In this document: in pieces, positions 1 through 64,000 of the stretch | Numbering within the stretch: the first letter of the stretch is position 1 | How the letters are laid out: every line of letters begins with the position of its first letter | Assembly (NCBI RefSeq): GCF_018881755.1 | Contig: NZ_JACVPS010000003.1 | Location: forward strand, 62,001-126,000 | DNA length: 64,000 bases | Reading direction: 5' to 3' | Origin: Polynucleobacter finlandensis | Lineage (GTDB): Bacteria; Pseudomonadota; Gammaproteobacteria; Burkholderiales; Burkholderiaceae | Made by a program: the position numbers and the translations under genes | The notes under the pieces: generated by a model | What the model saw: the letters and a program-made list of their open reading frames with translations, nothing else | The model's database searches: none | What the model was told of the DNA's origin: nothing

Positions 1-414
1 AAAGTCATTCTTGTAGACCCTAAGGGTGAGGATTATGAGAAGTATCGTGGGGCCACAGTCTTAACCCCAAATCGTAGTGAATTACGTCAGGTAGTGGGGC
101 AGTGGACCAGCGAAGAGGATTTAACGCGTAGAGCACAAGATCTCCGAAAATCTTTGAACCTACAAGCCTTGTTGCTGACAAGATCTGAAGACGGCATGAG
201 TTTGTTTACGGATGCTGGTGTCAGTCATGTGAAAGCCCAGGCGCGTGAAGTATTTGATGTATCTGGCGCTGGCGATACTGTGATTGCCACCTTGGCTGTT
301 GCGCTAGCCTCTCAGTGGCCTTTAGAAAAGGCCATGGCACTAGCGAATCGCGCTGGCGGTATTGTGGTTGGTAAGCTGGGAACGGCAACTGTTACTTCTG
401 AGGAATTGCAATGA
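1..414 (+). CDS. D-glycero-beta-D-manno-heptose-7-phosphate kinase, 3' part (HldE N-domain / RfaE1 type)
   Basis: The reading frame is open from base 1, so the gene starts upstream of the window. The visible 137 residues are the C-terminal half of a PfkB/ribokinase-family sugar kinase. A PNRSE substrate-side motif lies near base 70, and the SGAGD anion-hole and catalytic-Asp motif lies at 262-276. Relatives phosphorylate D-manno-heptose 7-phosphate at C1 in the cytoplasm for LPS core synthesis. The protein ends shortly after the kinase domain, so it lacks the fused cytidylyltransferase domain of E. coli HldE and should be the monofunctional RfaE1 form. Its stop overlaps the hldD start (ATGA at 411-414), which supports the heptose assignment over other PfkB sugars. 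Confidence 0.85.
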
Positions 415-1439
415 CCATCATCGTTACTGGCGCAGCTGGTTTTATTGGCGCCAATATTGTTCAAGCCCTAAATGCGCGTGGTGAGAAAAATATCATTGCG
501 GTTGATGATCTACGTCCTGCTGATAAGTATCGCAACTTAGCGGATTTAGACATCATTGATTACTTGGATAAAGATGAGTTTTTAGAAGCCTTTAGAAGTG
601 GTCGCTTTGGCAAGGTGAAGGCAGTGTTTCATGAGGGGGCTTGCTCCGATACGATGGAAACTGACGGCATCTTCATGATGGCGAATAATTATCGTTACAC
701 AATGGATTTGTTGGATATCTGCACAGAGCAAAAGGTACAGCTTTTGTACGCATCATCTGCCGCAACCTATGGTGGTTCAGATGTCTTCGTCGAGAGCCGC
801 GAACATGAGAAGCCATTAAATATTTACGGCTATTCCAAATTCCTCTTTGATCAGGTGATGCGTAAGCGTTTTGCTGAGAATGCCAATAGCGCTCAAGTAG
901 TGGGTTTCCGCTACTTCAACGTTTATGGCCCACGTGAATCCCATAAGGGACGCATGGCATCAGTCGCTTTTCATCAATACCATCAGTACAAAGCCAATGG
1001 CCAAGTCAAATTATTTGGTGAGTATGGCGGCTATGCTGCTGGCGAGCAAAGCCGTGACTTTGTTTCTGTTGAAGATGTCGTCAAAGTAAATCTATTTTTC
1101 TTGGACCATCCAGAAATCAGTGGCATATTTAACTTAGGTAGTGGTCGTGCACAGCCATTTAATGATGTGGCTCATGCAGTGGCTAATGCCATGCGTAAGC
1201 TTGATAAAGCCAACCCAGCCAGCTTGGAAGAGTTGATAAAAGAAAAGGCTATTGAGTACATTCCATTTCCAGAGGCGCTCAAAGGTAAATATCAATGCTT
1301 CACACAAGCTGACTTAACTAAGCTACGCGCTGCTGGATATCAAGAGCCCTTCCTCAATGTCGAGCAGGGTGTTAGCCGCTACATTAACTGGTTAGTGACT
1401 AATGCGGATTTCTTGGCGAGCCCTCTAGATACGAAATAA
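411..1439 (+). CDS. hldD: ADP-L-glycero-D-manno-heptose 6-epimerase
   Basis: This is a 342-residue extended short-chain dehydrogenase/reductase. The N-terminal NAD(P)-binding motif TGAAGFIG is at residues 6-13, and the catalytic Tyr139-x3-Lys143 pair sits in YGYSK. Length and motifs match HldD (RfaD/GmhD), which epimerises ADP-D-glycero-D-manno-heptose to the L-glycero form used for inner-core LPS. It is translationally coupled to the upstream heptose kinase by a 4-bp ATGA overlap, so the two steps form one operon. Nothing looks odd in the sequence. Confidence 0.95.
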
Positions 1440-1451
1440 GAGGCAGATAGG

Positions 1452-2189
1452 GTGAGTAAATTCTGGATTGCGCTCATCTTTTTCTTTGTTGCTAGAGGCG
1501 TGAGTGCTCAGCTTATGAGCATTCCCCATGGAAGCGATCCACCTACCCAAACCCTTTTAGTTGAAGCACTTAAACCTAAAGCGCTAGTGTTGCTTTTTCC
1601 TGGTGGTGGCGGAATGGCGAAGATTCAAGATGATGGCTCAGTCATCAGTCGTCACACCTTCGTGCGATCTCAAGAGCTTTGGGCTCAATACAATATCGAT
1701 GCTGTACTCGTAGACAGTCCATATGACTTGGGCGACTTGCGGAGAAGTAATTTACGGGGTCGAGAAGATCACCTTACAAGGGTTGCTGAGGTGGTGAATT
1801 TTTATAAAACCAAAACGAATTTGCCGATTTGGATATTTGGCCATAGCATGGGCTCATCTACTGCAACCTACTTTGCTAATAAACATTTCAAAGACCGGCC
1901 GATTTCCGGAATTATTATTGCGGGAACAATCACGACGGCATCTTTGGATGATGAGGTTACCCTTCCGGTACTAGCGATTCACCATCGACAAGATTCTTGT
2001 GCAGGAACTCCTGTTAGCGCATCTTCTAGAGTGATAGAAGGTAGACCTCCAAAACTTGTATCAAAACTAGAAATCATTGACGGTGGTATTACTGAGGGTG
2101 GCGTCTGCGAATCATTTGCTTATCATGGCTTCAATCAAACCGAGCCAGAGTTTATTAAGAAAGCTGCTCAATTTATCTTGAGCCACTGA
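1452..2189 (+). CDS. exported alpha/beta hydrolase-fold protein of unknown substrate
   Basis: The start is GTG, 12 bases after the hldD stop. Residues 1-19 form a Sec signal peptide (hydrophobic core, then VSA-Q), so the product should be periplasmic. The rest fits an alpha/beta hydrolase: an oxyanion-type PGGGG segment near residue 50, a nucleophile elbow GHSMG with Ser132, a candidate acid Asp181 and a candidate His225. Two Cys residues late in the protein could form a disulfide. I do not recognise a specific esterase or peptidase family. Co-direction with hldD suggests co-transcription but not necessarily a role in LPS. Confidence 0.75.
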   Translation: MSKFWIALIFFFVARGVSAQLMSIPHGSDPPTQTLLVEALKPKALVLLFPGGGGMAKIQDDGSVISRHTFVRSQELWAQYNIDAVLVDSPYDLGDLRRSNLRGREDHLTRVAEVVNFYKTKTNLPIWIFGHSMGSSTATYFANKHFKDRPISGIIIAGTITTASLDDEVTLPVLAIHHRQDSCAGTPVSASSRVIEGRPPKLVSKLEIIDGGITEGGVCESFAYHGFNQTEPEFIKKAAQFILSH

Positions 2190-2196
2190 TTTCTGG

Positions 2197-3396
2197 TTAT
2201 CGTCCTGTTAGCGATAAGGCAATCGACTTCTTAAATGGGGTCAGCTTCTCGCTAACATGCAGTAGCGCCTTTCTTAAGAACTTCGCAGGTGGTGATTCTT
2301 TTGTATAGATCTCAGTAATTAATCTAGTCATCAAGAAGAGTGGTTTGGTTTTGAGTCTATGCGTTCTTTCGTAGCGCAGTAAGAGTGCCTGATCGCCAAT
2401 ATCTTTGCCCACTCTATGGGCACCTAGAATTTCTTTTGAAAGTTTTTGCACGCCTAGGAGGCCAAAGTTAAATCCATGTGCTGTTACTGGATGCATCCCA
2501 ACCGCGGCGTCACCAACAGTGGCAAATCTAGTCCCCACCAATCTTTTTGGGTATACCGATACTAGGGGGTAGGAGTGAATAGTGCTCACTAGGTCCATTT
2601 CTCCAAGGCGATTGCCAAATCGTTCTTTTGCATTTCTAGAGAACGCCTCGGGATTCAACTTCATGAGTTCCTCAGCTTCATCGCTGGCAACAGTAATAAC
2701 CACTGAGCTTCTATAGCGACCCGTTTCTGGGTCTGGATTCATGGGGAGTAGTGCAAGCGTTTGCCCATAATCAAACCACTCCCAAGCAATATGGTCATGG
2801 GGTGTGTCATGAGTCATGCAGCAGACCAACATGTTTCTACCAAAGTCATGCATGTCAGCAGCAATGCCCATCATGCGACGCGTAGTGGAAAATCGGTTAT
2901 CAGCCGCCACCACTAACTTTGCGCTAATTTCTGTTTGATCATCTAAGACTACACCTGCGATTTGCTGACTCGTTTTGACTTTGATCACCTTCCGGCCGGG
3001 AATGAGCGTAATGTCGTGATGGAGATCATTGGCTTCTTGTGTGGCATCGTAGGCTGCCTTGCGAATGACGTGATTTGAAATTAACCACCCCAGTTCTTGG
3101 TATTTGCTGAGCTGGTGAGGGATGAGCATTTCAAACTGGGATCTCCCATCCAGAATCTTGGCATCGCGTAATTGTGAAATTGCCTGCGGTTCAATTAATT
3201 GCCACAGTCCAAGATCTTTCATGGCGCTGGCAGAGCTCTGGGTAAGGGCGATCTCCCTGCCATCAAACGCTGGATTTGAAATGGCATCTAGAGACTGCTG
3301 TTCAATAACTGCAATTGTTAGCCCTTGCCCGCTTAGTGACCTGGCAAGGCATAGCCCTGAGGGACCTGCTCCAACAATAACAATATCGACATTCAT
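2197..3396 (-). CDS. FAD-dependent ubiquinone-biosynthesis hydroxylase family protein (UbiH/UbiF/UbiM type)
   Basis: This is a 399-residue group A flavin monooxygenase. The dinucleotide-binding motif GAGPSG is at residues 9-14, and the second FAD motif GDAAVGMHP is near residues 295-303, followed by an AHGFNFGL segment characteristic of UbiH-family quinone-ring hydroxylases. The usual DG-x2-S-x2-R element reads ADNRFSTTRR here, an atypical Asn for Gly. The tail differs from E. coli UbiH and looks closer to the UbiM branch, but I cannot separate the subfamilies by eye. It is convergent with the upstream hydrolase, with 7 bases between stops. The expected role is hydroxylation of a ubiquinone precursor at the membrane. 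Confidence 0.75.
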   Translation of the reverse strand: MNVDIVIVGAGPSGLCLARSLSGQGLTIAVIEQQSLDAISNPAFDGREIALTQSSASAMKDLGLWQLIEPQAISQLRDAKILDGRSQFEMLIPHQLSKYQELGWLISNHVIRKAAYDATQEANDLHHDITLIPGRKVIKVKTSQQIAGVVLDDQTEISAKLVVAADNRFSTTRRMMGIAADMHDFGRNMLVCCMTHDTPHDHIAWEWFDYGQTLALLPMNPDPETGRYRSSVVITVASDEAEELMKLNPEAFSRNAKERFGNRLGEMDLVSTIHSYPLVSVYPKRLVGTRFATVGDAAVGMHPVTAHGFNFGLLGVQKLSKEILGAHRVGKDIGDQALLLRYERTHRLKTKPLFLMTRLITEIYTKESPPAKFLRKALLHVSEKLTPFKKSIALSLTGR

Positions 3397-3644
3397 GCTG
3401 TATCCAATGAGTTAAATAGAACTGGATTGAGTATAGATATTCAATCTCGAGTATTTCGGCTGGAAAATAATTGTGGCTCTTAGTTTTTGATTTGGATCAA
3501 AAACTGTATGAGATAAGTGTTTTTTCTTCCCTGCTCGTAAACATTTTCTGAATTCGCTGAAGGGTGTCAACAGGTGGGTGATTGCTTCGTTGTAATTGAT
3601 CCGCACATATTTCATGTCTGCGGATTTTTATGACTGGAGAAAAA

Positions 3645-4079
3645 ATGACTTATCAATCACGACAAGGTGGTACCCACCGCTTCATTAAAGCCTTAGCTTT
3701 TTCAGCATTATTAGCTGCTTCTGGTTTGGGGGCTTCTGCTGCTTTTGCTTCACCAATTAATGTCAATACCGCCACTCAAACTGAGTTAGAAAGCATTAAA
3801 GGAATCGGCCCCTCTAAAGCTAAAACGATTATTTCTGAGCGACTCGATGGCGGCCACTTTCAGGATGCTAATGATTTGCAAAAGCGGGTACGAGGCATTG
3901 GCATGAGATCAGTGGAAAAAATGGTGGATAACGGTTTAACCATCGAGGCCCCGGGCTCATTTCGCGAACCCAATGGCAGGACCAAGAAAGAAGGCTCTGG
4001 TGCTAGTCGACGTGGTTCTCGCGGTCAAAACAGTTCTCGTCCTCATGCGGATCGTGAGGGAGCGGGTCGCCGTAACTAG
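3645..4079 (+). CDS. ComEA-like secreted helix-hairpin-helix DNA-binding protein
   Basis: I start the gene at the second ATG (3645) because GGAGA sits 4-9 bases upstream; an earlier in-frame ATG at 3630 has no such site. The protein has a Sec-type signal peptide ending near AAFAS, then a ComEA helix-hairpin-helix domain: NVNTAT, GIGPSKAK and a second GIG motif. ComEA relatives bind incoming double-stranded DNA in the periplasm during natural transformation. The last 35-40 residues are a low-complexity Gly/Ser/Arg-rich basic tail that the minimal family lacks; it could add DNA affinity. No other competence genes are nearby. Confidence 0.8.
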   Translation: MTYQSRQGGTHRFIKALAFSALLAASGLGASAAFASPINVNTATQTELESIKGIGPSKAKTIISERLDGGHFQDANDLQKRVRGIGMRSVEKMVDNGLTIEAPGSFREPNGRTKKEGSGASRRGSRGQNSSRPHADREGAGRRN

Positions 4080-4120
4080 ACCCATACGCGTATAGGCGTG
4101 CTTACGGCTAAAATGCCTGA

Positions 4121-5032
4121 ATGAGCACCCCTTCTTACTTAACTATTTCACAAACTGTTGGCAATACGCCTTTGGTTCGTTTACAACGTATTCCCGGTCC
4201 CGAGAATGAGGCCCGTGGCAATGTGATTTTGGGCAAGTTAGAAGGAAACAATCCAGCCGGGTCGGTGAAGGACCGACCTGCGCTGTCGATGATCACACGC
4301 GCGCAAGAGCGTGGTGAAATTAAACCCGGTGATACCTTGATTGAAGCAACCAGTGGCAATACTGGTATTGCGCTGGCAATGGCCGCTGCGATGTTGGGCT
4401 ACAAAATGGTTTTAGTGATGCCGGAGAGCCAGAGTATTGAGCGTCGTCAAAGTATGGCTGCCTACGGTGCCGAACTCATTCTGACGGCGGCTTCTGGTGG
4501 TATGGAGTTTGCAAGAGACTATGCTTTGCAACTGCAAAAAGAAGGTCGTGGCAAGTTGCTTGATCAGTTTGCTAATCCAGATAATCCACGTGCACATATT
4601 GAATCGACTGGCCCTGAAATTTGGCGAGATACTGATGGGCAGATTACCCATTTCATTTCAGCAATGGGTACTACGGGAACGATTACTGGGGTATCGACTT
4701 ATCTCAAATCGATGAACCCGAATATTCAAATCATTGGGGCGCAACCGGAAGAGGGCTCGCAAATTCCGGGGATACGCAAATGGGCGCCAGAGTACCTACC
4801 AAAAATTTACCAAGGCGATAGAGTAGATCGTATTGAGTACGTAACGCAGGCTGATGCCGAAGAAATGGCGCGTCGCTTGGCTGCGCAAGAAGGTATTTTT
4901 TGTGGGATTTCTGCTGGTGGGGCTTTAGTGGTGGCTTTGCGTATTGCTCGTCAGGCGGAGAATGCAACGATTGTATTTATTGTGTGTGATCGGGGTGATC
5001 GCTACTTATCTACTGGAGTTTTCCCAGTCTAG
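4121..5032 (+). CDS. cysM: cysteine synthase B
   Basis: This 303-residue fold type II PLP enzyme has the Schiff-base lysine in GSVKDRPA (Lys50), the phosphate and substrate loop TSGNTGIA near residues 77-84, and a C-terminal GISAGGAL loop. Length and the N-terminal TVGNTPLVRL agree with CysM rather than the longer CysK. It makes cysteine from O-acetylserine with sulfide or thiosulfate. It is convergent with mltB, with only six bases between stops, so transcription must end inside one of the two genes or through a signal I did not find. Confidence 0.93.
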   Translation: MSTPSYLTISQTVGNTPLVRLQRIPGPENEARGNVILGKLEGNNPAGSVKDRPALSMITRAQERGEIKPGDTLIEATSGNTGIALAMAAAMLGYKMVLVMPESQSIERRQSMAAYGAELILTAASGGMEFARDYALQLQKEGRGKLLDQFANPDNPRAHIESTGPEIWRDTDGQITHFISAMGTTGTITGVSTYLKSMNPNIQIIGAQPEEGSQIPGIRKWAPEYLPKIYQGDRVDRIEYVTQADAEEMARRLAAQEGIFCGISAGGALVVALRIARQAENATIVFIVCDRGDRYLSTGVFPV

Positions 5033-5038
5033 GCTAAG

Positions 5039-6322
5039 TCAAGATTGCTTAGGCTTTTTCTTGGCTTTCGATTTCTTGGTTTTCGCCCCACTAGTTTCAG
5101 TAGGCTTTGCTTCTTTTGCTGTATTGCTAGTAGGCACAGCACTCTGATTTTTATAACCTAATGCTTCTGCAAATTCAGCAACACTTTGTGCATAAAAATA
5201 GCTGCGGTTATATTGCACAATCGTTAGAAAGTTATTTAAGCCCACAACATAGTGAACTTGATCGCTACCATCTGTATCAGGGTAGGGAAGATCAACAATA
5301 AATGCTTTGCTTTGTGGCGTAACACCACCTGTTTGTAGATCTCCTTGCTCTGGCTTGAGGATCCCTTTATTGATGAGTTCCTCAACAGAGTATTTGAGTT
5401 TGGGTTCACCGTCAGCTAATAATTTAGCTTCAGCTATACCGGAGCTGAGCACTGGGAAGGAGATTGGCATGCCTGGTTCCCAGCCATGTTGTTTCATGAA
5501 GTTGGCAACGCTGGCAATGGCGTCTTTGGGGCTTTGACGAAGATCGATGCGACCATCCCCATCCCCATCTACTGCAAAGCTTCTAATGCTGCTGGGCATG
5601 AACTGAGGTAGGCCAATCGCGCCCGCATAAGAGCTGTTTTGATTGAGGCACGCGCTAAAGCGGGCACCATTTAAGCCTTGGGCGCCATTTTTGGCTGGAA
5701 GCTTGCCGCCAGCATCTGACCAGCACATCAAGATGAGCTCTTTTAGTTGGTCTTTAAATAACCGCTCACGAACCGCTTTATTTGGGGTGTCGGGGTAGCT
5801 AAATGCAAGGGTAGATAAAACGTCCTTAACCCTGAAGTTACCGGTTTGGCGTCCATAGATGGTTTCAATGCCGATAATCGCCACGATGATTTCAGCTGGC
5901 ACTCCGGACTCTTGTTCAACTTGAGTAAGAAATGCATGGTTCTGCTCCCAAAAGGCTTTACCTGCCTTTAATCTGACTGGCTCAACAAAACGCTTGCGGT
6001 ACGCCACCCAATTCTTTTTAAAGGTTCCGGATGGGGGTAATACTAATTTGCGTATTGAGGGAATGGTCTTAACATCCAAAAAGCCAGATTCAAGTGCGGG
6101 AAGGGGTATTTCTTGGGTTTGAGCCACCTGGGCCAGTAATTCATGAATATTTTCGGAAAAGAGGGCTTCGGACACCGCCTCTTCGGTTTGGTTTACGATA
6201 GCTTGAGTAGTGTTGCTTTGTTGCGTAGGGTTGCTAGAGCAAGCCCCTAGAAGCAAAGCGAGGACGATGCTGGAGACAAGGAAACGTATATTCAAGTGAA
6301 GTTGGCGTTGAGTAGATTGCAC
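5039..6322 (-). CDS. mltB: membrane-bound lytic murein transglycosylase B
   Basis: This is a 427-residue lipoprotein. A signal peptide ends in a lipobox with LLGAC (Cys28). A transglycosylase domain follows, with the catalytic Glu in IGIETIYG (Glu153) and the later conserved stretch AGAIGLPQFMPSS. It cleaves peptidoglycan glycan strands to 1,6-anhydromuropeptides at the periplasmic face of the outer membrane. The C-terminal 30-40 residues are Ala/Thr/Lys-rich and end in a strongly basic run, an extension beyond the core enzyme. It is divergent from the deacetylase gene across a 49-bp AT-rich gap. Confidence 0.92.
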   Translation of the reverse strand: MQSTQRQLHLNIRFLVSSIVLALLLGACSSNPTQQSNTTQAIVNQTEEAVSEALFSENIHELLAQVAQTQEIPLPALESGFLDVKTIPSIRKLVLPPSGTFKKNWVAYRKRFVEPVRLKAGKAFWEQNHAFLTQVEQESGVPAEIIVAIIGIETIYGRQTGNFRVKDVLSTLAFSYPDTPNKAVRERLFKDQLKELILMCWSDAGGKLPAKNGAQGLNGARFSACLNQNSSYAGAIGLPQFMPSSIRSFAVDGDGDGRIDLRQSPKDAIASVANFMKQHGWEPGMPISFPVLSSGIAEAKLLADGEPKLKYSVEELINKGILKPEQGDLQTGGVTPQSKAFIVDLPYPDTDGSDQVHYVVGLNNFLTIVQYNRSYFYAQSVAEFAEALGYKNQSAVPTSNTAKEAKPTETSGAKTKKSKAKKKPKQS

Positions 6323-6371
6323 GTTTATTAAATTAAAAAAATTGCCGTTTTGTTATTGAAAGTTTTAAGTA

Positions 6372-7292
6372 ATGACTACAGGATACATAACTCATCCAGA
6401 TTTTCTAAAACATGAGATGGGTAGCCATCATCCAGAATGTCCAGAACGCATTCAAGCGATTAATGACCAACTCATTCGTAGCGGAATAGATCCCTTTCTG
6501 CATCATCTCGATGCGCCCCTGGCCACAGAAGATCAATTGGAATTAGTGCATAGCCCTGACCATATTGCGTTTGTAAAAGAACGCTCTCCCGAGAGTGGGT
6601 ACTTCATGCTTGATGGTGACACCATCATGAATCCCCACACTTGGAGGGCTTGCTTACGTGCAGCAGGCGCTGCGATAGCTGGTGTCGATGCTGTAATGAA
6701 AGGCGAAGTAAAAAATGTTTTTTGCGCGGTACGGCCACCAGGACATCATGCTGAGCCAACGCGCTCTATGGGATTTTGTGTTTTTGATAATGTGGCCATC
6801 GCAGCACGCTACGCCATGGAGCAATATGGCATTGAGCGCGTAGCAATCATTGATTTTGATGTACATCATGGCAACGGCACAGAAGCGGCATTTTTCAATG
6901 ATCCTAATGTCTTGATGTGCAGCTTTTTTCAGCACCCGTTTTACCCTTACAGCGGTTTAGATGGGGCAACGAATATGGTGAATGTTCCCTTGCCGGCCTC
7001 AACTCGCGGCGATGTCGTGCGCTCTATTGTGGAAGAGCAGTGGCTACCACGTCTACGAGACTTTGAGCCAGAGCTCGTGATTATTTCTGCCGGCTTTGAT
7101 GCTCACAGAGAAGATGACTTAGGGCAAATGGGTTTAGTGGAAGATGATTACGCATGGATTACCAATCAATTGAAAGTAGTAGCCGATCAATATGCTCAAG
7201 GCCGCATAGTGAGCTGTCTGGAGGGTGGCTACAACCTCTCTGCCTTGGGTCGCAGTGTTGTGGCTCACGTTAAAGCTTTAGCAGACCTCTAA
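6372..7292 (+). CDS. class II histone-deacetylase-like amidohydrolase
   Basis: This is a 306-residue zinc amidohydrolase of the HDAC/acetylpolyamine amidohydrolase superfamily. The tandem catalytic His125-His126 lies in RPPGHH. Zinc ligands are Asp163 and His165 in DFDVHHGNGT and Asp243 in SAGFDAH. Bacterial members deacetylate acetylpolyamines, acetoin-related compounds or protein lysines; the substrate cannot be read from the sequence. It starts a co-directional run with an acyl-CoA synthetase, ETF and acyl-CoA dehydrogenase, so it could reverse protein acylation during fatty-acid catabolism. That link is inference from position. Confidence 0.85.
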   Translation: MTTGYITHPDFLKHEMGSHHPECPERIQAINDQLIRSGIDPFLHHLDAPLATEDQLELVHSPDHIAFVKERSPESGYFMLDGDTIMNPHTWRACLRAAGAAIAGVDAVMKGEVKNVFCAVRPPGHHAEPTRSMGFCVFDNVAIAARYAMEQYGIERVAIIDFDVHHGNGTEAAFFNDPNVLMCSFFQHPFYPYSGLDGATNMVNVPLPASTRGDVVRSIVEEQWLPRLRDFEPELVIISAGFDAHREDDLGQMGLVEDDYAWITNQLKVVADQYAQGRIVSCLEGGYNLSALGRSVVAHVKALADL

Positions 7293-7321
7293 TAAAAAAG
7301 AACAATAGCAAGGGTAAAGAG

Positions 7322-8974
7322 ATGGCAAATATTTTCGAGCAAGGCTTAGAGCGCAACTCAGCAAACTTTACCCCCATTACCCCGCTATTATTTTTAGAGC
7401 GCTCTGCCGAGATTTACCCAAATCGTTTGGCGGTCATCCATGGGCAGCTGCGCCAAACTTGGCAACAGACCTATGATCGCTGCCGTCGTCTTGCCAGCGC
7501 CTTGAGTAAGCATGGTATCGGCCTTGGTGATACGGTGGCTGTGATGTTGCCGAACACACCCCCAATGGTTGAGGCGCACTTCGGCGTCCCGATGGTTGGC
7601 GCTGTATTAAATTCCCTGAATACCCGCTTGGACCCAGAAACCATCGCTTTCATGTTGAACCATGGCGAAGCAAAAGTAGTCATTGTTGACCCTGAGTTTT
7701 CGGGAACAATGAAGAAAGCCTTGGAGATTGCCAAAAAGGAAAGTGGTCGCGAGTTTCTGGTGATTGATGTCGAGGAAAAAGAGTTTGATGTGCCAGGAGA
7801 AAGATTGGGCAAACTCACTTACGAGCAATTATTGGCCGAAGGTGATCCGCAATATGAGTGGCAGGTTCCAGTAGATGAGTGGCAGGCGATTTGTCTAAAC
7901 TACACCTCTGGTACTACTGGTGATCCAAAAGGAGTTGTCTACCATCACCGTGGTGCGGCAATTAATGCGGTATCGAATATTTTAGATTGGGATATTGCTA
8001 AGCACCCAGTGTATTTATGGACATTACCTATGTTTCACTGCAATGGGTGGTGCTTCCCATGGACTATAGCGGCTCGTGCTGGTATTAATGTTTGCTTGCG
8101 TCGTGTTGATGCGCAACATATCTTTGCCGCAATTAAAGAGCACAAGGTCACCCATTATTGTGCGGCCCCTATTGTTCATAATTTATTGGTAAATGCCCCA
8201 GCTGAGATGAAGGTAGGCGTGCCAGCAGGTGTTAAGGGTCTTATTGCTGGTGCTGCGCCTCCAGCATCCATTATTGAGGGCATGGAAAAGCTAGGCTTTG
8301 ATTTGACTCATGTCTATGGATTAACGGAGACCTATGGTCCCGCCGCAGTTTGCGTTCAGCAAGATGAGTGGAATGATTTAGATATCGGCGAGCGCGCGCG
8401 TTTGAATGCGCGACAGGGCGTGCGCTATCACATGCAACAAGCAATTGCTGTATTGAACCCAGAAACAATGGAGCCTGTGCCTGCCGATGGTGAAACCATG
8501 GGTGAGATTATGTTCAAGGGCAACATCGCCATGAAAGGGTATTTGAAGAACGAGAAAGCCACTCAAGAAGCTTTCGCAGGCGGTTGGTTTCATTCTGGCG
8601 ACTTGGCTGTGATGAGTCCTGATGGCTATGTGAAGATCAAAGACCGCAGTAAAGACATCATCATCTCTGGTGGTGAAAACATCTCCTCGATTGAGGTTGA
8701 AGATGTACTCTACCGCCATCCAGCAGTGATTGCAGCAGCGGTTGTGGCGATGCCTGATCCAAAGTGGGGTGAGACCCCTTGTGCATTTCTCGAAATAAAG
8801 CCTGATGTTGAGGTTACAGTTGAAGAAATTGTGGCCCATTGCAAGAAACATTTGGCTGGATTTAAAGTTCCCAGGGCCGTGGTCTTTGGGGACCTGCCCA
8901 AAACCTCCACCGGCAAGATTCAGAAGTTTGAATTGCGCAAGAAGGCTGGTTCTGCCTCTGCTATCGACGTTTAA
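7322..8974 (+). CDS. medium/long-chain acyl-CoA synthetase (AMP-forming)
   Basis: This is a 550-residue ANL-superfamily enzyme. The P-loop YTSGTTGDPKG is near residues 194-204, the A5-type motif is YGLTETYG, the A7/A8 region is HSGDLAVMSPDGYVKIKDR, and the catalytic lysine is Lys532 in TSTGKIQK. It resembles the FadK/AlkK-like acyl-CoA ligases that activate fatty acids with ATP and CoA. It follows the deacetylase gene by 29 bases and precedes etfBA, so it probably supplies acyl-CoA to the dehydrogenase at 10818. Chain-length preference cannot be seen. The 88 bases before etfB contain no clear terminator. Confidence 0.88.
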   Translation: MANIFEQGLERNSANFTPITPLLFLERSAEIYPNRLAVIHGQLRQTWQQTYDRCRRLASALSKHGIGLGDTVAVMLPNTPPMVEAHFGVPMVGAVLNSLNTRLDPETIAFMLNHGEAKVVIVDPEFSGTMKKALEIAKKESGREFLVIDVEEKEFDVPGERLGKLTYEQLLAEGDPQYEWQVPVDEWQAICLNYTSGTTGDPKGVVYHHRGAAINAVSNILDWDIAKHPVYLWTLPMFHCNGWCFPWTIAARAGINVCLRRVDAQHIFAAIKEHKVTHYCAAPIVHNLLVNAPAEMKVGVPAGVKGLIAGAAPPASIIEGMEKLGFDLTHVYGLTETYGPAAVCVQQDEWNDLDIGERARLNARQGVRYHMQQAIAVLNPETMEPVPADGETMGEIMFKGNIAMKGYLKNEKATQEAFAGGWFHSGDLAVMSPDGYVKIKDRSKDIIISGGENISSIEVEDVLYRHPAVIAAAVVAMPDPKWGETPCAFLEIKPDVEVTVEEIVAHCKKHLAGFKVPRAVVFGDLPKTSTGKIQKFELRKKAGSASAIDV

Positions 8975-9062
8975 TAGAAACACTGCTCGAGGCAGATAAA
9001 ATAGATAGTTACCCCGATTTTTGATAAATAAATATTGTTTTTGTGAAGATTGAGATCCGAAG

Positions 9063-9812
9063 ATGAAAATCTTAGTAGCTGTAAAACGTGTCGTTGATTA
9101 CAACGTCAAAGTTCGTGTGAAGTCAGATAATTCTGGTGTTGATATTGCTAACGTCAAAATGAGTATGAATCCTTTTGATGAGATTGCAGTTGAAGAGGCC
9201 GTCCGTTTAAAAGAAGCGGGAATTGTTACTGAGATCATTGTGGTATCAGCGGGCCCCACGCAATGCCAAGAAACATTACGTACTGCTTTGGCTATTGGCG
9301 CAGATCGCGCTATCTTAGTAGAGAGTGATGCTGACTTGCAGCCCTTAGCCGTTGCGAAGATTCTTAAAGCCCTCACTGATAAAGAGCAGGCTCAGATGGT
9401 GATTTTGGGTAAACAGGCGATTGATGACGATAGCAATCAAACCGGTCAGATGTTAGCTGCTTTACTAGATATCCCGCAAGCCACTTTTGCCTCTAAGGTA
9501 GTGATTGCTGAGGGCAAAGCCACTGTGACCCGTGAAGTTGATGGTGGCCTAGAAACCATTGCGCTCACCTTACCTGCGGTCATCACGACTGACTTACGTT
9601 TAAATGAGCCACGTTATGTGACTCTACCTAACATCATGAAGGCCAAGAAAAAGACTTTAGAGATTGTTAAGCCAGAGGAGTTGGGCGTTGATATTGCCCC
9701 ACGTCTGAAAACACTCAAAGTAGAAGAGCCGCCAAAACGTACCGCTGGTGTCATGGTGGCCGATGTAGCAGCTCTGGTTGAAAAACTCAAAAATGAAGCG
9801 AAGGTGATTTAA
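9063..9812 (+). CDS. etfB: electron transfer flavoprotein beta subunit
   Basis: This 249-residue ETF beta subunit starts [19 protein letters not shown] and contains the conserved AMP-binding segment [12 protein letters not shown] and the recognition-loop region [18 protein letters not shown]. With EtfA it forms the cytoplasmic FAD- and AMP-containing carrier that takes electrons from acyl-CoA dehydrogenases to the ubiquinone pool. Its TAA stop directly abuts the etfA ATG (9812/9813), so the subunits are translationally coupled. Confidence 0.96.
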
Positions 9813-10766
9813 ATGGCCGCTCTGATCTCTCTAGTGATTGCTGAACACGACAATCAATCCTTAAAGGCGGCAACCCTCAATGCCGTTGCTGCTGCCCTGC
9901 AAATTTCCTCAGAGGTAGACATCCTCGTAGCGGGCAATGGCACTGATGCTGTTGCCCAAGCAGCAAGTCAAATCGCTGGCGTGCGTAAAGTCATTCAAGT
10001 AGATAGCCCAGCTTTAGCAGATCAATTGGCCGAACCTTTAGCAGCGCAGATCCTCTCGATTGCTAAAAACTATAGCCATATTTTGGCTCCAGCCACTGCG
10101 AACGGTAAAAATGTCCTCCCTAGAGTGGCAGCTAAGTTGGATGTGGCTCAGTTATCGGACATCACCAGGGTTGTCTCACCTGACACCTTTGAGCGTCCCA
10201 TCTATGCAGGTAATGCGATTGCTACCGTTCAATCGGCTGATTCAATCAAGGTGATCACTGTGCGCACGACAGGCTTTGATCCAGTGGCTGCTACAGGCGG
10301 GTCAGCCACCATTGAAAAACAATCTGGCGATGCTGCAGCAAGCAATACTTCCTCATCCTCTTTTGTTGGGCGCGAGCTGACTAAATCAGATCGCCCTGAG
10401 CTTACTGCTGCCAAGATCATTGTCTCTGGTGGACGTGGTTTAGGTTCTGGTGAGAAGTATCAAGAAGTTGTTGTGCCGCTGGCTGATGCCTTAGGGGCTG
10501 CCTTGGGTGCATCACGTGCAGCCGTCGATGCAGGCTATGTACCCAATGATTACCAAGTAGGGCAAACGGGCAAGATTGTGGCTCCCCAACTGTATGTCGC
10601 TGTTGGCATCTCCGGAGCCATCCAACACTTAGCAGGCATGAAAGACTCCAAGGTCATCGTAGCCATTAACAAAGACCCAGAAGCACCAATCTTTAGTGTT
10701 GCTGACTATGGTTTAGTGGCTGACTTGTTTACTGCGGTCCCAGAGTTAACTAAGGCGCTTTCTTAG
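9813..10766 (+). CDS. etfA: electron transfer flavoprotein alpha subunit
   Basis: This is a 317-residue EtfA. The C-terminal FAD-binding domain shows [34 protein letters not shown] and the terminal [14 protein letters not shown]...[10 protein letters not shown] signature. The N-terminal domain is the usual ETF alpha/beta fold. It partners EtfB, the directly preceding gene, and is followed after 51 bases by an acyl-CoA dehydrogenase, the likely electron donor. Confidence 0.96.
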
Positions 10767-10817
10767 GTCGTCGATACATTCATTCAATCAATTCGATTTG
10801 AATAAAGAGGAGTTGTA

Positions 10818-12605
10818 ATGCCATATGTAGCCCCAGTCAAAGACATGCTGTTTGTGATGAATGAATTGGCTGGGCTATCAGATGTTGTCGCCTATCCTCA
10901 GTATGCCGAAGCGGGTGCTGATGTTGATTTAGCGCCAGCTATTTTGGAAGAAGCTGCAAAATTCAATCAAGATGTAGTGGCACCACTCAATTGGCCTGGC
11001 GATCAAAATCCAAGCTCACTAAAAGATGGAGTGGTTACTACCACCCCCGGTTTTAAAGAGGCTTTTGAGCAATTTGCTGCTGCTGGTTGGCAGGGCGTTG
11101 TTCATCCTGCTGAGTTTGGTGGTCAGAGCCTACCCAAGTTAATTGCTACTGCCTGTTTTGAAATGGTTCACTCAGCCAGTCTTTCTTTTGCTTTGTGCCC
11201 AATGTTGACAGATGGCGCGATTGAGGCTTTGCTTACTGCAGCCAGTCCAGAATTACAGGAGCAATTTGTTCCAAAGATGATTGCGGGTGAGTGGACTGGA
11301 TCAATGTGCTTAACTGAGCCACAAGCGGGCTCTGATTTATCGATGGTGCGTTCGCGCGCCGTGCCGCAGGATGATGGTGCTTATAAGATTTATGGCACCA
11401 AAATTTATATTACCTATGGCGATCACGATATGGCAAAGAATATTGTCCATCTCGTATTGGCTCGTACTCCTGATGCACCTGAGGGCGTAAAGGGTATCTC
11501 TTTATTTGTAGTGCCAAAATTTATCGTGAACCCTGATGGCTCTCTAGGCAATCGCAATGATGTTCAATGCGTTTCTATTGAGCATAAGCTTGGTATTAAG
11601 GCGAGCCCTACTGCGGTATTGCAGTTTGGTGATCATGGTGGCGCTATTGGTTATTTAGTGGGCGAGGAAAATCGCGGTCTTGAGTATATGTTTGTCATGA
11701 TGAATGCCGCCCGATTTGCTGTTGGTATGCAAGGTGTCGCTGTCGCTGAGCGCGCTTATCAAAAGGCTGTGCGATATGCTAAAGATCGCGTACAAAGCCG
11801 TGATCTTGCCGGTTCCGCTGGTCCTGTGGCAATTATTCATCAGCCTGATGTCAAGCGGATGTTGATGACGATGCGCGCCTACGTTGAGGCATCTAGGGCG
11901 CTGGCGTATTACGCAGCGGCTGAGTACGATGCCCAGCATGCTTCACCCGATGAGGTTGCTCGCAAGGGTAGCCAAGCAATTTATGAATTTTTGGTTCCGA
12001 TTGTTAAAGGATTCTCTACAGAGATGTCGATTGAGGTTGCTAGTCTGGGCGTGCAAGTGCATGGAGGTATGGGCTTTATTGAAGAGACTGGCGCTGCCCA
12101 GTACTATCGAGACGCCCGCATTTTGACAATTTATGAAGGCACAACTGCAATTCAGGCAAATGATTTGGTTGGTAGAAAAACGGTGCGTGATGGTGGCGCA
12201 ACTGCTCAAGTCTTGATTGGAAAAATCAAGCAGACAGAAAAGAATCTAGCATCTGCTGGTAGTGCCGATGCTAAAGCTGTTCTCAAGCAATTAACTCCTG
12301 CACGTGAAGCTTTTGAAGCCTCCGTTTCTTATATCTTAGCCAATGCCAAAACAGAAGTGAAAGCTGTCTACGCGGGTAGTTTTGCTTATCTGCGTTTGTG
12401 TGGATTGGTTTTGGGCGCATGGCAAATGGCTCGTGCGCTCTTGGCTGCCGAAGGTTTGCGTTCTAGCGATCCAAGTTTCTATGGCGCCAAAATTGCTACT
12501 GCACGTTTCTTTGCTGAGAACTTGTTGCCACAAGCGCAAGCCTTAGCAACTTCTATTGTGGAAAGTGGTCATTCCACCAATGCTTTAGAAGTGGAGCAGT
12601 TTTAA
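10818..12605 (+). CDS. acyl-CoA dehydrogenase, large (~600-residue) type
   Basis: This is a 595-residue FAD enzyme. It has the FAD and substrate signature CLTEPQAGSDLS near residues 168-179 and a C-terminal catalytic-base region with IYEGTTAIQANDL. It also carries the additional ~130-residue C-terminal helical domain seen in the long AcdB/FadE-like bacterial acyl-CoA dehydrogenases. It introduces the alpha,beta double bond in acyl-CoA and hands electrons to ETF, encoded just upstream. GAGG lies 7-10 bases before the ATG. A hairpin terminator follows the stop. Confidence 0.9.
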   Translation: MPYVAPVKDMLFVMNELAGLSDVVAYPQYAEAGADVDLAPAILEEAAKFNQDVVAPLNWPGDQNPSSLKDGVVTTTPGFKEAFEQFAAAGWQGVVHPAEFGGQSLPKLIATACFEMVHSASLSFALCPMLTDGAIEALLTAASPELQEQFVPKMIAGEWTGSMCLTEPQAGSDLSMVRSRAVPQDDGAYKIYGTKIYITYGDHDMAKNIVHLVLARTPDAPEGVKGISLFVVPKFIVNPDGSLGNRNDVQCVSIEHKLGIKASPTAVLQFGDHGGAIGYLVGEENRGLEYMFVMMNAARFAVGMQGVAVAERAYQKAVRYAKDRVQSRDLAGSAGPVAIIHQPDVKRMLMTMRAYVEASRALAYYAAAEYDAQHASPDEVARKGSQAIYEFLVPIVKGFSTEMSIEVASLGVQVHGGMGFIEETGAAQYYRDARILTIYEGTTAIQANDLVGRKTVRDGGATAQVLIGKIKQTEKNLASAGSADAKAVLKQLTPAREAFEASVSYILANAKTEVKAVYAGSFAYLRLCGLVLGAWQMARALLAAEGLRSSDPSFYGAKIATARFFAENLLPQAQALATSIVESGHSTNALEVEQF

Positions 12606-12632
12606 GACTTTCTAATCAGTTTCTGTTTTATT

Positions 12633-12663
12633 AAGCTATCCGCATTACTGGGATAGCTTTCTT
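12633..12663. terminator. bidirectional hairpin terminator
   Basis: A perfect 9-bp stem (AAGCTATCC at 12633-12641 with GGATAGCTT at 12651-12659) with a 9-base loop is followed by a T-rich tail. It lies just after the acyl-CoA dehydrogenase stop. The stop codon of the convergent membrane-protein gene falls in the loop, so both genes may use it. Confidence 0.65.
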
Positions 12664-13079
12664 GCTTCTGCAATTTGAGAGATAAAAAATTGCTCAAAGG
12701 AAACAGCCAAGAAGGTCATCATTACTCCAGCTCCAAATACTAGCGAGAAAATGACGGTGAGGATTGTCGGCCACCCGGACTTGGATTTACCTGCTGGATT
12801 AAATTGGGCATCCCACTTTTCATCTGCGCGTAAACCTAATGCAATGGTGGTTAACCAACTGGCTTCCATCGCAATAAAACCCAAGGTCAGCAAAATCCAG
12901 CCGGGTGCGGAGTGAAAGTGCGCGGCTTTTAAGAGGAGCCAGCCGCCAATACCGCCAATCAAAGAAAATAGTTGAGCCCATGCCCAAAAAGATTTAAAGC
13001 CTAATAAGTAAAAGCAATTAAAACCGGTGCCTGGAAAGAGTATCCCGAGTGCGCAGAAAATAAATTTAGAACGTTTCAT
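12645..13079 (-). CDS. small multi-pass membrane protein, function unknown
   Basis: A 144-residue protein with about four predicted transmembrane segments: two near the N terminus around FIFCALGILFPG and FSLIGGIGGWLLL, one at WILLTLGFIAMEASWL, and one near IFSLVFGAGVMMTFLAV. A polar loop rich in Lys and Ser (about residues 88-103) separates the last two. The N-terminal part loosely recalls TM2-like domains, but I do not recognise the family. It lies 14 bases after the META-domain lipoprotein gene, so the two are probably co-transcribed envelope genes. Confidence 0.7.
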   Translation of the reverse strand: MKRSKFIFCALGILFPGTGFNCFYLLGFKSFWAWAQLFSLIGGIGGWLLLKAAHFHSAPGWILLTLGFIAMEASWLTTIALGLRADEKWDAQFNPAGKSKSGWPTILTVIFSLVFGAGVMMTFLAVSFEQFFISQIAEARKLSQ

Positions 13080-13093
13080 TAAAACCTTTGTGA

Positions 13094-13642
13094 TTATTTA
13101 TTTTGAGTCGATGACTTCTGATTGACATCACGTTGCGCAAAGCTCAACACTTCACGATCCCGCCCAATAACTAGGAGCCGATCACCATCACGAACAATCG
13201 TACGGTAATCGTTGAGCTCATAGAGAAAGTCATTTTCCAATTCCATGCGCTGTGGACTGCAGGCCATCTTGGTGCTGGCGATTTTTTCTAAGGTAAAGCC
13301 GCGTTCATCTTCACTAATCTGGGCGGTAAATCGATTACAGCCGGTAGACCCGCTAAGACGCTCACCATTTGCATCAAATGCGATTTGGATGGGGTTGCTG
13401 CTCTCGCCTTGTGGGATTTGCCTTGCGCGCACTTCGCCATTGACATTAGGGGTGAGATTCCAGCGAATGAGTTCCCACTGGGTATTTCTGAGTTCTCGGG
13501 TCGGGGGGCTGATCTTAGCTCCGCAAGGAGGGATGACGCTGGCACAAGCTGTCAAAAGGCTTAAACCTAGGCAGGAAATTGCCAGAAGGGGTCGATTTAA
13601 TCTGCTTCTAAACGAACTAGAGGGGTTATTTTTGTAGGGCAT
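13094..13642 (-). CDS. META-domain (HslJ-like) lipoprotein
   Basis: This is a 182-residue lipoprotein. A signal peptide ends in a lipobox with LLTAC near residue 33. The mature part contains a META/HslJ-type domain: TQWEL at the first strand, FDANGERLSGSTGCNRF in the middle, and MACSPQRMELENDFLYEL before the final strands. META proteins are poorly characterised; E. coli HslJ is linked to heat shock and novobiocin tolerance. It is probably anchored to the outer membrane. The upstream 237 bases are shared with the divergent rpsP operon. Confidence 0.8.
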   Translation of the reverse strand: MPYKNNPSSSFRSRLNRPLLAISCLGLSLLTACASVIPPCGAKISPPTRELRNTQWELIRWNLTPNVNGEVRARQIPQGESSNPIQIAFDANGERLSGSTGCNRFTAQISEDERGFTLEKIASTKMACSPQRMELENDFLYELNDYRTIVRDGDRLLVIGRDREVLSFAQRDVNQKSSTQNK

Positions 13643-13879
13643 ATTTATCTAACTCGTTGTTTTTTAATCAATTTTTATCACCTTGAACTCACTATTCTAC
13701 TGAGTTAGGGGTTGAAATAGGTGGAATAAGTAGGGGTTTTCGTCTAGAATATGAGGTTTTCCGCTATACCGTGCATTTGTTTTATTCATTTGCTCAGTCG
13801 GCTGGAGCCCAAGATTTTTGTAGAAATTTCATTGGGTTGTAATCAACCTGTTTTTAATTTTAGATTTTAAGGAATAACT

Positions 13880-14125
13880 ATGGTCGTCATTCGACTAGCA
13901 CGCGGCGGTTCTAAGAAGCGCCCTTTTTACAGTATCGTTGCTACTGACAAGCGCAATCGTCGCGACTCGAACTTTATCGAGCGTATTGGTTATTTCAATC
14001 CTAAGGCAGCTGAGTCCGAGCAAGCAATGCGTATTGCTCAAGACCGTTTGACTTATTGGACTGGTGTTGGTGCGCAAGTATCCCCAACCGTTGTTCGTTT
14101 GATCAAGAATAATCCTGCAGTTTAA
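13880..14125 (+). CDS. rpsP: 30S ribosomal protein S16
   Basis: This 81-residue protein starts [23 protein letters not shown], the S16 signature. S16 stabilises the 5' domain of 16S rRNA during 30S assembly. It leads the classic rpsP-rimM-trmD-rplS operon. AAGGA lies 8 bases before the ATG. In the 237-bp upstream gap, TAGAAT at 13745-13750 is the best -10 candidate I see, without a good -35. A short hairpin (GGTTG/CAACC, 13835-13848) followed by a T-rich run lies in the leader and could act as a weak attenuator. Confidence 0.97.
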
Positions 14126-14217
14126 AACTGACTTTCTAGAAACCCTGTCTTCATGATGGGGCTTCTAGCGATAGGATTCATTGGTAGTTTTATTTAGGGA
14201 AAATAGGTGGCATTAAT

Positions 14218-14781
14218 ATGAGTACACCCTCCCTAAATGATTTGATTGAGCTTGGTGCAATTGCTGAAGCTCAAGGCCTGCAAGGACAAGTGAAGGTCCG
14301 CCCTCACTCCTCAGATCCTGTAGCGCTTCTATCTTCAAAAGAAATTTGGCTTTCCCTCATTCCTCGTCGGGATGCTGGCGTTTCTGCTTCTCAAGAGCAG
14401 GCTTCCTTACGTGCTTACAAAGTCAAACAAGCAAAGATGCATAGTGGCACGGTTGTCCTCGCTTTAGAGGGTGTAACAGACCGCGATCAAGCTCATGCAT
14501 TAAAGGGTGCCCGCATTTTAGTGGGGCGCGATGATTTTCCAAAAGCGGACAAAGATACTTATTACTGGGTAGATTTAATTGGTTGCCAAGCAAACAATCT
14601 GCAAGGCGAACATTTGGGTGAGGTTTTGGACGTCACCGAAAATGGCGCTCATGGCGTCATTGCGATTGGGGATTCTATAAGCAAAGTAGTTAAGCAGCTC
14701 GTACCGTTTGTTAAGGAAGTAGTGCAAAACGTCGATTTGCCGAATAAATCCATTACCCTAGATTGGCAATCTGACTGGTAG
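14218..14781 (+). CDS. rimM: 16S rRNA processing protein RimM
   Basis: This 187-residue protein has an N-terminal RimM beta-barrel (LGAIAEAQGLQGQVKVRP) and a C-terminal PRC-barrel region (YYWVDLIGCQ ... LPFVKEVV). RimM helps mature the 30S head and binds S19. AGGTGG precedes the ATG by 7 bases. The 92-bp gap after rpsP contains a 6-bp hairpin (CTAGAA 14136-14141 with TTCTAG 14163-14168), which could set the ratio of S16 to the downstream proteins; that is inference. Confidence 0.96.
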   Translation: MSTPSLNDLIELGAIAEAQGLQGQVKVRPHSSDPVALLSSKEIWLSLIPRRDAGVSASQEQASLRAYKVKQAKMHSGTVVLALEGVTDRDQAHALKGARILVGRDDFPKADKDTYYWVDLIGCQANNLQGEHLGEVLDVTENGAHGVIAIGDSISKVVKQLVPFVKEVVQNVDLPNKSITLDWQSDW

Positions 14782-14818
14782 CCTTTCCAATACGTTAGCC
14801 AATACTTTTTATTTCACT

Positions 14819-15565
14819 ATGCGCTTTGATGTTGTAACTCTATTTCCAGAAATGTTCCCAGCTTTAACGCAGTGGGGGGTGACTGGACGCGCATGTGACA
14901 AAGGCCTAGCCAGCGTCAAACTTTGGAATCCCCGAGACTATTGCAGTGATCCCCGCAAAACGGTAGATGATCGTGCTTATGGTGGGGGCCCTGGGATGGT
15001 CATGATGGTTAAACCGCTAGAAGATGCCGTGAATGCGATTAAGGCGTCCCATCAAGCGGAACATATTCCATCTGGCCCAATTTGCCTTTTGGCACCCCAA
15101 GGTGAGCGTTTTTCTCAAAAGATTGCGACAGATATCCTCAATCACGGCAATATTAGCTTTGTTTGTGGCCGCTATGAGGCAATTGACCAACGTTTTGTCG
15201 ACCGGAACGTCGATTTACAGCTTTCAATGGGTGATTTTGTGGTTTCTGGGGGCGAATTACCCGCTATGGCCATGATGGATGCGGTTATACGGCTTATCCC
15301 CGGGGCTCTTGGGGATGATGATTCTGCGGTCCAGGATAGCTTCGTAAACGGGCTTTTAGACCATCCGCACTACACCCGCCCTGAAATATATGAAAATTTA
15401 TCTGTTCCAGACGTGCTTTTGGGCGGACATCACGCTAAAATAGCGGATTGGCGTCGGCAGAAGTCTTTAGAGCTGACGTTAAGGTTAAGACCGGATTTAA
15501 TTGAATCCGCTCGAACCAACGGGTTGCTAACCCAAGAAGATGAGCAATTTCTTCGTACGCTGTGA
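14819..15565 (+). CDS. trmD: tRNA (guanine-37-N1)-methyltransferase
   Basis: This is a 248-residue SPOUT enzyme beginning MRFDVVTLFPEMF. It contains DDRAYGGGPGMVMM, the knot segments LLAPQGERF and CGRYEAIDQR, and SMGDFVVSGGELPAM. It uses S-adenosylmethionine to make m1G37 in tRNAs reading CNN and some other codons, preventing +1 frameshifts. It lies third in the rpsP operon, with a 37-bp gap after rimM. Confidence 0.97.
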   Translation: MRFDVVTLFPEMFPALTQWGVTGRACDKGLASVKLWNPRDYCSDPRKTVDDRAYGGGPGMVMMVKPLEDAVNAIKASHQAEHIPSGPICLLAPQGERFSQKIATDILNHGNISFVCGRYEAIDQRFVDRNVDLQLSMGDFVVSGGELPAMAMMDAVIRLIPGALGDDDSAVQDSFVNGLLDHPHYTRPEIYENLSVPDVLLGGHHAKIADWRRQKSLELTLRLRPDLIESARTNGLLTQEDEQFLRTL

Positions 15566-15691
15566 GTAATCTCAGGGTTGAATAAAAAGTTTGTATTTTG
15601 GTTTAGTGAAATTGATTTAACTACATCCTCTGTCTGGTCCGTTGATTTATATCTCGGGATTAAACGCTGACAAGATGTTTAAGGATTGAAA

Positions 15692-16090
15692 ATGAATTTG
15701 ATTGAAAAAATTGAGCAAGAAGAAATTGCTCGCTTAAGCGCCAACAGAACTCTTCCAAGTTTTGCTCCTGGCGATACAGTAGTCGTTGGCGTGAACGTAG
15801 TTGAAGGTACACGTAAACGTACTCAGGCCTTTGAAGGCGTTGTGATTGCTAAGCGCAATCGCGGACTTAATTCCAGCTTTATCGTTCGTAAGATTTCTTC
15901 TGGCGAAGGTGTAGAGCGTACATTCCAAACTTACTCACCATTGATCGCTAGCATTGAAGTAAAGCGTCGAGGTGATGTGCGTCGTGCGAAGTTGTATTAC
16001 TTGCGCGATCGTTCAGGTAAGTCTGCACGTATTAAAGAAAAGCTTCCTGCTCGTAAAGCAGCAGCTGTTCCAGCTCCAGCCGCTGAATAA
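15692..16090 (+). CDS. rplS: 50S ribosomal protein L19
   Basis: L19 of 132 residues with the typical start [15 protein letters not shown] and the later [24 protein letters not shown] signature. I place the start at ATG 15692, six bases after AAGGA, rather than at an in-frame TTG six bases earlier. The C-terminal tail is Ala/Pro/Lys-rich. The 126-bp gap after trmD is the longest inside the operon. A strong terminator follows the gene, closing the operon. Confidence 0.97.
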
Positions 16091-16106
16091 GCTATCGGCT
16101 TGAAGT

Positions 16107-16134
16107 AAAAAAGGCGGCCTTGGTCGCCTTTTTT
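16107..16134. terminator. intrinsic terminator after rplS
   Basis: An 8-bp stem (AAGGCGGC 16111-16118 with GTCGCCTT 16123-16130, one G-U pair) with a 4-base loop is flanked by A4 before and T4 after. This is a classical rho-independent terminator ending the rpsP-rimM-trmD-rplS operon. Confidence 0.85.
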
Positions 16135-16153
16135 GTTGCCTTAAAATAAGAAC

Positions 16154-16891
16154 ATGTCAAAGATCTCTAAACCTGAAGAAGATGCAATCAATGTTGCAGC
16201 CCCTGCGGGTTTTGATGCCCAGGCTGTGCCCATTGAATCAGTGTGCATCGGTCAGCAAAAGGTGTTGGATAGATTGCTCGATCCTTATCAGCTAAAAGAA
16301 CGCCTTTTATCGCCTCCAGCTTGGCAGATAGAGATTACAGATGAGAACCGGCATGTCATGGCTGCTGACATCATTGCAAAGCGTCAGGCTGCGGGCAAGG
16401 TGACTCGCGCAGCTGTTTTGATTCCTTTACTACTTCAACCAAATGGCTTATCCGTTTTATTGACTCAGAGAACGACGCACTTGCGAGATCATGGTGGGCA
16501 AATCAGTTTTCCGGGTGGTCGCATGGATCCCGAGGATGCTGGCCCCAATGAGACGGCTTTACGCGAAAGCGAAGAAGAAATCGGTCTAGAGCGTGAGCGG
16601 GTTGAGATTATTGGTCAATTACCCGAGTATTTGACGGTTTCAGGCTATAGCGTCACACCAATTATCGGTTTGGTTAAACCTCAGGCAGAATATGTCTTAG
16701 ATGAATTTGAAGTGGCGGATATATTTGAAGTGCCCTTGAGTTTCTTGATGGACCCAGCAAATCATCAGGTTCGGGTTTGGCAGAGTGAGCAAGGTAGCCG
16801 CCGTTTTTATTCGATGCCCTATGAAGGTCGCTTTATTTGGGGAGCAACTGCAGGAATGTTACGTAACCTTTATCATCTATTAAAAGTATGA
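16154..16891 (+). CDS. Nudix hydrolase, coenzyme A pyrophosphatase type
   Basis: A 245-residue protein with a Nudix domain in its middle. The Nudix box begins GGRMDPEDAG and ends with the metal-binding REsEEEIGL helix near residues 132-140. The preceding LLTQRTTHLRDHGGQISFPGG matches the NudL/CoA-diphosphatase pattern (LLTxR...GQxSFPGG). Such enzymes cleave CoA or acyl-CoA to 4'-phosphopantetheine and 3',5'-ADP. About 90 N-terminal residues precede the domain. It overlaps the next gene by 4 bp (ATGA), so the two are coupled. Confidence 0.85.
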   Translation: MSKISKPEEDAINVAAPAGFDAQAVPIESVCIGQQKVLDRLLDPYQLKERLLSPPAWQIEITDENRHVMAADIIAKRQAAGKVTRAAVLIPLLLQPNGLSVLLTQRTTHLRDHGGQISFPGGRMDPEDAGPNETALRESEEEIGLERERVEIIGQLPEYLTVSGYSVTPIIGLVKPQAEYVLDEFEVADIFEVPLSFLMDPANHQVRVWQSEQGSRRFYSMPYEGRFIWGATAGMLRNLYHLLKV

Positions 16892-17847
16892 CTTTCTTTT
16901 CTATTCTCTTCGCCCTGATTGCCGAACAATATCGTCCGGTATCGGCTAATCATTGGATCCACCGAATTGGTGCCCGTTGGTTGGATTGGGTTGCTGGTGA
17001 ATTTGGCGGCAAGACTGAGGATGGCGCGAGTCCTGTAGGCGCCCGCATGGCCTGTTTGGTAGCTTTCATTCTCCCAACTTTCTTTGTCTTTGTGGTTTAT
17101 GTTGCTTGCATGCTGACTTATCCAATCTTGGGTTTCATTTGGAATGTCACCATTGCCTATTTATTTTTTGGCTTTCGTCAATTTAGTCATTCCTTTACTG
17201 CAGTTCATGAAGCCATTCAGAATCATGATTTACCTGCGGCTCGTCTAGCCTTGGCTGAGTGGTATGGCCCTGAATTAGACGCATCAAATCTCAGTGAGAC
17301 TGAAGTTATTTCATTGGCGTTAGAGCGTGCAATTGTTGGCTCTCATCACCATGTCTTTGGCGTGTTGTTTTGGTTCATGATGCCGATGGGTCCAGCAGGC
17401 GTAGTGCTATATCGCTTGGCTGACACCGCTTCGCAACGCTGGTCAGAAAGAGGTGACTTCAATTTAAGTGAAGCGGCTCGACATTTCTTCTACGTATTGG
17501 ATTGGATTCCTTCCCGCATTACTGCGATGGGCTTTGCTATCGTTGGTAATTTTGAGGGTGCGGTTTATGGCTGGCGTTATCTCACTGGCAAGTGGGCTGA
17601 TTCTTTATCTGCAGTGATTCTGGCTGCTGGTAGCGGTGCACTTGGCGTACGTTTAGGTGAGCCCTTGAGTGAGCCTGATAGTGATGAAGCTTTGCGGATG
17701 GCTGAAGCTGGTGAGCCTATTGTTTATGAGGTGGGTCTTGAGCCAACCGAACGGACAATGCGTTCCGCAATTGGCTTGGTGTGGCGCTTAATTATCGCTT
17801 GGATGGCTTTATTGCTAATGCTGACCATCTCTCTTTGGCTTGGCTAA
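16888..17847 (+). CDS. CobD/CbiB-like integral membrane protein
   Basis: This 319-residue membrane protein has an N-terminal FFSILFALIAEQYRP segment, two hydrophobic segments around residues 55-95, and a GPAGVVLYRLADTASQRW block typical of CobD/CbiB (adenosylcobinamide-phosphate synthase) relatives. A further hydrophobic segment lies at the C terminus. No other cobalamin genes are present, and the family also includes AmpE-like proteins with no cobalamin role, so the function stays open. It is coupled to the Nudix gene by a 4-bp overlap. Its last 56 bases overlap the 3' end of rsgA on the other strand. Confidence 0.75.
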   Translation: MTFFSILFALIAEQYRPVSANHWIHRIGARWLDWVAGEFGGKTEDGASPVGARMACLVAFILPTFFVFVVYVACMLTYPILGFIWNVTIAYLFFGFRQFSHSFTAVHEAIQNHDLPAARLALAEWYGPELDASNLSETEVISLALERAIVGSHHHVFGVLFWFMMPMGPAGVVLYRLADTASQRWSERGDFNLSEAARHFFYVLDWIPSRITAMGFAIVGNFEGAVYGWRYLTGKWADSLSAVILAAGSGALGVRLGEPLSEPDSDEALRMAEAGEPIVYEVGLEPTERTMRSAIGLVWRLIIAWMALLLMLTISLWLG

Positions 17848-18805
17848 TGCCTTGAATCTGCGTATCTGCTGTTTTTGAATCAGAGCGCAATTGTCTAAAT
17901 AGCGCTAGTCTTTCTGGCGCTATTTCATTTCTAGCGACGGCATCTCGTACTGCGCAATCTGGTTCAGTTTCGTGCGCACAATTATGAAAGCGGCATTTTC
18001 CGATAAGTTCTTTGAACTCCCTAAAGGCATGCTCAAGTTCGCTGACTGACATGTGAGCTAATCCGAATTCCTGAAAGCCTGGTGAATCAATCAGAGCCCC
18101 GAGCTTGCCATGAGAATCTCTTCCCCATGCTTCGGGTAGTTCGAAGTAACGGCATGCTGTGGTGGTGTGTTTGCCAGTGTCTAAGCGTACTGAATACTCT
18201 TGTGTGATTGCGGCAGCATTCGGTACCCAGGCATTCAGGAGGCTCGACTTACCCATACCGGACTGCCCAACAAATACTGAAACTTTCCCTTGCAGAGCAG
18301 GGCGCAGCGCTTCAATAGAGGCAGGATCAAATTTTGCAGAAACTTCACTCACTGGATAGCCCATGCGGGCATAGGGCTCAATGATTTTGCGAGCATGAGC
18401 TAGGTTATCTGGCAGATCGCATTTATTGAGCAGAATATGCAAACCAATTTGATTGGTTTCAGCAGCAACTACGGCCCTTCCTAGTAGATCGGGGGAGAAA
18501 GCTGGCTGCGTAGCCAGCACTACTAATATTTGATCAACGTTAGAAGCGATTAATTTGCTCTTAAAGGCATCTGATCGATAGAGAAGATTTTCTCTAGGCT
18601 CGATACGAATAATGCGTGCTTGATCTGCCGAAGTCATCTCCAGCAACATGCGATCACCTACAGCACCGATGTGCTGCTTAGCTGGAGTGCTTACCTGAAT
18701 CAGTGGGCCATCAGGCGATTCATTGTCTTGGGTATCTTTCACCAAACGCTGCGCTAAATAATGTCTTCCATAAGAAGCCGTTAGTAGCGCGTGAAATTGC
18801 TCCAT
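17792..18805 (-). CDS. rsgA: ribosome small-subunit-dependent GTPase A
   Basis: This is a 337-residue circularly permuted GTPase. It has an N-terminal OB-fold region, then G4 (LNKCDLP) before G1 (GQSGMGKSSLLN) and G3 (DSPGFQEFG), the diagnostic permuted order. The C-terminal zinc motif is CRFHNCAHETEPDC. RsgA (YjeQ) checks and releases late 30S assembly factors such as RbfA. The final ~20 residues past the usual end are encoded opposite the CobD-like gene. It lies 6 bases after the M48 protease gene on the same strand. Confidence 0.95.
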   Translation of the reverse strand: MEQFHALLTASYGRHYLAQRLVKDTQDNESPDGPLIQVSTPAKQHIGAVGDRMLLEMTSADQARIIRIEPRENLLYRSDAFKSKLIASNVDQILVVLATQPAFSPDLLGRAVVAAETNQIGLHILLNKCDLPDNLAHARKIIEPYARMGYPVSEVSAKFDPASIEALRPALQGKVSVFVGQSGMGKSSLLNAWVPNAAAITQEYSVRLDTGKHTTTACRYFELPEAWGRDSHGKLGALIDSPGFQEFGLAHMSVSELEHAFREFKELIGKCRFHNCAHETEPDCAVRDAVARNEIAPERLALFRQLRSDSKTADTQIQGISQAKERWSALAIKPSKR

Positions 18806-18811
18806 GGATTT

Positions 18812-20062
18812 CTAGCTTTGACGTTGAAGATTGGCAATGCGTAGTGGTGCAGGAGGATGCGAGCTATAAAACGCGGTATAGATCGGATCGGGCGTCAAGG
18901 TAGAGGCATTATCTTGATAGAGTTTGACCAGTGCTGAGATCAGATCTTTAGCAGAAGATTTAGTCGCCGCAAAACCATCTGCTTCGTATTCATGTTTACG
19001 TGATGCAATGCTTGCCAATGGTGTGAAGAAGAAGCTGAACACTGGTGACACCAGCATAAAGAGTGCCAGCGCTAGGCCGCCGTTGTAACCATTCAAGTTT
19101 GGCATCACACCTAGGTCAGTATAAAACCATACCTGAGTGCTAATCCAACCCAATAAGGCGAACATCCCAAAGCTCAAGGCAAAGGACACCAATAAACGTT
19201 TACGAATGTGTTTGCACTTGAAGTGCCCGAGTTCGTGCGCTAAAACTGCCTCAACTTCACCGGGATTTAATTTTTCAATCAATGTGTCAAAGAACACAAT
19301 ACGCTTAGCTTTACCCATGCCCGCAAAGAATGCATTGCCATGAGCGCTACGCTTACTACCATCCATCACAAATAATCCCTGACTAGCAAACTCACAGCGA
19401 GCCAAGAGGGCCTCTATCTGAGTCTTTAGGGCACCATCCGGTAGAGGTTGGAATTTATTAAATAGAGGCGCGATGAAGCTAGGGAAAATCCACTGCATCA
19501 AGAGACTGAATACAGTCAATACAACCCACGCCCAAAGCCACCACAGATCGCCTGCTTTAGCCATCAAGCTCAGAATGACCCATAGCAATGGAATGCCAAT
19601 AGCAGCGCCAACTCCAAGGCCTTTAATCATATCGATAAAGAAGAGTTGTTTACCCATGCGATTAAACCCAAAGCGCTCTTCCAAATGAAATTGCTTGTAC
19701 CAAGAAAAAGGCAGGTCCACTATTCCGGAAATAATCGCAATCGATCCTAGGAGAGCGATTTGCTGGGTAATCCCATCGCCCAATAATTGCGAGAGGGAAA
19801 TGTTCAAAATCTGCAGGCCACCTAAAAGGGTGAAGCCAATTAAAATAATGGCGCTGACACCATTCTCTAAAACACCTAACCTTAATTTAGCGATGGTGTA
19901 GTCAGCCGCCTTTTGATGTTCGGCTAAAGTCACTTTTTCGGCGAACTCTGCTGGGACGCTATCGCGATGTTTGGCAACAAAGCGCATTTGACGTTGGGCT
20001 AACCAGTGGCGCAGGCCAAAGCTTGCAAGAAAGGCAATTAGAAAAGCAATTGTGAATGTCAT
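18812..20062 (-). CDS. M48-family (Ste24-like) membrane zinc protease
   Basis: This 416-residue membrane protein begins with a hydrophobic anchor and has several further hydrophobic segments. The zinc motif HELGH lies near residue 280 in [14 protein letters not shown], and a downstream glutamate ligand lies in [10 protein letters not shown]. Architecture and length match bacterial CAAX-protease-1/Ste24 homologues. In bacteria the likely role is membrane-protein quality control, since no prenylated CAAX substrates are expected. Its start codon is only 15 bases from that of divergent orn. Confidence 0.9.
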
Positions 20063-20077
20063 GAGATCATTATAGTT

Positions 20078-20671
20078 ATGAGCGAAAAAACCAATACCCC
20101 GGACCCAAAGTCAGCACCTGCCAGCGAGAATCTGGTGTGGGTTGATATGGAAATGTCAGGTTTAGACCCAGAGTCTGAACGCATCCTAGAAATTGCCATC
20201 ATTGTGACGGATGCCCATCTCAATACGATTGCGACTGCCCCTGTTTGGGTGGTGCATCAAGAGGACACTTTGCTAGACGCCATGGATGCTTGGAATAAGG
20301 GTACCCATGGACGTTCGGGTTTGATTGATAAGGTCAAGACTGCCACCCAAGATGAGGTGACTGTAGAGGCTGAATGTATTGCTTTTTTGAAGCAGTACGT
20401 TAAAGCTGGCGTTGCGCCAATGTGTGGCAATACGATTGGCCAAGACCGCCGCTTCATGGCTAAGTACATGCCCAAATTAGAGGCGTACTTTCATTATCGA
20501 AATATTGATGTTTCGACCTTGAAAGAACTCTGCAAACGTTGGCATCCCGAGTTAGTGAAGGGTTTCACCAAGAAACAAGCGCATACGGCATTGGCTGACA
20601 TCGAAGAATCCATTGAAGAGCTCAAGTACTACCGAGACAAATTCATCGTCCCATTGCCAGAGCAAGCTTAA
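20078..20671 (+). CDS. orn: oligoribonuclease
   Basis: This 197-residue DEDDh 3'-5' exonuclease starts with a short Pro/Ser-rich extension and then [23 protein letters not shown] (the Asp-x-Glu pair). It also has HKR-like RRFMAKYMP and a C-terminal [18 protein letters not shown] with the catalytic His and Asp. Orn degrades 2-5-nucleotide RNAs and pGpG, the last step of mRNA and c-di-GMP turnover. Its 3' end overlaps that of convergent mog by 4 bp. Confidence 0.96.
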
Positions 20672-21294
20672 GATTTCTGAATAGCGCTTTTGGGTCTAAA
20701 GACTTTGATGATGGATTCATTGGTTTCGATGTACGGCCCACCAATGAGATCAATGCAGTAAGGAACGGCAGCAAAGATACCGGGAACGATGGATTTTCCA
20801 TCCGCATCTTTCAGCCCTTCAAGCGTTTCAGCAATCGCTTTTGGTTGTCCGGGCAAATTAATAATGAGAGCAGCATGCCCTTCAATTTCGCGAAGAACAG
20901 CAGTTTGGCGCGATAAAATCGCTGTCGGCACAAATCGTAGGCTAATTTGACGCATTTGCTCACCAAAGCCAGGCATTTCCCGTGTTCCGGCATCTAAGGT
21001 GGCTTCTGGGGTGACATCTCTGCGGGATGGCCCAGTCCCCCCAGTAGTTAATACCAAGTCACATCCCAAATCATCCACAAGCTCCACAATCGTCTCAGTG
21101 ATGATTTCTTGCTCGTCAGCTATGAGGCGCTCATGGAAGACGCAAGGCGTGCTGATAGCGCTCATTAACCAGCTTTGCAGGGCAGGAATGCCTTCGTCGC
21201 TATAGACGCCCTTGCTCGCTCGGTCAGAGATGGAGATCAGACCAATTTTGATTTCATTTGGAGTATTGCGCTTCCAAGCTTCGGTATGCTTCAT
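20668..21294 (-). CDS. mog: molybdopterin adenylyltransferase
   Basis: This is a 208-residue MoaB/Mog-type protein. [19 protein letters not shown] near the N terminus and the molybdopterin-binding [17 protein letters not shown] are typical of Mog. It adenylylates molybdopterin before molybdate insertion by MoeA, whose gene lies about 7 kb away in this window (28041-29357), separate from mog. Length slightly exceeds E. coli Mog. It is convergent with orn with a 4-bp overlap of stop regions. Confidence 0.88.
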
Positions 21295-21320
21295 GCTTCT
21301 ATTCTAGCTATTATTAGGGC

Positions 21321-22667
21321 ATGTTTACTTACACATCACATCAGTTCACAGAAATCATTGATTTCATGCTTTCAGAGGCCCGTAAGCGGGGTGCTTCCGA
21401 CGCTATTGCGGAAATTTCAGAGGGCCAAGGCCTCTCTGTCACAGTTCGCAAAGGCGAAGTGGAGACCATCGAGCAAAGTCTCGATAAACAGGTGGGCGTT
21501 ACTGTTTTTTTGGGGCACCGCCGTGGCAATGCCAGTACCAGCGATTTTTCTAAACATTCCTTAAAAGCGACAGTTGAGGCTGCGTACCATATTGCCCAAC
21601 ATACAGCCGAGGATGATTGCGCTGGTCCTGCAGAAGTTGAGCTTTTAGAGAAGCATCCCTTAGATCTCGATTTATTCCATCCGTGGTTATTGGACACTGA
21701 GCAGGCGGTAGATATTGCACGCACTGCTGAAGGCGCAGCATTTGCCGTCAGTAAACAAATTAAAAATAGTGATGGCGCTTCAGTATCTGCGCATCATGCG
21801 CATTTCATGATGGGCACCACTCACGGGTTTATGGGTGGCTATCCTTTTTCTAGGCACTATATTTCCTGTGCACCAATTGCCAGTGAGGGTGGAAAAAAAT
21901 CCGCCATGCAGCGCGATGATTGGTATTCCAGTTCACGAATCCCGGAAGAACTTGCAGATCCTGCTGCCATTGGAAAGTATGCTGCGCAACGTGCACTATC
22001 AAGACTTAAAGCTCGATCCCTGACAACCCGTCGCTGCCCAGTTATTTTTGAAGCACCCTTGGCTGCGGGCATATTGGGCGGTCTAGTGCAGGCAGTATCT
22101 GGTGGATCTTTGTATCGCCGCTCCAGCTTTTTATTGGATAGTCTTGGTACGCAAGTGTTACCTAAGCATGTAAGTTTGTTTGAGAATCCTCACATGAAAT
22201 CGATGACGGGTAGCGCTCCTTTTGATGAGGAAGGGGTCAAGACTGCGGCCCGCACTGTTGTGGATAAAGGCATTCTAGAAGGCTACTTTTTGTCCACATA
22301 CTCCGCTCGTAAGTTAGGCATGAAAACCACTGGTAATGCGGGTGGGTCTCACCATTTGACTTTAGAGAGTACAAAAACTCCCAAGGGTGGCTTACCAGCA
22401 CTCCTAAAGGCAATGGGAACAGGTTTATTAGTCACCGAGTTAATGGGGCAGGGCGTGAACTATGTCACTGGCGATTATTCGCGTGGCGCTTTTGGTTATT
22501 GGGTAGAGAATGGCGAAATTCAGTATCCAGTTGAAGAAGTCACTATTGCTGGAAACTTAAAAGACATGTTGCTCAATATTGAGTTAATTGGTGGCGATAC
22601 CCTGATTCGCGGAACCAAGGAAACCGGCTCAATCTTGATTAGATCTATGACGGTGGGCGGTAAATAG
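21321..22667 (+). CDS. pmbA: TldD/PmbA-family metalloprotease PmbA
   Basis: This is a 448-residue PmbA (TldE). The N-terminal domain has DAIAEISEGQGLSVTVRKGEVETIE and KQVGVTVFLGHRRGNASTSDFS, and the C-terminal half has the YSARKLGMKTTGNAGGSH and GVNYVTGDYSRGAFGYWVENGEIQ signatures. With TldD it proteolytically matures peptides such as microcins and CcdA. TldD itself is not in the window. Divergent from mog across a 26-base gap, so both promoters must be compact or lie within coding sequence. Confidence 0.94.
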   Translation: MFTYTSHQFTEIIDFMLSEARKRGASDAIAEISEGQGLSVTVRKGEVETIEQSLDKQVGVTVFLGHRRGNASTSDFSKHSLKATVEAAYHIAQHTAEDDCAGPAEVELLEKHPLDLDLFHPWLLDTEQAVDIARTAEGAAFAVSKQIKNSDGASVSAHHAHFMMGTTHGFMGGYPFSRHYISCAPIASEGGKKSAMQRDDWYSSSRIPEELADPAAIGKYAAQRALSRLKARSLTTRRCPVIFEAPLAAGILGGLVQAVSGGSLYRRSSFLLDSLGTQVLPKHVSLFENPHMKSMTGSAPFDEEGVKTAARTVVDKGILEGYFLSTYSARKLGMKTTGNAGGSHHLTLESTKTPKGGLPALLKAMGTGLLVTELMGQGVNYVTGDYSRGAFGYWVENGEIQYPVEEVTIAGNLKDMLLNIELIGGDTLIRGTKETGSILIRSMTVGGK

Positions 22668-22728
22668 TCCAGCGATTTGGAATAGATATACTTTTAGAAC
22701 TTCATCAGAAAAGTTAAGGGAGATCAGT

Positions 22729-23811
22729 ATGCAAAGACGTTCCTTTTTAAAGAAGGCCACTTTAGGAGCTGGCGCTGCTGCTTTAGCCGCCCCTGCGCTT
22801 GGACAAAGCTTGCCGACGCTAAATTGGCGTTTAGTTTCCAGTTTTCCTAAATCTTTAGATACCTTATATGGCACGCCAGAGGTTTTTGCTAATTCTTTGC
22901 GCAAGGCAACGGATGGCAAATTTAATATCAAAGTGTTTGCAGCTGGTGAAGTCGTGCCTGCGCTTCAGGTGTTAGATGCCGTTCAAAATGGCACTGTCGA
23001 GTGTGGACATACTGCAAGCTATTACTACCTTGGTAAAAATAGCGCATTCATTTTTGATACCGCAGCACCATTTGGTATGACAGCTCGTCAGCAAACTGCT
23101 TGGATGCTGCAGGGTAATGGCATGAAGTTGATACGTGAGCTATATGCCAGTTATAACTTGGTGAACTTTCTGGGCGGTCAGACTGGTACTCAAATGGGTG
23201 GCTGGTTCCGTAAAGAAATTAAATCACCTGAAGATTTCAAAGGCCTCAAATTTCGTATTGCTGGGTTTGCCGGCCAGGTTTTAGCTAAGCTCGGCGTGGT
23301 ACCTCAGCAACTACCGGCTGGTGAGATTTATTCAGCGCTTGAAAAAGGCACGATTGATGCTGCTGAGTTTGTGGGCCCATACGATGATGAAAAGCTAGGC
23401 TTGGCTAAAGTAGCTAAGAACTATTACTACCCAGCTTGGTGGGAAGGAAGTGCGGCGCTTTCATTCTTGGTCAATAAGAAGAAGTGGGATGAACTGCCAC
23501 CTTCATATCAGGCAGCTTGGGAAGCGGCATGCTTTGAGGCGCATACCGATATGTGCGCCAAGTACGATGCGCTCAATCCACCGGCCCTGCAACGGCTTGT
23601 TCAGAATGGAGCGGTATTACGCAAATTCAATACCTCAGTAATGGATGCTTGTTTTAAGGCTTCGCAAGAAACCTATGCCGAAGAGTCCGCCAAGAACCCG
23701 CAGTTCAAAAAGATCTTTGAAGACTACCGAGCCTTCAGAAATATGGAAGCGCAGTGGTTTGGTTTAGCAGAGCAAGCGTTTGCGCAATATAGCTTTAGCA
23801 AGAAACTTTGA
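22729..23811 (+). CDS. TRAP-type substrate-binding protein (DctP family), Tat-exported
   Basis: This 360-residue periplasmic binding protein begins MQRRSFLKKATLGAGAAALA, a twin-arginine signal ending near ALGQS. The DctP fold shows in FRIAGFAGQVLAKLGVVPQQLPAGEIYSALEKGTIDAAEFVGPYDDEKLGL, with the conserved substrate-carboxylate Arg in KFRIAG. The set resembles the mannitol/chloroaromatic and alpha-keto-acid subgroups. The TRAP membrane subunits DctQ and DctM are not adjacent, so it is an orphan binding protein here. GGGAG lies 6-10 bases before the ATG, and a terminator follows. Confidence 0.9.
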   Translation: MQRRSFLKKATLGAGAAALAAPALGQSLPTLNWRLVSSFPKSLDTLYGTPEVFANSLRKATDGKFNIKVFAAGEVVPALQVLDAVQNGTVECGHTASYYYLGKNSAFIFDTAAPFGMTARQQTAWMLQGNGMKLIRELYASYNLVNFLGGQTGTQMGGWFRKEIKSPEDFKGLKFRIAGFAGQVLAKLGVVPQQLPAGEIYSALEKGTIDAAEFVGPYDDEKLGLAKVAKNYYYPAWWEGSAALSFLVNKKKWDELPPSYQAAWEAACFEAHTDMCAKYDALNPPALQRLVQNGAVLRKFNTSVMDACFKASQETYAEESAKNPQFKKIFEDYRAFRNMEAQWFGLAEQAFAQYSFSKKL

Positions 23812-23834
23812 TCAATATATTTTTTTGGTGAAAT

Positions 23835-23860
23835 AAAAAGGGCTCCTAAGAGCCCTTTTT
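23835..23860. terminator. bidirectional intrinsic terminator
   Basis: A perfect 11-bp stem (AAAAAGGGCTC 23835-23845 with GAGCCCTTTTT 23850-23860) with a 4-base loop lies between the convergent TRAP-binding-protein and folA genes. A and T runs on both sides make it usable in both directions. Confidence 0.88.
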
Positions 23861-23862
23861 AT

Positions 23863-24351
23863 TTATTTTCGTTCAAGTTTTAGAAAATGAAAAGAGATGT
23901 CGCCTTCACTGCCCGGCGTTCGTTCTATCTCTTGCCATTCGGATGGATTAGGCACTTCAAAGAAGGTGTCACCACCTTCTACATCAATATCAATCTCGGT
24001 AAGATAAAGGCAATCTGCTTTTTTAAAGCCTTGCGTAAAAAGTTGCTCACCACCGATCACAAAAACACGGGGAAATTCACTTAAGCGATTGAGTGCCTCA
24101 TCGAGTGAGCCTGCTAATTCTGCGCCGGTTAATTGAAGGTCTGGGTTTCTACTCACAACAATATTGCGTCTACCAGGGAGGGGGCGGCCAATGGACTCCC
24201 AGGTCTTGCGGCCCATGATGACAGGGTGTCCCATGGTGACGCGCTTGAAGAATTGCAAATCTGCAGAAATCTTCCAAGGCATTTGGTTGTCGCGACCAAT
24301 GACATGATTGCGCGAGCGCGCCACAATCATCGAGATAGCAGGTTGTGTCAT
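23863..24351 (-). CDS. folA: dihydrofolate reductase
   Basis: This is a 162-residue type I DHFR: MIVARSRNHVIGRDNQMPW (Met20-loop equivalent), the NADPH-binding GRKTWESIGRPLPGRRNIVVSR and a C-terminal VIGGEQLF. It regenerates tetrahydrofolate after the thymidylate synthase reaction, and thyA lies immediately upstream on the same strand, 15 bases away, forming a thyA-folA operon. Confidence 0.96.
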   Translation of the reverse strand: MTQPAISMIVARSRNHVIGRDNQMPWKISADLQFFKRVTMGHPVIMGRKTWESIGRPLPGRRNIVVSRNPDLQLTGAELAGSLDEALNRLSEFPRVFVIGGEQLFTQGFKKADCLYLTEIDIDVEGGDTFFEVPNPSEWQEIERTPGSEGDISFHFLKLERK

Positions 24352-24366
24352 GACTAGCTGAGTTTC

Positions 24367-25161
24367 TTAAATAGCTACTGGAGCTTTAATGTGTGGGTGA
24401 GATTCATAGCCGGCAATCTCAAAATCTTCAAACTCATAGTCAAATAGCGAGTCTGGTTTACGAAGAATTTTGAGTTTAGGTAGTGGATAAAAATCCCTGG
24501 AGAGCTGAAGATCTACTTGCTCTAAATGGTTGCTGTATAGATGACAATCACCACCAGTCCAAATGAAGTCGCCAACCTCTAAGTTGCATTGCTGGGCGAC
24601 CATATGCGTTAACAAGGCATAGCTAGCGATATTGAAGGGTACGCCGAGGAAAATATCTGCACTGCGTTGGTAGAGCTGGCAAGAGAGCTTGCCATCGGCC
24701 ACATAAAACTGAAAGAAGGCATGACAAGGTGCCAAGGCCATGCGAGGAATATCAGCAACGTTCCATGCCGACACAATAATGCGGCGTGAATCTGGATTTT
24801 TCTTAATCGTTTCCAGAATCTCAGAGATTTGATCAATATGCTGACCATTGGGTGCAGGCCAAGAGCGCCATTGGTAGCCATAGATAGGGCCGAGATCTCC
24901 ATCTGGAGCAGCCCATTCATTCCAAATGGAAACACCACGTTCTTTTAGCCAATTATTGTCAGTACTGCCTTTGAGAAACCACAATAATTCATAAATGATG
25001 GATTTGAGGTGAAGCTTCTTGGTCGTGACCATCGGAAAGCCATCCGCCAAATTGAAGCGCATTTGATGCCCAAATACGGACAGCGTGCCAGTACCCGTTC
25101 TATCTGACTTTTTAACGCCCTTGGCTAGGACTTCCTTCATGAGATCGTGATATTGGTGCAT
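24367..25161 (-). CDS. thyA: thymidylate synthase
   Basis: This is a 264-residue ThyA, the same length as the E. coli enzyme. It has the phosphate-binding [16 protein letters not shown], the catalytic cysteine in [12 protein letters not shown] (Cys146), and the DVNGGD-like stretch [17 protein letters not shown]. It converts dUMP to dTMP with methylene-tetrahydrofolate. It is the first gene of a thyA-folA operon. The 35 bases separating it from the reductase gene upstream contain no obvious terminator. Confidence 0.97.
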
Positions 25162-25196
25162 AAATATTGTCTAAAGGTAAATGATGTAGATAGAGC

Positions 25197-26240
25197 TTAC
25201 TCGAATGTAGGACTTTTTACCCCAAGTGCTTTATGAAGCTTGGGGGAGGTGGTGGTGTATTGCAGTTGAATCTGTTTCTCAGGGTGAAGATATTCAGCGG
25301 CTGCAAAGGCTGCCAGTGCTGCCTCATGAAAGCCAGACAAAATAAGCTTCTTTTTCCCCGGGTAGATATTGATATCACCCACTGCATAAATTCCGAGGGT
25401 GCCAGTTTGAAAGGTGGCGGTATTGACGGTGATTTGTTTGCGATCGATCTCCAGACCCCAGTCCACAATAGGACCCAATTTTGGAGATAAGCCAAAAAAT
25501 ACCAATACATCGTCCACTGGTATTTGGTGGGTATTGCCATCAATATCAGCCACACTCACTTCGCTCAGGCGATCATTGAGAACTTCGTAGCCAGTAGGTT
25601 GCCCAACGATGAACTCCATCGCATGTGTGGCGCAAAGTTCGCGCATTCTGGTAATCGATTTTGGTGCCGCTTTGAAGTCATCTCTGCGATGAATCAGAAC
25701 AACGCTTTTAGCCTTGCCAACAAAATGCAGCGCCCAATCTAGGGCTGAGTCACCGCCACCAAAAATCACAATACGTTTGTCTTGAAATCGTTCTGGATCT
25801 TTGACGCTATAAAAAAGTTGTTTTCCCTCAAAAGCCTCAATGCCATCTAACTTAAGGGTGCGAGGCTGAAAGGCGCCAACACCAGCTGCAATGAAAACTG
25901 TTCTGCTGATGAATTCTTTACCAAGTGAGGTGACTAGTTTGAGACGGCCATCCTCTTGTTGCTCAAGAGATATGACTTCTTGCCCCAGATGAAATTGTGC
26001 GTTAAATGGCTCAATTTGCTTAAGCAGGTTATTGGTGAGCTCTTGCCCTGTACATACCGGTATTGCTGGGATGTCGTAGATCGGCTTATCGGGATACAGT
26101 TCTACGCATTGACCACCCGGTAATGGTAGCGAGTCAATCACGTGTGCTTTGATTTCTAGAAGGCCTAGTTCAAAGACCTGAAAGAGACCTACTGGACCGG
26201 CGCCAATAATGACTGCGTCGGTTTCAATAGGCTGTTGCAA
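25197..26240 (-). CDS. thioredoxin-reductase-like ferredoxin-NADP+ reductase
   Basis: A 347-residue two-dinucleotide-domain flavoprotein. The FAD motif GAGPVG is at residues 13-18, followed by [13 protein letters not shown] central NADPH motif [10 protein letters not shown] comes next and a C-terminal FAD element is YAVGDI. It lacks the CxxC redox pair of thioredoxin reductase at the expected position, which matches the TrxR-like FNR family (YumC type). It follows fdxA by 19 bases on the same strand, so the ferredoxin is its likely partner. Confidence 0.88.
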
Positions 26241-26259
26241 TGCTAAATCTCTTGGCTAA

Positions 26260-26583
26260 TTACTTAGCTAGTTGATCAAGCTTGTTTTTAACATCTTTCC
26301 ACTCATCCGCATCCGGCAATGCAGCTTTGGATTTGGTGATAGAGGTAAACGATGGGGACAAGTCGGCATTGAGCTTGATGAAATCTTGTTGGTCGCCAGG
26401 AACATCATCTTCTGCATAGATGGCATTTACGGGACATTCTGGAACGCACACGGCACAGTCAATGCACTCGTCTGGGTCAATCACTAAAAAATTAGGACCT
26501 TCGCGGAAGCAGTCAACGGGGCAAACGTCAACGCAGTCAGTGTATTTGCAGCGGATACAGGATTCAGTAACAACGTAAGTCAT
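26260..26583 (-). CDS. fdxA: 7Fe ferredoxin (3Fe-4S/4Fe-4S)
   Basis: This 107-residue ferredoxin has Cys9, Cys17 and Cys21 for the 3Fe-4S cluster (Cys12 sits between) and a classical Cys40-x2-Cys43-x2-Cys46-x3-Cys50-Pro motif for the 4Fe-4S cluster, with the remaining ligands swapped between clusters as in Azotobacter FdI. The C-terminal extension (residues 60-107) is standard for the FdxA family. It is the leading gene of a two-gene operon with the ferredoxin reductase and divergent from the dehydrogenase at 26705. Confidence 0.93.
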
Positions 26584-26704
26584 GATGTTTTTGGATTAAG
26601 GGCCCGCGAGTTGCATGGGCTAGTATTTATAAAAGTTCAATTTTAGCCGAATTAGCCTGTTTTTCAGGCAAAAGCTGCAATTTACTTAAGGTAAAGTTCC
26701 AGAC

Positions 26705-27718
26705 ATGACTATTTCAACAAATACCCAATCTATGACCAATAAACCCAAAATTTTGGTGGCCAGAGCCATATTCCCTGAGGCGCTTGCTAAATTGGAGGAA
26801 TCCTTTGAAGTTCGATCAAACCAATCTGACCAAATTTTTACGCCTGCAGAGCTACAAAAGGAGCTTGCTGGAGTTGTAGGGGCTTTAGTAACGGGGAGCG
26901 AAAGAATTGATGCCAATGCCTTATCGGCAGCAAATGGTTTAAAGGTAGTGGCTAATATTTCTGTTGGCTATAACAATTTTGATGTGACGGCTATGAGCGC
27001 TGCTGGAGTGATAGCAACCAACACACCAGATGTATTAACCGATACCACTGCTGATTTTGGCTTTGCTCTTTTAATGGCAACAGCGCGTCGCATCACCGAG
27101 TCTGAACATTGGATTCGTGCTGGTAAATGGGATCAGTGGTCGATTGTGAATAATCCTCTAGGGATGGATTTGCATCACAGTACGCTAGGCATTATTGGCA
27201 TGGGACGCATTGGTCAAGGCATTGCAAAGCGAGCATTAGGTTTTGGAATGAAAGTGATTTATCACAATCGCAGCCGCCTCTCCGAGGTAGATGAAAAGGC
27301 ATGTGGCGCAAGTTATGTCTCTAAGGAAGATTTATTGCGTAATGCAGATCATGTGGTTTTGGTTTTGCCTTACACCGCTGAAAATCATCATACGATTGGC
27401 GCAAAAGAAATTGCCTTGATGAAACCGACTGCAACCCTTGTCAATATTGCGCGCGGGGGGATTGTGGATGATCTGGCTTTGGCTCAAGCCTTAAAAGCAG
27501 GAACCATTTTTGCTGCCGGCTTGGATGTGTTTGAGGGCGAACCCAAAGTCAATCCAGAGTTACTAAAATTGAGTAATGTTGTCTTGGCTCCGCATATTGC
27601 AAGTGCAACTGAAACAACACGTAGAGCAATGGTTGATCTTGCGATTGAAAATTTACGTGCTGCTCTCGATGGCAAGACGCCACCAAGTTTAATTAATAAG
27701 GAATTATTTAAGGCTTAG
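26705..27718 (+). CDS. D-2-hydroxyacid dehydrogenase (glyoxylate/hydroxypyruvate reductase type)
   Basis: This is a 337-residue NAD(P)-dependent enzyme. It has the nucleotide-binding GMGRIGQG near residues 164-171, the catalytic Arg in NIARGGIVDD, a Glu in DVFEGEPKVNPEL and the catalytic His in APHIASAT. This pattern fits GhrB/glyoxylate reductases. Substrate preference is not visible. An in-frame ATG 27 bases later (MTNKPKIL) is a possible alternative start. The gene ends 18 bases before the convergent membrane-protein gene, with a strong hairpin at the junction. Confidence 0.85.
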   Translation: MTISTNTQSMTNKPKILVARAIFPEALAKLEESFEVRSNQSDQIFTPAELQKELAGVVGALVTGSERIDANALSAANGLKVVANISVGYNNFDVTAMSAAGVIATNTPDVLTDTTADFGFALLMATARRITESEHWIRAGKWDQWSIVNNPLGMDLHHSTLGIIGMGRIGQGIAKRALGFGMKVIYHNRSRLSEVDEKACGASYVSKEDLLRNADHVVLVLPYTAENHHTIGAKEIALMKPTATLVNIARGGIVDDLALAQALKAGTIFAAGLDVFEGEPKVNPELLKLSNVVLAPHIASATETTRRAMVDLAIENLRAALDGKTPPSLINKELFKA

Positions 27719-27726
27719 AGAACTAA

Positions 27727-27752
27727 AAATTGAAACTACTCAGTTTCAATTT
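27727..27752. terminator. perfect hairpin between convergent genes
   Basis: An 11-bp perfect stem (AAATTGAAACT 27727-27737 with AGTTTCAATTT 27742-27752) encloses a 4-base loop. It sits just after the dehydrogenase stop and overlaps the last codons of the minus-strand membrane gene. It is AT-rich and has a poor T tail on the plus strand, so terminator strength is uncertain. Confidence 0.5.
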
Positions 27753-28029
27753 CTTCGTGAAGTTCTTTGATTGCGATTTCAATACCACCAAAGGTATCTG
27801 CAACCCAGTTGTAGACCTTGCATGCAATCCACAGCAAACCAAAGCCAAGCAAGGCATTGAGGATGAGTGCAGAAAGCACGGTAAATCCAGGGATCGCACC
27901 ATCTCGAATGAAGGCTACAAAGAGAGCCAACAAAACAATTGGAACAGAAAAACATAGATAAACCAAAACGAGTGTTTTGGCGGTGTGCATTGGGTCTAGG
28001 AAGACGATTTCTTTTTTGCTAAGTTTCAT
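27736..28029 (-). CDS. small two-TM membrane protein at the end of the moa-mob-moe operon
   Basis: A protein of about 97 residues starting MKLSKKEIVF (ATG at 28029; a TTG three codons earlier is the alternative). Two hydrophobic segments follow: LVLVYLCFSVPIVLLALFV and VLSALILNALLGFGLLWIA. The tail is acidic and amphipathic (IAIKELHEEIETE). I do not recognise the family with certainty. It starts about 11 bases after the moeA stop on the same strand, which makes it the last gene of the molybdenum-cofactor operon by position; no functional link is shown. Confidence 0.72.
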   Translation of the reverse strand: MKLSKKEIVFLDPMHTAKTLVLVYLCFSVPIVLLALFVAFIRDGAIPGFTVLSALILNALLGFGLLWIACKVYNWVADTFGGIEIAIKELHEEIETE

Positions 28030-28040
28030 GAGGAACAATC

Positions 28041-29357
28041 TTAAAGCAGTCCATCAAAAAGCGCTACATCTACCCAATCCCCAGCCGCAATATTTCCCTG
28101 ATCGTGGTGAAGAATCACAAAGCAGTTGGCTTCACTCATAGAGCGCAAAATTCCAGCGCCTTGGCTGCCGGTGAGTTTGACTGTGGGTTTGCCATCTTTG
28201 CCACGCCCCAAAATGGCGCGTTGGAATTCTGTACGGTCAGGCTTCTTGCGGATTGCCGACTCCGAGATAGCTTGGGTTAATGGTGGTTCAGTCTGTGCGG
28301 CGCCATTGAGTTGCAAAAGTGCTGCACGGACAAACTGGTAGAAGGTGACCATGACGGCAACTGGGTTGCCAGGCAACCCAAAGAATAGGGTCTTGTGAGG
28401 TGATGATTGGCCTGCTATAGGCTTGAGGGTGCCAAATGCCATCGGTCTACCGGGGCGCATTGCAATTTTCCAGAATCCAACATCACCCAGATCTTGCATG
28501 ATTTGCTTGGTGAAGTCGGCCTCGCCAACAGAGACTCCTCCCGAGGAAATGAGCACATCGGCAACTTTGGCTGCATTACAAAATGCCTCTTTGAGAGATA
28601 CGGGATCATCGCGGACGATACCGCAGTCAATGATCTCGAGATCTAAGCGATTTAATAAACCAGTGAGGCTGTAGCGATTGCTATCGTAAATGCTACCCGC
28701 GTCTAAAGCTTCTCCAAGGGTACGTAATTCATCACCGGAGGAGAGGATAGCAACCTTGAGTTTGCGATGCACTTTCAGAGTAGCAATGCCTAGTGAAGCC
28801 GCTAAGCCCAAATCAGAGGGGCGCAAGAGTCGTCCGGCCTCAATTGCTGGCTTGCCATTTTGCAGATCCTCACCGCGAAGGCGGCGATTCTCGCCAGGCT
28901 TTAGTAGGCTCTGTTTGAACTCAATCGATGCATCGCTTGGAGTGCTTGTGAGTTCTTGTGGAATAACGGTGTCACAGCCATTGGGCATCAGGGCCCCAGT
29001 CATAATCTTGAGACACTCTCCGGCACCGATATTGCCCTCAAAAGGCTTTCCTGCATAAGCAGTGCCAATCACCTTTAATGAAACGATATCTTCAGAATTT
29101 CCAAGGCAATTCCCATGAAAGGCATAGCCATCCATTGCCGAGTTATCTGCAGATGGCACATCGATTGGTGATAGCAAATCTTCAGCCAAAATGCGATTGA
29201 TCGCTTGGTCTAAAGAAACCAATTCAATAGCGCTTTGGCTAGTAATGTTACGAGCTTCTGCAAGTAGATCTTTAACTAAGTCGGAAATTGCTTTGCGCGC
29301 TTCATCAACATGTAATGAAGAGCTTAAGAGGATTGGATCATTGGGAGAATGTGTCAT
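28041..29357 (-). CDS. moeA: molybdopterin molybdenumtransferase
   Basis: This is a 438-residue MoeA. It shows DVPSADNSAMDGYA near residues 64-77, GDEL in the MPT-binding domain (ILSSGDELR), ISSGGVSVGEADF and FGLPGNPVAVMVTF. It inserts molybdate into adenylylated molybdopterin made by Mog (20668-21294). Its start overlaps the mobA stop by 4 bp (ATGA), so moaA-mobA-moeA is a tightly coupled operon. Confidence 0.95.
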   Translation of the reverse strand: MTHSPNDPILLSSSLHVDEARKAISDLVKDLLAEARNITSQSAIELVSLDQAINRILAEDLLSPIDVPSADNSAMDGYAFHGNCLGNSEDIVSLKVIGTAYAGKPFEGNIGAGECLKIMTGALMPNGCDTVIPQELTSTPSDASIEFKQSLLKPGENRRLRGEDLQNGKPAIEAGRLLRPSDLGLAASLGIATLKVHRKLKVAILSSGDELRTLGEALDAGSIYDSNRYSLTGLLNRLDLEIIDCGIVRDDPVSLKEAFCNAAKVADVLISSGGVSVGEADFTKQIMQDLGDVGFWKIAMRPGRPMAFGTLKPIAGQSSPHKTLFFGLPGNPVAVMVTFYQFVRAALLQLNGAAQTEPPLTQAISESAIRKKPDRTEFQRAILGRGKDGKPTVKLTGSQGAGILRSMSEANCFVILHHDQGNIAAGDWVDVALFDGLL

Positions 29358-29959
29358 TTGGACATCGCCTCTAAATGCTGCAGTTCTTCTGGGGTATTCA
29401 CGTTTGCAAAGGCTTTAGCATTTTCAAAGATAACAGTGCTAGTGCGTAGCTCCTTAAACCAATTGTCAATTTTGAGATCACCTTTACTGAGAAATTCCTT
29501 TAATGAGCTCTTTACATCACTACGCATGAAACAAAAGACAGGCTGCGCCCAGATTTTTCCACTGGCTTCTTTGGTTGAGGCGTAAACCAATTGGTAGTTA
29601 CCGCTTTCAAGCTCCTCTGCAAGCTTTGCGCATAGGTCAGGTGGCATCAGTGGCGAGTCACAAGGCGAGGTCACTAGGTAAGGCGTTTTGCAGACCTTTA
29701 AGCCTGCGAGGAATCCAGCTAAGGGACCTGAAAAGTCAGGTGCCTCATCCACAATCACTGGATATCCATAAATAGAATATTTGGTGATATTGCGGTTTGC
29801 GTTAATCAGAATTTGACCAACTTGACTCTTTAGGGCCTGTATCGCTGACTCAATCAACGCTTTGCCATGAAAGGGAATTAAGCCCTTATCAATGCCACCC
29901 ATACGCTGGGCGCGGCCACCAGCCAAAATCAGTCCAGTAATGTGATCTGCAGAAATCAT
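29354..29959 (-). CDS. mobA: molybdenum cofactor guanylyltransferase
   Basis: This 201-residue nucleotidyltransferase has the N-terminal GTP-binding signature LILAGGRAQRMGGIDKGL and a metal-binding region SPCDSPLMP. MobA attaches GMP to Mo-molybdopterin, giving the bis-MGD cofactor of DMSO-reductase-family enzymes such as formate dehydrogenase and nitrate reductase. Its ATG overlaps the moaA stop (TAATG, 1 bp) and its stop overlaps moeA. Confidence 0.94.
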   Translation of the reverse strand: MISADHITGLILAGGRAQRMGGIDKGLIPFHGKALIESAIQALKSQVGQILINANRNITKYSIYGYPVIVDEAPDFSGPLAGFLAGLKVCKTPYLVTSPCDSPLMPPDLCAKLAEELESGNYQLVYASTKEASGKIWAQPVFCFMRSDVKSSLKEFLSKGDLKIDNWFKELRTSTVIFENAKAFANVNTPEELQHLEAMSK

Positions 29960-31074
29960 TAGCCGCCAATGTAAGACATCTCAACCTTGCGATGGCCAGA
30001 GGCTGGACTTGCAGTATGAGAACCACGCACTTCAGAATAATGATCATCACGACCTGCCCATGTTGACATGATGGCATTGGCGATTTCTAAATCTGTCTTA
30101 TCTGAACGAAGCATGGTTTTGAAATCAAAACCCTCATTAGCAAATAAGCAAAGATACATTTGTCCGTCAGTGGAGATGCGTGCACGTGTGCATTCGTGAC
30201 AGAAAGTTTGAGTGACGCTAGAAATCACGCCGATCTCGCCAGAACCATCGACATAGCGCCAGCGCTGTGCAACTTCACCCTGGTAGTTCGCATCAATTGG
30301 CTCTAGCGGAAATGCTGCATGAATTCTGGCAATGACTTCTTTGGATGGGAGGACCTGAGTCATATCCCAGCCATTAGAGCTACCGACATCCATAAACTCG
30401 ATAAATCTCAGAACAATGTTGCTGCCTTTGAAGTGCTTTGCCATGGCTAAGATCTCATGGTCGTTCGTACCCTTCTTAACCACCATATTCACTTTGATGC
30501 TAGAGAAGCCGACTTCTTGGGCTGCAGCAATGCCAGCTAAAACATCATGTACCGGAAAATCCACGTCATTCATTTTTTTGAAGATCTCATCGTTCAGACC
30601 ATCAAGGCTCACAGTGATGCGATTTAGACCAGCATCTTTTAGCGCGCGTGCTTTTTTACGCAAGATGCTGCCATTGGTTGTCAGGGTGAGATCTAGCGCG
30701 CTTCCAGATGGCGTGCGAATCGTTGCCAACATCTCAACGAGTACTTCTAGATTCTTGCGAAGTAAAGGTTCTCCGCCTGTTAACCGAATTTTTTCAATGC
30801 CCAAACTTGCAAATATAGAGCTCAGTCGCGCGATCTCCTCGAAGCTGAGAAGTTCTTGGTGAGAGAGGTAGGGGTAGCTCTGATCAAATACTTCCTTTGG
30901 CATGCAATAGGTGCAGCGGAAGTTGCAGCGATCAGTTACCGATATGCGTAAGTCACGAAGAGTGCGCCCACGTAAATCTTTGGTGTGGGAATGGGCTGGA
31001 ACTAATTTCCCAGGAATGGACGGCGTAAGGCCTTTGCCTTCATCGATCCGAATAGGGATTACTTTATCAACCAT
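29959..31074 (-). CDS. moaA: GTP 3',8-cyclase
   Basis: MoaA is a radical-SAM enzyme. The N-terminal 4Fe-4S motif is CNFRCTYC and the C-terminal cluster region is [18 protein letters not shown]. The chain ends in the conserved Gly-Gly tail required for activity. I use ATG 31074 (371 residues, start MVDKVIP) because family members in related bacteria start this way; the frame extends upstream to a TTG at 31110. It begins molybdenum-cofactor synthesis from GTP and leads the moaA-mobA-moeA operon. Confidence 0.93.
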
Positions 31075-31157
31075 AAGGGGATTATGGCTTTGAAACGGAG
31101 TTTCTGCCAAGTTGCCAAATACCCTTGTGAGATAAATGGCAACCTGGAGAAATCGTT

Positions 31158-33749
31158 TTAGACCGCTTTTTCTTGACCGCCGGTTTCAACCAAAACCATT
31201 GGGCCATCAGGCAAGCTTGCCGCTGGCTTAGGTGCTCTGCCTAAATTAGAAGCCACTGGCTCAGCCTTAATCTGGCTTTGCGCTTCTGCATGTTTGCTGG
31301 AGTCGGTTGCTACCCAAATCATTCCAGCAGATTGCACAACGCTATGCAAAGGAGTTTCTTCTAGCGCCTGGAAGGCAACCTTAGGAAGTTCTGGCATTGG
31401 CTTTGCGATCACTTCAATTGCGGGTGCCGCAACTGGAGCTGGAGTGGCAACTTGAGCAGGACGAGGTGCGCGTGGAGTTTTTTCTCCACGTGGTGCTCTT
31501 TCTGATCTTTCTTTAGGCTCACTGGCAGCCGGCTTGTTATTGCCAAAGCTATGCGCTAAATCCTTGGTTGGCATTGTTGCTGAAACACCAGCCATACCTA
31601 CAGGAGGACCAGTAAATGAAGTTGTTACTGCAACAACAGAAGCAATCACTGCCTCACCATTGGCATCAGTACGCTCGCGTTGGCCACGACCACGACCGCG
31701 ACGATTGCGACCACGACCACGACGCTGTTCATCACCTTCTGCGCTTGGGGCAGCTTCACCGTTTGGAGCGGCTTCAGTTGCTGGTGTTACAGCGGCTTGG
31801 CTACGAGGTGTTTCTGTACGCTCTGGCTTTGGACCATTCTGGTTACGGTTGCCATTGCGACCGTTACGGTTGCGATTGCCACCTTCAGTCGTTGCACCTT
31901 CGGTAGCAGCAACTGCCGGACGCTCAGCACGTTCACCACGGCGACCACGATTACCGTTGCGGTTGTTGCGATCACCATTGCGACCTTGATTACGACCACG
32001 CGGTGCAACAGGTTCAGGCTTTGCTTCTGGCGTTGATGAGGAGAAGAGGCTCTTAATAAAGCCAAAGAATCCGCCCGAGCTTTCTACTTTAGCTGGCTCT
32101 CCACGTGCTGGGCGCGGCTGACTTACAGGCGCTGGAGCATTAGGTGTAATACCCTTAACAGCAGCCTCTGGGCGAACCTTCACGTCTGCATCTTTTTTGC
32201 TAACAGTGGTGTCGGTCTCGAGTTCGCGGGCAGCTTCTTCAGCCATTACATAGCTGGCTTTTTGATCGTCAAGACGTGGGTCGTCATGACGTAAGCGCTC
32301 AAGCTTGTAATGCGGCGTTTCTAAATGCTTATTAGGAATCATTAAGACATTGACCTTGAAACGAGTCTCAATCTTGATAACTTCAGGGCGTTTCTCGTTG
32401 AGCAGGAATGCCGCTACTTCAACTGGCACCTGAGTATGAATCGCCGCCGTATTTTCTTTCATTGCCTCTTCTTGAATAATCCTCAAGACTTGCAATGCTG
32501 ATGATTCAGTATCACGAATATGACCTGTACCGTTACAACGTGGGCAGGTGACATGGCTACCTTCAGAGAGGGCAGGTCGCAAACGCTGACGTGACATTTC
32601 CATCAGGCCAAATTTGGAGATCTTGCCCATTTGAACGCGAGCACGGTCATGACGTAGAGCATCGCGTAGGCGATTCTCAACATCCTTCTGCGCTTTGCTC
32701 GATTCCATATCAATAAAGTCAATGACGATCAAGCCACCCAAGTCACGTAAACGTGCTTGACGAGCGATTTCATCGGCAGCTTCTAAATTGGTGCGGGTAG
32801 CAGTCTCTTCAATATCAGAGCCGCGGGTAGCGCGTGCAGAGTTCACGTCAACTGATACCAAGGCTTCGGTATGGTCGATCACAATGGCGCCGCCAGATGG
32901 CAATGGCACTGTGCGTGAGTAGGCTGTTTCAATTTGATGTTCAATTTGGAAGCGTGAGAACAAAGGCACATCATCTTGATAGCGCTTCACTCTTGGCAGA
33001 TTGTCTGGCATGACTACCGACATAAATGCTGCAGCTTGCTCATAGATGTCATCGGTATCGATGAGGATCTCGCCGATATCAGGCTGGAAGTAATCGCGAA
33101 TTGCGCGAATCACCAAACTAGACTCAAGGTAAATCAATAATGGTGCTGAGTTGCCTTTGGCGGCCTCATCAATGGCGCCCCATAACTGCATGAGGTAACT
33201 TAAATCCCACTGTAATTCAGTGGCATCACGGCCAATACCAGCAGTACGAGCAATGATGCTCATGCCATCTGGTATATCCAATTGGGACATTGCGTCGCGG
33301 AGTTCTTGACGGTCTTCACCTTCAATGCGACGGGATACGCCGCCTCCACGTGGGTTGTTTGGCATCAAAACCAAATAACGACCTGCTAGGGAGACGAAAG
33401 AGGTGAGGGCAGCGCCTTTTTGGCCGCGCTCTTCTTTTTCTACCTGAACAATGATTTCTTGACCTTCGCGCAGCGCTTCTTTGATGGAAGCATTGCGGAC
33501 GTCGATACCTTCTTTAAAGTAGGTGCGCGCAACTTCCTTAAATGGCAGGAAGCCATGACGCTCTTCACCGTAATTTACAAAGCAAGCTTCGAGCGATGGC
33601 TCAATGCGAGTAATAACACCTTTGTAAATGTTGCCTTTGCGCTGTTCGCGACCGGCAGCTTCGATATCAATATCAATGAGTTTTTGACCATCAACGATGG
33701 CAACTCGCAACTCTTCTTGTTGAGTTGCATTAAACAACATGCGTTTCAT
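31158..33749 (-). CDS. rne: ribonuclease E
   Basis: This is an 863-residue endoribonuclease. The N-terminal S1 domain (about residues 38-120) is followed by the catalytic DNase-I-like part with metal-binding Asp301 (VSVDVNSAR) and Asp344 (VIDFIDM), then the Zn-link CPRCNGTG (Cys402/Cys405) for tetramer assembly. From about residue 500 the chain is disordered: runs of [19 protein letters not shown] type, further Arg/Asn/Gly-rich stretches and Ala/Pro linkers, corresponding to the RNA-binding and degradosome scaffold. RNase E processes rRNA and tRNA and starts mRNA decay at the inner membrane. A long leader precedes it. Confidence 0.97.
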
Positions 33750-34131
33750 AACACTCTCTCCTATGGGGGAGGGCGTCGTTGCGGCGGTGCGTTAGGGGCA
33801 GTTATAAGCACTTGGGGCATAGCCCACCGGTGGCTTTATGAGTGTGGATCAAGCAAATCTAGGCATATCTTGCCTAGTACACCGGTTTAAACCTTGGTTC
33901 AATCGGTGCCACACTTGACGATCGCCGCAGAGACCTCCTTTAGGTCATCAATGCAGGCGCGCGCCTGAAAACTGTCTTCTAATCGCGGGTCGCGGCATAC
34001 GGCACACCAACCCTGCGCCTCATTAAACAGGGGAGGGGCAACCCTGGGAGCCTATTAAGAGCGACTCCAAGCTCCACGATTCAAGCCTGACTTCAGGCTG
34101 GTCTCGGGCCAATAAATTGGCTAGAGCGTTG
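33750..34131 (-). promoter_or_regulatory. long structured 5' leader of rne
   Basis: The 454 bases between rne and rluC hold no convincing gene. On the minus strand, a -10 at 34132-34137 would give an rne leader of about 375 bases. It can form a multi-helix junction: outer stem AGTGTGG 33841-33847 with CCACACT 33909-33915 (7 bp), inner hairpin CTAGGC/GCCTAG 33859-33877, and inner hairpin CACCG/CGGTG 33880-33908. Further elements are hairpin GACCT/AGGTC 33932-33946 with an AAGGAGG loop-side run, and a perfect 14-nt palindrome at 33954-33967. RNase E autoregulates through its leader in enterobacteria; a similar role here is inference. Confidence 0.6.
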
Positions 34132-34137
34132 ATTATA
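34132..34137 (-). promoter_or_regulatory. rne promoter -10 candidate
   Basis: The minus strand reads TATAAT here, a perfect sigma-70 -10 hexamer. The best -35 match, TTGTCA, lies 14 bases upstream, which is short. The hexamer itself is strong, and it is the only perfect -10 hexamer I noticed in the gap. Confidence 0.55.
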
Positions 34138-34203
34138 CGGCACAAGTTGAATGACAATGGGGTATTGTTGAGTCCCTCGCCGAGGTGGCGAGAGAGATAA
34201 ATC

Positions 34204-35223
34204 ATGAAACCCGAATCCATTCCCAAGTCCGCAAACCCTAAAACCACCACTCCTGCAGTGGTTCTGATGCAGACTATTGGCCCAGAAGAGGCTGGTCAGC
34301 GCCTAGATAACTATCTACTGCGTTGGGCGAAAGGCGTTCCCAAAAGCCATGTTTACCGAATTATTCGCTCTGGCGAGGTTCGGGTAAACAAGAAGCGCGC
34401 TGAACCCACTACCCGCTTAATTGAGGGGGATATCGTGAGGTTGCCGCCCGTTCGTTTGGCTGAACCTGCTCAGATGGCTGCGGTGAATACCGCCCAAACC
34501 AAATCCCGTGCCAGGGGCTACTCAGACAAAATGCCCATCCTTTTTGAGGATGAAGCGCTCTTGATTGTGAATAAGCCATCCGGATTAGCTGTCCATGGTG
34601 GTTCTGGAATTGCCTTAGGTGTGATCGAAACTTTACGGATTACCCGTCCAGAATTGCATTTCTTAGAATTGGTGCATCGCCTAGATCGGGATACATCAGG
34701 CGTTTTATTGCTGGCTAAGAAGCGGAGTGCTTTAGTGGAGATGCATCGCCAGATCCGAGAAGGGCAGACGGATAAACGTTACTACCTGTTGGCACATGGC
34801 GAGATCGAGCAGGGAACGGGCGTCATGCAATTGAAATTCCCATTACATAAGTATTTATTAGCCAATGGCGAGCGCCGGGTGCGCGTAGATCCTGATGGTT
34901 TGCCTAGCCATACTGCTTTACGCGTGATCAAAACGATGAAGCGTGGAGATGCCGTCATTACCTTAGCTGAGGCCCAATTAAAAACAGGGCGCACCCACCA
35001 GATCCGGGTTCACTTGCAAAAGCTAGACCACTCGATTTTGGGTGATGACAAGTATGGCTTTGAAGATCAGGATAAGTTGATTAAATCCAAAAGACTCTAT
35101 TTACACGCCCACTTAGCTGGATTTACGCATCCCCGCACCGGTGAAAAGATGCGCATTGAGTCGCCATTGCCTGCCGAGTTTGCGGCGATGATGAAAACCT
35201 TTGAAGTTCAAAGTGCTGACTAA
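34204..35223 (+). CDS. rluC: 23S rRNA pseudouridine synthase (RluC type)
   Basis: This is a 339-residue pseudouridine synthase. An N-terminal S4 RNA-binding domain (GQRLDNYLLRWAKGVPKSHVYRIIRSGEVRVN) is followed by the RluA-family catalytic domain with the active-site Asp in HRLDRDTSGVLL and a KTGRTHQIRVHL motif. RluC modifies U955, U2504 and U2580 of 23S rRNA in E. coli. It is divergent from rne, an arrangement also seen in gammaproteobacteria and supporting RluC over RluD. The ATG is preceded by GAGAGA. Confidence 0.93.
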   Translation: MKPESIPKSANPKTTTPAVVLMQTIGPEEAGQRLDNYLLRWAKGVPKSHVYRIIRSGEVRVNKKRAEPTTRLIEGDIVRLPPVRLAEPAQMAAVNTAQTKSRARGYSDKMPILFEDEALLIVNKPSGLAVHGGSGIALGVIETLRITRPELHFLELVHRLDRDTSGVLLLAKKRSALVEMHRQIREGQTDKRYYLLAHGEIEQGTGVMQLKFPLHKYLLANGERRVRVDPDGLPSHTALRVIKTMKRGDAVITLAEAQLKTGRTHQIRVHLQKLDHSILGDDKYGFEDQDKLIKSKRLYLHAHLAGFTHPRTGEKMRIESPLPAEFAAMMKTFEVQSAD

Positions 35224-35242
35224 GAGAATTACTTCAGTAGAG

Positions 35243-35929
35243 ATGACAGAAACAACGAAGCCCGATAGACGGTATGACCTGGTAGTGTGGGATTGGGATG
35301 GAACCATCATGGACTCCACGCCAACCATCGTGCACTGTATTCAGCAAGCTTGTCGGGACTTGGGTTTTAAAGAGCCAGATGATTCTTTGGCGAGCTCAGT
35401 GATTGGTTTGGGTATTCATGATTCATTACGCAGGGCCGTCCCTTGGATTGAGCCAACCCACTTCCCTAAATTAACCGATCGCTTTCGTTATCACTATTTA
35501 GCGAAAGACCATGAGCTCCATTTATTCACCGGCATACGCGAGTTACTTGTGCAATTGAGAGCCGATGGTTATTTGCTCGGCGTTGCCACGGGCAAGTCTC
35601 GCGTGGGGCTTGACCGATCCTTGGGGTTTCACGACATTGGGCATTTGTTTCATGAAACCAGAACGGCTGATGAGTCCTTCTCAAAACCCCACCCTGGGAT
35701 GCTGCTAGAGTTATCAGATGTTACCCAAGTACCGGTGCGTCGCATGCTGATGATTGGTGATACCACACATGATTTAGATATGGCGGCAAATGCTGGCGTG
35801 GATGCTGTAGCAGTGACTTATGGAGCCCATCCACCCGACACTTTAAAGACTTCACCATCGTTAGCGCATGTTGATGATGTTGAGCAATTGTCTCAATGGC
35901 TAAAAGAAAATTTAACTGCGCAAACTTAA
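35243..35929 (+). CDS. HAD-superfamily hydrolase, phosphoglycolate-phosphatase-like
   Basis: I start at ATG 35243 (228 residues, preceded by GTAGAG); an in-frame TTG at 35201 would overlap rluC. HAD subclass IA motifs are visible: nucleophile DWDGTIMDS, the motif II Thr in VATGKSR, the motif III Lys in FSKPHPGML and the motif IV GDTTHDLDMAANAG. Relatives dephosphorylate 2-phosphoglycolate or pyrophosphate; the exact substrate is unclear. It lies between rluC and the S49 peptidase gene in the same direction. Confidence 0.87.
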   Translation: MTETTKPDRRYDLVVWDWDGTIMDSTPTIVHCIQQACRDLGFKEPDDSLASSVIGLGIHDSLRRAVPWIEPTHFPKLTDRFRYHYLAKDHELHLFTGIRELLVQLRADGYLLGVATGKSRVGLDRSLGFHDIGHLFHETRTADESFSKPHPGMLLELSDVTQVPVRRMLMIGDTTHDLDMAANAGVDAVAVTYGAHPPDTLKTSPSLAHVDDVEQLSQWLKENLTAQT

Positions 35930-35961
35930 TGTGCACTCGCAAGACTGAGGAGCTGTAAAAG

Positions 35962-36921
35962 ATGGATCGCAATCAAAACGAAAATGCCAATCAAAACTGG
36001 GAGCGTCAAGCACTTGAGCATTTGCTTTTGGAGAACTTAAAAGAGACTCGCAAGGCGCGCCGTTGGAAAGCAGTATTTAGAGTCCTGACATTACTCGTCA
36101 TGATTGCTGTCGTGTTAGCCGTATTTGATGTTCATCTTCCCGGTCGTGGAATGACTACAGAAAAACATACCGCCCTGGTAGCGCTTGAGGGTGAGATTTC
36201 TTCGAGCTCGATGGCTAATGCGGCAGACATTAATGCATCTCTAACAGCTGCTTTTGAAAATGAACATAGTGCTGGCGTAGTGTTGCGCATCAACAGCCCT
36301 GGCGGATCACCAGTACAAGCCGGCATGATGAATGATGAGATTCATCGCTTACGCAAGCTCTATCCAGCCAAACCTTTCTATGTGGTTGTGGAAGATATTT
36401 GCGCATCAGGTGGTTACTACGTTGCTGTTGCTGGCGATCAAATTCTGGTTGATAAGGCCAGCTTAGTAGGCTCTATTGGTGTCATCATGGAGGGCTTTGG
36501 CTTTACGGGTTTGATGGATAAATTAGGCGTCACACGTCGCATGATTACCGCAGGTTCAAATAAAGGAATGATGGATCCGTTTAGCAAAGAAAATCCCAAG
36601 CAAGTAGAAATGATTAAGGGCATGCTCGATGAAATTCATCAGCAATTTATCGCCGTTGTAAAAGCAGGGCGCGGTGATCGCTTAAAAGATAATCCTGAAT
36701 TATTTACTGGTCGCGTTTGGAGTGGTGAACAAGCTATCAAGATTGGATTAGCTGATGGCTATGGCACGGTTGACTCAGTGGCGCGCGATATCTTTAAGGC
36801 ACCAGATATTTTGGATTACACCGTGAAAGAAAATTTTGCTGAGCGCGTGGCAAAACGCTTTGGTGCAGAAGCAGGCTCTGCAGCAGGCAAAGCTTTAATC
36901 AATAGCCCGGATTTGAAGTAA
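35962..36921 (+). CDS. S49-family signal peptide peptidase (SppA-like)
   Basis: This 319-residue inner-membrane serine protease has one transmembrane segment near residues 36-56 and a periplasmic domain. The catalytic Ser149 lies in CASGGYYVA and the likely catalytic Lys201 in GSNKGMMDP, with VGSIGVIME between them. This half-length form resembles B. subtilis SppA and assembles into rings. It should degrade leftover signal peptides. It is the last gene of the rluC-HAD-S49 run. Confidence 0.9.
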   Translation: MDRNQNENANQNWERQALEHLLLENLKETRKARRWKAVFRVLTLLVMIAVVLAVFDVHLPGRGMTTEKHTALVALEGEISSSSMANAADINASLTAAFENEHSAGVVLRINSPGGSPVQAGMMNDEIHRLRKLYPAKPFYVVVEDICASGGYYVAVAGDQILVDKASLVGSIGVIMEGFGFTGLMDKLGVTRRMITAGSNKGMMDPFSKENPKQVEMIKGMLDEIHQQFIAVVKAGRGDRLKDNPELFTGRVWSGEQAIKIGLADGYGTVDSVARDIFKAPDILDYTVKENFAERVAKRFGAEAGSAAGKALINSPDLK

Positions 36922-36937
36922 AAGGATCAATAAAAAA

Positions 36938-37711
36938 CTAGGCCAGCAACAAAAATATAGCTGGTCGGTTTTGCAAAGATGCGCAAGCGGCCTCATTGGG
37001 GTAGCGCTTGCGCCATTCGGCAATACTCAAGGTAACAATCATTTCGGATGGCAGGCTAAGATCCATTCCAAGGCACAGCAAGGAATGTGGCACTAAAGAA
37101 TTTAAGCAAGCCATCAGCATTGCAGTATTGCGATAAGGTGTCTCAATCCAGATCTGAGTCTGCTGCAATTTCTTAGATTCTGTTTCGAGTTGCTTGAGTC
37201 GTGCACTCCGTTCATGAGTCTCGTGTGGCAAATATCCCTGAAATGCAAAGCGCTGGCCATTCAGTCCACTCGCCATCAAGCCTAGCAGAATGGAGCTAGG
37301 ACCTACGAGTGGCTTCACTTTTGCGCCAAGTTGATGTGCAGCCAGGACCAGTTCGGCGCCTGGATCTGCGACGCCTGGTACTCCAGCCTCCGACATTAAG
37401 CCAACATCATTTCCTGCAAGTAGTGGTTTCAATAAATCTGCGGGTTTAACTGTGTCGCCATACTTTGCATTACGAGCAGCGCCACGCCATTCATTCATTT
37501 GCATTTCTTGAATCGTGCACACCAATGGTGAAACACTGTCAACCGCCTTCAGAAAGGCCCGTGCTGTTTTAGCGTCTTCCACAATCCAGTGTTTGAGCTT
37601 GGCTGTTTGTGTGATCGTTTCGCTTGGCAATACCCAAGCCAATTGCTCTTCGCGTGCGTGCTCACCCAAAGTGTTGGGAATTAAAAAGAGGGTACCTAGC
37701 TTTGAACTCAT
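36938..37711 (-). CDS. RsmI-like SAM-dependent methyltransferase (tetrapyrrole-methylase fold)
   Basis: This is a 257-residue protein of the tetrapyrrole methylase/RsmI superfamily. GTLFLIPNTLGE at the start, the SEAGVPGVADPGAELV loop and VGPSSILLGLMASGLNGQRFAFQGYLP are typical. RsmI proper makes 2'-O-methyl-C1402 in 16S rRNA and reads TPIGNLxD at the N terminus; here this is replaced by IPNTLGE, so it is probably a paralogue with a different target. It lies 12 bases after maf on the same strand. The target is unknown. Confidence 0.82.
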   Translation of the reverse strand: MSSKLGTLFLIPNTLGEHAREEQLAWVLPSETITQTAKLKHWIVEDAKTARAFLKAVDSVSPLVCTIQEMQMNEWRGAARNAKYGDTVKPADLLKPLLAGNDVGLMSEAGVPGVADPGAELVLAAHQLGAKVKPLVGPSSILLGLMASGLNGQRFAFQGYLPHETHERSARLKQLETESKKLQQTQIWIETPYRNTAMLMACLNSLVPHSLLCLGMDLSLPSEMIVTLSIAEWRKRYPNEAACASLQNRPAIFLLLA

Positions 37712-37723
37712 GAGCTGCTTGTT

Positions 37724-38338
37724 TTAAGTATTTTCGGAGGTGGATTTCTTTTGGGGGATCACAAAACCTGCGTCCCGAAGTAATCCAGTTAAAGCAATTA
37801 AGGGTAATCCAATCAGTGCAGTTGGATCATCACTCTTAATTGCTTCCAGTAAGGTGATTCCCATTCCCTCGGATTTTGCGCTACCGGCACAGTCATACGG
37901 CTCTTCTGTGAGAAGGTAAGACTCTAAAATCTCATCGGATGATTTTCGAAAGGTGACTTCAGTAGGAATACTCAGAGTGGTTTCTATATTTCCTTTCATG
38001 ACGCACAGAGCCGTATGAAAGGTGACTGTTGATCCGCGCATTAACTGCAGTTGCGCCATTGCTCTTTCAAAATTACCTGGCTTGCCAATCGCCGCACCAC
38101 ATAGATCGGCAACCTGATCTGAACCAATGACCCAAGCATTGGGGTGATCTTTGGCAACGGCTGCTGCCTTGGCTTTAGCCAGTCTCAGTGCTAAATCCAG
38201 CGTGCTTTCTCCTGGGAGGGGTGTTTCGTCTACCTTTGGTGAAATCACGGTAAACGGTATCCCTAAGCGCTCAAGCAGTTCGCGGCGATAAACCGAGGTT
38301 GAGGCGAGGATAAGGCTCGGATTGGATGAATTACTCAT
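37724..38338 (-). CDS. Maf-family nucleoside triphosphate pyrophosphatase
   Basis: I choose ATG 38338 (about 204 residues, start MSNSSNPSLILAS), which matches the family; the frame extends 10 codons upstream to 38368. Maf motifs are LASTSVYRRELLERLG, the PKVDE stretch (catalytic-region Glu) and WVIGSDQVADL. YceF/YhdE relatives hydrolyse m7GTP or dTTP/UTP as house-cleaning enzymes. Position beside yceD-rpmF, as in many proteobacteria, favours the YceF-type m7GTP pyrophosphatase. Confidence 0.88.
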   Translation of the reverse strand: MSNSSNPSLILASTSVYRRELLERLGIPFTVISPKVDETPLPGESTLDLALRLAKAKAAAVAKDHPNAWVIGSDQVADLCGAAIGKPGNFERAMAQLQLMRGSTVTFHTALCVMKGNIETTLSIPTEVTFRKSSDEILESYLLTEEPYDCAGSAKSEGMGITLLEAIKSDDPTALIGLPLIALTGLLRDAGFVIPQKKSTSENT

Positions 38339-38381
38339 TGCTGCATGTACTTTCACTAATGCCTTCATTTAGACTGATGCC

Positions 38382-38963
38382 ATGAATCGTAATCAAGTTT
38401 TACCTCAAGTTGAACTCTCTTCGGATGTTGGCGGTCTGCGCAAGGTCGATCTTTGCGCACATCAAGCTTACAAGGGCTATGGATTTTTGGGTATCCGGGA
38501 TCTTCCAAGAGTTGCCGAAGGCGCTTCTATAGTGGAGGCTGGAGACGGTTTTCATTGGAAATTGGAGACTTATTTTGAGGATTCCCCGGGGTCTGAGCCA
38601 CGTCAGTTTATGAATTTAGAGTTGAAAGGGCAAATCCACTTGGTTTGCCAGCGCTGCCTGAGAGATTGTCCTGTTGAGTTGTCAGAGGTACGGCGTTTTG
38701 CCTTGGTGGGGTCTGAGGATGAGGCCGATGCCTTTCCGATGGAGGATGACCAGCAAGAACCCTTGGTAGTCAGCCAGCATTTTGATGTCTTGGAAACGAT
38801 AGAGGATGAGATTTTGCTGTCTTTACCCTTAATTCCGAAGCATCCTGAGGGGGTGTGTGAGGCACATGCCTCCACATTTGGAGCAGATGCAGGCGCATCT
38901 GGGGTGCTTGAAACACGTGAAAACCCCTTTAACATATTGAAAAGTATCAAGAAAAACTCTTAA
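38382..38963 (+). CDS. yceD: DUF177 / YceD family protein (23S rRNA accumulation protein)
   Basis: This 193-residue DUF177 protein has a cysteine motif CQRCLRDC and a later IPKHPEGVCEAH, plus an acidic middle region with EDEADAFPMEDDQQEP. The C-terminal ENPFNILKSIK is family-typical. YceD homologues are needed for normal 23S rRNA accumulation in bacteria and plastids. It sits directly upstream of rpmF, the nearly invariant context of this family, and is divergent from maf. Confidence 0.92.
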   Translation: MNRNQVLPQVELSSDVGGLRKVDLCAHQAYKGYGFLGIRDLPRVAEGASIVEAGDGFHWKLETYFEDSPGSEPRQFMNLELKGQIHLVCQRCLRDCPVELSEVRRFALVGSEDEADAFPMEDDQQEPLVVSQHFDVLETIEDEILLSLPLIPKHPEGVCEAHASTFGADAGASGVLETRENPFNILKSIKKNS

Positions 38964-39021
38964 GGCGGGGTCCAGCTCAGAATTACTTCGCCAGTAAATC
39001 AAGCATTTATGGGGTTTTTCA

Positions 39022-39030
39022 TGTTAGAAT
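39022..39030 (+). promoter_or_regulatory. extended -10 promoter candidate for rpmF-plsX-fab
   Basis: TGTTAGAAT reads as an extended -10 element (TGN followed by TAGAAT) located 24 bases before the rpmF ATG. No good -35 is seen, which an extended -10 can tolerate. It would allow L32 and fatty-acid genes to be expressed independently of yceD. Confidence 0.45.
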
Positions 39031-39053
39031 ATCGCCTTGCTTAGGAGTTCAAT

Positions 39054-39233
39054 ATGGCCGTCCAACAGAATAAAAAATCACCTTCCAAACGTGGCATGCA
39101 CCGTGCGCACGACTTTTTGACCGCACCCGCTACGGCTGTTGAAGCCACAACTGGTGAGGCTCATTTGCGCCACCACATTTCACCAAACGGCTACTACCGT
39201 GGTCGTAAAGTTGTTAAAACCAAAAACGACTAA
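39054..39233 (+). CDS. rpmF: 50S ribosomal protein L32
   Basis: This short gene encodes 59 residues: [20 protein letters not shown] at the start and [10 protein letters not shown] near the end, the full L32 signature. AGGAG lies 10 bases before the ATG. It lacks the zinc-binding Cys pairs found in some L32 forms (the C- form, like many proteobacteria). It follows yceD and precedes the fatty-acid synthesis genes, with a terminator-like hairpin between it and plsX. Confidence 0.96.
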
Positions 39234-39255
39234 TTTTTTTAGTCTAAATAGATAG

Positions 39256-39283
39256 AAGCGGCTCCAGAAAAAGCCGCTTTTTT
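39256..39283 (+). terminator. terminator or attenuator between rpmF and plsX
   Basis: A perfect 8-bp stem (AAGCGGCT 39256-39263 with AGCCGCTT 39272-39279), an 8-base loop and a run of Ts. It is a standard intrinsic terminator shape, 36 bases before the plsX ATG. It may uncouple abundant L32 mRNA from the fatty-acid genes by partial termination. Confidence 0.75.
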
Positions 39284-39318
39284 CTTGGAAAAAACCACTT
39301 GCAGCATCTAACGACTTT

Positions 39319-40332
39319 ATGAGCGTCACTCTTGCTATCGATGCCATGGGCGGAGATCATGGTGTGGTTGTTACTGTCCCTGCTTGTTGCGACTTTCTAG
39401 AAAAACACGCCGATGTGAAGATTGCCTTAGTTGGTGATCCGGAAATGCTCAAGCAGGCCTTGAGTCAGTTTCCCGCTGCTCCTATGGAGCGCATTCAAAT
39501 TATTTTTGCTGGTGAAGTTGTTTTGATGGATGACCCCATTGAAGTTGCTTTACGTCGCAAAAAAGATTCATCGATGCGCGTGGCCATTGAGTTGGTAAAA
39601 GAGGGTAAGGCAGAAGCTATCATCTCTTCTGGCAATACTGGCGCCTTAATGGCAATTTCACGTTACATCCTAAAAACATTGGATGGCGTTGATCGTCCTG
39701 CTATTGCTACCGCTATTCCAAATGAATTAGGGCTCGGCACCACGATGTTGGATTTAGGTGCCAATGCCGATTGCGAGCCGATGCATTTATTGCAATTTGC
39801 CCAGATGGCCAATGTGATGGTGCAGGTGATGGATGGAAAACCAAGCCCTTCAATTGGCCTCCTAAATATTGGTGAAGAAGTCATTAAGGGTAACGAGGTT
39901 GTTAAGCAGGCTGGTGAACTTTTACGCGCCAGCAACTTAAACTTTTATGGCAACGTCGAAGGTAACGATATTTTTAAGGGCACGACAGATATCGTCGTGT
40001 GCGATGGATTTGTTGGCAACGTTGTCTTGAAAGCCAGCGAGGGCTTGGCAAAAATGATGAGCGGTTTAATTCGTCAAGAATTTAACCGTTCTTGGCTGAC
40101 CAAATTAATGGCACTCTGCTCAATGGTGCCTTTATTAAGGGTTCGCAAGCGTGTTGATCATCGTCGCTACAACGGTGCTGTATTGTTAGGTTTACGCGGT
40201 TGTGTGATTAAGAGCCATGGCTCAGCGGACCGTTTTGCATTTGGCTTTGCCTTGGATCGCGCTTATGAAGCTGCGAAAAATCGCATGGTAGAGCGCATTG
40301 CCGCAGCCTTTGTAGTGGAGACGAAAGAATGA
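39319..40332 (+). CDS. plsX: phosphate acyltransferase
   Basis: This 337-residue PlsX begins [15 protein letters not shown], the family signature, and continues with [10 protein letters not shown] and [13 protein letters not shown]. It makes acyl-phosphate from acyl-ACP for PlsY in phospholipid synthesis at the membrane surface. It overlaps fabH by 4 bp (ATGA), in the canonical plsX-fabHDG-acpP-fabF order. Confidence 0.96.
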
Positions 40333-41315
40333 GTACGTATGCAAGAGTCGCTGGCACTGGAAGCTATCTTCCAGCACTACGTTTAACCAATCAGGATTTG
40401 GTTGAGCGTTTGGCGAAGACAGGTTTAGAAACGAGTGACGAGTGGATTACCACTCGTAGCGGAATTTCTGCGCGTCACTTTGCTGCTGAAAATGAACTGA
40501 CGAGTGATTTAGCCACGAAGGCTGCGCAATCTGCTTTAACAAGCGCCGGCATTACTTCAGAAGATTTAGACCTCATTATTCTGGCGACATCTACGCCTGA
40601 TCATTTGGGTGGATTTCCAAGTACAGCTTGTGTTGTGCAAGACAAGCTAGGTGCTCACACGGCCTGTGCTGCTTTTGATGTACAAGCTGTTTGTGCCGGC
40701 TTTACTTATGCACTGGCTATTGCCGATGCCTTTATTCGTACTGGTAGCTATAAAAAAGTATTGGTAATTGGTGCCGAGACCTTCTCGCGTATTCTGGATT
40801 TTCAAGATCGTGGCACTTGTGTCTTGTTTGGCGACGGCGCCGGCGCGGTCGTTTTAGAAGCCTCTGCAGAGCCCGGCATTCTCTCGACTGCACTTCATGC
40901 CGATGGTAGCCAGCGTGATATTTTGTGTGTGCCTGGACGCTCTGGAAATGGCGAGGTTCACGGATCTCCCTTCATGACGATGGATGGTCAGGCGGTTTTT
41001 AAATTGGCTGTTAAGGTTTTAGAGCAGGTGGCACATGAGGCTTTAGCAAAAGCCAATCTCAAGCCAGAGCAAATTGATTGGTTGGTGCCACATCAAGCGA
41101 ACATTCGCATTATGGAGGGCACGGCTCGTAAGATGGGGATGTCAATGGACAAAGTGATCGTCACTGTCCATGAGCACGGCAATACTTCTGCAGCCTCCAT
41201 TCCGCTAGCTTTAGATGTTGGCATTCGCTCTGGTCAAATTCAACGTGGCCAACACCTTTTATTAGAAGGTGTCGGAGGCGGTTTTGCTTGGGGTGCTGTT
41301 GCTCTGAAGTATTAA
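40329..41315 (+). CDS. fabH: 3-oxoacyl-ACP synthase III
   Basis: This is a 328-residue KAS III. The active-site Cys122 lies in VQAVCAGF, the His in [11 protein letters not shown] and the Asn in HGNTSAAS, completing the Cys-His-Asn triad. It condenses acetyl-CoA with malonyl-ACP to start fatty-acid synthesis. It is translationally coupled to plsX. Confidence 0.97.
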
Positions 41316-41359
41316 GTAATTGATTCACCATTCAATGATTACCAACTAAACTTATTCTC

Positions 41360-42295
41360 ATGACATTTGCATTCGTATTTCCAGGACAAGGCTCCCAATC
41401 AGTTGGGATGTTGAACTCTATAGCTGAACGTCCAGAGGTGCGCGCCACCTTGCAGGAGGCTTCCGAAGCCTTGGGTGAGGATGTCGCCAAGTTAATTGCA
41501 GAAGGTCCTGCTGAAGCCTTATCTCTGACAACGAATACACAGCCAGTGATGTTGACGGCGGGTGTTGCTTTCTATCGCGCCTGGTTGGCTGCTGGTGGTC
41601 CAGCGCCGAAGGTGTTAGCCGGTCATAGCTTAGGCGAGTACTCCGCTTTAGTGGCCGCTGGCGTGATCTCGTTTAAAGATGCCGTTCCTTTGGTGCGTTT
41701 TCGTGCAGAGGCAATGCAAACCGCTGTACCAGTCGGCACGGGCGGCATGGCCGCCATCTTGGGCTTAGATGATGCAAGCGTTATTCAGGTATGTGCAGAG
41801 GCGGCTGCTGCTTCGGGTGGTGTCGTTGAGGCGGTGAACTTTAACGCCCCTGGACAAGTGGTGATTGCTGGCTCAAGCGATGCTGTCACTAAAGCATGTG
41901 AGTTATTAAAAGCTGCTGGCGCAAAGCGTGCGCTGCCATTGCCTGTATCTGCACCTTTTCATTCTTCATTGTTACAACCAGCCTCAGAAAAACTCAAAGC
42001 TTACTTGGCTAATATTGAATTTAAGGTACCAAGCATCGCCGTAATTAATAACGTTGATGTAGTAATGTTGAATGATCCAGCTGCCATTAAAGATGCTTTA
42101 GTTCGCCAAGCCGCGAAACCAGTACGCTGGCATGAAACGATTCAGGCTATGGCTGCACAGGGTATTACGCAAGTGGTGGAATGTGGCCCGGGCAAAGTGT
42201 TGGCTGGTCTCACCAAGCGTATTAACGATCAAGTCACTGGTGTGCCAGTGTTTGATGAAGCAAGCTTGAATGAAGTGTTGGCAAGCTTCAAATAA
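41360..42295 (+). CDS. fabD: malonyl-CoA:ACP transacylase
   Basis: This 311-residue FabD starts MTFAFVFPGQGSQSVGM. The nucleophile Ser90 lies in GHSLGEYSA, and the catalytic His in PVSAPFHSSLL. It loads malonate on ACP for elongation. It stands between fabH and fabG with short gaps. Confidence 0.97.
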   Translation: MTFAFVFPGQGSQSVGMLNSIAERPEVRATLQEASEALGEDVAKLIAEGPAEALSLTTNTQPVMLTAGVAFYRAWLAAGGPAPKVLAGHSLGEYSALVAAGVISFKDAVPLVRFRAEAMQTAVPVGTGGMAAILGLDDASVIQVCAEAAAASGGVVEAVNFNAPGQVVIAGSSDAVTKACELLKAAGAKRALPLPVSAPFHSSLLQPASEKLKAYLANIEFKVPSIAVINNVDVVMLNDPAAIKDALVRQAAKPVRWHETIQAMAAQGITQVVECGPGKVLAGLTKRINDQVTGVPVFDEASLNEVLASFK

Positions 42296-42322
42296 AGAAC
42301 AAAGTAAGAACGGAAGACAAAT

Positions 42323-43066
42323 ATGAATCTCGACCTCAGCGGACAAATTGCATTAGTTACGGGCGCATCGCGCGGTATCGGTCAGGCGATTGCCGACGAA
42401 TTAGTGAAGTGTGGTGCCAAGGTGATTGGCACGGCCACTTCTGCTGACGGTGCAAAAGCCATCGACGAGCGTTTAAAGCCTTCGGGCGGCAGCGGTTTAG
42501 TGTTGAATGTCACTGCGCCAAATGCTTGTGAAGAAATCATTGATCGCATTGTGAAAGAACACGGCGGCATCAATATTTTGGTCAATAACGCTGGCATTAC
42601 CCGTGATCAGTTGGCGATGCGCATGAAGGTGGACGAGTGGACAGATGTGATTGATACTAATTTGAGCGCTGTTTTCCGCTTATCTCAGGCCGTGATGCGA
42701 CCAATGATGAAGGCGCGCGGCGGTCGCATTATCAATATCACCTCTATCGTTGGGCATATGGGTAACCCAGGGCAGGCTAACTATGCCGCTGCTAAAGCCG
42801 GTGTTTCTGGTATGACCCGTGCACTAGCCCGTGAAATCGGTAGCCGTAACATTACTGTGAACTGTGTAGCTCCAGGCTTTATTGACACCGATATGACCCG
42901 CGCTTTGAGCGAAGAGCAGCAAAATGCCCTAAAAGTGAACATTCCTTTGGCCAGACTGGGTAGCCCAGAAGATGTGGCCCAGGCGGTGGCATTTTTGGCC
43001 TCTCCAGCAGCCAGTTACATTACGGGTAATACCCTACATGTCAATGGCGGACTATATTTAGCCTAA
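42323..43066 (+). CDS. fabG: 3-oxoacyl-ACP reductase
   Basis: This 247-residue SDR has the NADPH motif GASRGIG near residues 14-20, the NNAG motif, the catalytic Ser in NITSIVG and the Tyr-x3-Lys pair in YAAAKAG. It reduces 3-oxoacyl-ACP in elongation. Context in the fab cluster makes FabG certain relative to other SDRs. Confidence 0.97.
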   Translation: MNLDLSGQIALVTGASRGIGQAIADELVKCGAKVIGTATSADGAKAIDERLKPSGGSGLVLNVTAPNACEEIIDRIVKEHGGINILVNNAGITRDQLAMRMKVDEWTDVIDTNLSAVFRLSQAVMRPMMKARGGRIINITSIVGHMGNPGQANYAAAKAGVSGMTRALAREIGSRNITVNCVAPGFIDTDMTRALSEEQQNALKVNIPLARLGSPEDVAQAVAFLASPAASYITGNTLHVNGGLYLA

Positions 43067-43075
43067 CGGCAAAGC

Positions 43076-43150
43076 AAGGATTTACTCATTTTTTGGCGGA
43101 TTTTGCTGATTTGCTCCGCCATGCTGATAAAATCCTTCCATCGTTTTTTT
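43076..43150 (+). promoter_or_regulatory. nested hairpin and T-run upstream of acpP
   Basis: The fabG-acpP gap can fold as an outer stem AAGGATTT 43076-43083 with AAATCCTT 43130-43137, and an inner stem GGCGGA 43095-43100 with TCCGCC 43115-43120. Seven Ts follow at 43144-43150. This could be an attenuator that decouples acpP from fabG. It overlaps an acpP promoter candidate, so the fold may be incidental. Confidence 0.45.
43125..43133 (+). promoter_or_regulatory. extended -10 promoter candidate for acpP
   Basis: TGATAAAAT matches the extended -10 pattern (TGN then TAAAAT). TTGCTG at 43103-43108 is a possible -35, at a long 19-bp spacing. A dedicated promoter fits the much higher ACP demand relative to other Fab proteins. 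Confidence 0.45.
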
Positions 43151-43169
43151 ACAACCCTTGGGGGAATTA

Positions 43170-43409
43170 ATGGATAACATCGAACAACGCGTTAAGAAGA
43201 TCGTCGCTGAGCAATTGGGCGTAGCAGAAGCAGATATCAAGAATGAATCTTCTTTTGTAAATGACCTAGGCGCAGACTCTCTTGACACTGTTGAGCTTGT
43301 AATGGCTTTAGAAGATGAATTTGGCATCGAAATCCCTGATGAAGAAGCCGAAAAGATCACTACCGTTCAGCTCGCGATCGACTTCGCTAAATCTAAAGCT
43401 CAGGGTTAA
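43170..43409 (+). CDS. acpP: acyl carrier protein
   Basis: This 79-residue acidic protein starts [18 protein letters not shown]. The phosphopantetheine attachment Ser lies in [21 protein letters not shown] lies 4-9 bases before the ATG at 43170; an in-frame TTG upstream is not needed. It is the central carrier of fatty-acid synthesis and is activated by AcpS, whose gene is at 52192-52584. Confidence 0.97.
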
Positions 43410-43441
43410 TTCCCTAGTTTAGTAAATACTTAGCTATTACT

Positions 43442-44689
43442 GTGTCAGCATCAAATGGCCGACGCCGGGTTGTCATCACCGGCTTAGGCCTCATCTCACC
43501 TGTTGGTAATTCAGTTGATGTAGCTTGGTCTAATTTGCTCGCGGGCAAATCTGGCATTGCTACGATCACTAAATTTGACCACTCTCTGTTAAGCGTGCAT
43601 TTCGCTGGAGAGGTGAAAGATTTCAATGTCGAAGAATATGTTTCTGCCAAAGAAGCGCGCCACATGGATACGTTTATCCACTATGGCATCGCTGCAGGCA
43701 CGCAAGCTATTCGCGATAGCGGTATTCAGGTTACAGAAGAGAATGCAGAGCGTATTGGCGTAATGGTTGGCTCCGGTATTGGTGGCTTACCAATGATCGA
43801 GGAGACTGGCGCTGAGTTGTTAGCTCGTGGTCCTCGTCGTATTTCTCCTTTCTTTGTGCCTGGCTCAATCATTAATATGATTTCTGGCCATCTCAGCATT
43901 TTGTTTGGTCTCAAAGGACCAAACATCGCTGCTGTGACCGCTTGCACCACTGGTTTGCATAGTATTGGATTGGCGGCTCGCTTAATTCAGTACGGTGATG
44001 CTGATGTGATGGTAGCTGGTGGCGCCGAATCTACTATTTCTTCATTAGGTGTTGGCGGTTTTGCTTCGGCACGCGCTTTATCCACACGCAATGACGATCC
44101 TGCAACTGCCTCACGTCCTTGGGATATAGACCGCGATGGTTTTGTTTTGGGCGAGGGCGCTGGTGTTGTGGTGATTGAAGAATACGAACATGCAAAAGCT
44201 CGCGGTGCAAAAATTTACTGTGAGCTTTTGGGATTCGGCATGAGTGGCGATGCGTATCACATGACTGCCCCAAATATGGATGGTCCACGCCGTTGCATGT
44301 TGAATGCTATGCGCGATGCTGGCCTCAACGCCGAGCAAATTCAGTATGTCAATGCGCACGGTACTTCTACACCTTTGGGTGACAAGAATGAGACTGGCGC
44401 TATTAAAGCAGCCTTAGGCGATCACGCCAAGAAGGTTCTCGTTAACTCCACCAAGTCCATGACGGGCCACCTTTTAGGCGGTGCCGGCGGCTTGGAATCT
44501 GTTTTCACTATTCTGGCTTTACATAACCAGAAATCCCCACCAACGATCAATATCTTTAATCAAGACCCTGAATGCGACTTGGACTACTGCGCCAATACCG
44601 CTAGAGACGTGAAGATTGACCATGCCGTGAAAAACAACTTTGGTTTTGGGGGTACTAACGGCACCTTGATTTTTGGCAAACTGACCTAA
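43442..44689 (+). CDS. fabF: 3-oxoacyl-ACP synthase II
   Basis: This 415-residue KAS II starts at GTG 43442 ([24 protein letters not shown]); no better in-frame ATG exists and the ribosome-binding site is weak. The active-site Cys lies in [12 protein letters not shown], and His residues lie in [12 protein letters not shown] and [13 protein letters not shown]. It elongates acyl-ACP and closes the fab cluster, 32 bases after acpP. Confidence 0.96.
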
Positions 44690-44741
44690 TATTAGTTTTA
44701 TCTTTGATTTATTGGTTTTTGCTAGTTAGGTCTACAGCATC

Positions 44742-46190
44742 ATGAAAAAGTATCTTATTGCCATCTTGGCTATTTTTAGCTTGGGTCAGCTCTCATTTAT
44801 TCCGAGCGCATTTGCCGAAACGCCACGTGTGAGTATTCCGGACTTTGCAGACTTGGTTGAGCGTGCCAGTCCAGCCGTGGTTAATATTCGCACTACCGAA
44901 AAGGTGGCGGTTCAGCAAGCTCAGGGCGGGATTCCTGGTCTTCCTGATGATCAAGCAGAATTCTTTCGCCGCTTCTTTGGTGTACCTATTCCTGGCATAC
45001 CTAATCAGCCAAAGCAATCACAACCAAATTCTGGCAAACCACAAGAGGCTGATCGTGGAGTAGGCTCTGGTTTTATTATTGACTCCAATGGTTTAGTCCT
45101 GACTAATGCGCACGTTGTAGAGGGTGCCACTACGATCTACGTCACTCTCACTGATAAGCGTGAGTTCAAAGCCAAGCTCCTTGGTATGGATAAACGTACT
45201 GATGTGGCAGTTGTCAAAATTGATGCGCGTGATTTGCCTAAATTACCGCTAGGCGATTCGTCTCGCGTCAGAGTGGGTGAGTGGGTTCTAGCCATTGGCT
45301 CACCTTTTGGTCTTGAGAATACGGTGACCGCAGGGATTGTTTCTGCCAAGAGTCGTGATACCGGTGACTACTTGCCATTCATTCAAACCGACGTTGCAGT
45401 CAATCCTGGTAACTCTGGTGGGCCTTTGTTAAATACAGCCGGTCAAGTCATTGGTATTAACTCTCAAATTTTTAGTCGCTCTGGTGGCTACATGGGAATT
45501 TCATTTGCGATTCCGATTGATGAGGCAATGCGTGTTGCTGATCAGTTGCGCTCCAACGGAAAAATGGTGCGTGGTCGTATTGGGGTGGCCTTGGGTGAGA
45601 TGACTAAAGAGGTTGCCGAAAGTCTTGGTTTGGGTAAACCACGTGGGGCTTATGTTCGAAATGTTGAGCCTGGTGGCCCAGCTGCTACTGGCGGAATTGA
45701 ATCTGGCGACGTGATTTTGAACTTCAATGGCCGTGACATTGCCAAATCGACAGATTTACCTAGAGTAGTTGGTGACACTAAGCCTGGTACCAGTGCCACG
45801 GTTCAGGTATGGCGCAAAGGTAGCACGAAGGACCTAACAGTTGTAGTTACCGATGGTGAGGCTGCTGTTGCGGGCGCTAAAAAGCCTGAGAGCCCAAACT
45901 CTAATGGCGGCAGTACTAATGCTTTTGGCGTTGCAGTCGTGGACGTCTCTGACGCCAAGAAAAAAGAGCTCAACATTCGGGGTGGTGTTGAGGTTACAGG
46001 CTTAAATGAGGGCCCCTTAGCGCGTTCAGGCGTTCGTCCTGGGGATGTCATTATTCGCATAGCGGATGCTGACATTACTGGGGTAAAGCAGTTTGAAGCC
46101 CTTGTAAAAGGCTTAGATGCCAATAAGGCTGTGCCGGTATTTGTACGTCGGGCCGATAGCACCCTGGTTATCCCGGTTAAGCCAAAATAA
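44742..46190 (+). CDS. Do-family periplasmic serine protease (DegP/DegQ/MucD)
   Basis: This 482-residue protease has a Sec signal peptide cleaved after SAFA (residue 25) and a trypsin-like triad His124 (TNAHVV), Asp154 (TDVAVVKI) and Ser225 (GNSGGP). Two PDZ domains follow (about residues 275-370 and 385-480). It degrades or refolds misfolded envelope proteins. In many related genomes rpoE-rseA-rseB lies directly upstream; here fabF lies 52 bases upstream instead, so control by an adjacent sigma-E operon is absent. Confidence 0.93.
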   Translation: MKKYLIAILAIFSLGQLSFIPSAFAETPRVSIPDFADLVERASPAVVNIRTTEKVAVQQAQGGIPGLPDDQAEFFRRFFGVPIPGIPNQPKQSQPNSGKPQEADRGVGSGFIIDSNGLVLTNAHVVEGATTIYVTLTDKREFKAKLLGMDKRTDVAVVKIDARDLPKLPLGDSSRVRVGEWVLAIGSPFGLENTVTAGIVSAKSRDTGDYLPFIQTDVAVNPGNSGGPLLNTAGQVIGINSQIFSRSGGYMGISFAIPIDEAMRVADQLRSNGKMVRGRIGVALGEMTKEVAESLGLGKPRGAYVRNVEPGGPAATGGIESGDVILNFNGRDIAKSTDLPRVVGDTKPGTSATVQVWRKGSTKDLTVVVTDGEAAVAGAKKPESPNSNGGSTNAFGVAVVDVSDAKKKELNIRGGVEVTGLNEGPLARSGVRPGDVIIRIADADITGVKQFEALVKGLDANKAVPVFVRRADSTLVIPVKPK

Positions 46191-46308
46191 GCCCTTTTTA
46201 GGCTAAAAAAGAGGGTTCGGCGGCATTCGGGCGCCACCCATTACAATCCCTCTAAGACGACTTTTTGCAGCGCATCATTGTGGTGCGTTCTGACAAGGCG
46301 TTTTTTGA

Positions 46309-48132
46309 ATGACCAATAAATACGCTATGGATTTAATCCGCAATTTTTCTATCATCGCCCATATCGATCACGGCAAATCTACGCTCGCAGATCGCATTAT
46401 TCAGTTGTGCGGCGGACTTTCTGACCGTGAAATGGAAGCCCAAGTTCTTGATTCGATGGATATCGAACGTGAGCGTGGCATCACCATTAAGGCGCAAACA
46501 GCAGCCTTAAGTTATAAAGCCAAAGACGGCAAAACTTACAACATCAATTTGATTGACACCCCAGGGCACGTAGACTTTTCTTATGAGGTGAGTCGCTCAC
46601 TGTCTGCTTGTGAAGGCGCGCTATTAGTAGTCGATGCAAGTCAGGGCGTTGAGGCGCAAACAGTTGCCAATTGCTACACCGCCATTGAGCTAGGGGTTGA
46701 AGTTGTTCCCGTACTCAATAAGATTGATTTGCCGCAAGCGGATCCTGAGCGCGCTAAACAAGAAATCGAAGATGTGATTGGCATTGATGCCAGTGATGCA
46801 ATTACTTGTTCTGCTAAGACCGGTCTTGGCGTGACCGAAGTGATTGAAGAAATGATTCGTCGCATTCCGCCGCCAAAGGGAAGCGCTAGTGATCCGTTGC
46901 AAGCCCTGATCATCGACTCTTGGTTCGATAACTACGTGGGTGTGGTGATGTTAATCCGCGTGGTGAACGGCACTTTAAAGCCCAAAGATAAAATTTTATT
47001 AATGGCGAATGGCTCAACACATTTAGTTGAGCACGTTGGTGTATTTAGTCCGAAGTCGATTGATCGCCCAGAGCTGTCGGCTGGTCAAGTAGGCTTTGTG
47101 ATTGCTGGCATCAAAGAGTTGAAAGCTGCAAAAGTGGGTGATACGGTTACCCATGCGCCCGGACAGCAAGGGCGCACACCTGCAGCTGCTCCCTTGCCAG
47201 GATTTAAAGAGGTGAAGTCACAGGTATTTGCTGGCCTTTATCCCGTTGAAGCTAGCGAGTACGATCAGTTGCGTGAATCACTTGAGAAATTAAAACTCAA
47301 CGATGCATCACTGCTGTATGAGCCTGAGGTATCGCAAGCACTGGGATTCGGATTTCGCTGCGGCTTCTTGGGCCTGCTGCATATGGAGATCGTGCAAGAG
47401 CGCTTAGAGCGCCAGTACGACATGAACCTCATCACTACAGCGCCAACTGTGGTCTATCAGGTGGAGCAGTCAGATGGCACGATGATGATGGTGGATAACC
47501 CATCGAAGATGCCGGAGCCTAGCAAGATCGCTACCATTCTGGAACCGATCGTTACCGTTAACCTCTACATGCCGCAAGAGTATGTTGGCGCGATGATTAC
47601 TTTGTGTGTTGGTAAGCGTGGTATTCAGACGGATATGAATTATTTAGGTCGCCAAGTAAAGCTGACCTATGAATTACCAATGGCCGAGATTGTGATGGAT
47701 TTCTTTGACAGAATGAAATCCATATCACGTGGTTATGCCTCAATGGATTACGAGTTCAAAGAGTATCGTCCCGCCGATGTAGTGAAGGTCGATATTCTAA
47801 TTAACGGTGAACGTGTTGATGCATTGTCGGTGATTGTTCATCGTAGCAATAGTCAGCATCGCGGGCGCGAGGTTGTGGCAAAAATGCGCGGCATTATTCC
47901 CCGCCAAATGTTTGATGTAGCTATTCAGGCAGCGATTGGCAGCAACATCGTGGCGCGTGAGAATGTGAAGGCATTACGTAAAAACGTGTTGGCCAAGTGC
48001 TATGGCGGCGATATCTCCCGTAAGCGCAAACTCTTAGAGAAGCAAAAAGAAGGTAAGAAACGCATGAAGCAGGTCGGTAACGTAGAGATTCCACAAGAGG
48101 CCTTCTTGGCTATTTTGCAGGTGGAGGGTTAA
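46309..48132 (+). CDS. lepA: elongation factor 4
   Basis: This is a 607-residue translational GTPase: G1 [10 protein letters not shown]2/G3 DTPGH, G4 NKIDLPQAD, and a C-terminal LepA-specific domain ending [22 protein letters not shown]4 acts on stalled or assembling ribosomes. The first ATG (46309) adds six residues before the usual [12 protein letters not shown]-like start, so ATG 46327 is an alternative. It overlaps the lepB start by 1 bp (TAATG). Confidence 0.97.
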
Positions 48133-48938
48133 TGAACTTCGCTCTGACCCTATTTGTTCTAGTGGTTGTTTCGGGCATCGCCTGGGTTGCTGACAAACTC
48201 TACTTTGCACCGCAAAGACGCATTGCCGGTATTGAGCGCATGCCGCTATGGCTAGAGTACTCGGCTAGTTTCTTCCCAGTGATTTGTGCAGTGTTTGTAT
48301 TGCGCTCATTCTTGGTTGAGCCGTTTAAGATCCCTTCTGGCTCGATGATTCCAACGCTACAAATTGGTGATTTTATTTTGGTAAATAAGTTCACTTACGG
48401 GATTCGTTTACCAGTCATCAATAAGAAAGTAGTTGAATTAGGCTCACCTAAGCGTGGCGATGTTGTGGTGTTTCGCTATCCCCGTGATGAATCCGTTGAT
48501 TACATCAAGCGCATTGTGGGTTTGCCAGGTGATGTTATTGAGTATCAAGATAAGCGCCTCACGATCAATGGTCAGCCCTTGGGTTACAGCGGCGGCGAAG
48601 CCTATCTCGATCCTGAGAGCATGCGTTATGCCAAAGAATTCACCGAGACCTTTCCAATTGATTTAGGCGCCAATAGTCACCAGATCCTGAATAATCCTGA
48701 TCGTCCGGCCGGTAATTTTCCAGCGGAGCGTTTCCCAGGATTTGAGAACTGCCAATATCAAAATGCAGGTTTAATTTGCAAGATCCCAGCTGGTCATTAC
48801 TTTGCTATGGGTGATAACCGTGATAACAGTGCGGATTCCCGTTTTTGGGGGTTTGTGCCAGACCAAAACATTGTGGGTAGAGCGTTTTTTGTTTGGCTCA
48901 ACCTAGGTTCATTGAGTCGTATTGGTGGATTTCAGTAA
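48132..48938 (+). CDS. lepB: signal peptidase I
   Basis: This 268-residue S26 protease has two N-terminal transmembrane segments (residues 3-20 and 43-58), the catalytic Ser71 in PSGSMIPTL and the catalytic Lys126 in YIKRIVGLPGD. The GDNRDNSADSR box lies near the C terminus. It removes Sec and Tat signal peptides at the outer face of the inner membrane. It sits in the lepA-lepB-rnc-era order conserved across proteobacteria. Confidence 0.97.
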   Translation: MNFALTLFVLVVVSGIAWVADKLYFAPQRRIAGIERMPLWLEYSASFFPVICAVFVLRSFLVEPFKIPSGSMIPTLQIGDFILVNKFTYGIRLPVINKKVVELGSPKRGDVVVFRYPRDESVDYIKRIVGLPGDVIEYQDKRLTINGQPLGYSGGEAYLDPESMRYAKEFTETFPIDLGANSHQILNNPDRPAGNFPAERFPGFENCQYQNAGLICKIPAGHYFAMGDNRDNSADSRFWGFVPDQNIVGRAFFVWLNLGSLSRIGGFQ

Positions 48939-48941
48939 ATC

Positions 48942-49733
48942 ATGAACGCGCGCACCGTTATCGATACTGCACCGCTACAAGAGCGGCTTGGGTATAGTTT
49001 TAAAAAGATTGAGCTCCTCAATCAGGCGTTGACGCATCGAAGCCATAGCAAGAAAAATAATGAGCGTTTGGAGTTTTTGGGCGATTCAATTCTTAATTGC
49101 GTTGTTGCGGATCTGCTTTACGAGCGCTACTCCGACTTAGATGAGGGTGATCTCTCTCGTGTGCGCGCGAACTTGGTTAAGCAACAGGCCTTATATGAGA
49201 TTGCACAAACCCTATCTCTATCTGATTACTTGCGTTTAGGTGAAGGCGAGCTCAAGAGCGGCGGATTCCGCAGGCCTTCTATTTTGGCTGACACACTCGA
49301 AGCGGTTACTGGTGCCATCTTTTTAGATGGCGGCTTTGATGCTGCCAAGACTTGTTTGCGTAAACTGTATTCCGTTATTTTGTCGCAGGTCGACCCTAAG
49401 ACCTTGGGTAAAGATGACAAAACGCTATTGCAAGAATGTTTACAAGGCTATCAACTACCTCTGCCAACTTATAACGTTACCGGCACCACTGGCGCTGCGC
49501 ACAACCAACAATTTGAAGTTGAGTGCCTTATACCAAGCCATAAAGTGGCGGTAAAGGGTGAGGGTGCTTCGCGCCGTGCTGCTGAGCAAGCGGCTGCGAA
49601 GTTGGCTTTAATTGCAATGATGAAAGCTTTGCCACAAGAATCTCGCAAACCCAAGAAGACTCGGTCCGCCAAAAAGAAAGCGGCAAAGAAAGAAGTGACC
49701 GAAGAGCAGTTCAATCTTAAGCTGAAGGGCTAA
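48942..49733 (+). CDS. rnc: ribonuclease III
   Basis: This is a 263-residue RNase III. The signature [10 protein letters not shown] is near residues 40-49 (metal-binding Glu44 and Asp48). A dsRNA-binding domain covers about residues 155-230, and the C-terminal tail is Lys-rich beyond the usual length. It processes rRNA precursors and double-stranded mRNA regions. It begins 3 bases after the lepB stop and ends 2 bases before era. Confidence 0.96.
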
Positions 49734-49735
49734 TC

Positions 49736-50674
49736 GTGTTTAGATGCGGCACTATCGCCATTGTTGGGCGTCCCAATATGGGCAAATCGACTTTACTGAA
49801 CGCTTTAGTTGGTCAGAAGATCAGCATTACTTCACGCAAAGCCCAAACCACGCGCCATCGCATTCTGGGGATTCAGAATCGTGAAGAGGCGCAATTCATT
49901 TTCATTGATACGCCTGGTTTCCAGACCCGTCTCATGAACACCTTGAATAAAGCATTGAACCGCACAGTCACCACCGCATTGCAAGATGTCAATGTTGCTT
50001 GCTTTGTAGTAGAAGCCGGTTACTTTGGCGAGGATGATAAAAAGGTATTAAAGCTGTTGCCATCAGATCTACCAGTGGTGCTCGTGCTCAATAAGCTTGA
50101 TTTATTTAATAGTCGTTTTCAGACGCCTTCGGAGCGTGACCAGGCGCTGCTCAATTTTATGAAGGATATGTCTGTACCGTGGAGCCAGCTTGGTGGCCAC
50201 GAAGATCAGGACAAATGTGAGTTTGCTGAAATCGTGCCAATGAGCGCAAAGAGTCCTGCAGATGTGCAAAGATTGTTAGATGTCTTAGAGGGATATTTAC
50301 CCGAAGGCGAGGCAATTTATGACGTCGATACCGTAACGGATCGTAGTGAGCGTTTCTTGGCTGCTGAGATTCTGCGTGAAAAAGTATTCCGCTTTACTGG
50401 TGAAGAGTTGCCTTACACCAGCACGGTAGTCATTGATCAGTTCAAGATGGATGGCAAGATGCGTCGCATTGCTGCAACCATTTTGGTCGATCGTGACAGC
50501 CACAAGGCGATGATTATTGGTGCAAAAGGCGAGCGCCTGAAAAAGATTTCTACAGATGCCCGTATCGATATGGAAAAACTATTTGATGGCAAGGTCTTCC
50601 TGGAGACTTGGGTCAAAGTGAAGCGTGGCTGGGCTGATGATCGTGCTGAACTTCGGGCGCAGGGTCTGGAGTAA
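49736..50674 (+). CDS. era: GTPase Era
   Basis: This 312-residue protein starts at GTG 49736. G1 GRPNMGKST is at residues 11-19, G3 is DTPGF, and G4 is NKLD. The C-terminal KH domain contains the [13 protein letters not shown]-binding loop. Era binds the 3' end of 16S rRNA during 30S assembly. It is tightly packed between rnc and recO, suggesting a single transcript from lepA onwards. Confidence 0.97.
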
Positions 50675-50679
50675 CGCTC

Positions 50680-51414
50680 ATGGCCTCGATTCGTGTTGCT
50701 GACGAGCCTGCCTTTGTATTGCACAGCATCCCCTATAAAGAGACTAGCTTAATTCTGGATGTGTTTACGCGGCAATATGGCCGCATTGCCTTGATTGCTA
50801 AAGGCGCTAAGCGTCCACACTCTGTCTTACGCCCTGTTTTGCAACGCTTCCAGCCGCTACTCGTATCTTGGAGTGGTAAATCAGAACTCCGCACCCTCAC
50901 TAAATCGGAGTGGGTTGGTGGCACACCCTCATTAGTCGGCGATGCTTTGCTTTGTGGTTTCTATCTCAATGAATTGTTGGTTAAATTTCTGGCGCGTGAA
51001 GATGATTACGAAAAACTTTACGATCGCTATACGGAAACTATCTCCGCTCTATCCAATCTAGAGTTTGAATCTAAAGGCTTAGAAGAAATCCTTCGACCGT
51101 TTGAGCTGTCCTTATTGCAAGAGACGGGTTATGCGGCAGCATTGGATCGATGTGTTGAGACTAATGAGCCTCCAGTGCTTGATCGACAGTATGTCTATCA
51201 GCCTGAGCGTGGCGTTCGACCATTGCAGGCAGATGATCCTGGCCATTGGCCTACTCTAGCGGGCAGATCTCTTTTAGCGATAGCGGTAGGGGATTTTTCT
51301 GATCCAGAGACACTCTCTGAGAGTAAGCAGCTCATGCGCTTCCTTTTGGGCTTGCACTTGCAAGATCAGGTTTTGACAACCCGTCAAATTTTGATTGATC
51401 TCAAGAAAATCTAG
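50680..51414 (+). CDS. recO: DNA repair protein RecO
   Basis: This 244-residue RecO has an N-terminal OB-fold (VLHSIPYKETSLILDVFTR...GRIALIAKGAKRPHS), a typical RecO signature, then a helical C-terminal domain. It lacks an obvious four-cysteine zinc motif, as in many betaproteobacterial RecO. It loads RecA onto SSB-coated DNA in the RecFOR pathway. It lies 5 bases after era. Confidence 0.93.
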   Translation: MASIRVADEPAFVLHSIPYKETSLILDVFTRQYGRIALIAKGAKRPHSVLRPVLQRFQPLLVSWSGKSELRTLTKSEWVGGTPSLVGDALLCGFYLNELLVKFLAREDDYEKLYDRYTETISALSNLEFESKGLEEILRPFELSLLQETGYAAALDRCVETNEPPVLDRQYVYQPERGVRPLQADDPGHWPTLAGRSLLAIAVGDFSDPETLSESKQLMRFLLGLHLQDQVLTTRQILIDLKKI

Positions 51415-51426
51415 TAATCTACTCAA

Positions 51427-52170
51427 ATGAGTCACTCTAAAGCCCTCGAGCTCGGCATCAATATTGATCACGTAGCGACATTGCGTAATGCGCGCGGGAC
51501 GATTTACCCTGATCCTCTCAAAGCGGCACGTTTAGCCGAAGAAGCTGGGGCCGATTTAATCACTCTACATTTACGCGAAGACCGTCGTCATATAAAGGAT
51601 GCGGATTTATTAGCGCTGCGCCCACTAATCAAAACGCGTATGAATCTCGAGTGTGCCGTAACACCAGAGATGCTGAATATTGCCTGTCAGGTTAAACCAC
51701 ATGATGTTTGTCTGGTCCCTGAGAAGCGTGAAGAGGTCACTACTGAAGGCGGCTTAGATGTAATAGGCCATTTTGCGGCCGTTAAAGCAGCTACCACGCA
51801 ATTACAAAATGCGGGCATTCGGGTATCGCTATTTATTGACCCAGAAGAAAAGCAAATTCAGGCGGCTAAGGATGTTGGTGCCACCGTGGTGGAATTACAT
51901 ACTGGCCGTTACGCAGATCTAGATGGCGATGCTCAAGTACAAGAGTTGGAGCGCATTAAAAAAGCTGCACAGTTCGGCGTCAACATTGGCCTCAGAGTCA
52001 ATGCAGGGCATGGCTTACATGAAGGCAATGTATTGCCGATAGCTGCCATTGCTGAATTATCTGAGCTCAATATTGGACATGCCATTGTTGCTGAAGCCTT
52101 GTTCAAGGGTTGGCAAAAAGCCATTGTGGATATGAAGGCTCTTATGGTTCAGGGCAGAGCAAAGTCCTAG
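51427..52170 (+). CDS. pdxJ: pyridoxine 5'-phosphate synthase
   Basis: This 247-residue TIM-barrel protein shows the PdxJ start [22 protein letters not shown], plus [19 protein letters not shown] and [11 protein letters not shown]. It condenses deoxyxylulose 5-phosphate with amino-hydroxyacetone phosphate to make PNP. The pdxJ-acpS pair downstream of recO is conserved in proteobacteria. Confidence 0.97.
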
Positions 52171-52191
52171 AATATTTAAAGCAGATAAAAA

Positions 52192-52584
52192 ATGATCATT
52201 GGCATTGGTACAGACATCCTGCAAATCGAGCGCTTACAAGCAGCTTATGACCGCACCAATGGTCGCTTAGCAGAGAGAATTCTGGGTCCCGATGAGATGC
52301 TGGTCTTTAAGCATCGTCTTGCCAGAAATCATAAGCGGGGGATTGCATTCTTGGCAACGCGTTTTGCGGCTAAGGAAGCTTTTTCGAAAGCCATTGGCTT
52401 GGGTATGCGCATGCCCATGACCTGGCGCTCTTTGCAGACATTGAATGAACCCAGCGGTAAACCTGTCACTTCCTATTTGGGGGCACTAGCGCTATTTATG
52501 CAAGAGAAAAACTGGGAAGCTCAGGTAACAGTGAGTGACGAGCAGGATATGGCAATAGCTCATGTCATCGTCGTTCAGAAGTAA
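52192..52584 (+). CDS. acpS: holo-ACP synthase
   Basis: This 130-residue 4'-phosphopantetheinyl transferase has [12 protein letters not shown] (metal-binding Asp) and [13 protein letters not shown] (Glu and Lys of the active site). It converts apo-AcpP to holo-AcpP using CoA. It lies 21 bases after pdxJ. Confidence 0.96.
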
Positions 52585-52629
52585 GTGCAAAATTAAATCA
52601 GATCTAAAAAGAGAAATAACGGGGAAGAG

Positions 52630-53703
52630 ATGAGTAAGTCAACCATGAACCCGGGCCCGATTACATTGGATGTCGTTGGTCTTGAGTTAAGCGCCGAAGA
52701 TCGCCGTCGTATTTTGCATCCGCTAACGGGCGGCGTCATCTTGTTTGGCCGTAACTTTTCCAATCGTAAGCAACTTACCAAGTTAAGCTCTGAGATTAAA
52801 AAGCTTCGCTCCGACGTATTGATTTCGATTGATCATGAGGGCGGCAGAGTGCAGCGCTGCAGGACCGATGGCTTCACCCATCTCCCAGCGATGCGTAAAT
52901 TGGGCGAACTCTGGGCGGCTAAAAGTGCATCCACGCATGCCGCTGAATCAGCAGCGCTCGCAATGGCTGCAGCCACTGCTTGTGGCTACGTTCTAGCTTC
53001 TGAGTTACGCGCCTGTGGTATCGACTTTAGTTTTACACCTGTACTCGATTTGGATTTTGGTCGCAGTGGTGTGATTGGTGATCGTTCTTTTAGTCGTGAC
53101 CCACAAATTGTTTTTGCTCTGGCAAAGAGTCTGAATGAAGGTTTACGTTTGGCGGGTATGGCTAACTGCGGCAAACACTTCCCAGGGCATGGTTGGGCTG
53201 AGGCGGATTCTCATGTGGCTATTCCAGTAGATGAGCGGTCCTTGGCAGAAATTCTCAATGATGATGCTAAACCTTATGAGTGGTTGGATCTGAGTTTGGC
53301 AGCGGTAATGCCGGCGCATGTGATCTATCCAAAAGTGGATGCGTTGCCGGCAGGTTTTTCTAAGATCTGGCTACATTCAGTACTACGTCAAGAATTAGGC
53401 TTCGAAGGGGTGATCTTTAGTGATGACCTCTCGATGGAGGGGGCAAGTGTTGCCGGGTCTGTAGTGAAGGGTGCTGAACTTGCACTCGAGGCAGGTTGCG
53501 ATGCCGTCTTAATTTGCAATCGTCCTGACCTTGCTGATCAGCTGCTCTCAAAGCTCAAGGCATCCAAAGCCAAGCAAGCTCAGTCAGCTACTCGTTTGAA
53601 TCGCCTAATGCCCCAAGCGCCAGCATTCCCTTGGGATACTCTTCAGAATGAAGTGGAGTATCAGCATGCTAAAGGGCTACTACAACAACTGAAATTGATT
53701 TAA
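52630..53703 (+). CDS. nagZ: beta-N-acetylhexosaminidase
   Basis: This is a 357-residue GH3 enzyme. It has SIDHEGGRVQR, the KHFPGHGWAEADSH motif carrying the catalytic His-Asp dyad, and the nucleophile Asp in FSDDLSMEGA. NagZ removes GlcNAc from 1,6-anhydro-muropeptides in the cytoplasm during peptidoglycan recycling, downstream of lytic transglycosylases such as the MltB here. A palindromic terminator follows. Confidence 0.95.
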   Translation: MSKSTMNPGPITLDVVGLELSAEDRRRILHPLTGGVILFGRNFSNRKQLTKLSSEIKKLRSDVLISIDHEGGRVQRCRTDGFTHLPAMRKLGELWAAKSASTHAAESAALAMAAATACGYVLASELRACGIDFSFTPVLDLDFGRSGVIGDRSFSRDPQIVFALAKSLNEGLRLAGMANCGKHFPGHGWAEADSHVAIPVDERSLAEILNDDAKPYEWLDLSLAAVMPAHVIYPKVDALPAGFSKIWLHSVLRQELGFEGVIFSDDLSMEGASVAGSVVKGAELALEAGCDAVLICNRPDLADQLLSKLKASKAKQAQSATRLNRLMPQAPAFPWDTLQNEVEYQHAKGLLQQLKLI

Positions 53704-53706
53704 TAA

Positions 53707-53736
53707 TTAAAAAGCCCGGCATGCCGGGCTTTTTAA
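53707..53736. terminator. perfectly palindromic bidirectional terminator
   Basis: The 30 bases are an exact palindrome, centred between 53721 and 53722, with core AAAGCCCGGC and its complement flanked by A and T runs. It serves nagZ and convergent efp. One of the strongest terminators in the window. Confidence 0.9.
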
Positions 53737-53779
53737 TATCAACGCAATAAGATCAACGCTAGGTTAACTGTATAGATTC

Positions 53780-54340
53780 TTAGTTAGCGCGGCTGCGGTA
53801 TTCGCCAGTGCGTGTGTCGATTTCAATCTTGTCACCAGTGTTGCAGAACAAAGGCACTTGCAGTTCATAGCCAGTTGCCAATTTTGCATTCTTCAACACT
53901 TTACCGGAGCTGGTGTCGCCTTTAACTGCTGGCTCTGTGTAAATGATTTCACGAACTAAAGAGTTTGGCATTGCTACTGAGAGTGCTTTACCTTCGTAGA
54001 ACACCACTTCACATGGCATGCTTTCTTCGAGGTAGTTCAGTGCGTCACCCATGAATTCTGCTTCTACTTCATATTGGTTGTATTCGGTATCCATAAATAC
54101 ATACATTGGGTCAGCGAAATAGGAGTAGGTGCAATCTTTCTTGTCGAGGATCACCACATCAAACTTGTCATCGGCTTTGTAAACACCTTCGTTAGGTGCG
54201 CCTGTTAACAAATTCTTAAATTTCATTTTCACAACAGAGGAGTTACGGCCTGAGCGGCTATATTCGGCTTTCAAAACGACCATGGCATCGGTGCCGATCA
54301 TTACTACGTTACCAACGCGAAGTTCTTGTGCTGTTTTCAT
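53780..54340 (-). CDS. efp: elongation factor P
   Basis: This is a 186-residue EF-P with three beta-barrel domains. The domain I loop reads SRSGRNSS and places Arg at position 32, where other EF-Ps carry Lys34-type residues. Arg32 is the residue rhamnosylated by EarP, and earP lies 87 bases upstream on the same strand. EF-P rescues ribosomes stalled at polyproline. Confidence 0.97.
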
Positions 54341-54427
54341 CTTGCTATTCCTGGGTGCAGAGCTGAATTTCTGCGGGTTTTATCAAAGACAAGATTGTAA
54401 CCGCCCGGAGGCCTTTTTCGTTCAGGC

Positions 54428-55498
54428 TTAGGCTACAAAGCGCATGAGACGGGCTGCCAAGCCCCCATCAGCGTGTTTTTCCAGTAAATGTCCGCGCCAG
54501 GCCTTTGAATGGAGCTTCCAGGCATCCAAAGACTTAAGCCACTCTTGAGGCATCGCCCAGGTCATCGCCGCGATAGAGGCGGTTTTAAGGTCTTGGCTAG
54601 CCGACTCTAAGTAGAGATCCAGAAAGGCCGCTAATTTCACTTGATGCGCACCATCATCTTGAGGGTAGATATGCCAAAGGAATGGTTTTCCAGCTAGCTG
54701 AGCACGTACAAAAGAATCTTCGCCACGTACGATATTGAAATCACATTGTGAAAGTAGCCAGTCATATTCATCTTGTGTCACAAATGGAATAGGCAGTAAT
54801 TGAATGGTTTCTGGGAGTTGGATTTGCTGTCCAGTGTTAATGCCAAGTAATTCAGTCTGACCGTGTGTCAAAACGATATCGTAGTCTCCCCCGGTTGAGT
54901 CAAGATCTTCTAGCCATTTTCTTAGTGGCGCACCCGGGTAACAAAAGATGCTGATCCGTTTGGCATTGGTGCGCAGTTTTGACCAAGTGGCCTCCAGGGC
55001 TGCGGGCACTTGCTTTGCAAGCACCGTTGACTCTTCTGGAATAGGGTCTAACAGAAGGCCACCTGAATTCTCTTGGAAGCCCGGGAAGAAAAAGTATTTT
55101 GGAATGCCATGTGCTTGTGGTGAAGCCTTTGCATGAAACTCCGTAATCCACGGCTCAGCACTCAAATACTCTAAGTTAATGATGATGGGTTTTTTTGGGG
55201 CAATCAGTAAGCCGGCAAGATATCTATCTGGCAGAGTGCAAGCAAAGGCTTCAATGACAACATCCGGCGCCTGAACAGGATGTCGTGCATTATTCAAGCT
55301 AGCTTCCCAAGGCAGAAGATCGATTCTGTGTTTAACGGATTGATCTACGCCCGAAGCGAGTAAATTGAGGGTTGGCAGGTCATCACAAAAGATGCGGACA
55401 TCTTGACCATGAAGACTTGATAAGCTTCGGGCTAGACGCCAGCAAACACCGGCATCACCATAGTTGTCTACGATTTGGCAGAAAATATCCCAACGCAT
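54428..55498 (-). CDS. earP: EF-P arginine-32 rhamnosyltransferase
   Basis: This 356-residue GT-B-like protein (formerly DUF2331) begins [26 protein letters not shown], the EarP signature containing the catalytic-region Asp in DNYGDAG. A C-terminal [23 protein letters not shown] forms the dTDP-rhamnose side. It transfers rhamnose to Arg32 of EF-P, encoded downstream. Its ATG overlaps the uvrC ATG on the other strand (CATG at 55496-55499). Confidence 0.93.
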
Positions 55499-57398
55499 GA
55501 GTAATTCGCTTTTTCAGAACCTTCAGCAAGACGTTAAACGGCTTCCCGGATTGCCGGGGGTATATCGCTTTTTTGACGAAGCGGGACAGATTCTATATGT
55601 AGGCAAAGCCCGCAACCTCAAAAAGCGCGTTTCTAGTTATTTCCAGCGCACGCAACTTTCACCGCGGATTGCGCTGATGGTGGGAAAAATTGCTCGCTAT
55701 GAAACAACAGTAACACGGACCGAAACAGAGGCGCTGATTCTAGAGAACAATCTCATTAAAGAATTAGCCCCGCCTTTTAATATCCTATTTCGTGATGACA
55801 AGTCTTATCCCTATGTCATGCTCACCGGCCATGAATATCCCCGCCTCGCCTCCTATCGTGGCAAAGTGGATAAACGTCATCATTACTTTGGCCCATTTCC
55901 AAATTCATGGGCAGTCCGCAACAGTGTGCAAATTTTGCAAAGGGTGTTTCGACTGAGAACTTGTGAAGACTCGGTCTTTAAGAATCGTAGTCGCCCTTGC
56001 TTGCTACACCAGATTCATCGCTGTAGTGCCCCTTGCGTCGGACGTTTAAGCTCTGCGCAGTATGGTCAAGATGTTGCGCAAGCCACGCGATTTTTAGAGG
56101 GTGACCATAGTCGAGTCTTGACTGAGCTTGAAAAAGAAATGCAATTACATAGCGAGGCAATGGAGTTTGAAATGGCTGCGGTATTGCGCGATCGCATCGC
56201 AGACCTATCGAGTGTTCTACAGCAGCAGTCCATGGATACAGTTGCTGAAGGCGAGGGAGATGTCGACATCATTGCTGTTGCACAGATGGAAGGCATGATC
56301 TGCGTCAATTTGGCGATGGTCCGCGGTGGTCGCCATTTGGGTGATCGAGCGTATTTCCCTAAAGGTCGACAAGCCTCTGGCGATTTGCTTACGCCTGCGG
56401 AAATCTTAGAGGCATTTATTACACAACATTATTTGGATGATCTTGCTGAAGGTGAGTCCGCATCTGCCCATTTAATACCGTCAGTATTGATTCTGAATCA
56501 TCCTCTGCAGTCTTCGCTTGATGAAGGTGAGAGCTCGCCAGAAGATCTACAAGAGTTGATCAATCTACAGGCTGGCAGAAAAATTACTTTCTTACATCAG
56601 CCTCAAGGCCAAAGGCGCCATTGGTTGGGGATGGCAGAGGGCAATGCCAAGATTGCTTTAACAAAACGACTGGTCGAGACTGGTGGTCAGCTAGCTAGGG
56701 CAAGGGCCTTGGCTGACGTTCTGAGTCTGGAGCTGGAAAGCTTAGAACAGTTACGCATCGAATGTTTTGATATTAGCCACACTTCTGGAGAGGCGACTCA
56801 AGCTTCTTGCGTGGTGTATGCAAAGAATGCAATGCAATCGAGTGAGTATCGACGCTTCAATATCAATGACATTACCCCCGGTGATGACTACGCAGCAATG
56901 CGGCAAGTATTGCAACGACGGTATGCCAACTACCAAGAGTTACCTGCAGAAAAAATGCCACAAGTGATTTTGGTTGACGGTGGCAAAGGCCAGGTTGAGA
57001 TGGCTCGGCAAGTCCTTTCTGAGTTTGGTATGGATATCAGCTTGATCGTGGGTGTTGCTAAGGGCGAGGGGCGCAAAGTTGGCTTAGAGACTTTGATATT
57101 TGCTGATGGGCGAGAGGCTTTAGAGCTTGGGATTGATAGTGCAGCGCTTTTACTGGTTGCCCAGATTCGAGATGAGGCGCATCGCTTTGCGATTACTGGT
57201 ATGCGTGCCAAACGCGCTAAGGCGAGGACAATTTCTCGTTTAGAGGAAATTGAGGGTATTGGCGCCAAAAGACGTCAAAAGCTCTTGGCTAGATTTGGAG
57301 GGCTGCGTGGTGTATCCAATGCCAGTATTGAAGAGATTGCTAGCGTAGAAGGCATTTCAACGACGCTCGCAGAGCAAATTTACCGACAGCTTCATTAA
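55497..57398 (+). CDS. uvrC: excinuclease ABC subunit C
   Basis: This 633-residue nuclease has an N-terminal GIY-YIG domain ([25 protein letters not shown]), a cysteine stretch [15 protein letters not shown], a UvrB-binding UVR region near residues 205-240, an RNase H-like C-terminal nuclease domain ([19 protein letters not shown]) and terminal helix-hairpin-helix motifs. I start at ATG 55497, which fits the family; the frame also extends to TTG 55464. No clear Shine-Dalgarno precedes the ATG. Confidence 0.95.
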
Positions 57399-57421
57399 GC
57401 CCATTGGGGTATGCTTACGCT

Positions 57422-57997
57422 ATGCCATTCAATTTACCCATAGCCCTGACCTGGTTGCGTGTTGCAGTCATTCCGTTGATGGTGGCAATCTTTTATCTTC
57501 CGAATACTTGGCTGACGCCTTTTGAGCAAAACCTTTTTGCCACCATCCTCTTTGTATTTGCTGCAGTAACGGATTGGTTGGATGGTTTCTTGGCGCGTCG
57601 CATGAAGCAAGAATCTGCTTTTGGCCAGTTCTTGGATCCTGTGGCGGATAAGTTAATCGTCGCCGCTGCACTGTTGGTATTGCTCAATATGGATCGTGTG
57701 CAAGTGTGGGTTGCGCTGGTGATCATTGGTCGAGAAATCACGATCTCTGCGTTAAGAGAATGGATGGCATTGCTGGGCGCCGGAAAAAGCGTGGCAGTCA
57801 ATATGATCGGTAAATTAAAAACGACGGCACAGCTTGTTGCTATTCCTTTTTTACTTCTGAATGACACTTTATTTGGCTGGTTAGATTGCGCTCGAGTCGG
57901 TACTTGGTTAATTTGGGGGGCATCGTTTTTGACTCTGTGGTCGATGTTTTATTACCTACAAAAGGCTTTACCTCAGTTGGCTGGTAAGGTCGACTAA
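57422..57997 (+). CDS. pgsA: CDP-diacylglycerol-glycerol-3-phosphate 3-phosphatidyltransferase
   Basis: This 191-residue membrane enzyme (ATG 57422, MPFNLPIALTWLRV) has the CDP-alcohol phosphatidyltransferase motif D-x2-DG-x2-AR-x8-G-x3-D-x3-D in DWLDGFLARR...GQFLDPVADK, with four or more transmembrane segments. It makes phosphatidylglycerol phosphate. The frame opens 18 bases earlier at TTG, but the ATG matches family starts. It lies 23 bases after uvrC. Confidence 0.95.
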   Translation: MPFNLPIALTWLRVAVIPLMVAIFYLPNTWLTPFEQNLFATILFVFAAVTDWLDGFLARRMKQESAFGQFLDPVADKLIVAAALLVLLNMDRVQVWVALVIIGREITISALREWMALLGAGKSVAVNMIGKLKTTAQLVAIPFLLLNDTLFGWLDCARVGTWLIWGASFLTLWSMFYYLQKALPQLAGKVD

Positions 57998-58123
57998 ACA
58001 CCTTCGTCAGGCTTGAACCTAGGCCACATATAGCTTCGGTGTTTATTTGATCAGCACGCATTCTTCCTGGTTACGGGAAAAATGCTTTCTTTTGAATTGT
58101 TTGTTAAACTATCGCCCTGTTAT

Positions 58124-58199
58124 GCGGGAATAGCTCAGCTGGTAGAGCGATACCTTGCCAAGGTATAGGTCGGGAGTTCGAACCTCCTTTCCCGCTCCA
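58124..58199 (+). tRNA. tRNA-Gly (anticodon GCC)
   Basis: A full 76-nt cloverleaf with encoded CCA. The acceptor stem GCGGGAA pairs with TTCCCGC, the D arm is AGCTCAGCTGGTAGAGC, the anticodon stem ATACC/GGTAT encloses TTGCCAA (anticodon GCC), and the T arm contains GTTCGAA. The discriminator is T. Confidence 0.97.
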
Positions 58200-58205
58200 A
58201 GTTCG

Positions 58206-58235
58206 ATGGGAAGCCCTAAAAAGCTTCCCATTTTT
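58206..58235 (+). terminator. terminator-like hairpin between the two tRNA genes
   Basis: A 9-bp stem (ATGGGAAGC 58206-58214 with GCTTCCCAT 58223-58231) with an 8-base loop is followed by Ts. It lies between tRNA-Gly and tRNA-Cys and could end the tRNA-Gly transcript or act as a processing site. Confidence 0.65.
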
Positions 58236-58248
58236 GATTCAGGCATAT

Positions 58249-58322
58249 GGCGCGTTGGCCGAGTGGTTAGGCAGGAGCCTGCAAAGCTTCGTACGGGGGT
58301 TCGATTCCCTCACGCGCCTCCA
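58249..58322 (+). tRNA. tRNA-Cys (anticodon GCA)
   Basis: A 74-nt cloverleaf with encoded CCA. The acceptor GGCGCGT pairs with ACGCGCC, the anticodon stem GGAGC/GCTTC (one wobble) encloses CTGCAAA (anticodon GCA), and the T arm contains GTTCGAT. The discriminator U73 is the usual cysteine identity base. Confidence 0.96.
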
Positions 58323-58408
58323 GATAATTCTGTGAGTGCATTCCTTAATTGCTTGACGAATCGGGGGCTTCCCCTAAAATGTTCTCATTAAGTAGCCCGG
58401 TGAAAATA

Positions 58409-58867
58409 ATGAATATTTTTTTAATTTCCAGATACATTGCTTTAGCTGCCATGGTGGCGCTATTGGGAGCTTGTGCCACTTCAGGTGACGCGCCAACTGG
58501 CACGCCTAATGAGATTCAAGAGACTCAAGCTCAGTTGCTAGGCGACATGCCTTTACCTGCGGCTTCTAAAATTATCGGCTCCGAATCATTAATCATTGGT
58601 CGTGGTGATAACTGGGTTGGACGCGTAGTTCTTTCAGGTGTGCAATCTCCAACAGATATTTATGCCTTCTTCCAATCTGAATATCCAAGAGCCGGCTGGA
58701 CAACTATTAGTGCTGTTAAATCTAAAACAAGTATTTTGGTTTTCACTAAAGGCGATCGCACTTCTACCGTTGAATTAAATGAAGGTCCATTAACTGGACC
58801 AAAAACGTTGATCACGATTACCTCATCCCCTAAGAATGCGAACGTAGTTGCTCCAAGCAAGAAATAA
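58409..58867 (+). CDS. lipoprotein of unknown function
   Basis: A 152-residue protein from ATG 58409, with GGTGA 6-10 bases upstream; the frame also extends to earlier ATGs. A signal peptide ends in a lipobox with LLGAC (Cys21). The mature part has a short Thr/Gln-rich linker, then a compact domain with GRGDNWVGRVVLSG and DIYAFFQSEYPRAGWTTIS that suggests a small alpha/beta fold. I do not recognise the family. Likely outer-membrane-anchored. Confidence 0.75.
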   Translation: MNIFLISRYIALAAMVALLGACATSGDAPTGTPNEIQETQAQLLGDMPLPAASKIIGSESLIIGRGDNWVGRVVLSGVQSPTDIYAFFQSEYPRAGWTTISAVKSKTSILVFTKGDRTSTVELNEGPLTGPKTLITITSSPKNANVVAPSKK

Positions 58868-58912
58868 TTTGGCGCAACAAAGGCTACAAGATTTTTAGAT
58901 ATACAGAAATAA

Positions 58913-58938
58913 AAAAAGACCTCTACTGAGGCCTTTTT
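58913..58938. terminator. bidirectional terminator between lipoprotein gene and lexA
   Basis: Stem AAAAAGACCTC (58913-58923) with GAGGCCTTTTT (58928-58938) around a 4-base loop, with one A-C mismatch. Flanking A and T runs fit intrinsic termination in both directions. Confidence 0.75.
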
Positions 58939-58957
58939 CTTTTGTGCTCTGGCTTAC

Positions 58958-59677
58958 TTACAAGCCGCCAGCCCTGATAAGACCTACAGCCTGACCTTCG
59001 ACTGCGAAGTTGGCTTGCCTGCCATCAACGAGGATGTTCTTGAAGTCAGGATTTTCAGCTTGCAATTCGATCACTAAGCCATTAGGGGTTTTTGTTTGAT
59101 TCCAGCGCTTTACTGTGACTTCATCATCTAAGCGAGCAACAACGATGTCGCCATTGCGCACTTCAGTCGTTTTTTTCACAGCCAAATAATCACCATCCAA
59201 AATGCCCGCATCGCGCATACTCATACCGACTACTTTTAATAGGTAATCTGCACCCTTGCTAAATAAGCTCGGATCAATTGGAACTTGTTTTTCAATATGC
59301 TCAACTGCCATGATGGGTGAGCCAGCAGCAACTCTACCAATGAGTGGAAGGGTGAGTTGTTGTAGTGCGCCAGAAGGCAAAGACATCTGACGATATTTAT
59401 TTTGGTTGTGTGATTGATTGAATCTCTGTGGAATCCGAATGCCACGCGAGGTTCCTGGTGTGAGTTCGATATATCCCTTTTTGGCAAGTGCGCGAAGATG
59501 CTCTTCTGCAGCGTTGGCAGATGCAAATCCAAGTTTGGTAGCGATTTCTGCGCGAGTAGGGGGTAGGCCACTATCGCCAATGGCGTTGGTAATTAAATCC
59601 AAGATCTCACTTTGACGGGCGGTGAGTTTCGGGAGGGCAGCCAGCTCCTCAATAAAATCGACTGTATTTATGTCCAT
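58958..59677 (-). CDS. lexA: SOS repressor LexA
   Basis: This 239-residue LexA has an N-terminal winged helix ([12 protein letters not shown] ... [13 protein letters not shown]) and a C-terminal S24 protease domain. Self-cleavage would occur at Ala118-Gly119 (VAAGS), using Ser153 (GMSMRDAG) and Lys168 (YLAVKK). It represses DNA-damage genes until RecA filaments trigger cleavage. It carries about 15 extra residues before the usual start. An operator-like site overlaps its start region, suggesting autoregulation. Confidence 0.95.
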
Positions 59678-59678
59678 A

Positions 59679-59694
59679 CTGGGATTGTATACAG
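59679..59694 (-). promoter_or_regulatory. candidate LexA operator (SOS box)
   Basis: On the minus strand the site reads CTGT-N8-CCAG, one mismatch from the gammaproteobacterial CTGT-N8-ACAG box, with a TATAC core. It ends 2 bases before the lexA ATG, in the right place for self-repression. No second box is evident, and the divergent asparaginase gene starts 45 bases away. Confidence 0.5.
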
Positions 59695-59739
59695 CTTTTT
59701 TGGCATTTCAAGAACTTTTCTGGCGGTAGATAATGGCTT

Positions 59740-60816
59740 ATGAGCTCAATCGACTTAAAAGCAACACAATCCCCTCATATTTTGGTTCTGGGGATGGGTG
59801 GGACCATTGCCGGTCTGGCCGGTGAGCCAGATAGCAAGCCCCTGCAATATCAGTCTGGTCAGGTCGGTGTTGAGCGCTTGCTAAAGCAAGTTCAGGCTGC
59901 CGTTCCAGGCGAGCTAAAACTGGTTTCAGTACAGCTTGCTAACGCTGATAGTCGCAATCTGAGTGAGTTACTCCTAACCCAGCTCGGCAATGCCGTTATG
60001 GCTGCCTTGGACAATGTGGCTGTGCAGGGTATTGTGATCACTCATGGCACAGATACGATTGAGGAGACAGGGATATTTCTTCAGGCAACCTGTGGCAAGG
60101 CTGCTGAGACATTGGGTAAGAGGGTGGTTCTGACGGGTGCCATGCTGCCCAGTAATGCTCCTGGGGCTGATGGCCCAAATAATCTCTTGGGCGCCATTCG
60201 GTGGGCCTCTACCCCTCTTGAAAATTGTCCGGGGGGTATTTATGGCGTATTCGCGGGCAAGGTTTGCATGGCCAAAGACTTAGCTAAGCGCCATAGCACA
60301 GCATTAAATGCGCCTTTAATGGATTCTCCAGCGAGTCCCATTGGCTTAATCAACCCATCTTGGTTGTTTGGTGTCAAAGCTGTTGAGGCGGCTTGGGGCG
60401 AGGATTTGCCAATCCCACAAGAGGGTGAGTGGCCGTGGGTGGACATTCTGACGAGTCATGCAGGCGCTCGCGCTGAGACGATTACCCATTACTTAGGCAC
60501 CAAGGTCGATGGCTTAGTTCTTGCTGGCTCTGGGATGGGTGGCTTTCATGATGCCTGGAAAGCGCCCTTAGAGGATGCCATGTCTAGAGGCATAGCGCTA
60601 GTCAGAACCAGTAGAACCGGGGCCGGCTTGGTATTGGCAGACATTCCCGAAAAAGATCAGTTTGGATGCATGGCTTCAGGCAGTCTTTCTGCGCCCAGAG
60701 CACGAATTGCTCTCCAGTTGGCTTTAAATGCAGCAAAACAGGCAAACTTAGTTGGTAAACCCCTGACTTGGCAGGATTTTTTTGCTAGAATAGCGGACTT
60801 ACCTGAAATTCGGTAA
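59740..60816 (+). CDS. L-asparaginase family protein
   Basis: This is a 358-residue asparaginase/glutaminase. The first catalytic Thr22 lies in GMGGTIAG, and the second triad motif is THGTDTIEETG. No signal peptide is present, so it should be cytoplasmic. The later ASGSLSAPRARIALQLAL is typical of the family. It hydrolyses asparagine to aspartate and ammonia. It is divergent from lexA and followed by the rpsF promoter region. Confidence 0.9.
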   Translation: MSSIDLKATQSPHILVLGMGGTIAGLAGEPDSKPLQYQSGQVGVERLLKQVQAAVPGELKLVSVQLANADSRNLSELLLTQLGNAVMAALDNVAVQGIVITHGTDTIEETGIFLQATCGKAAETLGKRVVLTGAMLPSNAPGADGPNNLLGAIRWASTPLENCPGGIYGVFAGKVCMAKDLAKRHSTALNAPLMDSPASPIGLINPSWLFGVKAVEAAWGEDLPIPQEGEWPWVDILTSHAGARAETITHYLGTKVDGLVLAGSGMGGFHDAWKAPLEDAMSRGIALVRTSRTGAGLVLADIPEKDQFGCMASGSLSAPRARIALQLALNAAKQANLVGKPLTWQDFFARIADLPEIR

Positions 60817-60843
60817 GCGTTTAAATGTGTTGTAAGTTTTACC

Positions 60844-60849
60844 TACAAT
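60844..60849 (+). promoter_or_regulatory. rpsF operon -10 candidate
   Basis: TACAAT is a good -10 hexamer; TTAAAT at 60821-60826 is a weak -35 at 17-bp spacing. Transcription from here would include the whole rpsF leader hairpin. Confidence 0.4.
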
Positions 60850-60866
60850 TTGTTACTACCTTGTCA

Positions 60867-60916
60867 CACTGGCGCTAACTTCAAAAACCATCGGAAGTTA
60901 GCAAGACGCCCAGGTG
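60867..60916 (+). promoter_or_regulatory. rpsF leader hairpin, possible S6:S18 binding element
   Basis: A perfect 9-bp stem (GCTAACTTC 60874-60882 with GAAGTTAGC 60894-60902) carries an 11-base loop, AAAAACCATCG. A lower stem (60867-60873 with 60908-60916) pairs with single-base bulges. S6:S18 complexes are known to bind hairpins in rpsF leaders of diverse bacteria. Whether this matches that motif needs a covariance search; the position fits. Confidence 0.5.
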
Positions 60917-60939
60917 ACTCAATCCTTAAGGAGTGTTAG

Positions 60940-61314
60940 ATGCGTCATTATGAAATCGTCTTTATCGTCCATCCGGACCAAAGCGAGCAAGTGCCAGCGA
61001 TGATCGATCGTTACAAAGCTACATTAGCAGCTGCGGGCGGCAAAGTTCATCGTATTGAAGATTGGGGTCGTCGTCAGATGGCTTACATGATCGACAAGCT
61101 TGCTAAAGCCCACTACGTTTGCATGAACATTGAGTGCGACCAGAAAACTCTGGAAGAGCTCGAGCATGCGTTCAAATTTAACGATGCTGTTTTGCGTCAC
61201 CTCATCATCAAGACAAAGAAAGCTGAATCAGAGCCTTCCATCATGATGAAAGAAGTGCAACGTGAAGAAGCGCGCAAATCAGCTCAAGTTGACGCTCCTG
61301 TAGCGGCAGCCTAA
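60940..61314 (+). CDS. rpsF: 30S ribosomal protein S6
   Basis: This 124-residue S6 starts [22 protein letters not shown] and has the [17 protein letters not shown] segment. The acidic/Ala-rich tail is typical of betaproteobacterial S6. AAGGAG lies upstream of the ATG. It leads the rpsF-priB-rpsR-rplI-dnaB cluster and forms a heterodimer with S18, encoded two genes on. Confidence 0.97.
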
Positions 61315-61373
61315 GTTAGAAATTTGAAGAGGAATACAGAGAATAGAAAACGTATCAGAGTGACGGAGCGGCG

Positions 61374-61667
61374 TTGAATCATTTCACCCTAACTGCATTC
61401 TTGGTATCTAAAGACGCGATTCGATTTACACCTGCAGGAATACCGGTGATGCATTGCCAGCTAGAACATAGCGGTGACGTAAACGAGGTAGGAGTGGCAA
61501 GGAAAATCCAGATGAGTGTTGAAGCCATAGCAATTGGCCCGATTCAAAAGGGCTTAGAGCAAATGGATTTAGGAACCGAGGCAGTGTTTGAAGGATTCTT
61601 GGCAGCAAAGACTCTACGTAATCAAAGACTTGTTTTCCATATCACCCATATTCAATTGAAAAATTAA
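61374..61667 (+). CDS. priB: primosomal replication protein N
   Basis: This 97-residue single OB-fold protein starts at TTG 61374, with GGAG 6-9 bases upstream. The sequence [32 protein letters not shown] matches PriB. It binds single-stranded DNA and helps PriA restart stalled forks, finally loading DnaB, encoded in the same cluster. Confidence 0.92.
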
Positions 61668-61680
61668 AGAGGAAATCATC

Positions 61681-61953
61681 ATGGCGTTTGGAAAGAAACC
61701 CGATTTCAAAAAGAAACCAGCTCAGAACCCATTGTTCAAGCGTAAGCGTTATTGCCGTTTCACTGTTGCTGGCGTAGAACAGATTGATTACAAAGATGTC
61801 GATACATTGAAGGATTTTGTTGGCGAAAACGCCAAGATCACTCCTGCTCGTTTGACAGGCACAAAAGCTAAGTATCAGCGTCAGTTAGACACCGCTATCA
61901 AGCGTGCTCGTTTCCTGGCTCTGTTGCCGTTCTCTGACCAACACAAGAAATAA
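61681..61953 (+). CDS. rpsR: 30S ribosomal protein S18
   Basis: This 90-residue protein has the S18 signature [21 protein letters not shown] and [31 protein letters not shown]. It pairs with S6 on the 30S platform. AGAGGA lies upstream of the ATG, and rplI follows after 13 bases. Confidence 0.97.
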
Positions 61954-61966
61954 TTGGGAGCCCTCA

Positions 61967-62419
61967 ATGCAAATCATTCTTTTAGAAAAAGTAACAAATT
62001 TGGGCAACCTCGGCGACGTAGTACGCGTTAAAGACGGTTTCGCTCGTAACTTCTTAATCCCGCAACGCAAAGCGCGTCGTGCAACTGAAGCGGCTATTGC
62101 AGACTTCGCAACTCGTCGTGCTGAGTTGGAAAAGTTGGCTGCTGAGAAATTAGCTGCTGCTGAAGCTGTTGGTGCGAAGTTGAAGGACCTGGTTCTCGAA
62201 ATCGGTCAAAAAGCGGGTGTTGACGGTCGTTTGTTTGGTTCTGTAACCAACCATGACATCGCTGATGCTTTGAAAGCAAAAGGCTTTGTGATTGAAAAAG
62301 CTTCTGTGCGCCTGCCTACTGGCCCATTAAAAATGGTTGGTGACCACCCTGTAGCGGTTGCTGTTCATACCGATGTAGTGGTGGATATCACTATTCGTGT
62401 AGTTGGCGAGCAAGCTTAA
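61967..62419 (+). CDS. rplI: 50S ribosomal protein L9
   Basis: This 150-residue L9 (ATG 61967, GGGAG just upstream) starts [31 protein letters not shown] long connecting helix follows, then the C-terminal domain with [17 protein letters not shown]. The open frame extends 21 codons further upstream over rpsR, which I reject as the start. Confidence 0.97.
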
Positions 62420-62443
62420 GTTTTAAAACTGTAAACTAGCCTC

Positions 62444-64000
62444 ATGGCTGAATCCCGTTCACGTTCCGTTACGCTGAATCCCGGCATGATGGGTTCTGGG
62501 GATGCAGTCGTGCAGGCTTTAAAAGTTCCACCGCATTCTGTAGAAGCCGAGCAATCTCTGCTCGGCGGTCTACTGATCGATAACGCTGCCTGGGATCGCC
62601 TGGGTGGAGTGTTAACTGACAAAGATTTCTATCGTCCTGAACATGCATTGATCTATAAGGTCATTCAGCGTTTAGTTGGCGACAATCATCCTGCTGACGT
62701 CATTACTGTTCATGAGGCTGTTAAGTCCGAACAGGGTGGTGATTTGGTTGGCATTGATTACCTCAATTCCTTAGCGCAAAGTACGCCAAGTGCGGCGAAC
62801 ATCAAAGGCTATGCCGACATTGTTCGTGATCGCAGCATTTTGCGTCGCTTGATTGAAGTTTCAGACAATATTGTGAACTCTGCATTCGTGCCAGAAGGTC
62901 GTTCAGTCAGAACGCTTTTGGATGAAGCTGAATCACGCATTTTGCAAATTGGTGAAGAGGGTAGCCGCAAAGCTGACTACCTTGAGATTGAACCGCTGCT
63001 GAGAACGGTTGTTGCTCGTATCGATGAGCTCTATAACCGTCAAGGTGGCAGCGACATCACTGGTATTGCCACTGGTTTTATTGATTTGGATAAGCAGACT
63101 AGCGGATTGCAAAAAGGCGACTTAGTCATTGTTGCTGGAAGACCCTCGATGGGCAAAGCGCAGCCGCTTGATGCAAAGATTAAAACCAATGATGGCTGGA
63201 AATTAATGGGCGATTTGCAGATAGGCGATCGCTTGGCATCGGTAGACGATCAGCACTCCATTGTTACTGGCATTTATCCTCAAGGCCTAAAGCAAATCTA
63301 CAAGGTTACTTTTTCAGATGGTCGGCAAGCGGAGTGTTGTGACGAGCATTTATGGCGCGTAATGTATCGCGATTGGTCAGAGCCGAGAGTGATCAATACT
63401 GTGCGTTTAATCGAAATGCTTTCTTGTGTCCGCTACAAAAATCGCCTGTGGATAGATCCTGTCTCGGGTGATTTTGGCCATTCAAATGAATTGCCAATCA
63501 ACCCTTGGGTACTGGGCGCTCTTTTGGGAGATGGCACTTTAGCCTTATCTCACGGTAGTGTTTCATTTTCGACTAACTCTTCTGAGTCGTTGGAACGGAT
63601 GAATGCGCTGGCTGGATACGAGATGGAATTGGTTCATGCTGGCGCCTATGACTGGAGGCTTGTTTCAAAAGCCAGAATTGCTGTTAATGGTCGAAAATCT
63701 GCAGTAACAACCAATTACTTCAGGGCTGCATTAGATGACTTAGGCGTATTGGGTTGCAGGAGTTTTGATAAATTTATTCCCGCACAATACTTAGAATCAG
63801 ATAAAGCCTCTCGCTTAGCCTTATTTCAGGGTTTAATGGATACGGATGGATGGATTGAAAAATGGGGCTCGATTCGCTTCTGTTCCGTGAGCCAGCAATT
63901 AGCAGAAGATGTTGCTTCTTTAGCAAGATCCTTGGGCGGTTTTTGCTCAATCGCCACTAAAAATACTTCATATACCTACAAAGGTGAACGCAAGCAAGGT
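62444..64000 (+). CDS. dnaB: replicative DNA helicase with in-frame intein (partial)
   Basis: ATG 62444 opens a frame that runs off the window. Residues 1-238 are DnaB: a short leader, the N-terminal helical domain (HSVEAEQSLLGGLLID ... DFYRPEHALIY), a linker and the start of the RecA-like ATPase with TGFIDLDKQTSGLQKGDLVIVAGRPSMGK. At the Lys of the Walker A P-loop (63155-63157) the frame continues without a stop into an intein, where Thr is expected. The host helicase needs protein splicing to restore GKT. The rest of DnaB lies outside the window. DnaB unwinds DNA at replication forks. Confidence 0.95.
   Translation, partial: MAESRSRSVTLNPGMMGSGDAVVQALKVPPHSVEAEQSLLGGLLIDNAAWDRLGGVLTDKDFYRPEHALIYKVIQRLVGDNHPADVITVHEAVKSEQGGDLVGIDYLNSLAQSTPSAANIKGYADIVRDRSILRRLIEVSDNIVNSAFVPEGRSVRTLLDEAESRILQIGEEGSRKADYLEIEPLLRTVVARIDELYNRQGGSDITGIATGFIDLDKQTSGLQKGDLVIVAGRPSMGKAQPLDAKIKTNDGWKLMGDLQIGDRLASVDDQHSIVTGIYPQGLKQIYKVTFSDGRQAECCDEHLWRVMYRDWSEPRVINTVRLIEMLSCVRYKNRLWIDPVSGDFGHSNELPINPWVLGALLGDGTLALSHGSVSFSTNSSESLERMNALAGYEMELVHAGAYDWRLVSKARIAVNGRKSAVTTNYFRAALDDLGVLGCRSFDKFIPAQYLESDKASRLALFQGLMDTDGWIEKWGSIRFCSVSQQLAEDVASLARSLGGFCSIATKNTSYTYKGERKQG
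63158..64000 (+). mobile_element. class 3-like intein with LAGLIDADG endonuclease in the DnaB P-loop (partial)
   Basis: The visible 281 residues begin AQPLDAKIKTNDGWKLMGDL, an intein block A with Ala1 instead of Cys or Ser. Block B reads ECCDEHLW, with the catalytic His64 and a Trp66 two residues later (63353-63355), the position of Trp in WCT class 3 inteins. LAGLIDADG motifs are LGALLGDG (Asp125) and LFQGLMDTDGW (Asp230), so a homing endonuclease is fused. Insertion after GK matches the known DnaB-b site. Blocks F and G, needed to prove the class, lie beyond 64000. Confidence 0.9.

Follow-up and report, generated by a model that had tools for sequence, protein, structure and literature searches.

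Inteins in the P-loop of the replicative helicase DnaB are already known: class 3, an uncommon class, is represented at this site (DnaB-b) by DnaBi1 of Mycobacterium smegmatis (Msm) (PMC6195587, PMC5222942), and insertion between the Lys and the Thr of a P-loop has been called classic (PMC5050341). PMC5222942 describes class 3 inteins as having no nucleophile at residue 1, a Trp at position 12 of block B (B:12), a Cys at position 4 of block F (F:4) and a Thr at position 5 of block G (G:5), and as further marked by a His at B:10, a terminal His-Asn and a Ser or Thr residue at +1. The DnaB class 3 inteins of M. smegmatis, M. leprae and M. chimaera (PDB 6bs8, 6own, 6rix, 6riy) share their host protein with the intein described here. 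The first two, as far as they are described in PMC6195587, PMC5222942 and PMC7664689, also have the P-loop site b, Ala1, the WCT triplet, the His-Asn end and a hydroxyl residue at +1, as here. However, they are mini-inteins without an endonuclease and have Ser at +1, whereas the present intein has 352 residues, an apparently intact LAGLIDADG domain and Thr at +1.

Class 3 inteins of mycobacteriophages (Bethlehem DnaB, Catera Gp206 and the terminase inteins) belong to the same WCT class but lie in phage genes, while ours lies in a chromosomal dnaB and is less than 60% identical to all of its phage matches. Among these is the DnaB of Xanthomonas phage LucasX (MW825358), annotated as intein-containing, which has Ala1, CCAEHLW in block B, Cys F:4 and a THN end as here. 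The LucasX intein is 38.8% identical over the full length and also sits between GK and Thr, although in a phage DnaB with a different sequence around the site. The yeast VMA intein PI-SceI, a class 1 intein, is similar along the whole length, with both a splicing domain and a LAGLIDADG endonuclease fold (Z 27.9), but interrupts a host protein other than DnaB. What is new at the present locus is an endonuclease-bearing Polynucleobacter lineage with an invariant Cys at B:7; no new mechanism is involved. No report of the Polynucleobacter intein was found in the literature searched; it may be listed in InBase or in Tori and Perler 2011, which, judging by its citations, reportedly treats class 3 inteins as a set.

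The window (the whole stretch of DNA analysed, 64,000 nucleotides) ends within the intein. Sequence beyond it was taken from the same assembly (2.28 Mb, 41 contigs, 99%-complete), on a 228 kb contig (G000:C3, locus L004) of which the window makes up positions 62001-126000 and where the first 2,000 bases of the locus are identical to window positions 62001-64000. The features are as follows.

62444..64000, continuing to contig-equivalent 64939, + strand: first part of the dnaB precursor gene (open frame; Pfam DnaB N and DnaB_C; TIGR00665)
62444..63157, + strand: N-extein of DnaB, its last residues GRPSMGK being Walker A through the invariant Lys (translation)
63158..64000, + strand: predicted intein, residues 1-281 of 352, the remainder at contig-equivalent 64001-64213 (translation, relatives)
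63335..63340, + strand: Cys60-Cys61, block B positions 6 and 7, in CCDEHLW (alignment of relatives, phage records)
63347..63349, + strand: His64, block B position 10 (translation, alignment of relatives)
63353..63355, + strand: Trp66, block B position 12, the class 3 marker (translation, alignment of relatives)
63491..64000, running past the window, + strand: predicted homing endonuclease domain of the LAGLIDADG family, spanning roughly residues 112-305 (Pfam, PI-SceI match)
63512..63541, + strand: first LAGLIDADG motif, LGALLGDGTL, with Asp125 (alignment of relatives)
63821..63850, + strand: second LAGLIDADG motif, LFQGLMDTDG, with Asp230 (alignment of relatives)

Translation of the window and its own contig gives a single open frame of 831 codons for the whole dnaB precursor. 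The intein takes up precursor residues 239-590 (window 63158 to contig-equivalent 64213), with 281 of its 352 codons inside the window and the codons for Cys332 and Thr350-Asn352 beyond its end. The junctions read GRPSMGK/AQPLDA...VVTHN/TAFALN (slashes marking the intein ends), which places the insertion between the invariant Lys and the Thr of Walker A, the DnaB-b site; the joined exteins make a DnaB of 479 residues. TIGR00665 (replicative DNA helicase, NCBIfam) matches the frame above its cut-off, and Pfam finds DnaB N and a DnaB_C match that is split in two around the insert. The preliminary description had an in-frame intein interrupting DnaB after GRPSMGK, which is borne out by a frame that is open throughout and resumes DnaB with TAFALN, and its start at 63158 is exact, being the first base of the Ala codon; the stop soon after base 64000 that would have spoken against it is absent. 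Pfam Hint matches the splicing part weakly (E 0.053, below the cut-off), and since the splicing-domain models of Pfam are barely matched, identification of this part rests on motifs and fold.

A pseudogene or assembly artefact is ruled out by the open frame on a 228 kb contig and by the same insert in 70 genomes. Nor is the insert a chance feature: 70 of the 186 genomes sampled from the genus contain it, with 351-352 residues and 77-100% identity, and the codon boundary is the same in the 68 genes read. The dnaB start (62444) lies directly 3' of a run that reads by eye as rpsF-priB-rpsR-rplI (60940-62419). Further away, two neighbouring tRNA genes (58124-58196 and 58249-58319) lie upstream of a gene on the opposite strand that looks LexA-like by eye (58958-59677).

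The intein carries Ala1, His64-Leu-Trp66, Cys332 in AQCISV, Thr350-His351-Asn352 in VVTHN, and Thr+1. Residue 1 is thus none of Cys, Ser or Thr, Trp66 at B:12 stands two residues past His64, and Cys332 is at F:4. Ala1, His64, Trp66, Cys332, Thr350, His351 and Asn352 are invariant in all 67 aligned 352-residue relatives from the genus, and Thr+1 in all 68 occupied genes read. A further relative, L220, has the same marks and, with 351 aa, was omitted from the 67-row column counts. The preliminary description had proposed a class 3 (WCT) intein in the DnaB Walker A motif from the Ala at its start and the His-x-Trp of block B; both are confirmed, and what it expected past the window end (a Cys at F:4, a Thr in block G, a His-Asn end and Thr resuming DnaB) was found as Cys332, Thr350, His351-Asn352 and TAFALN, so that its class assignment is now supported by all the defining sequence marks. 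The intein also resembles 6bs8 and class 3 inteins of phages.

We further compared an AlphaFold model of a relative (L036, 89% identical; 7 extein residues per side, 80-row alignment; mean pLDDT 90.6, pTM 0.90) with known structures using Foldseek and VIA-align. Over its full length the model matches PI-SceI (1jva_B: VIA-align Z 27.9, 327 aligned, 3.4 Å), while its splicing part matches the Msm class 3 DnaB intein (6bs8_C: Z 18.1, 123 aligned, 1.7 Å, 29% identity) and a class 3 mini-intein (6riy_A: Z 17.8). Taken as a whole, the predicted fold of this relative is PI-SceI-like, and its splicing part resembles that of the M. smegmatis class 3 DnaB intein. A sequence search of the PDB found gp41-1 variants as best match for the N-terminal part (2.3e-08; 6bs8 at 3.6e-04) and PI-SceI for the middle part (7.4e-04).

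Within the intein, Pfam LAGLIDADG_3 is matched above its cut-off (E 7.4e-07), and both dodecapeptide motifs are present with their acids. Asp125 and Asp230, which we take to be the catalytic acids by analogy with PI-SceI, are kept in 67/67 and 66/67 relatives, the exception for the latter being L016. Among 26 disjoint close pairs, the median dN/dS is 0.054 for the endonuclease part, 0.039 for the splicing part and 0.011 for the extein; the low values for the two intein parts point to purifying selection on both, and the endonuclease appears to be intact. With high confidence, we regard the insert as a predicted class 3 intein of full length (bifunctional), which occupies the DnaB-b site of the chromosomal replicative helicase in a Polynucleobacter-type bacterium.

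To see how widespread the intein is, we searched 186 genomes of the genus, 76 of which matched. The full insert is present in 70 (77-100% identity), a divergent P-loop class 3 intein in four (G020, G041, G147, G161), and the match in G051 lies in a gene other than dnaB. A fragment in G149 (residues 302-352) was considered as a decayed copy and rejected, as it runs to the end of its contig (8566), an assembly edge. Among the 172 genomes with a dnaB match, 75 have a class 3 intein in the P-loop, the P-loop is uninterrupted in 95, and two are unclear (G119 and G158, with weak dnaB matches only); of the 95, 66 are in the tree described below, three more were read, and 26 were judged by an uninterrupted match alone. 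We read 68 occupied and 66 empty genes in all, 68 of the 70 full inserts being used, as G055 and G118 (frames of 595 and 691 aa, taken as contig edges) were left out. In all 66 empty genes read, the site is an exact, scar-free GK/T (GK/S in one).

The four genomes with the divergent intein (loci L258, L259, L260 and L262 in G020, G147, G161 and G041, respectively) carry two inteins in one DnaB, resembling the two-intein DnaB of M. smegmatis. Their P-loop class 3 intein has 335-343 aa and has lost the LAGLIDADG acids, and a second insert of 140-144 aa towards the C-terminal end (LRE/C...HN/SGAIEQ) has Cys1 and Ser+1, a class 1 pattern. Three other loci (L295-L297) have the second insert only (142 aa). 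In G051, whose dnaB is empty, the non-dnaB gene (L222, contig G051:C6) holds a class 3-like intein with the junctions IGK/ALPEYELV...VTHN/S.

In a family sample searched at E 1e-8, 48 of 398 genomes matched, from 6 of 25 genera including Polynucleobacter; 20 of these lie beyond the genus, among them a fragment (G295) and a match in another gene (G471). Among the matches listed (80 of 92), named contigs include Limnobacter at 71% and, near 50%, Burkholderia, Trinickia, Paraburkholderia, Dyella, Roseateles and others. Neither phages (matches in 515 of 50,697 records, all below 60% identity, the best among the matches listed 38.8%) nor plasmids (37 matching records, all below 60%) nor IMG/VR (38 loci, best full-length match 39%, one fragment 40%) yielded a close donor. 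In bacteria and phages, relatives of the intein also lie directly after the GK of a wide variety of P-loop NTPases (L105-L152, L287-L294). Among full-length matches, partly chosen by peptide pattern and including some near-duplicates, GK precedes the insert in 32/35 viral and 9/9 non-DnaB bacterial rows, and Thr follows in 44/44.

We investigated whether the patchiness reflects movement of the intein with a quick maximum-likelihood tree of 134 dnaB exteins (68 occupied, 66 empty), which is not a species tree. Intein presence requires 37 changes on this tree, and starred branches force at least 20 of these. When the labels are shuffled, 45.1 changes are required on average and as few as 37 in 7 of 500 shuffles, so there is some clustering of presence on the tree, but it is slight. 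In AU tests of 67 genes (fast searches, 120 bases on each side of the site removed from the extein), the intein data rejected the extein tree (p 5.5e-05), and the extein data likewise rejected the intein tree (p 5.6e-125). Particular pairs point the same way: L185 and L200 have a pS of 0.09 in the intein and 0.44 in the extein, and along L021 and L200 an identity of 94-98% in the intein contrasts with values as low as 73% in the upstream extein. Because the extein tree is not a species tree and the trees come from quick searches, recombination of dnaB itself could account for part of both the conflict and the patchiness.

The flanks of the site carry a further signal. In disjoint nearest pairs (third-position identity; one empty gene fewer than the 66 in the tree, for length), 45 occupied-empty pairs have an identity of 0.735 at a distance from the site, falling to 0.635 over the 90 bases that precede the site and to 0.511 over the 90 that follow, this last stretch being lower than far in 43 of 45. 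Identity also drops in 26 empty-empty pairs (0.744 far, 0.688 before, 0.644 after) and in 30 occupied-occupied pairs (0.762, 0.727, 0.667), by 0.10 each, and hence only the excess counts for co-conversion. The downstream drop in occupied-empty pairs exceeds that in empty-empty (p 0.0003) and occupied-occupied pairs (p 8e-06). The dnaB of the window itself, compared with its empty sister in the tree (L154), goes from 0.81 far to 0.43 over the 90 bases that follow the site. This footprint is what co-conversion during homing would leave. The endonuclease would cut intein-free dnaB alleles encountered through gene transfer, and repair would copy the intein, together with some flanking DNA, into the cut allele.

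Most of these inteins did not arrive recently. Across the full set of 2,211 pairs, median pS is higher in the intein (0.70) than in the extein (0.59). In 7 of 26 disjoint close pairs the intein pS is at least that of the extein. Together, these values suggest an old intein pool with repeated transfer. The intein may also meet resistance: at the third codon past it (contig-equivalent 64220-64222), Met (TAMALN) occurs in 14/66 empty and 0/68 occupied genes (Fisher p 2.3e-05, a test that ignores relatedness). On the tree, this residue changes 8 times, and of 8 independent pairs a mean of 5.5 run against the intein, none with it and 2.5 tie (median p 0.06). Met at +3 may thus be a homing-resistant allele.

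Alternatively, the intein might splice with a dead endonuclease, its patchiness arising from ordinary dnaB recombination and repeated precise loss. L016 without Asp230 would suit this, as would the separate L258, L259, L260 and L262 group, which has kept its frame without the motif acids. We nevertheless think it improbable, given both acids in 66/67 relatives, an endonuclease-part dN/dS of 0.054, inteins of 351-352 aa in the 68 occupied genes, none of them shortened or broken in frame, the surplus divergence adjoining the site in occupied-empty pairs, and an intein identity well above extein identity in pairs among L021, L185, L193 and L200. We therefore keep to the reading of a class 3 intein with an apparently working endonuclease, which seems to behave as a mobile element.

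Until splicing, the Walker A loop is broken between Lys and Thr. The 99%-complete assembly yielded no second DnaB gene, and so splicing should be needed for replication; for the same reason, the suggestion in the preliminary description that splicing may gate replication is plausible. A third, weak DnaB_C match (L003) was considered as a DnaB and reads by eye as RadA. Going further, one might see the intein as a regulatory switch, retained because slow or redox- or metal-sensitive splicing controls replication. Its place in the P-loop of an essential gene would favour such a role, as would the five Cys positions (60, 61, 242, 263 and 332) invariant in 67/67 relatives and the inhibition of Msm DnaBi1 by H2O2 and zinc, as reported in PMC6195587 and PMC7360933. 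However, the residue corresponding to Cys48, the redox partner in Msm, is here Ile47 in a phmmer alignment, and none of the 119 rows of a separate alignment has Cys in that column (Ile in all 33 that are of the same kind as the present intein; Ile, Val or Ala in the remaining 86). Furthermore, 95 of the 172 dnaB-matched genomes in the genus do without the intein; its frequent absence from sister species argues against its being needed, and frequent gain and loss are more in keeping with a selfish element than with a regulator that the cell needs. A switch thus seems an improbable reason for its retention.

From the class 3 assignment we infer the branched-intermediate route. Splicing would be autocatalytic from Cys332, whose attack on the Lys-Ala1 bond would form the branched intermediate at block F; transfer of the acyl group to Thr+1 would follow, Asn352 would cyclise, and the P-loop halves would be ligated to GRPSMGKT. 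A class 2-like reaction, in which Thr+1 attacks the N-terminal junction directly and Cys332 is incidental, is compatible with Ala1 and Thr+1 but highly improbable, and is rejected on sequence with every WCT residue present: Trp66, Cys332 and Thr350 are invariant in 67/67 relatives, a change of Cys F:4 to Ala is reported to abolish splicing in three class 3 inteins and Thr+1 is within the class 3 range of Ser or Thr (both PMC5222942), and the combination that the preliminary description took as telling against class 3 (block F without Cys, and Cys or Ser at +1) is not seen, Cys332 and Thr+1 being present.

Within this class 3 intein, block B stands out as ECCDEHLW, with B:7 being Cys61, three residues ahead of His64. 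Thr is usual at B:7 in class 1 inteins. Msm DnaBi1 has Asp62 there (PMC6195587), and according to PMC7891396 no residue at B:7 is conserved in class 3 inteins, those characterised having Gly or Asp. The position lies beside the N-terminal scissile bond in the solved class 3 inteins described in PMC6195587 and PMC7891396, and Ser65 at B:7 of the AceL NrdHF intein is reported to be able to lie 2.9 Å from the scissile amide nitrogen (PMC7891396). Our intein thus differs from that of Msm in having Cys rather than Asp at B:7 and no counterpart of Cys48.

Cys60 and Cys61 are invariant in 67/67 relatives, and the divergent L258 group retains the pair as CCAEHLW. ECCDEHLW was itself a pattern in some searches, making invariance there partly built in, and the claim for Cys at B:7 rests on the genus search, the four L258-type rows, the family search and eight phage records found by tblastn. 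In those eight, B:7 is Cys (3), Asp (2), Ser (2) or Asn (1), and two more class 3-like family inteins have Ser (L299) and Asp (L300); Cys at B:7 therefore marks a subfamily and not the class. Perhaps the pair forms a functional variant of the class 3 active site, the Cys61 thiol engaging in a disulfide or metal site with Cys332 or sharing in the attack, as a switch distinct from the Msm Cys48-Cys118 trap; we offer this tentatively and think it rather unlikely. In two viral contigs, SNF2-like helicases (by eye) contain inteins with CCDEHLW, Cys F:4 and a THN end but with Cys1 (L143:718-1746 and L146). They combine the body of a class 3 intein with the nucleophile of class 1, which could be either ancestral or regained.

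The characterised inteins of M. smegmatis and M. leprae at this DnaB site are endonuclease-free, whereas Polynucleobacter has the same arrangement with an apparently working endonuclease. Rather fewer than half of the species sampled in the genus have the intein, the others read lack it without a scar, and the footprints of its transfer are still readable. With such frequent gain and loss among related species, this looks like a good natural system for following how an intein spreads, and one in which resistant alleles, the extent of converted flanks and the timing of endonuclease decay would all be testable.
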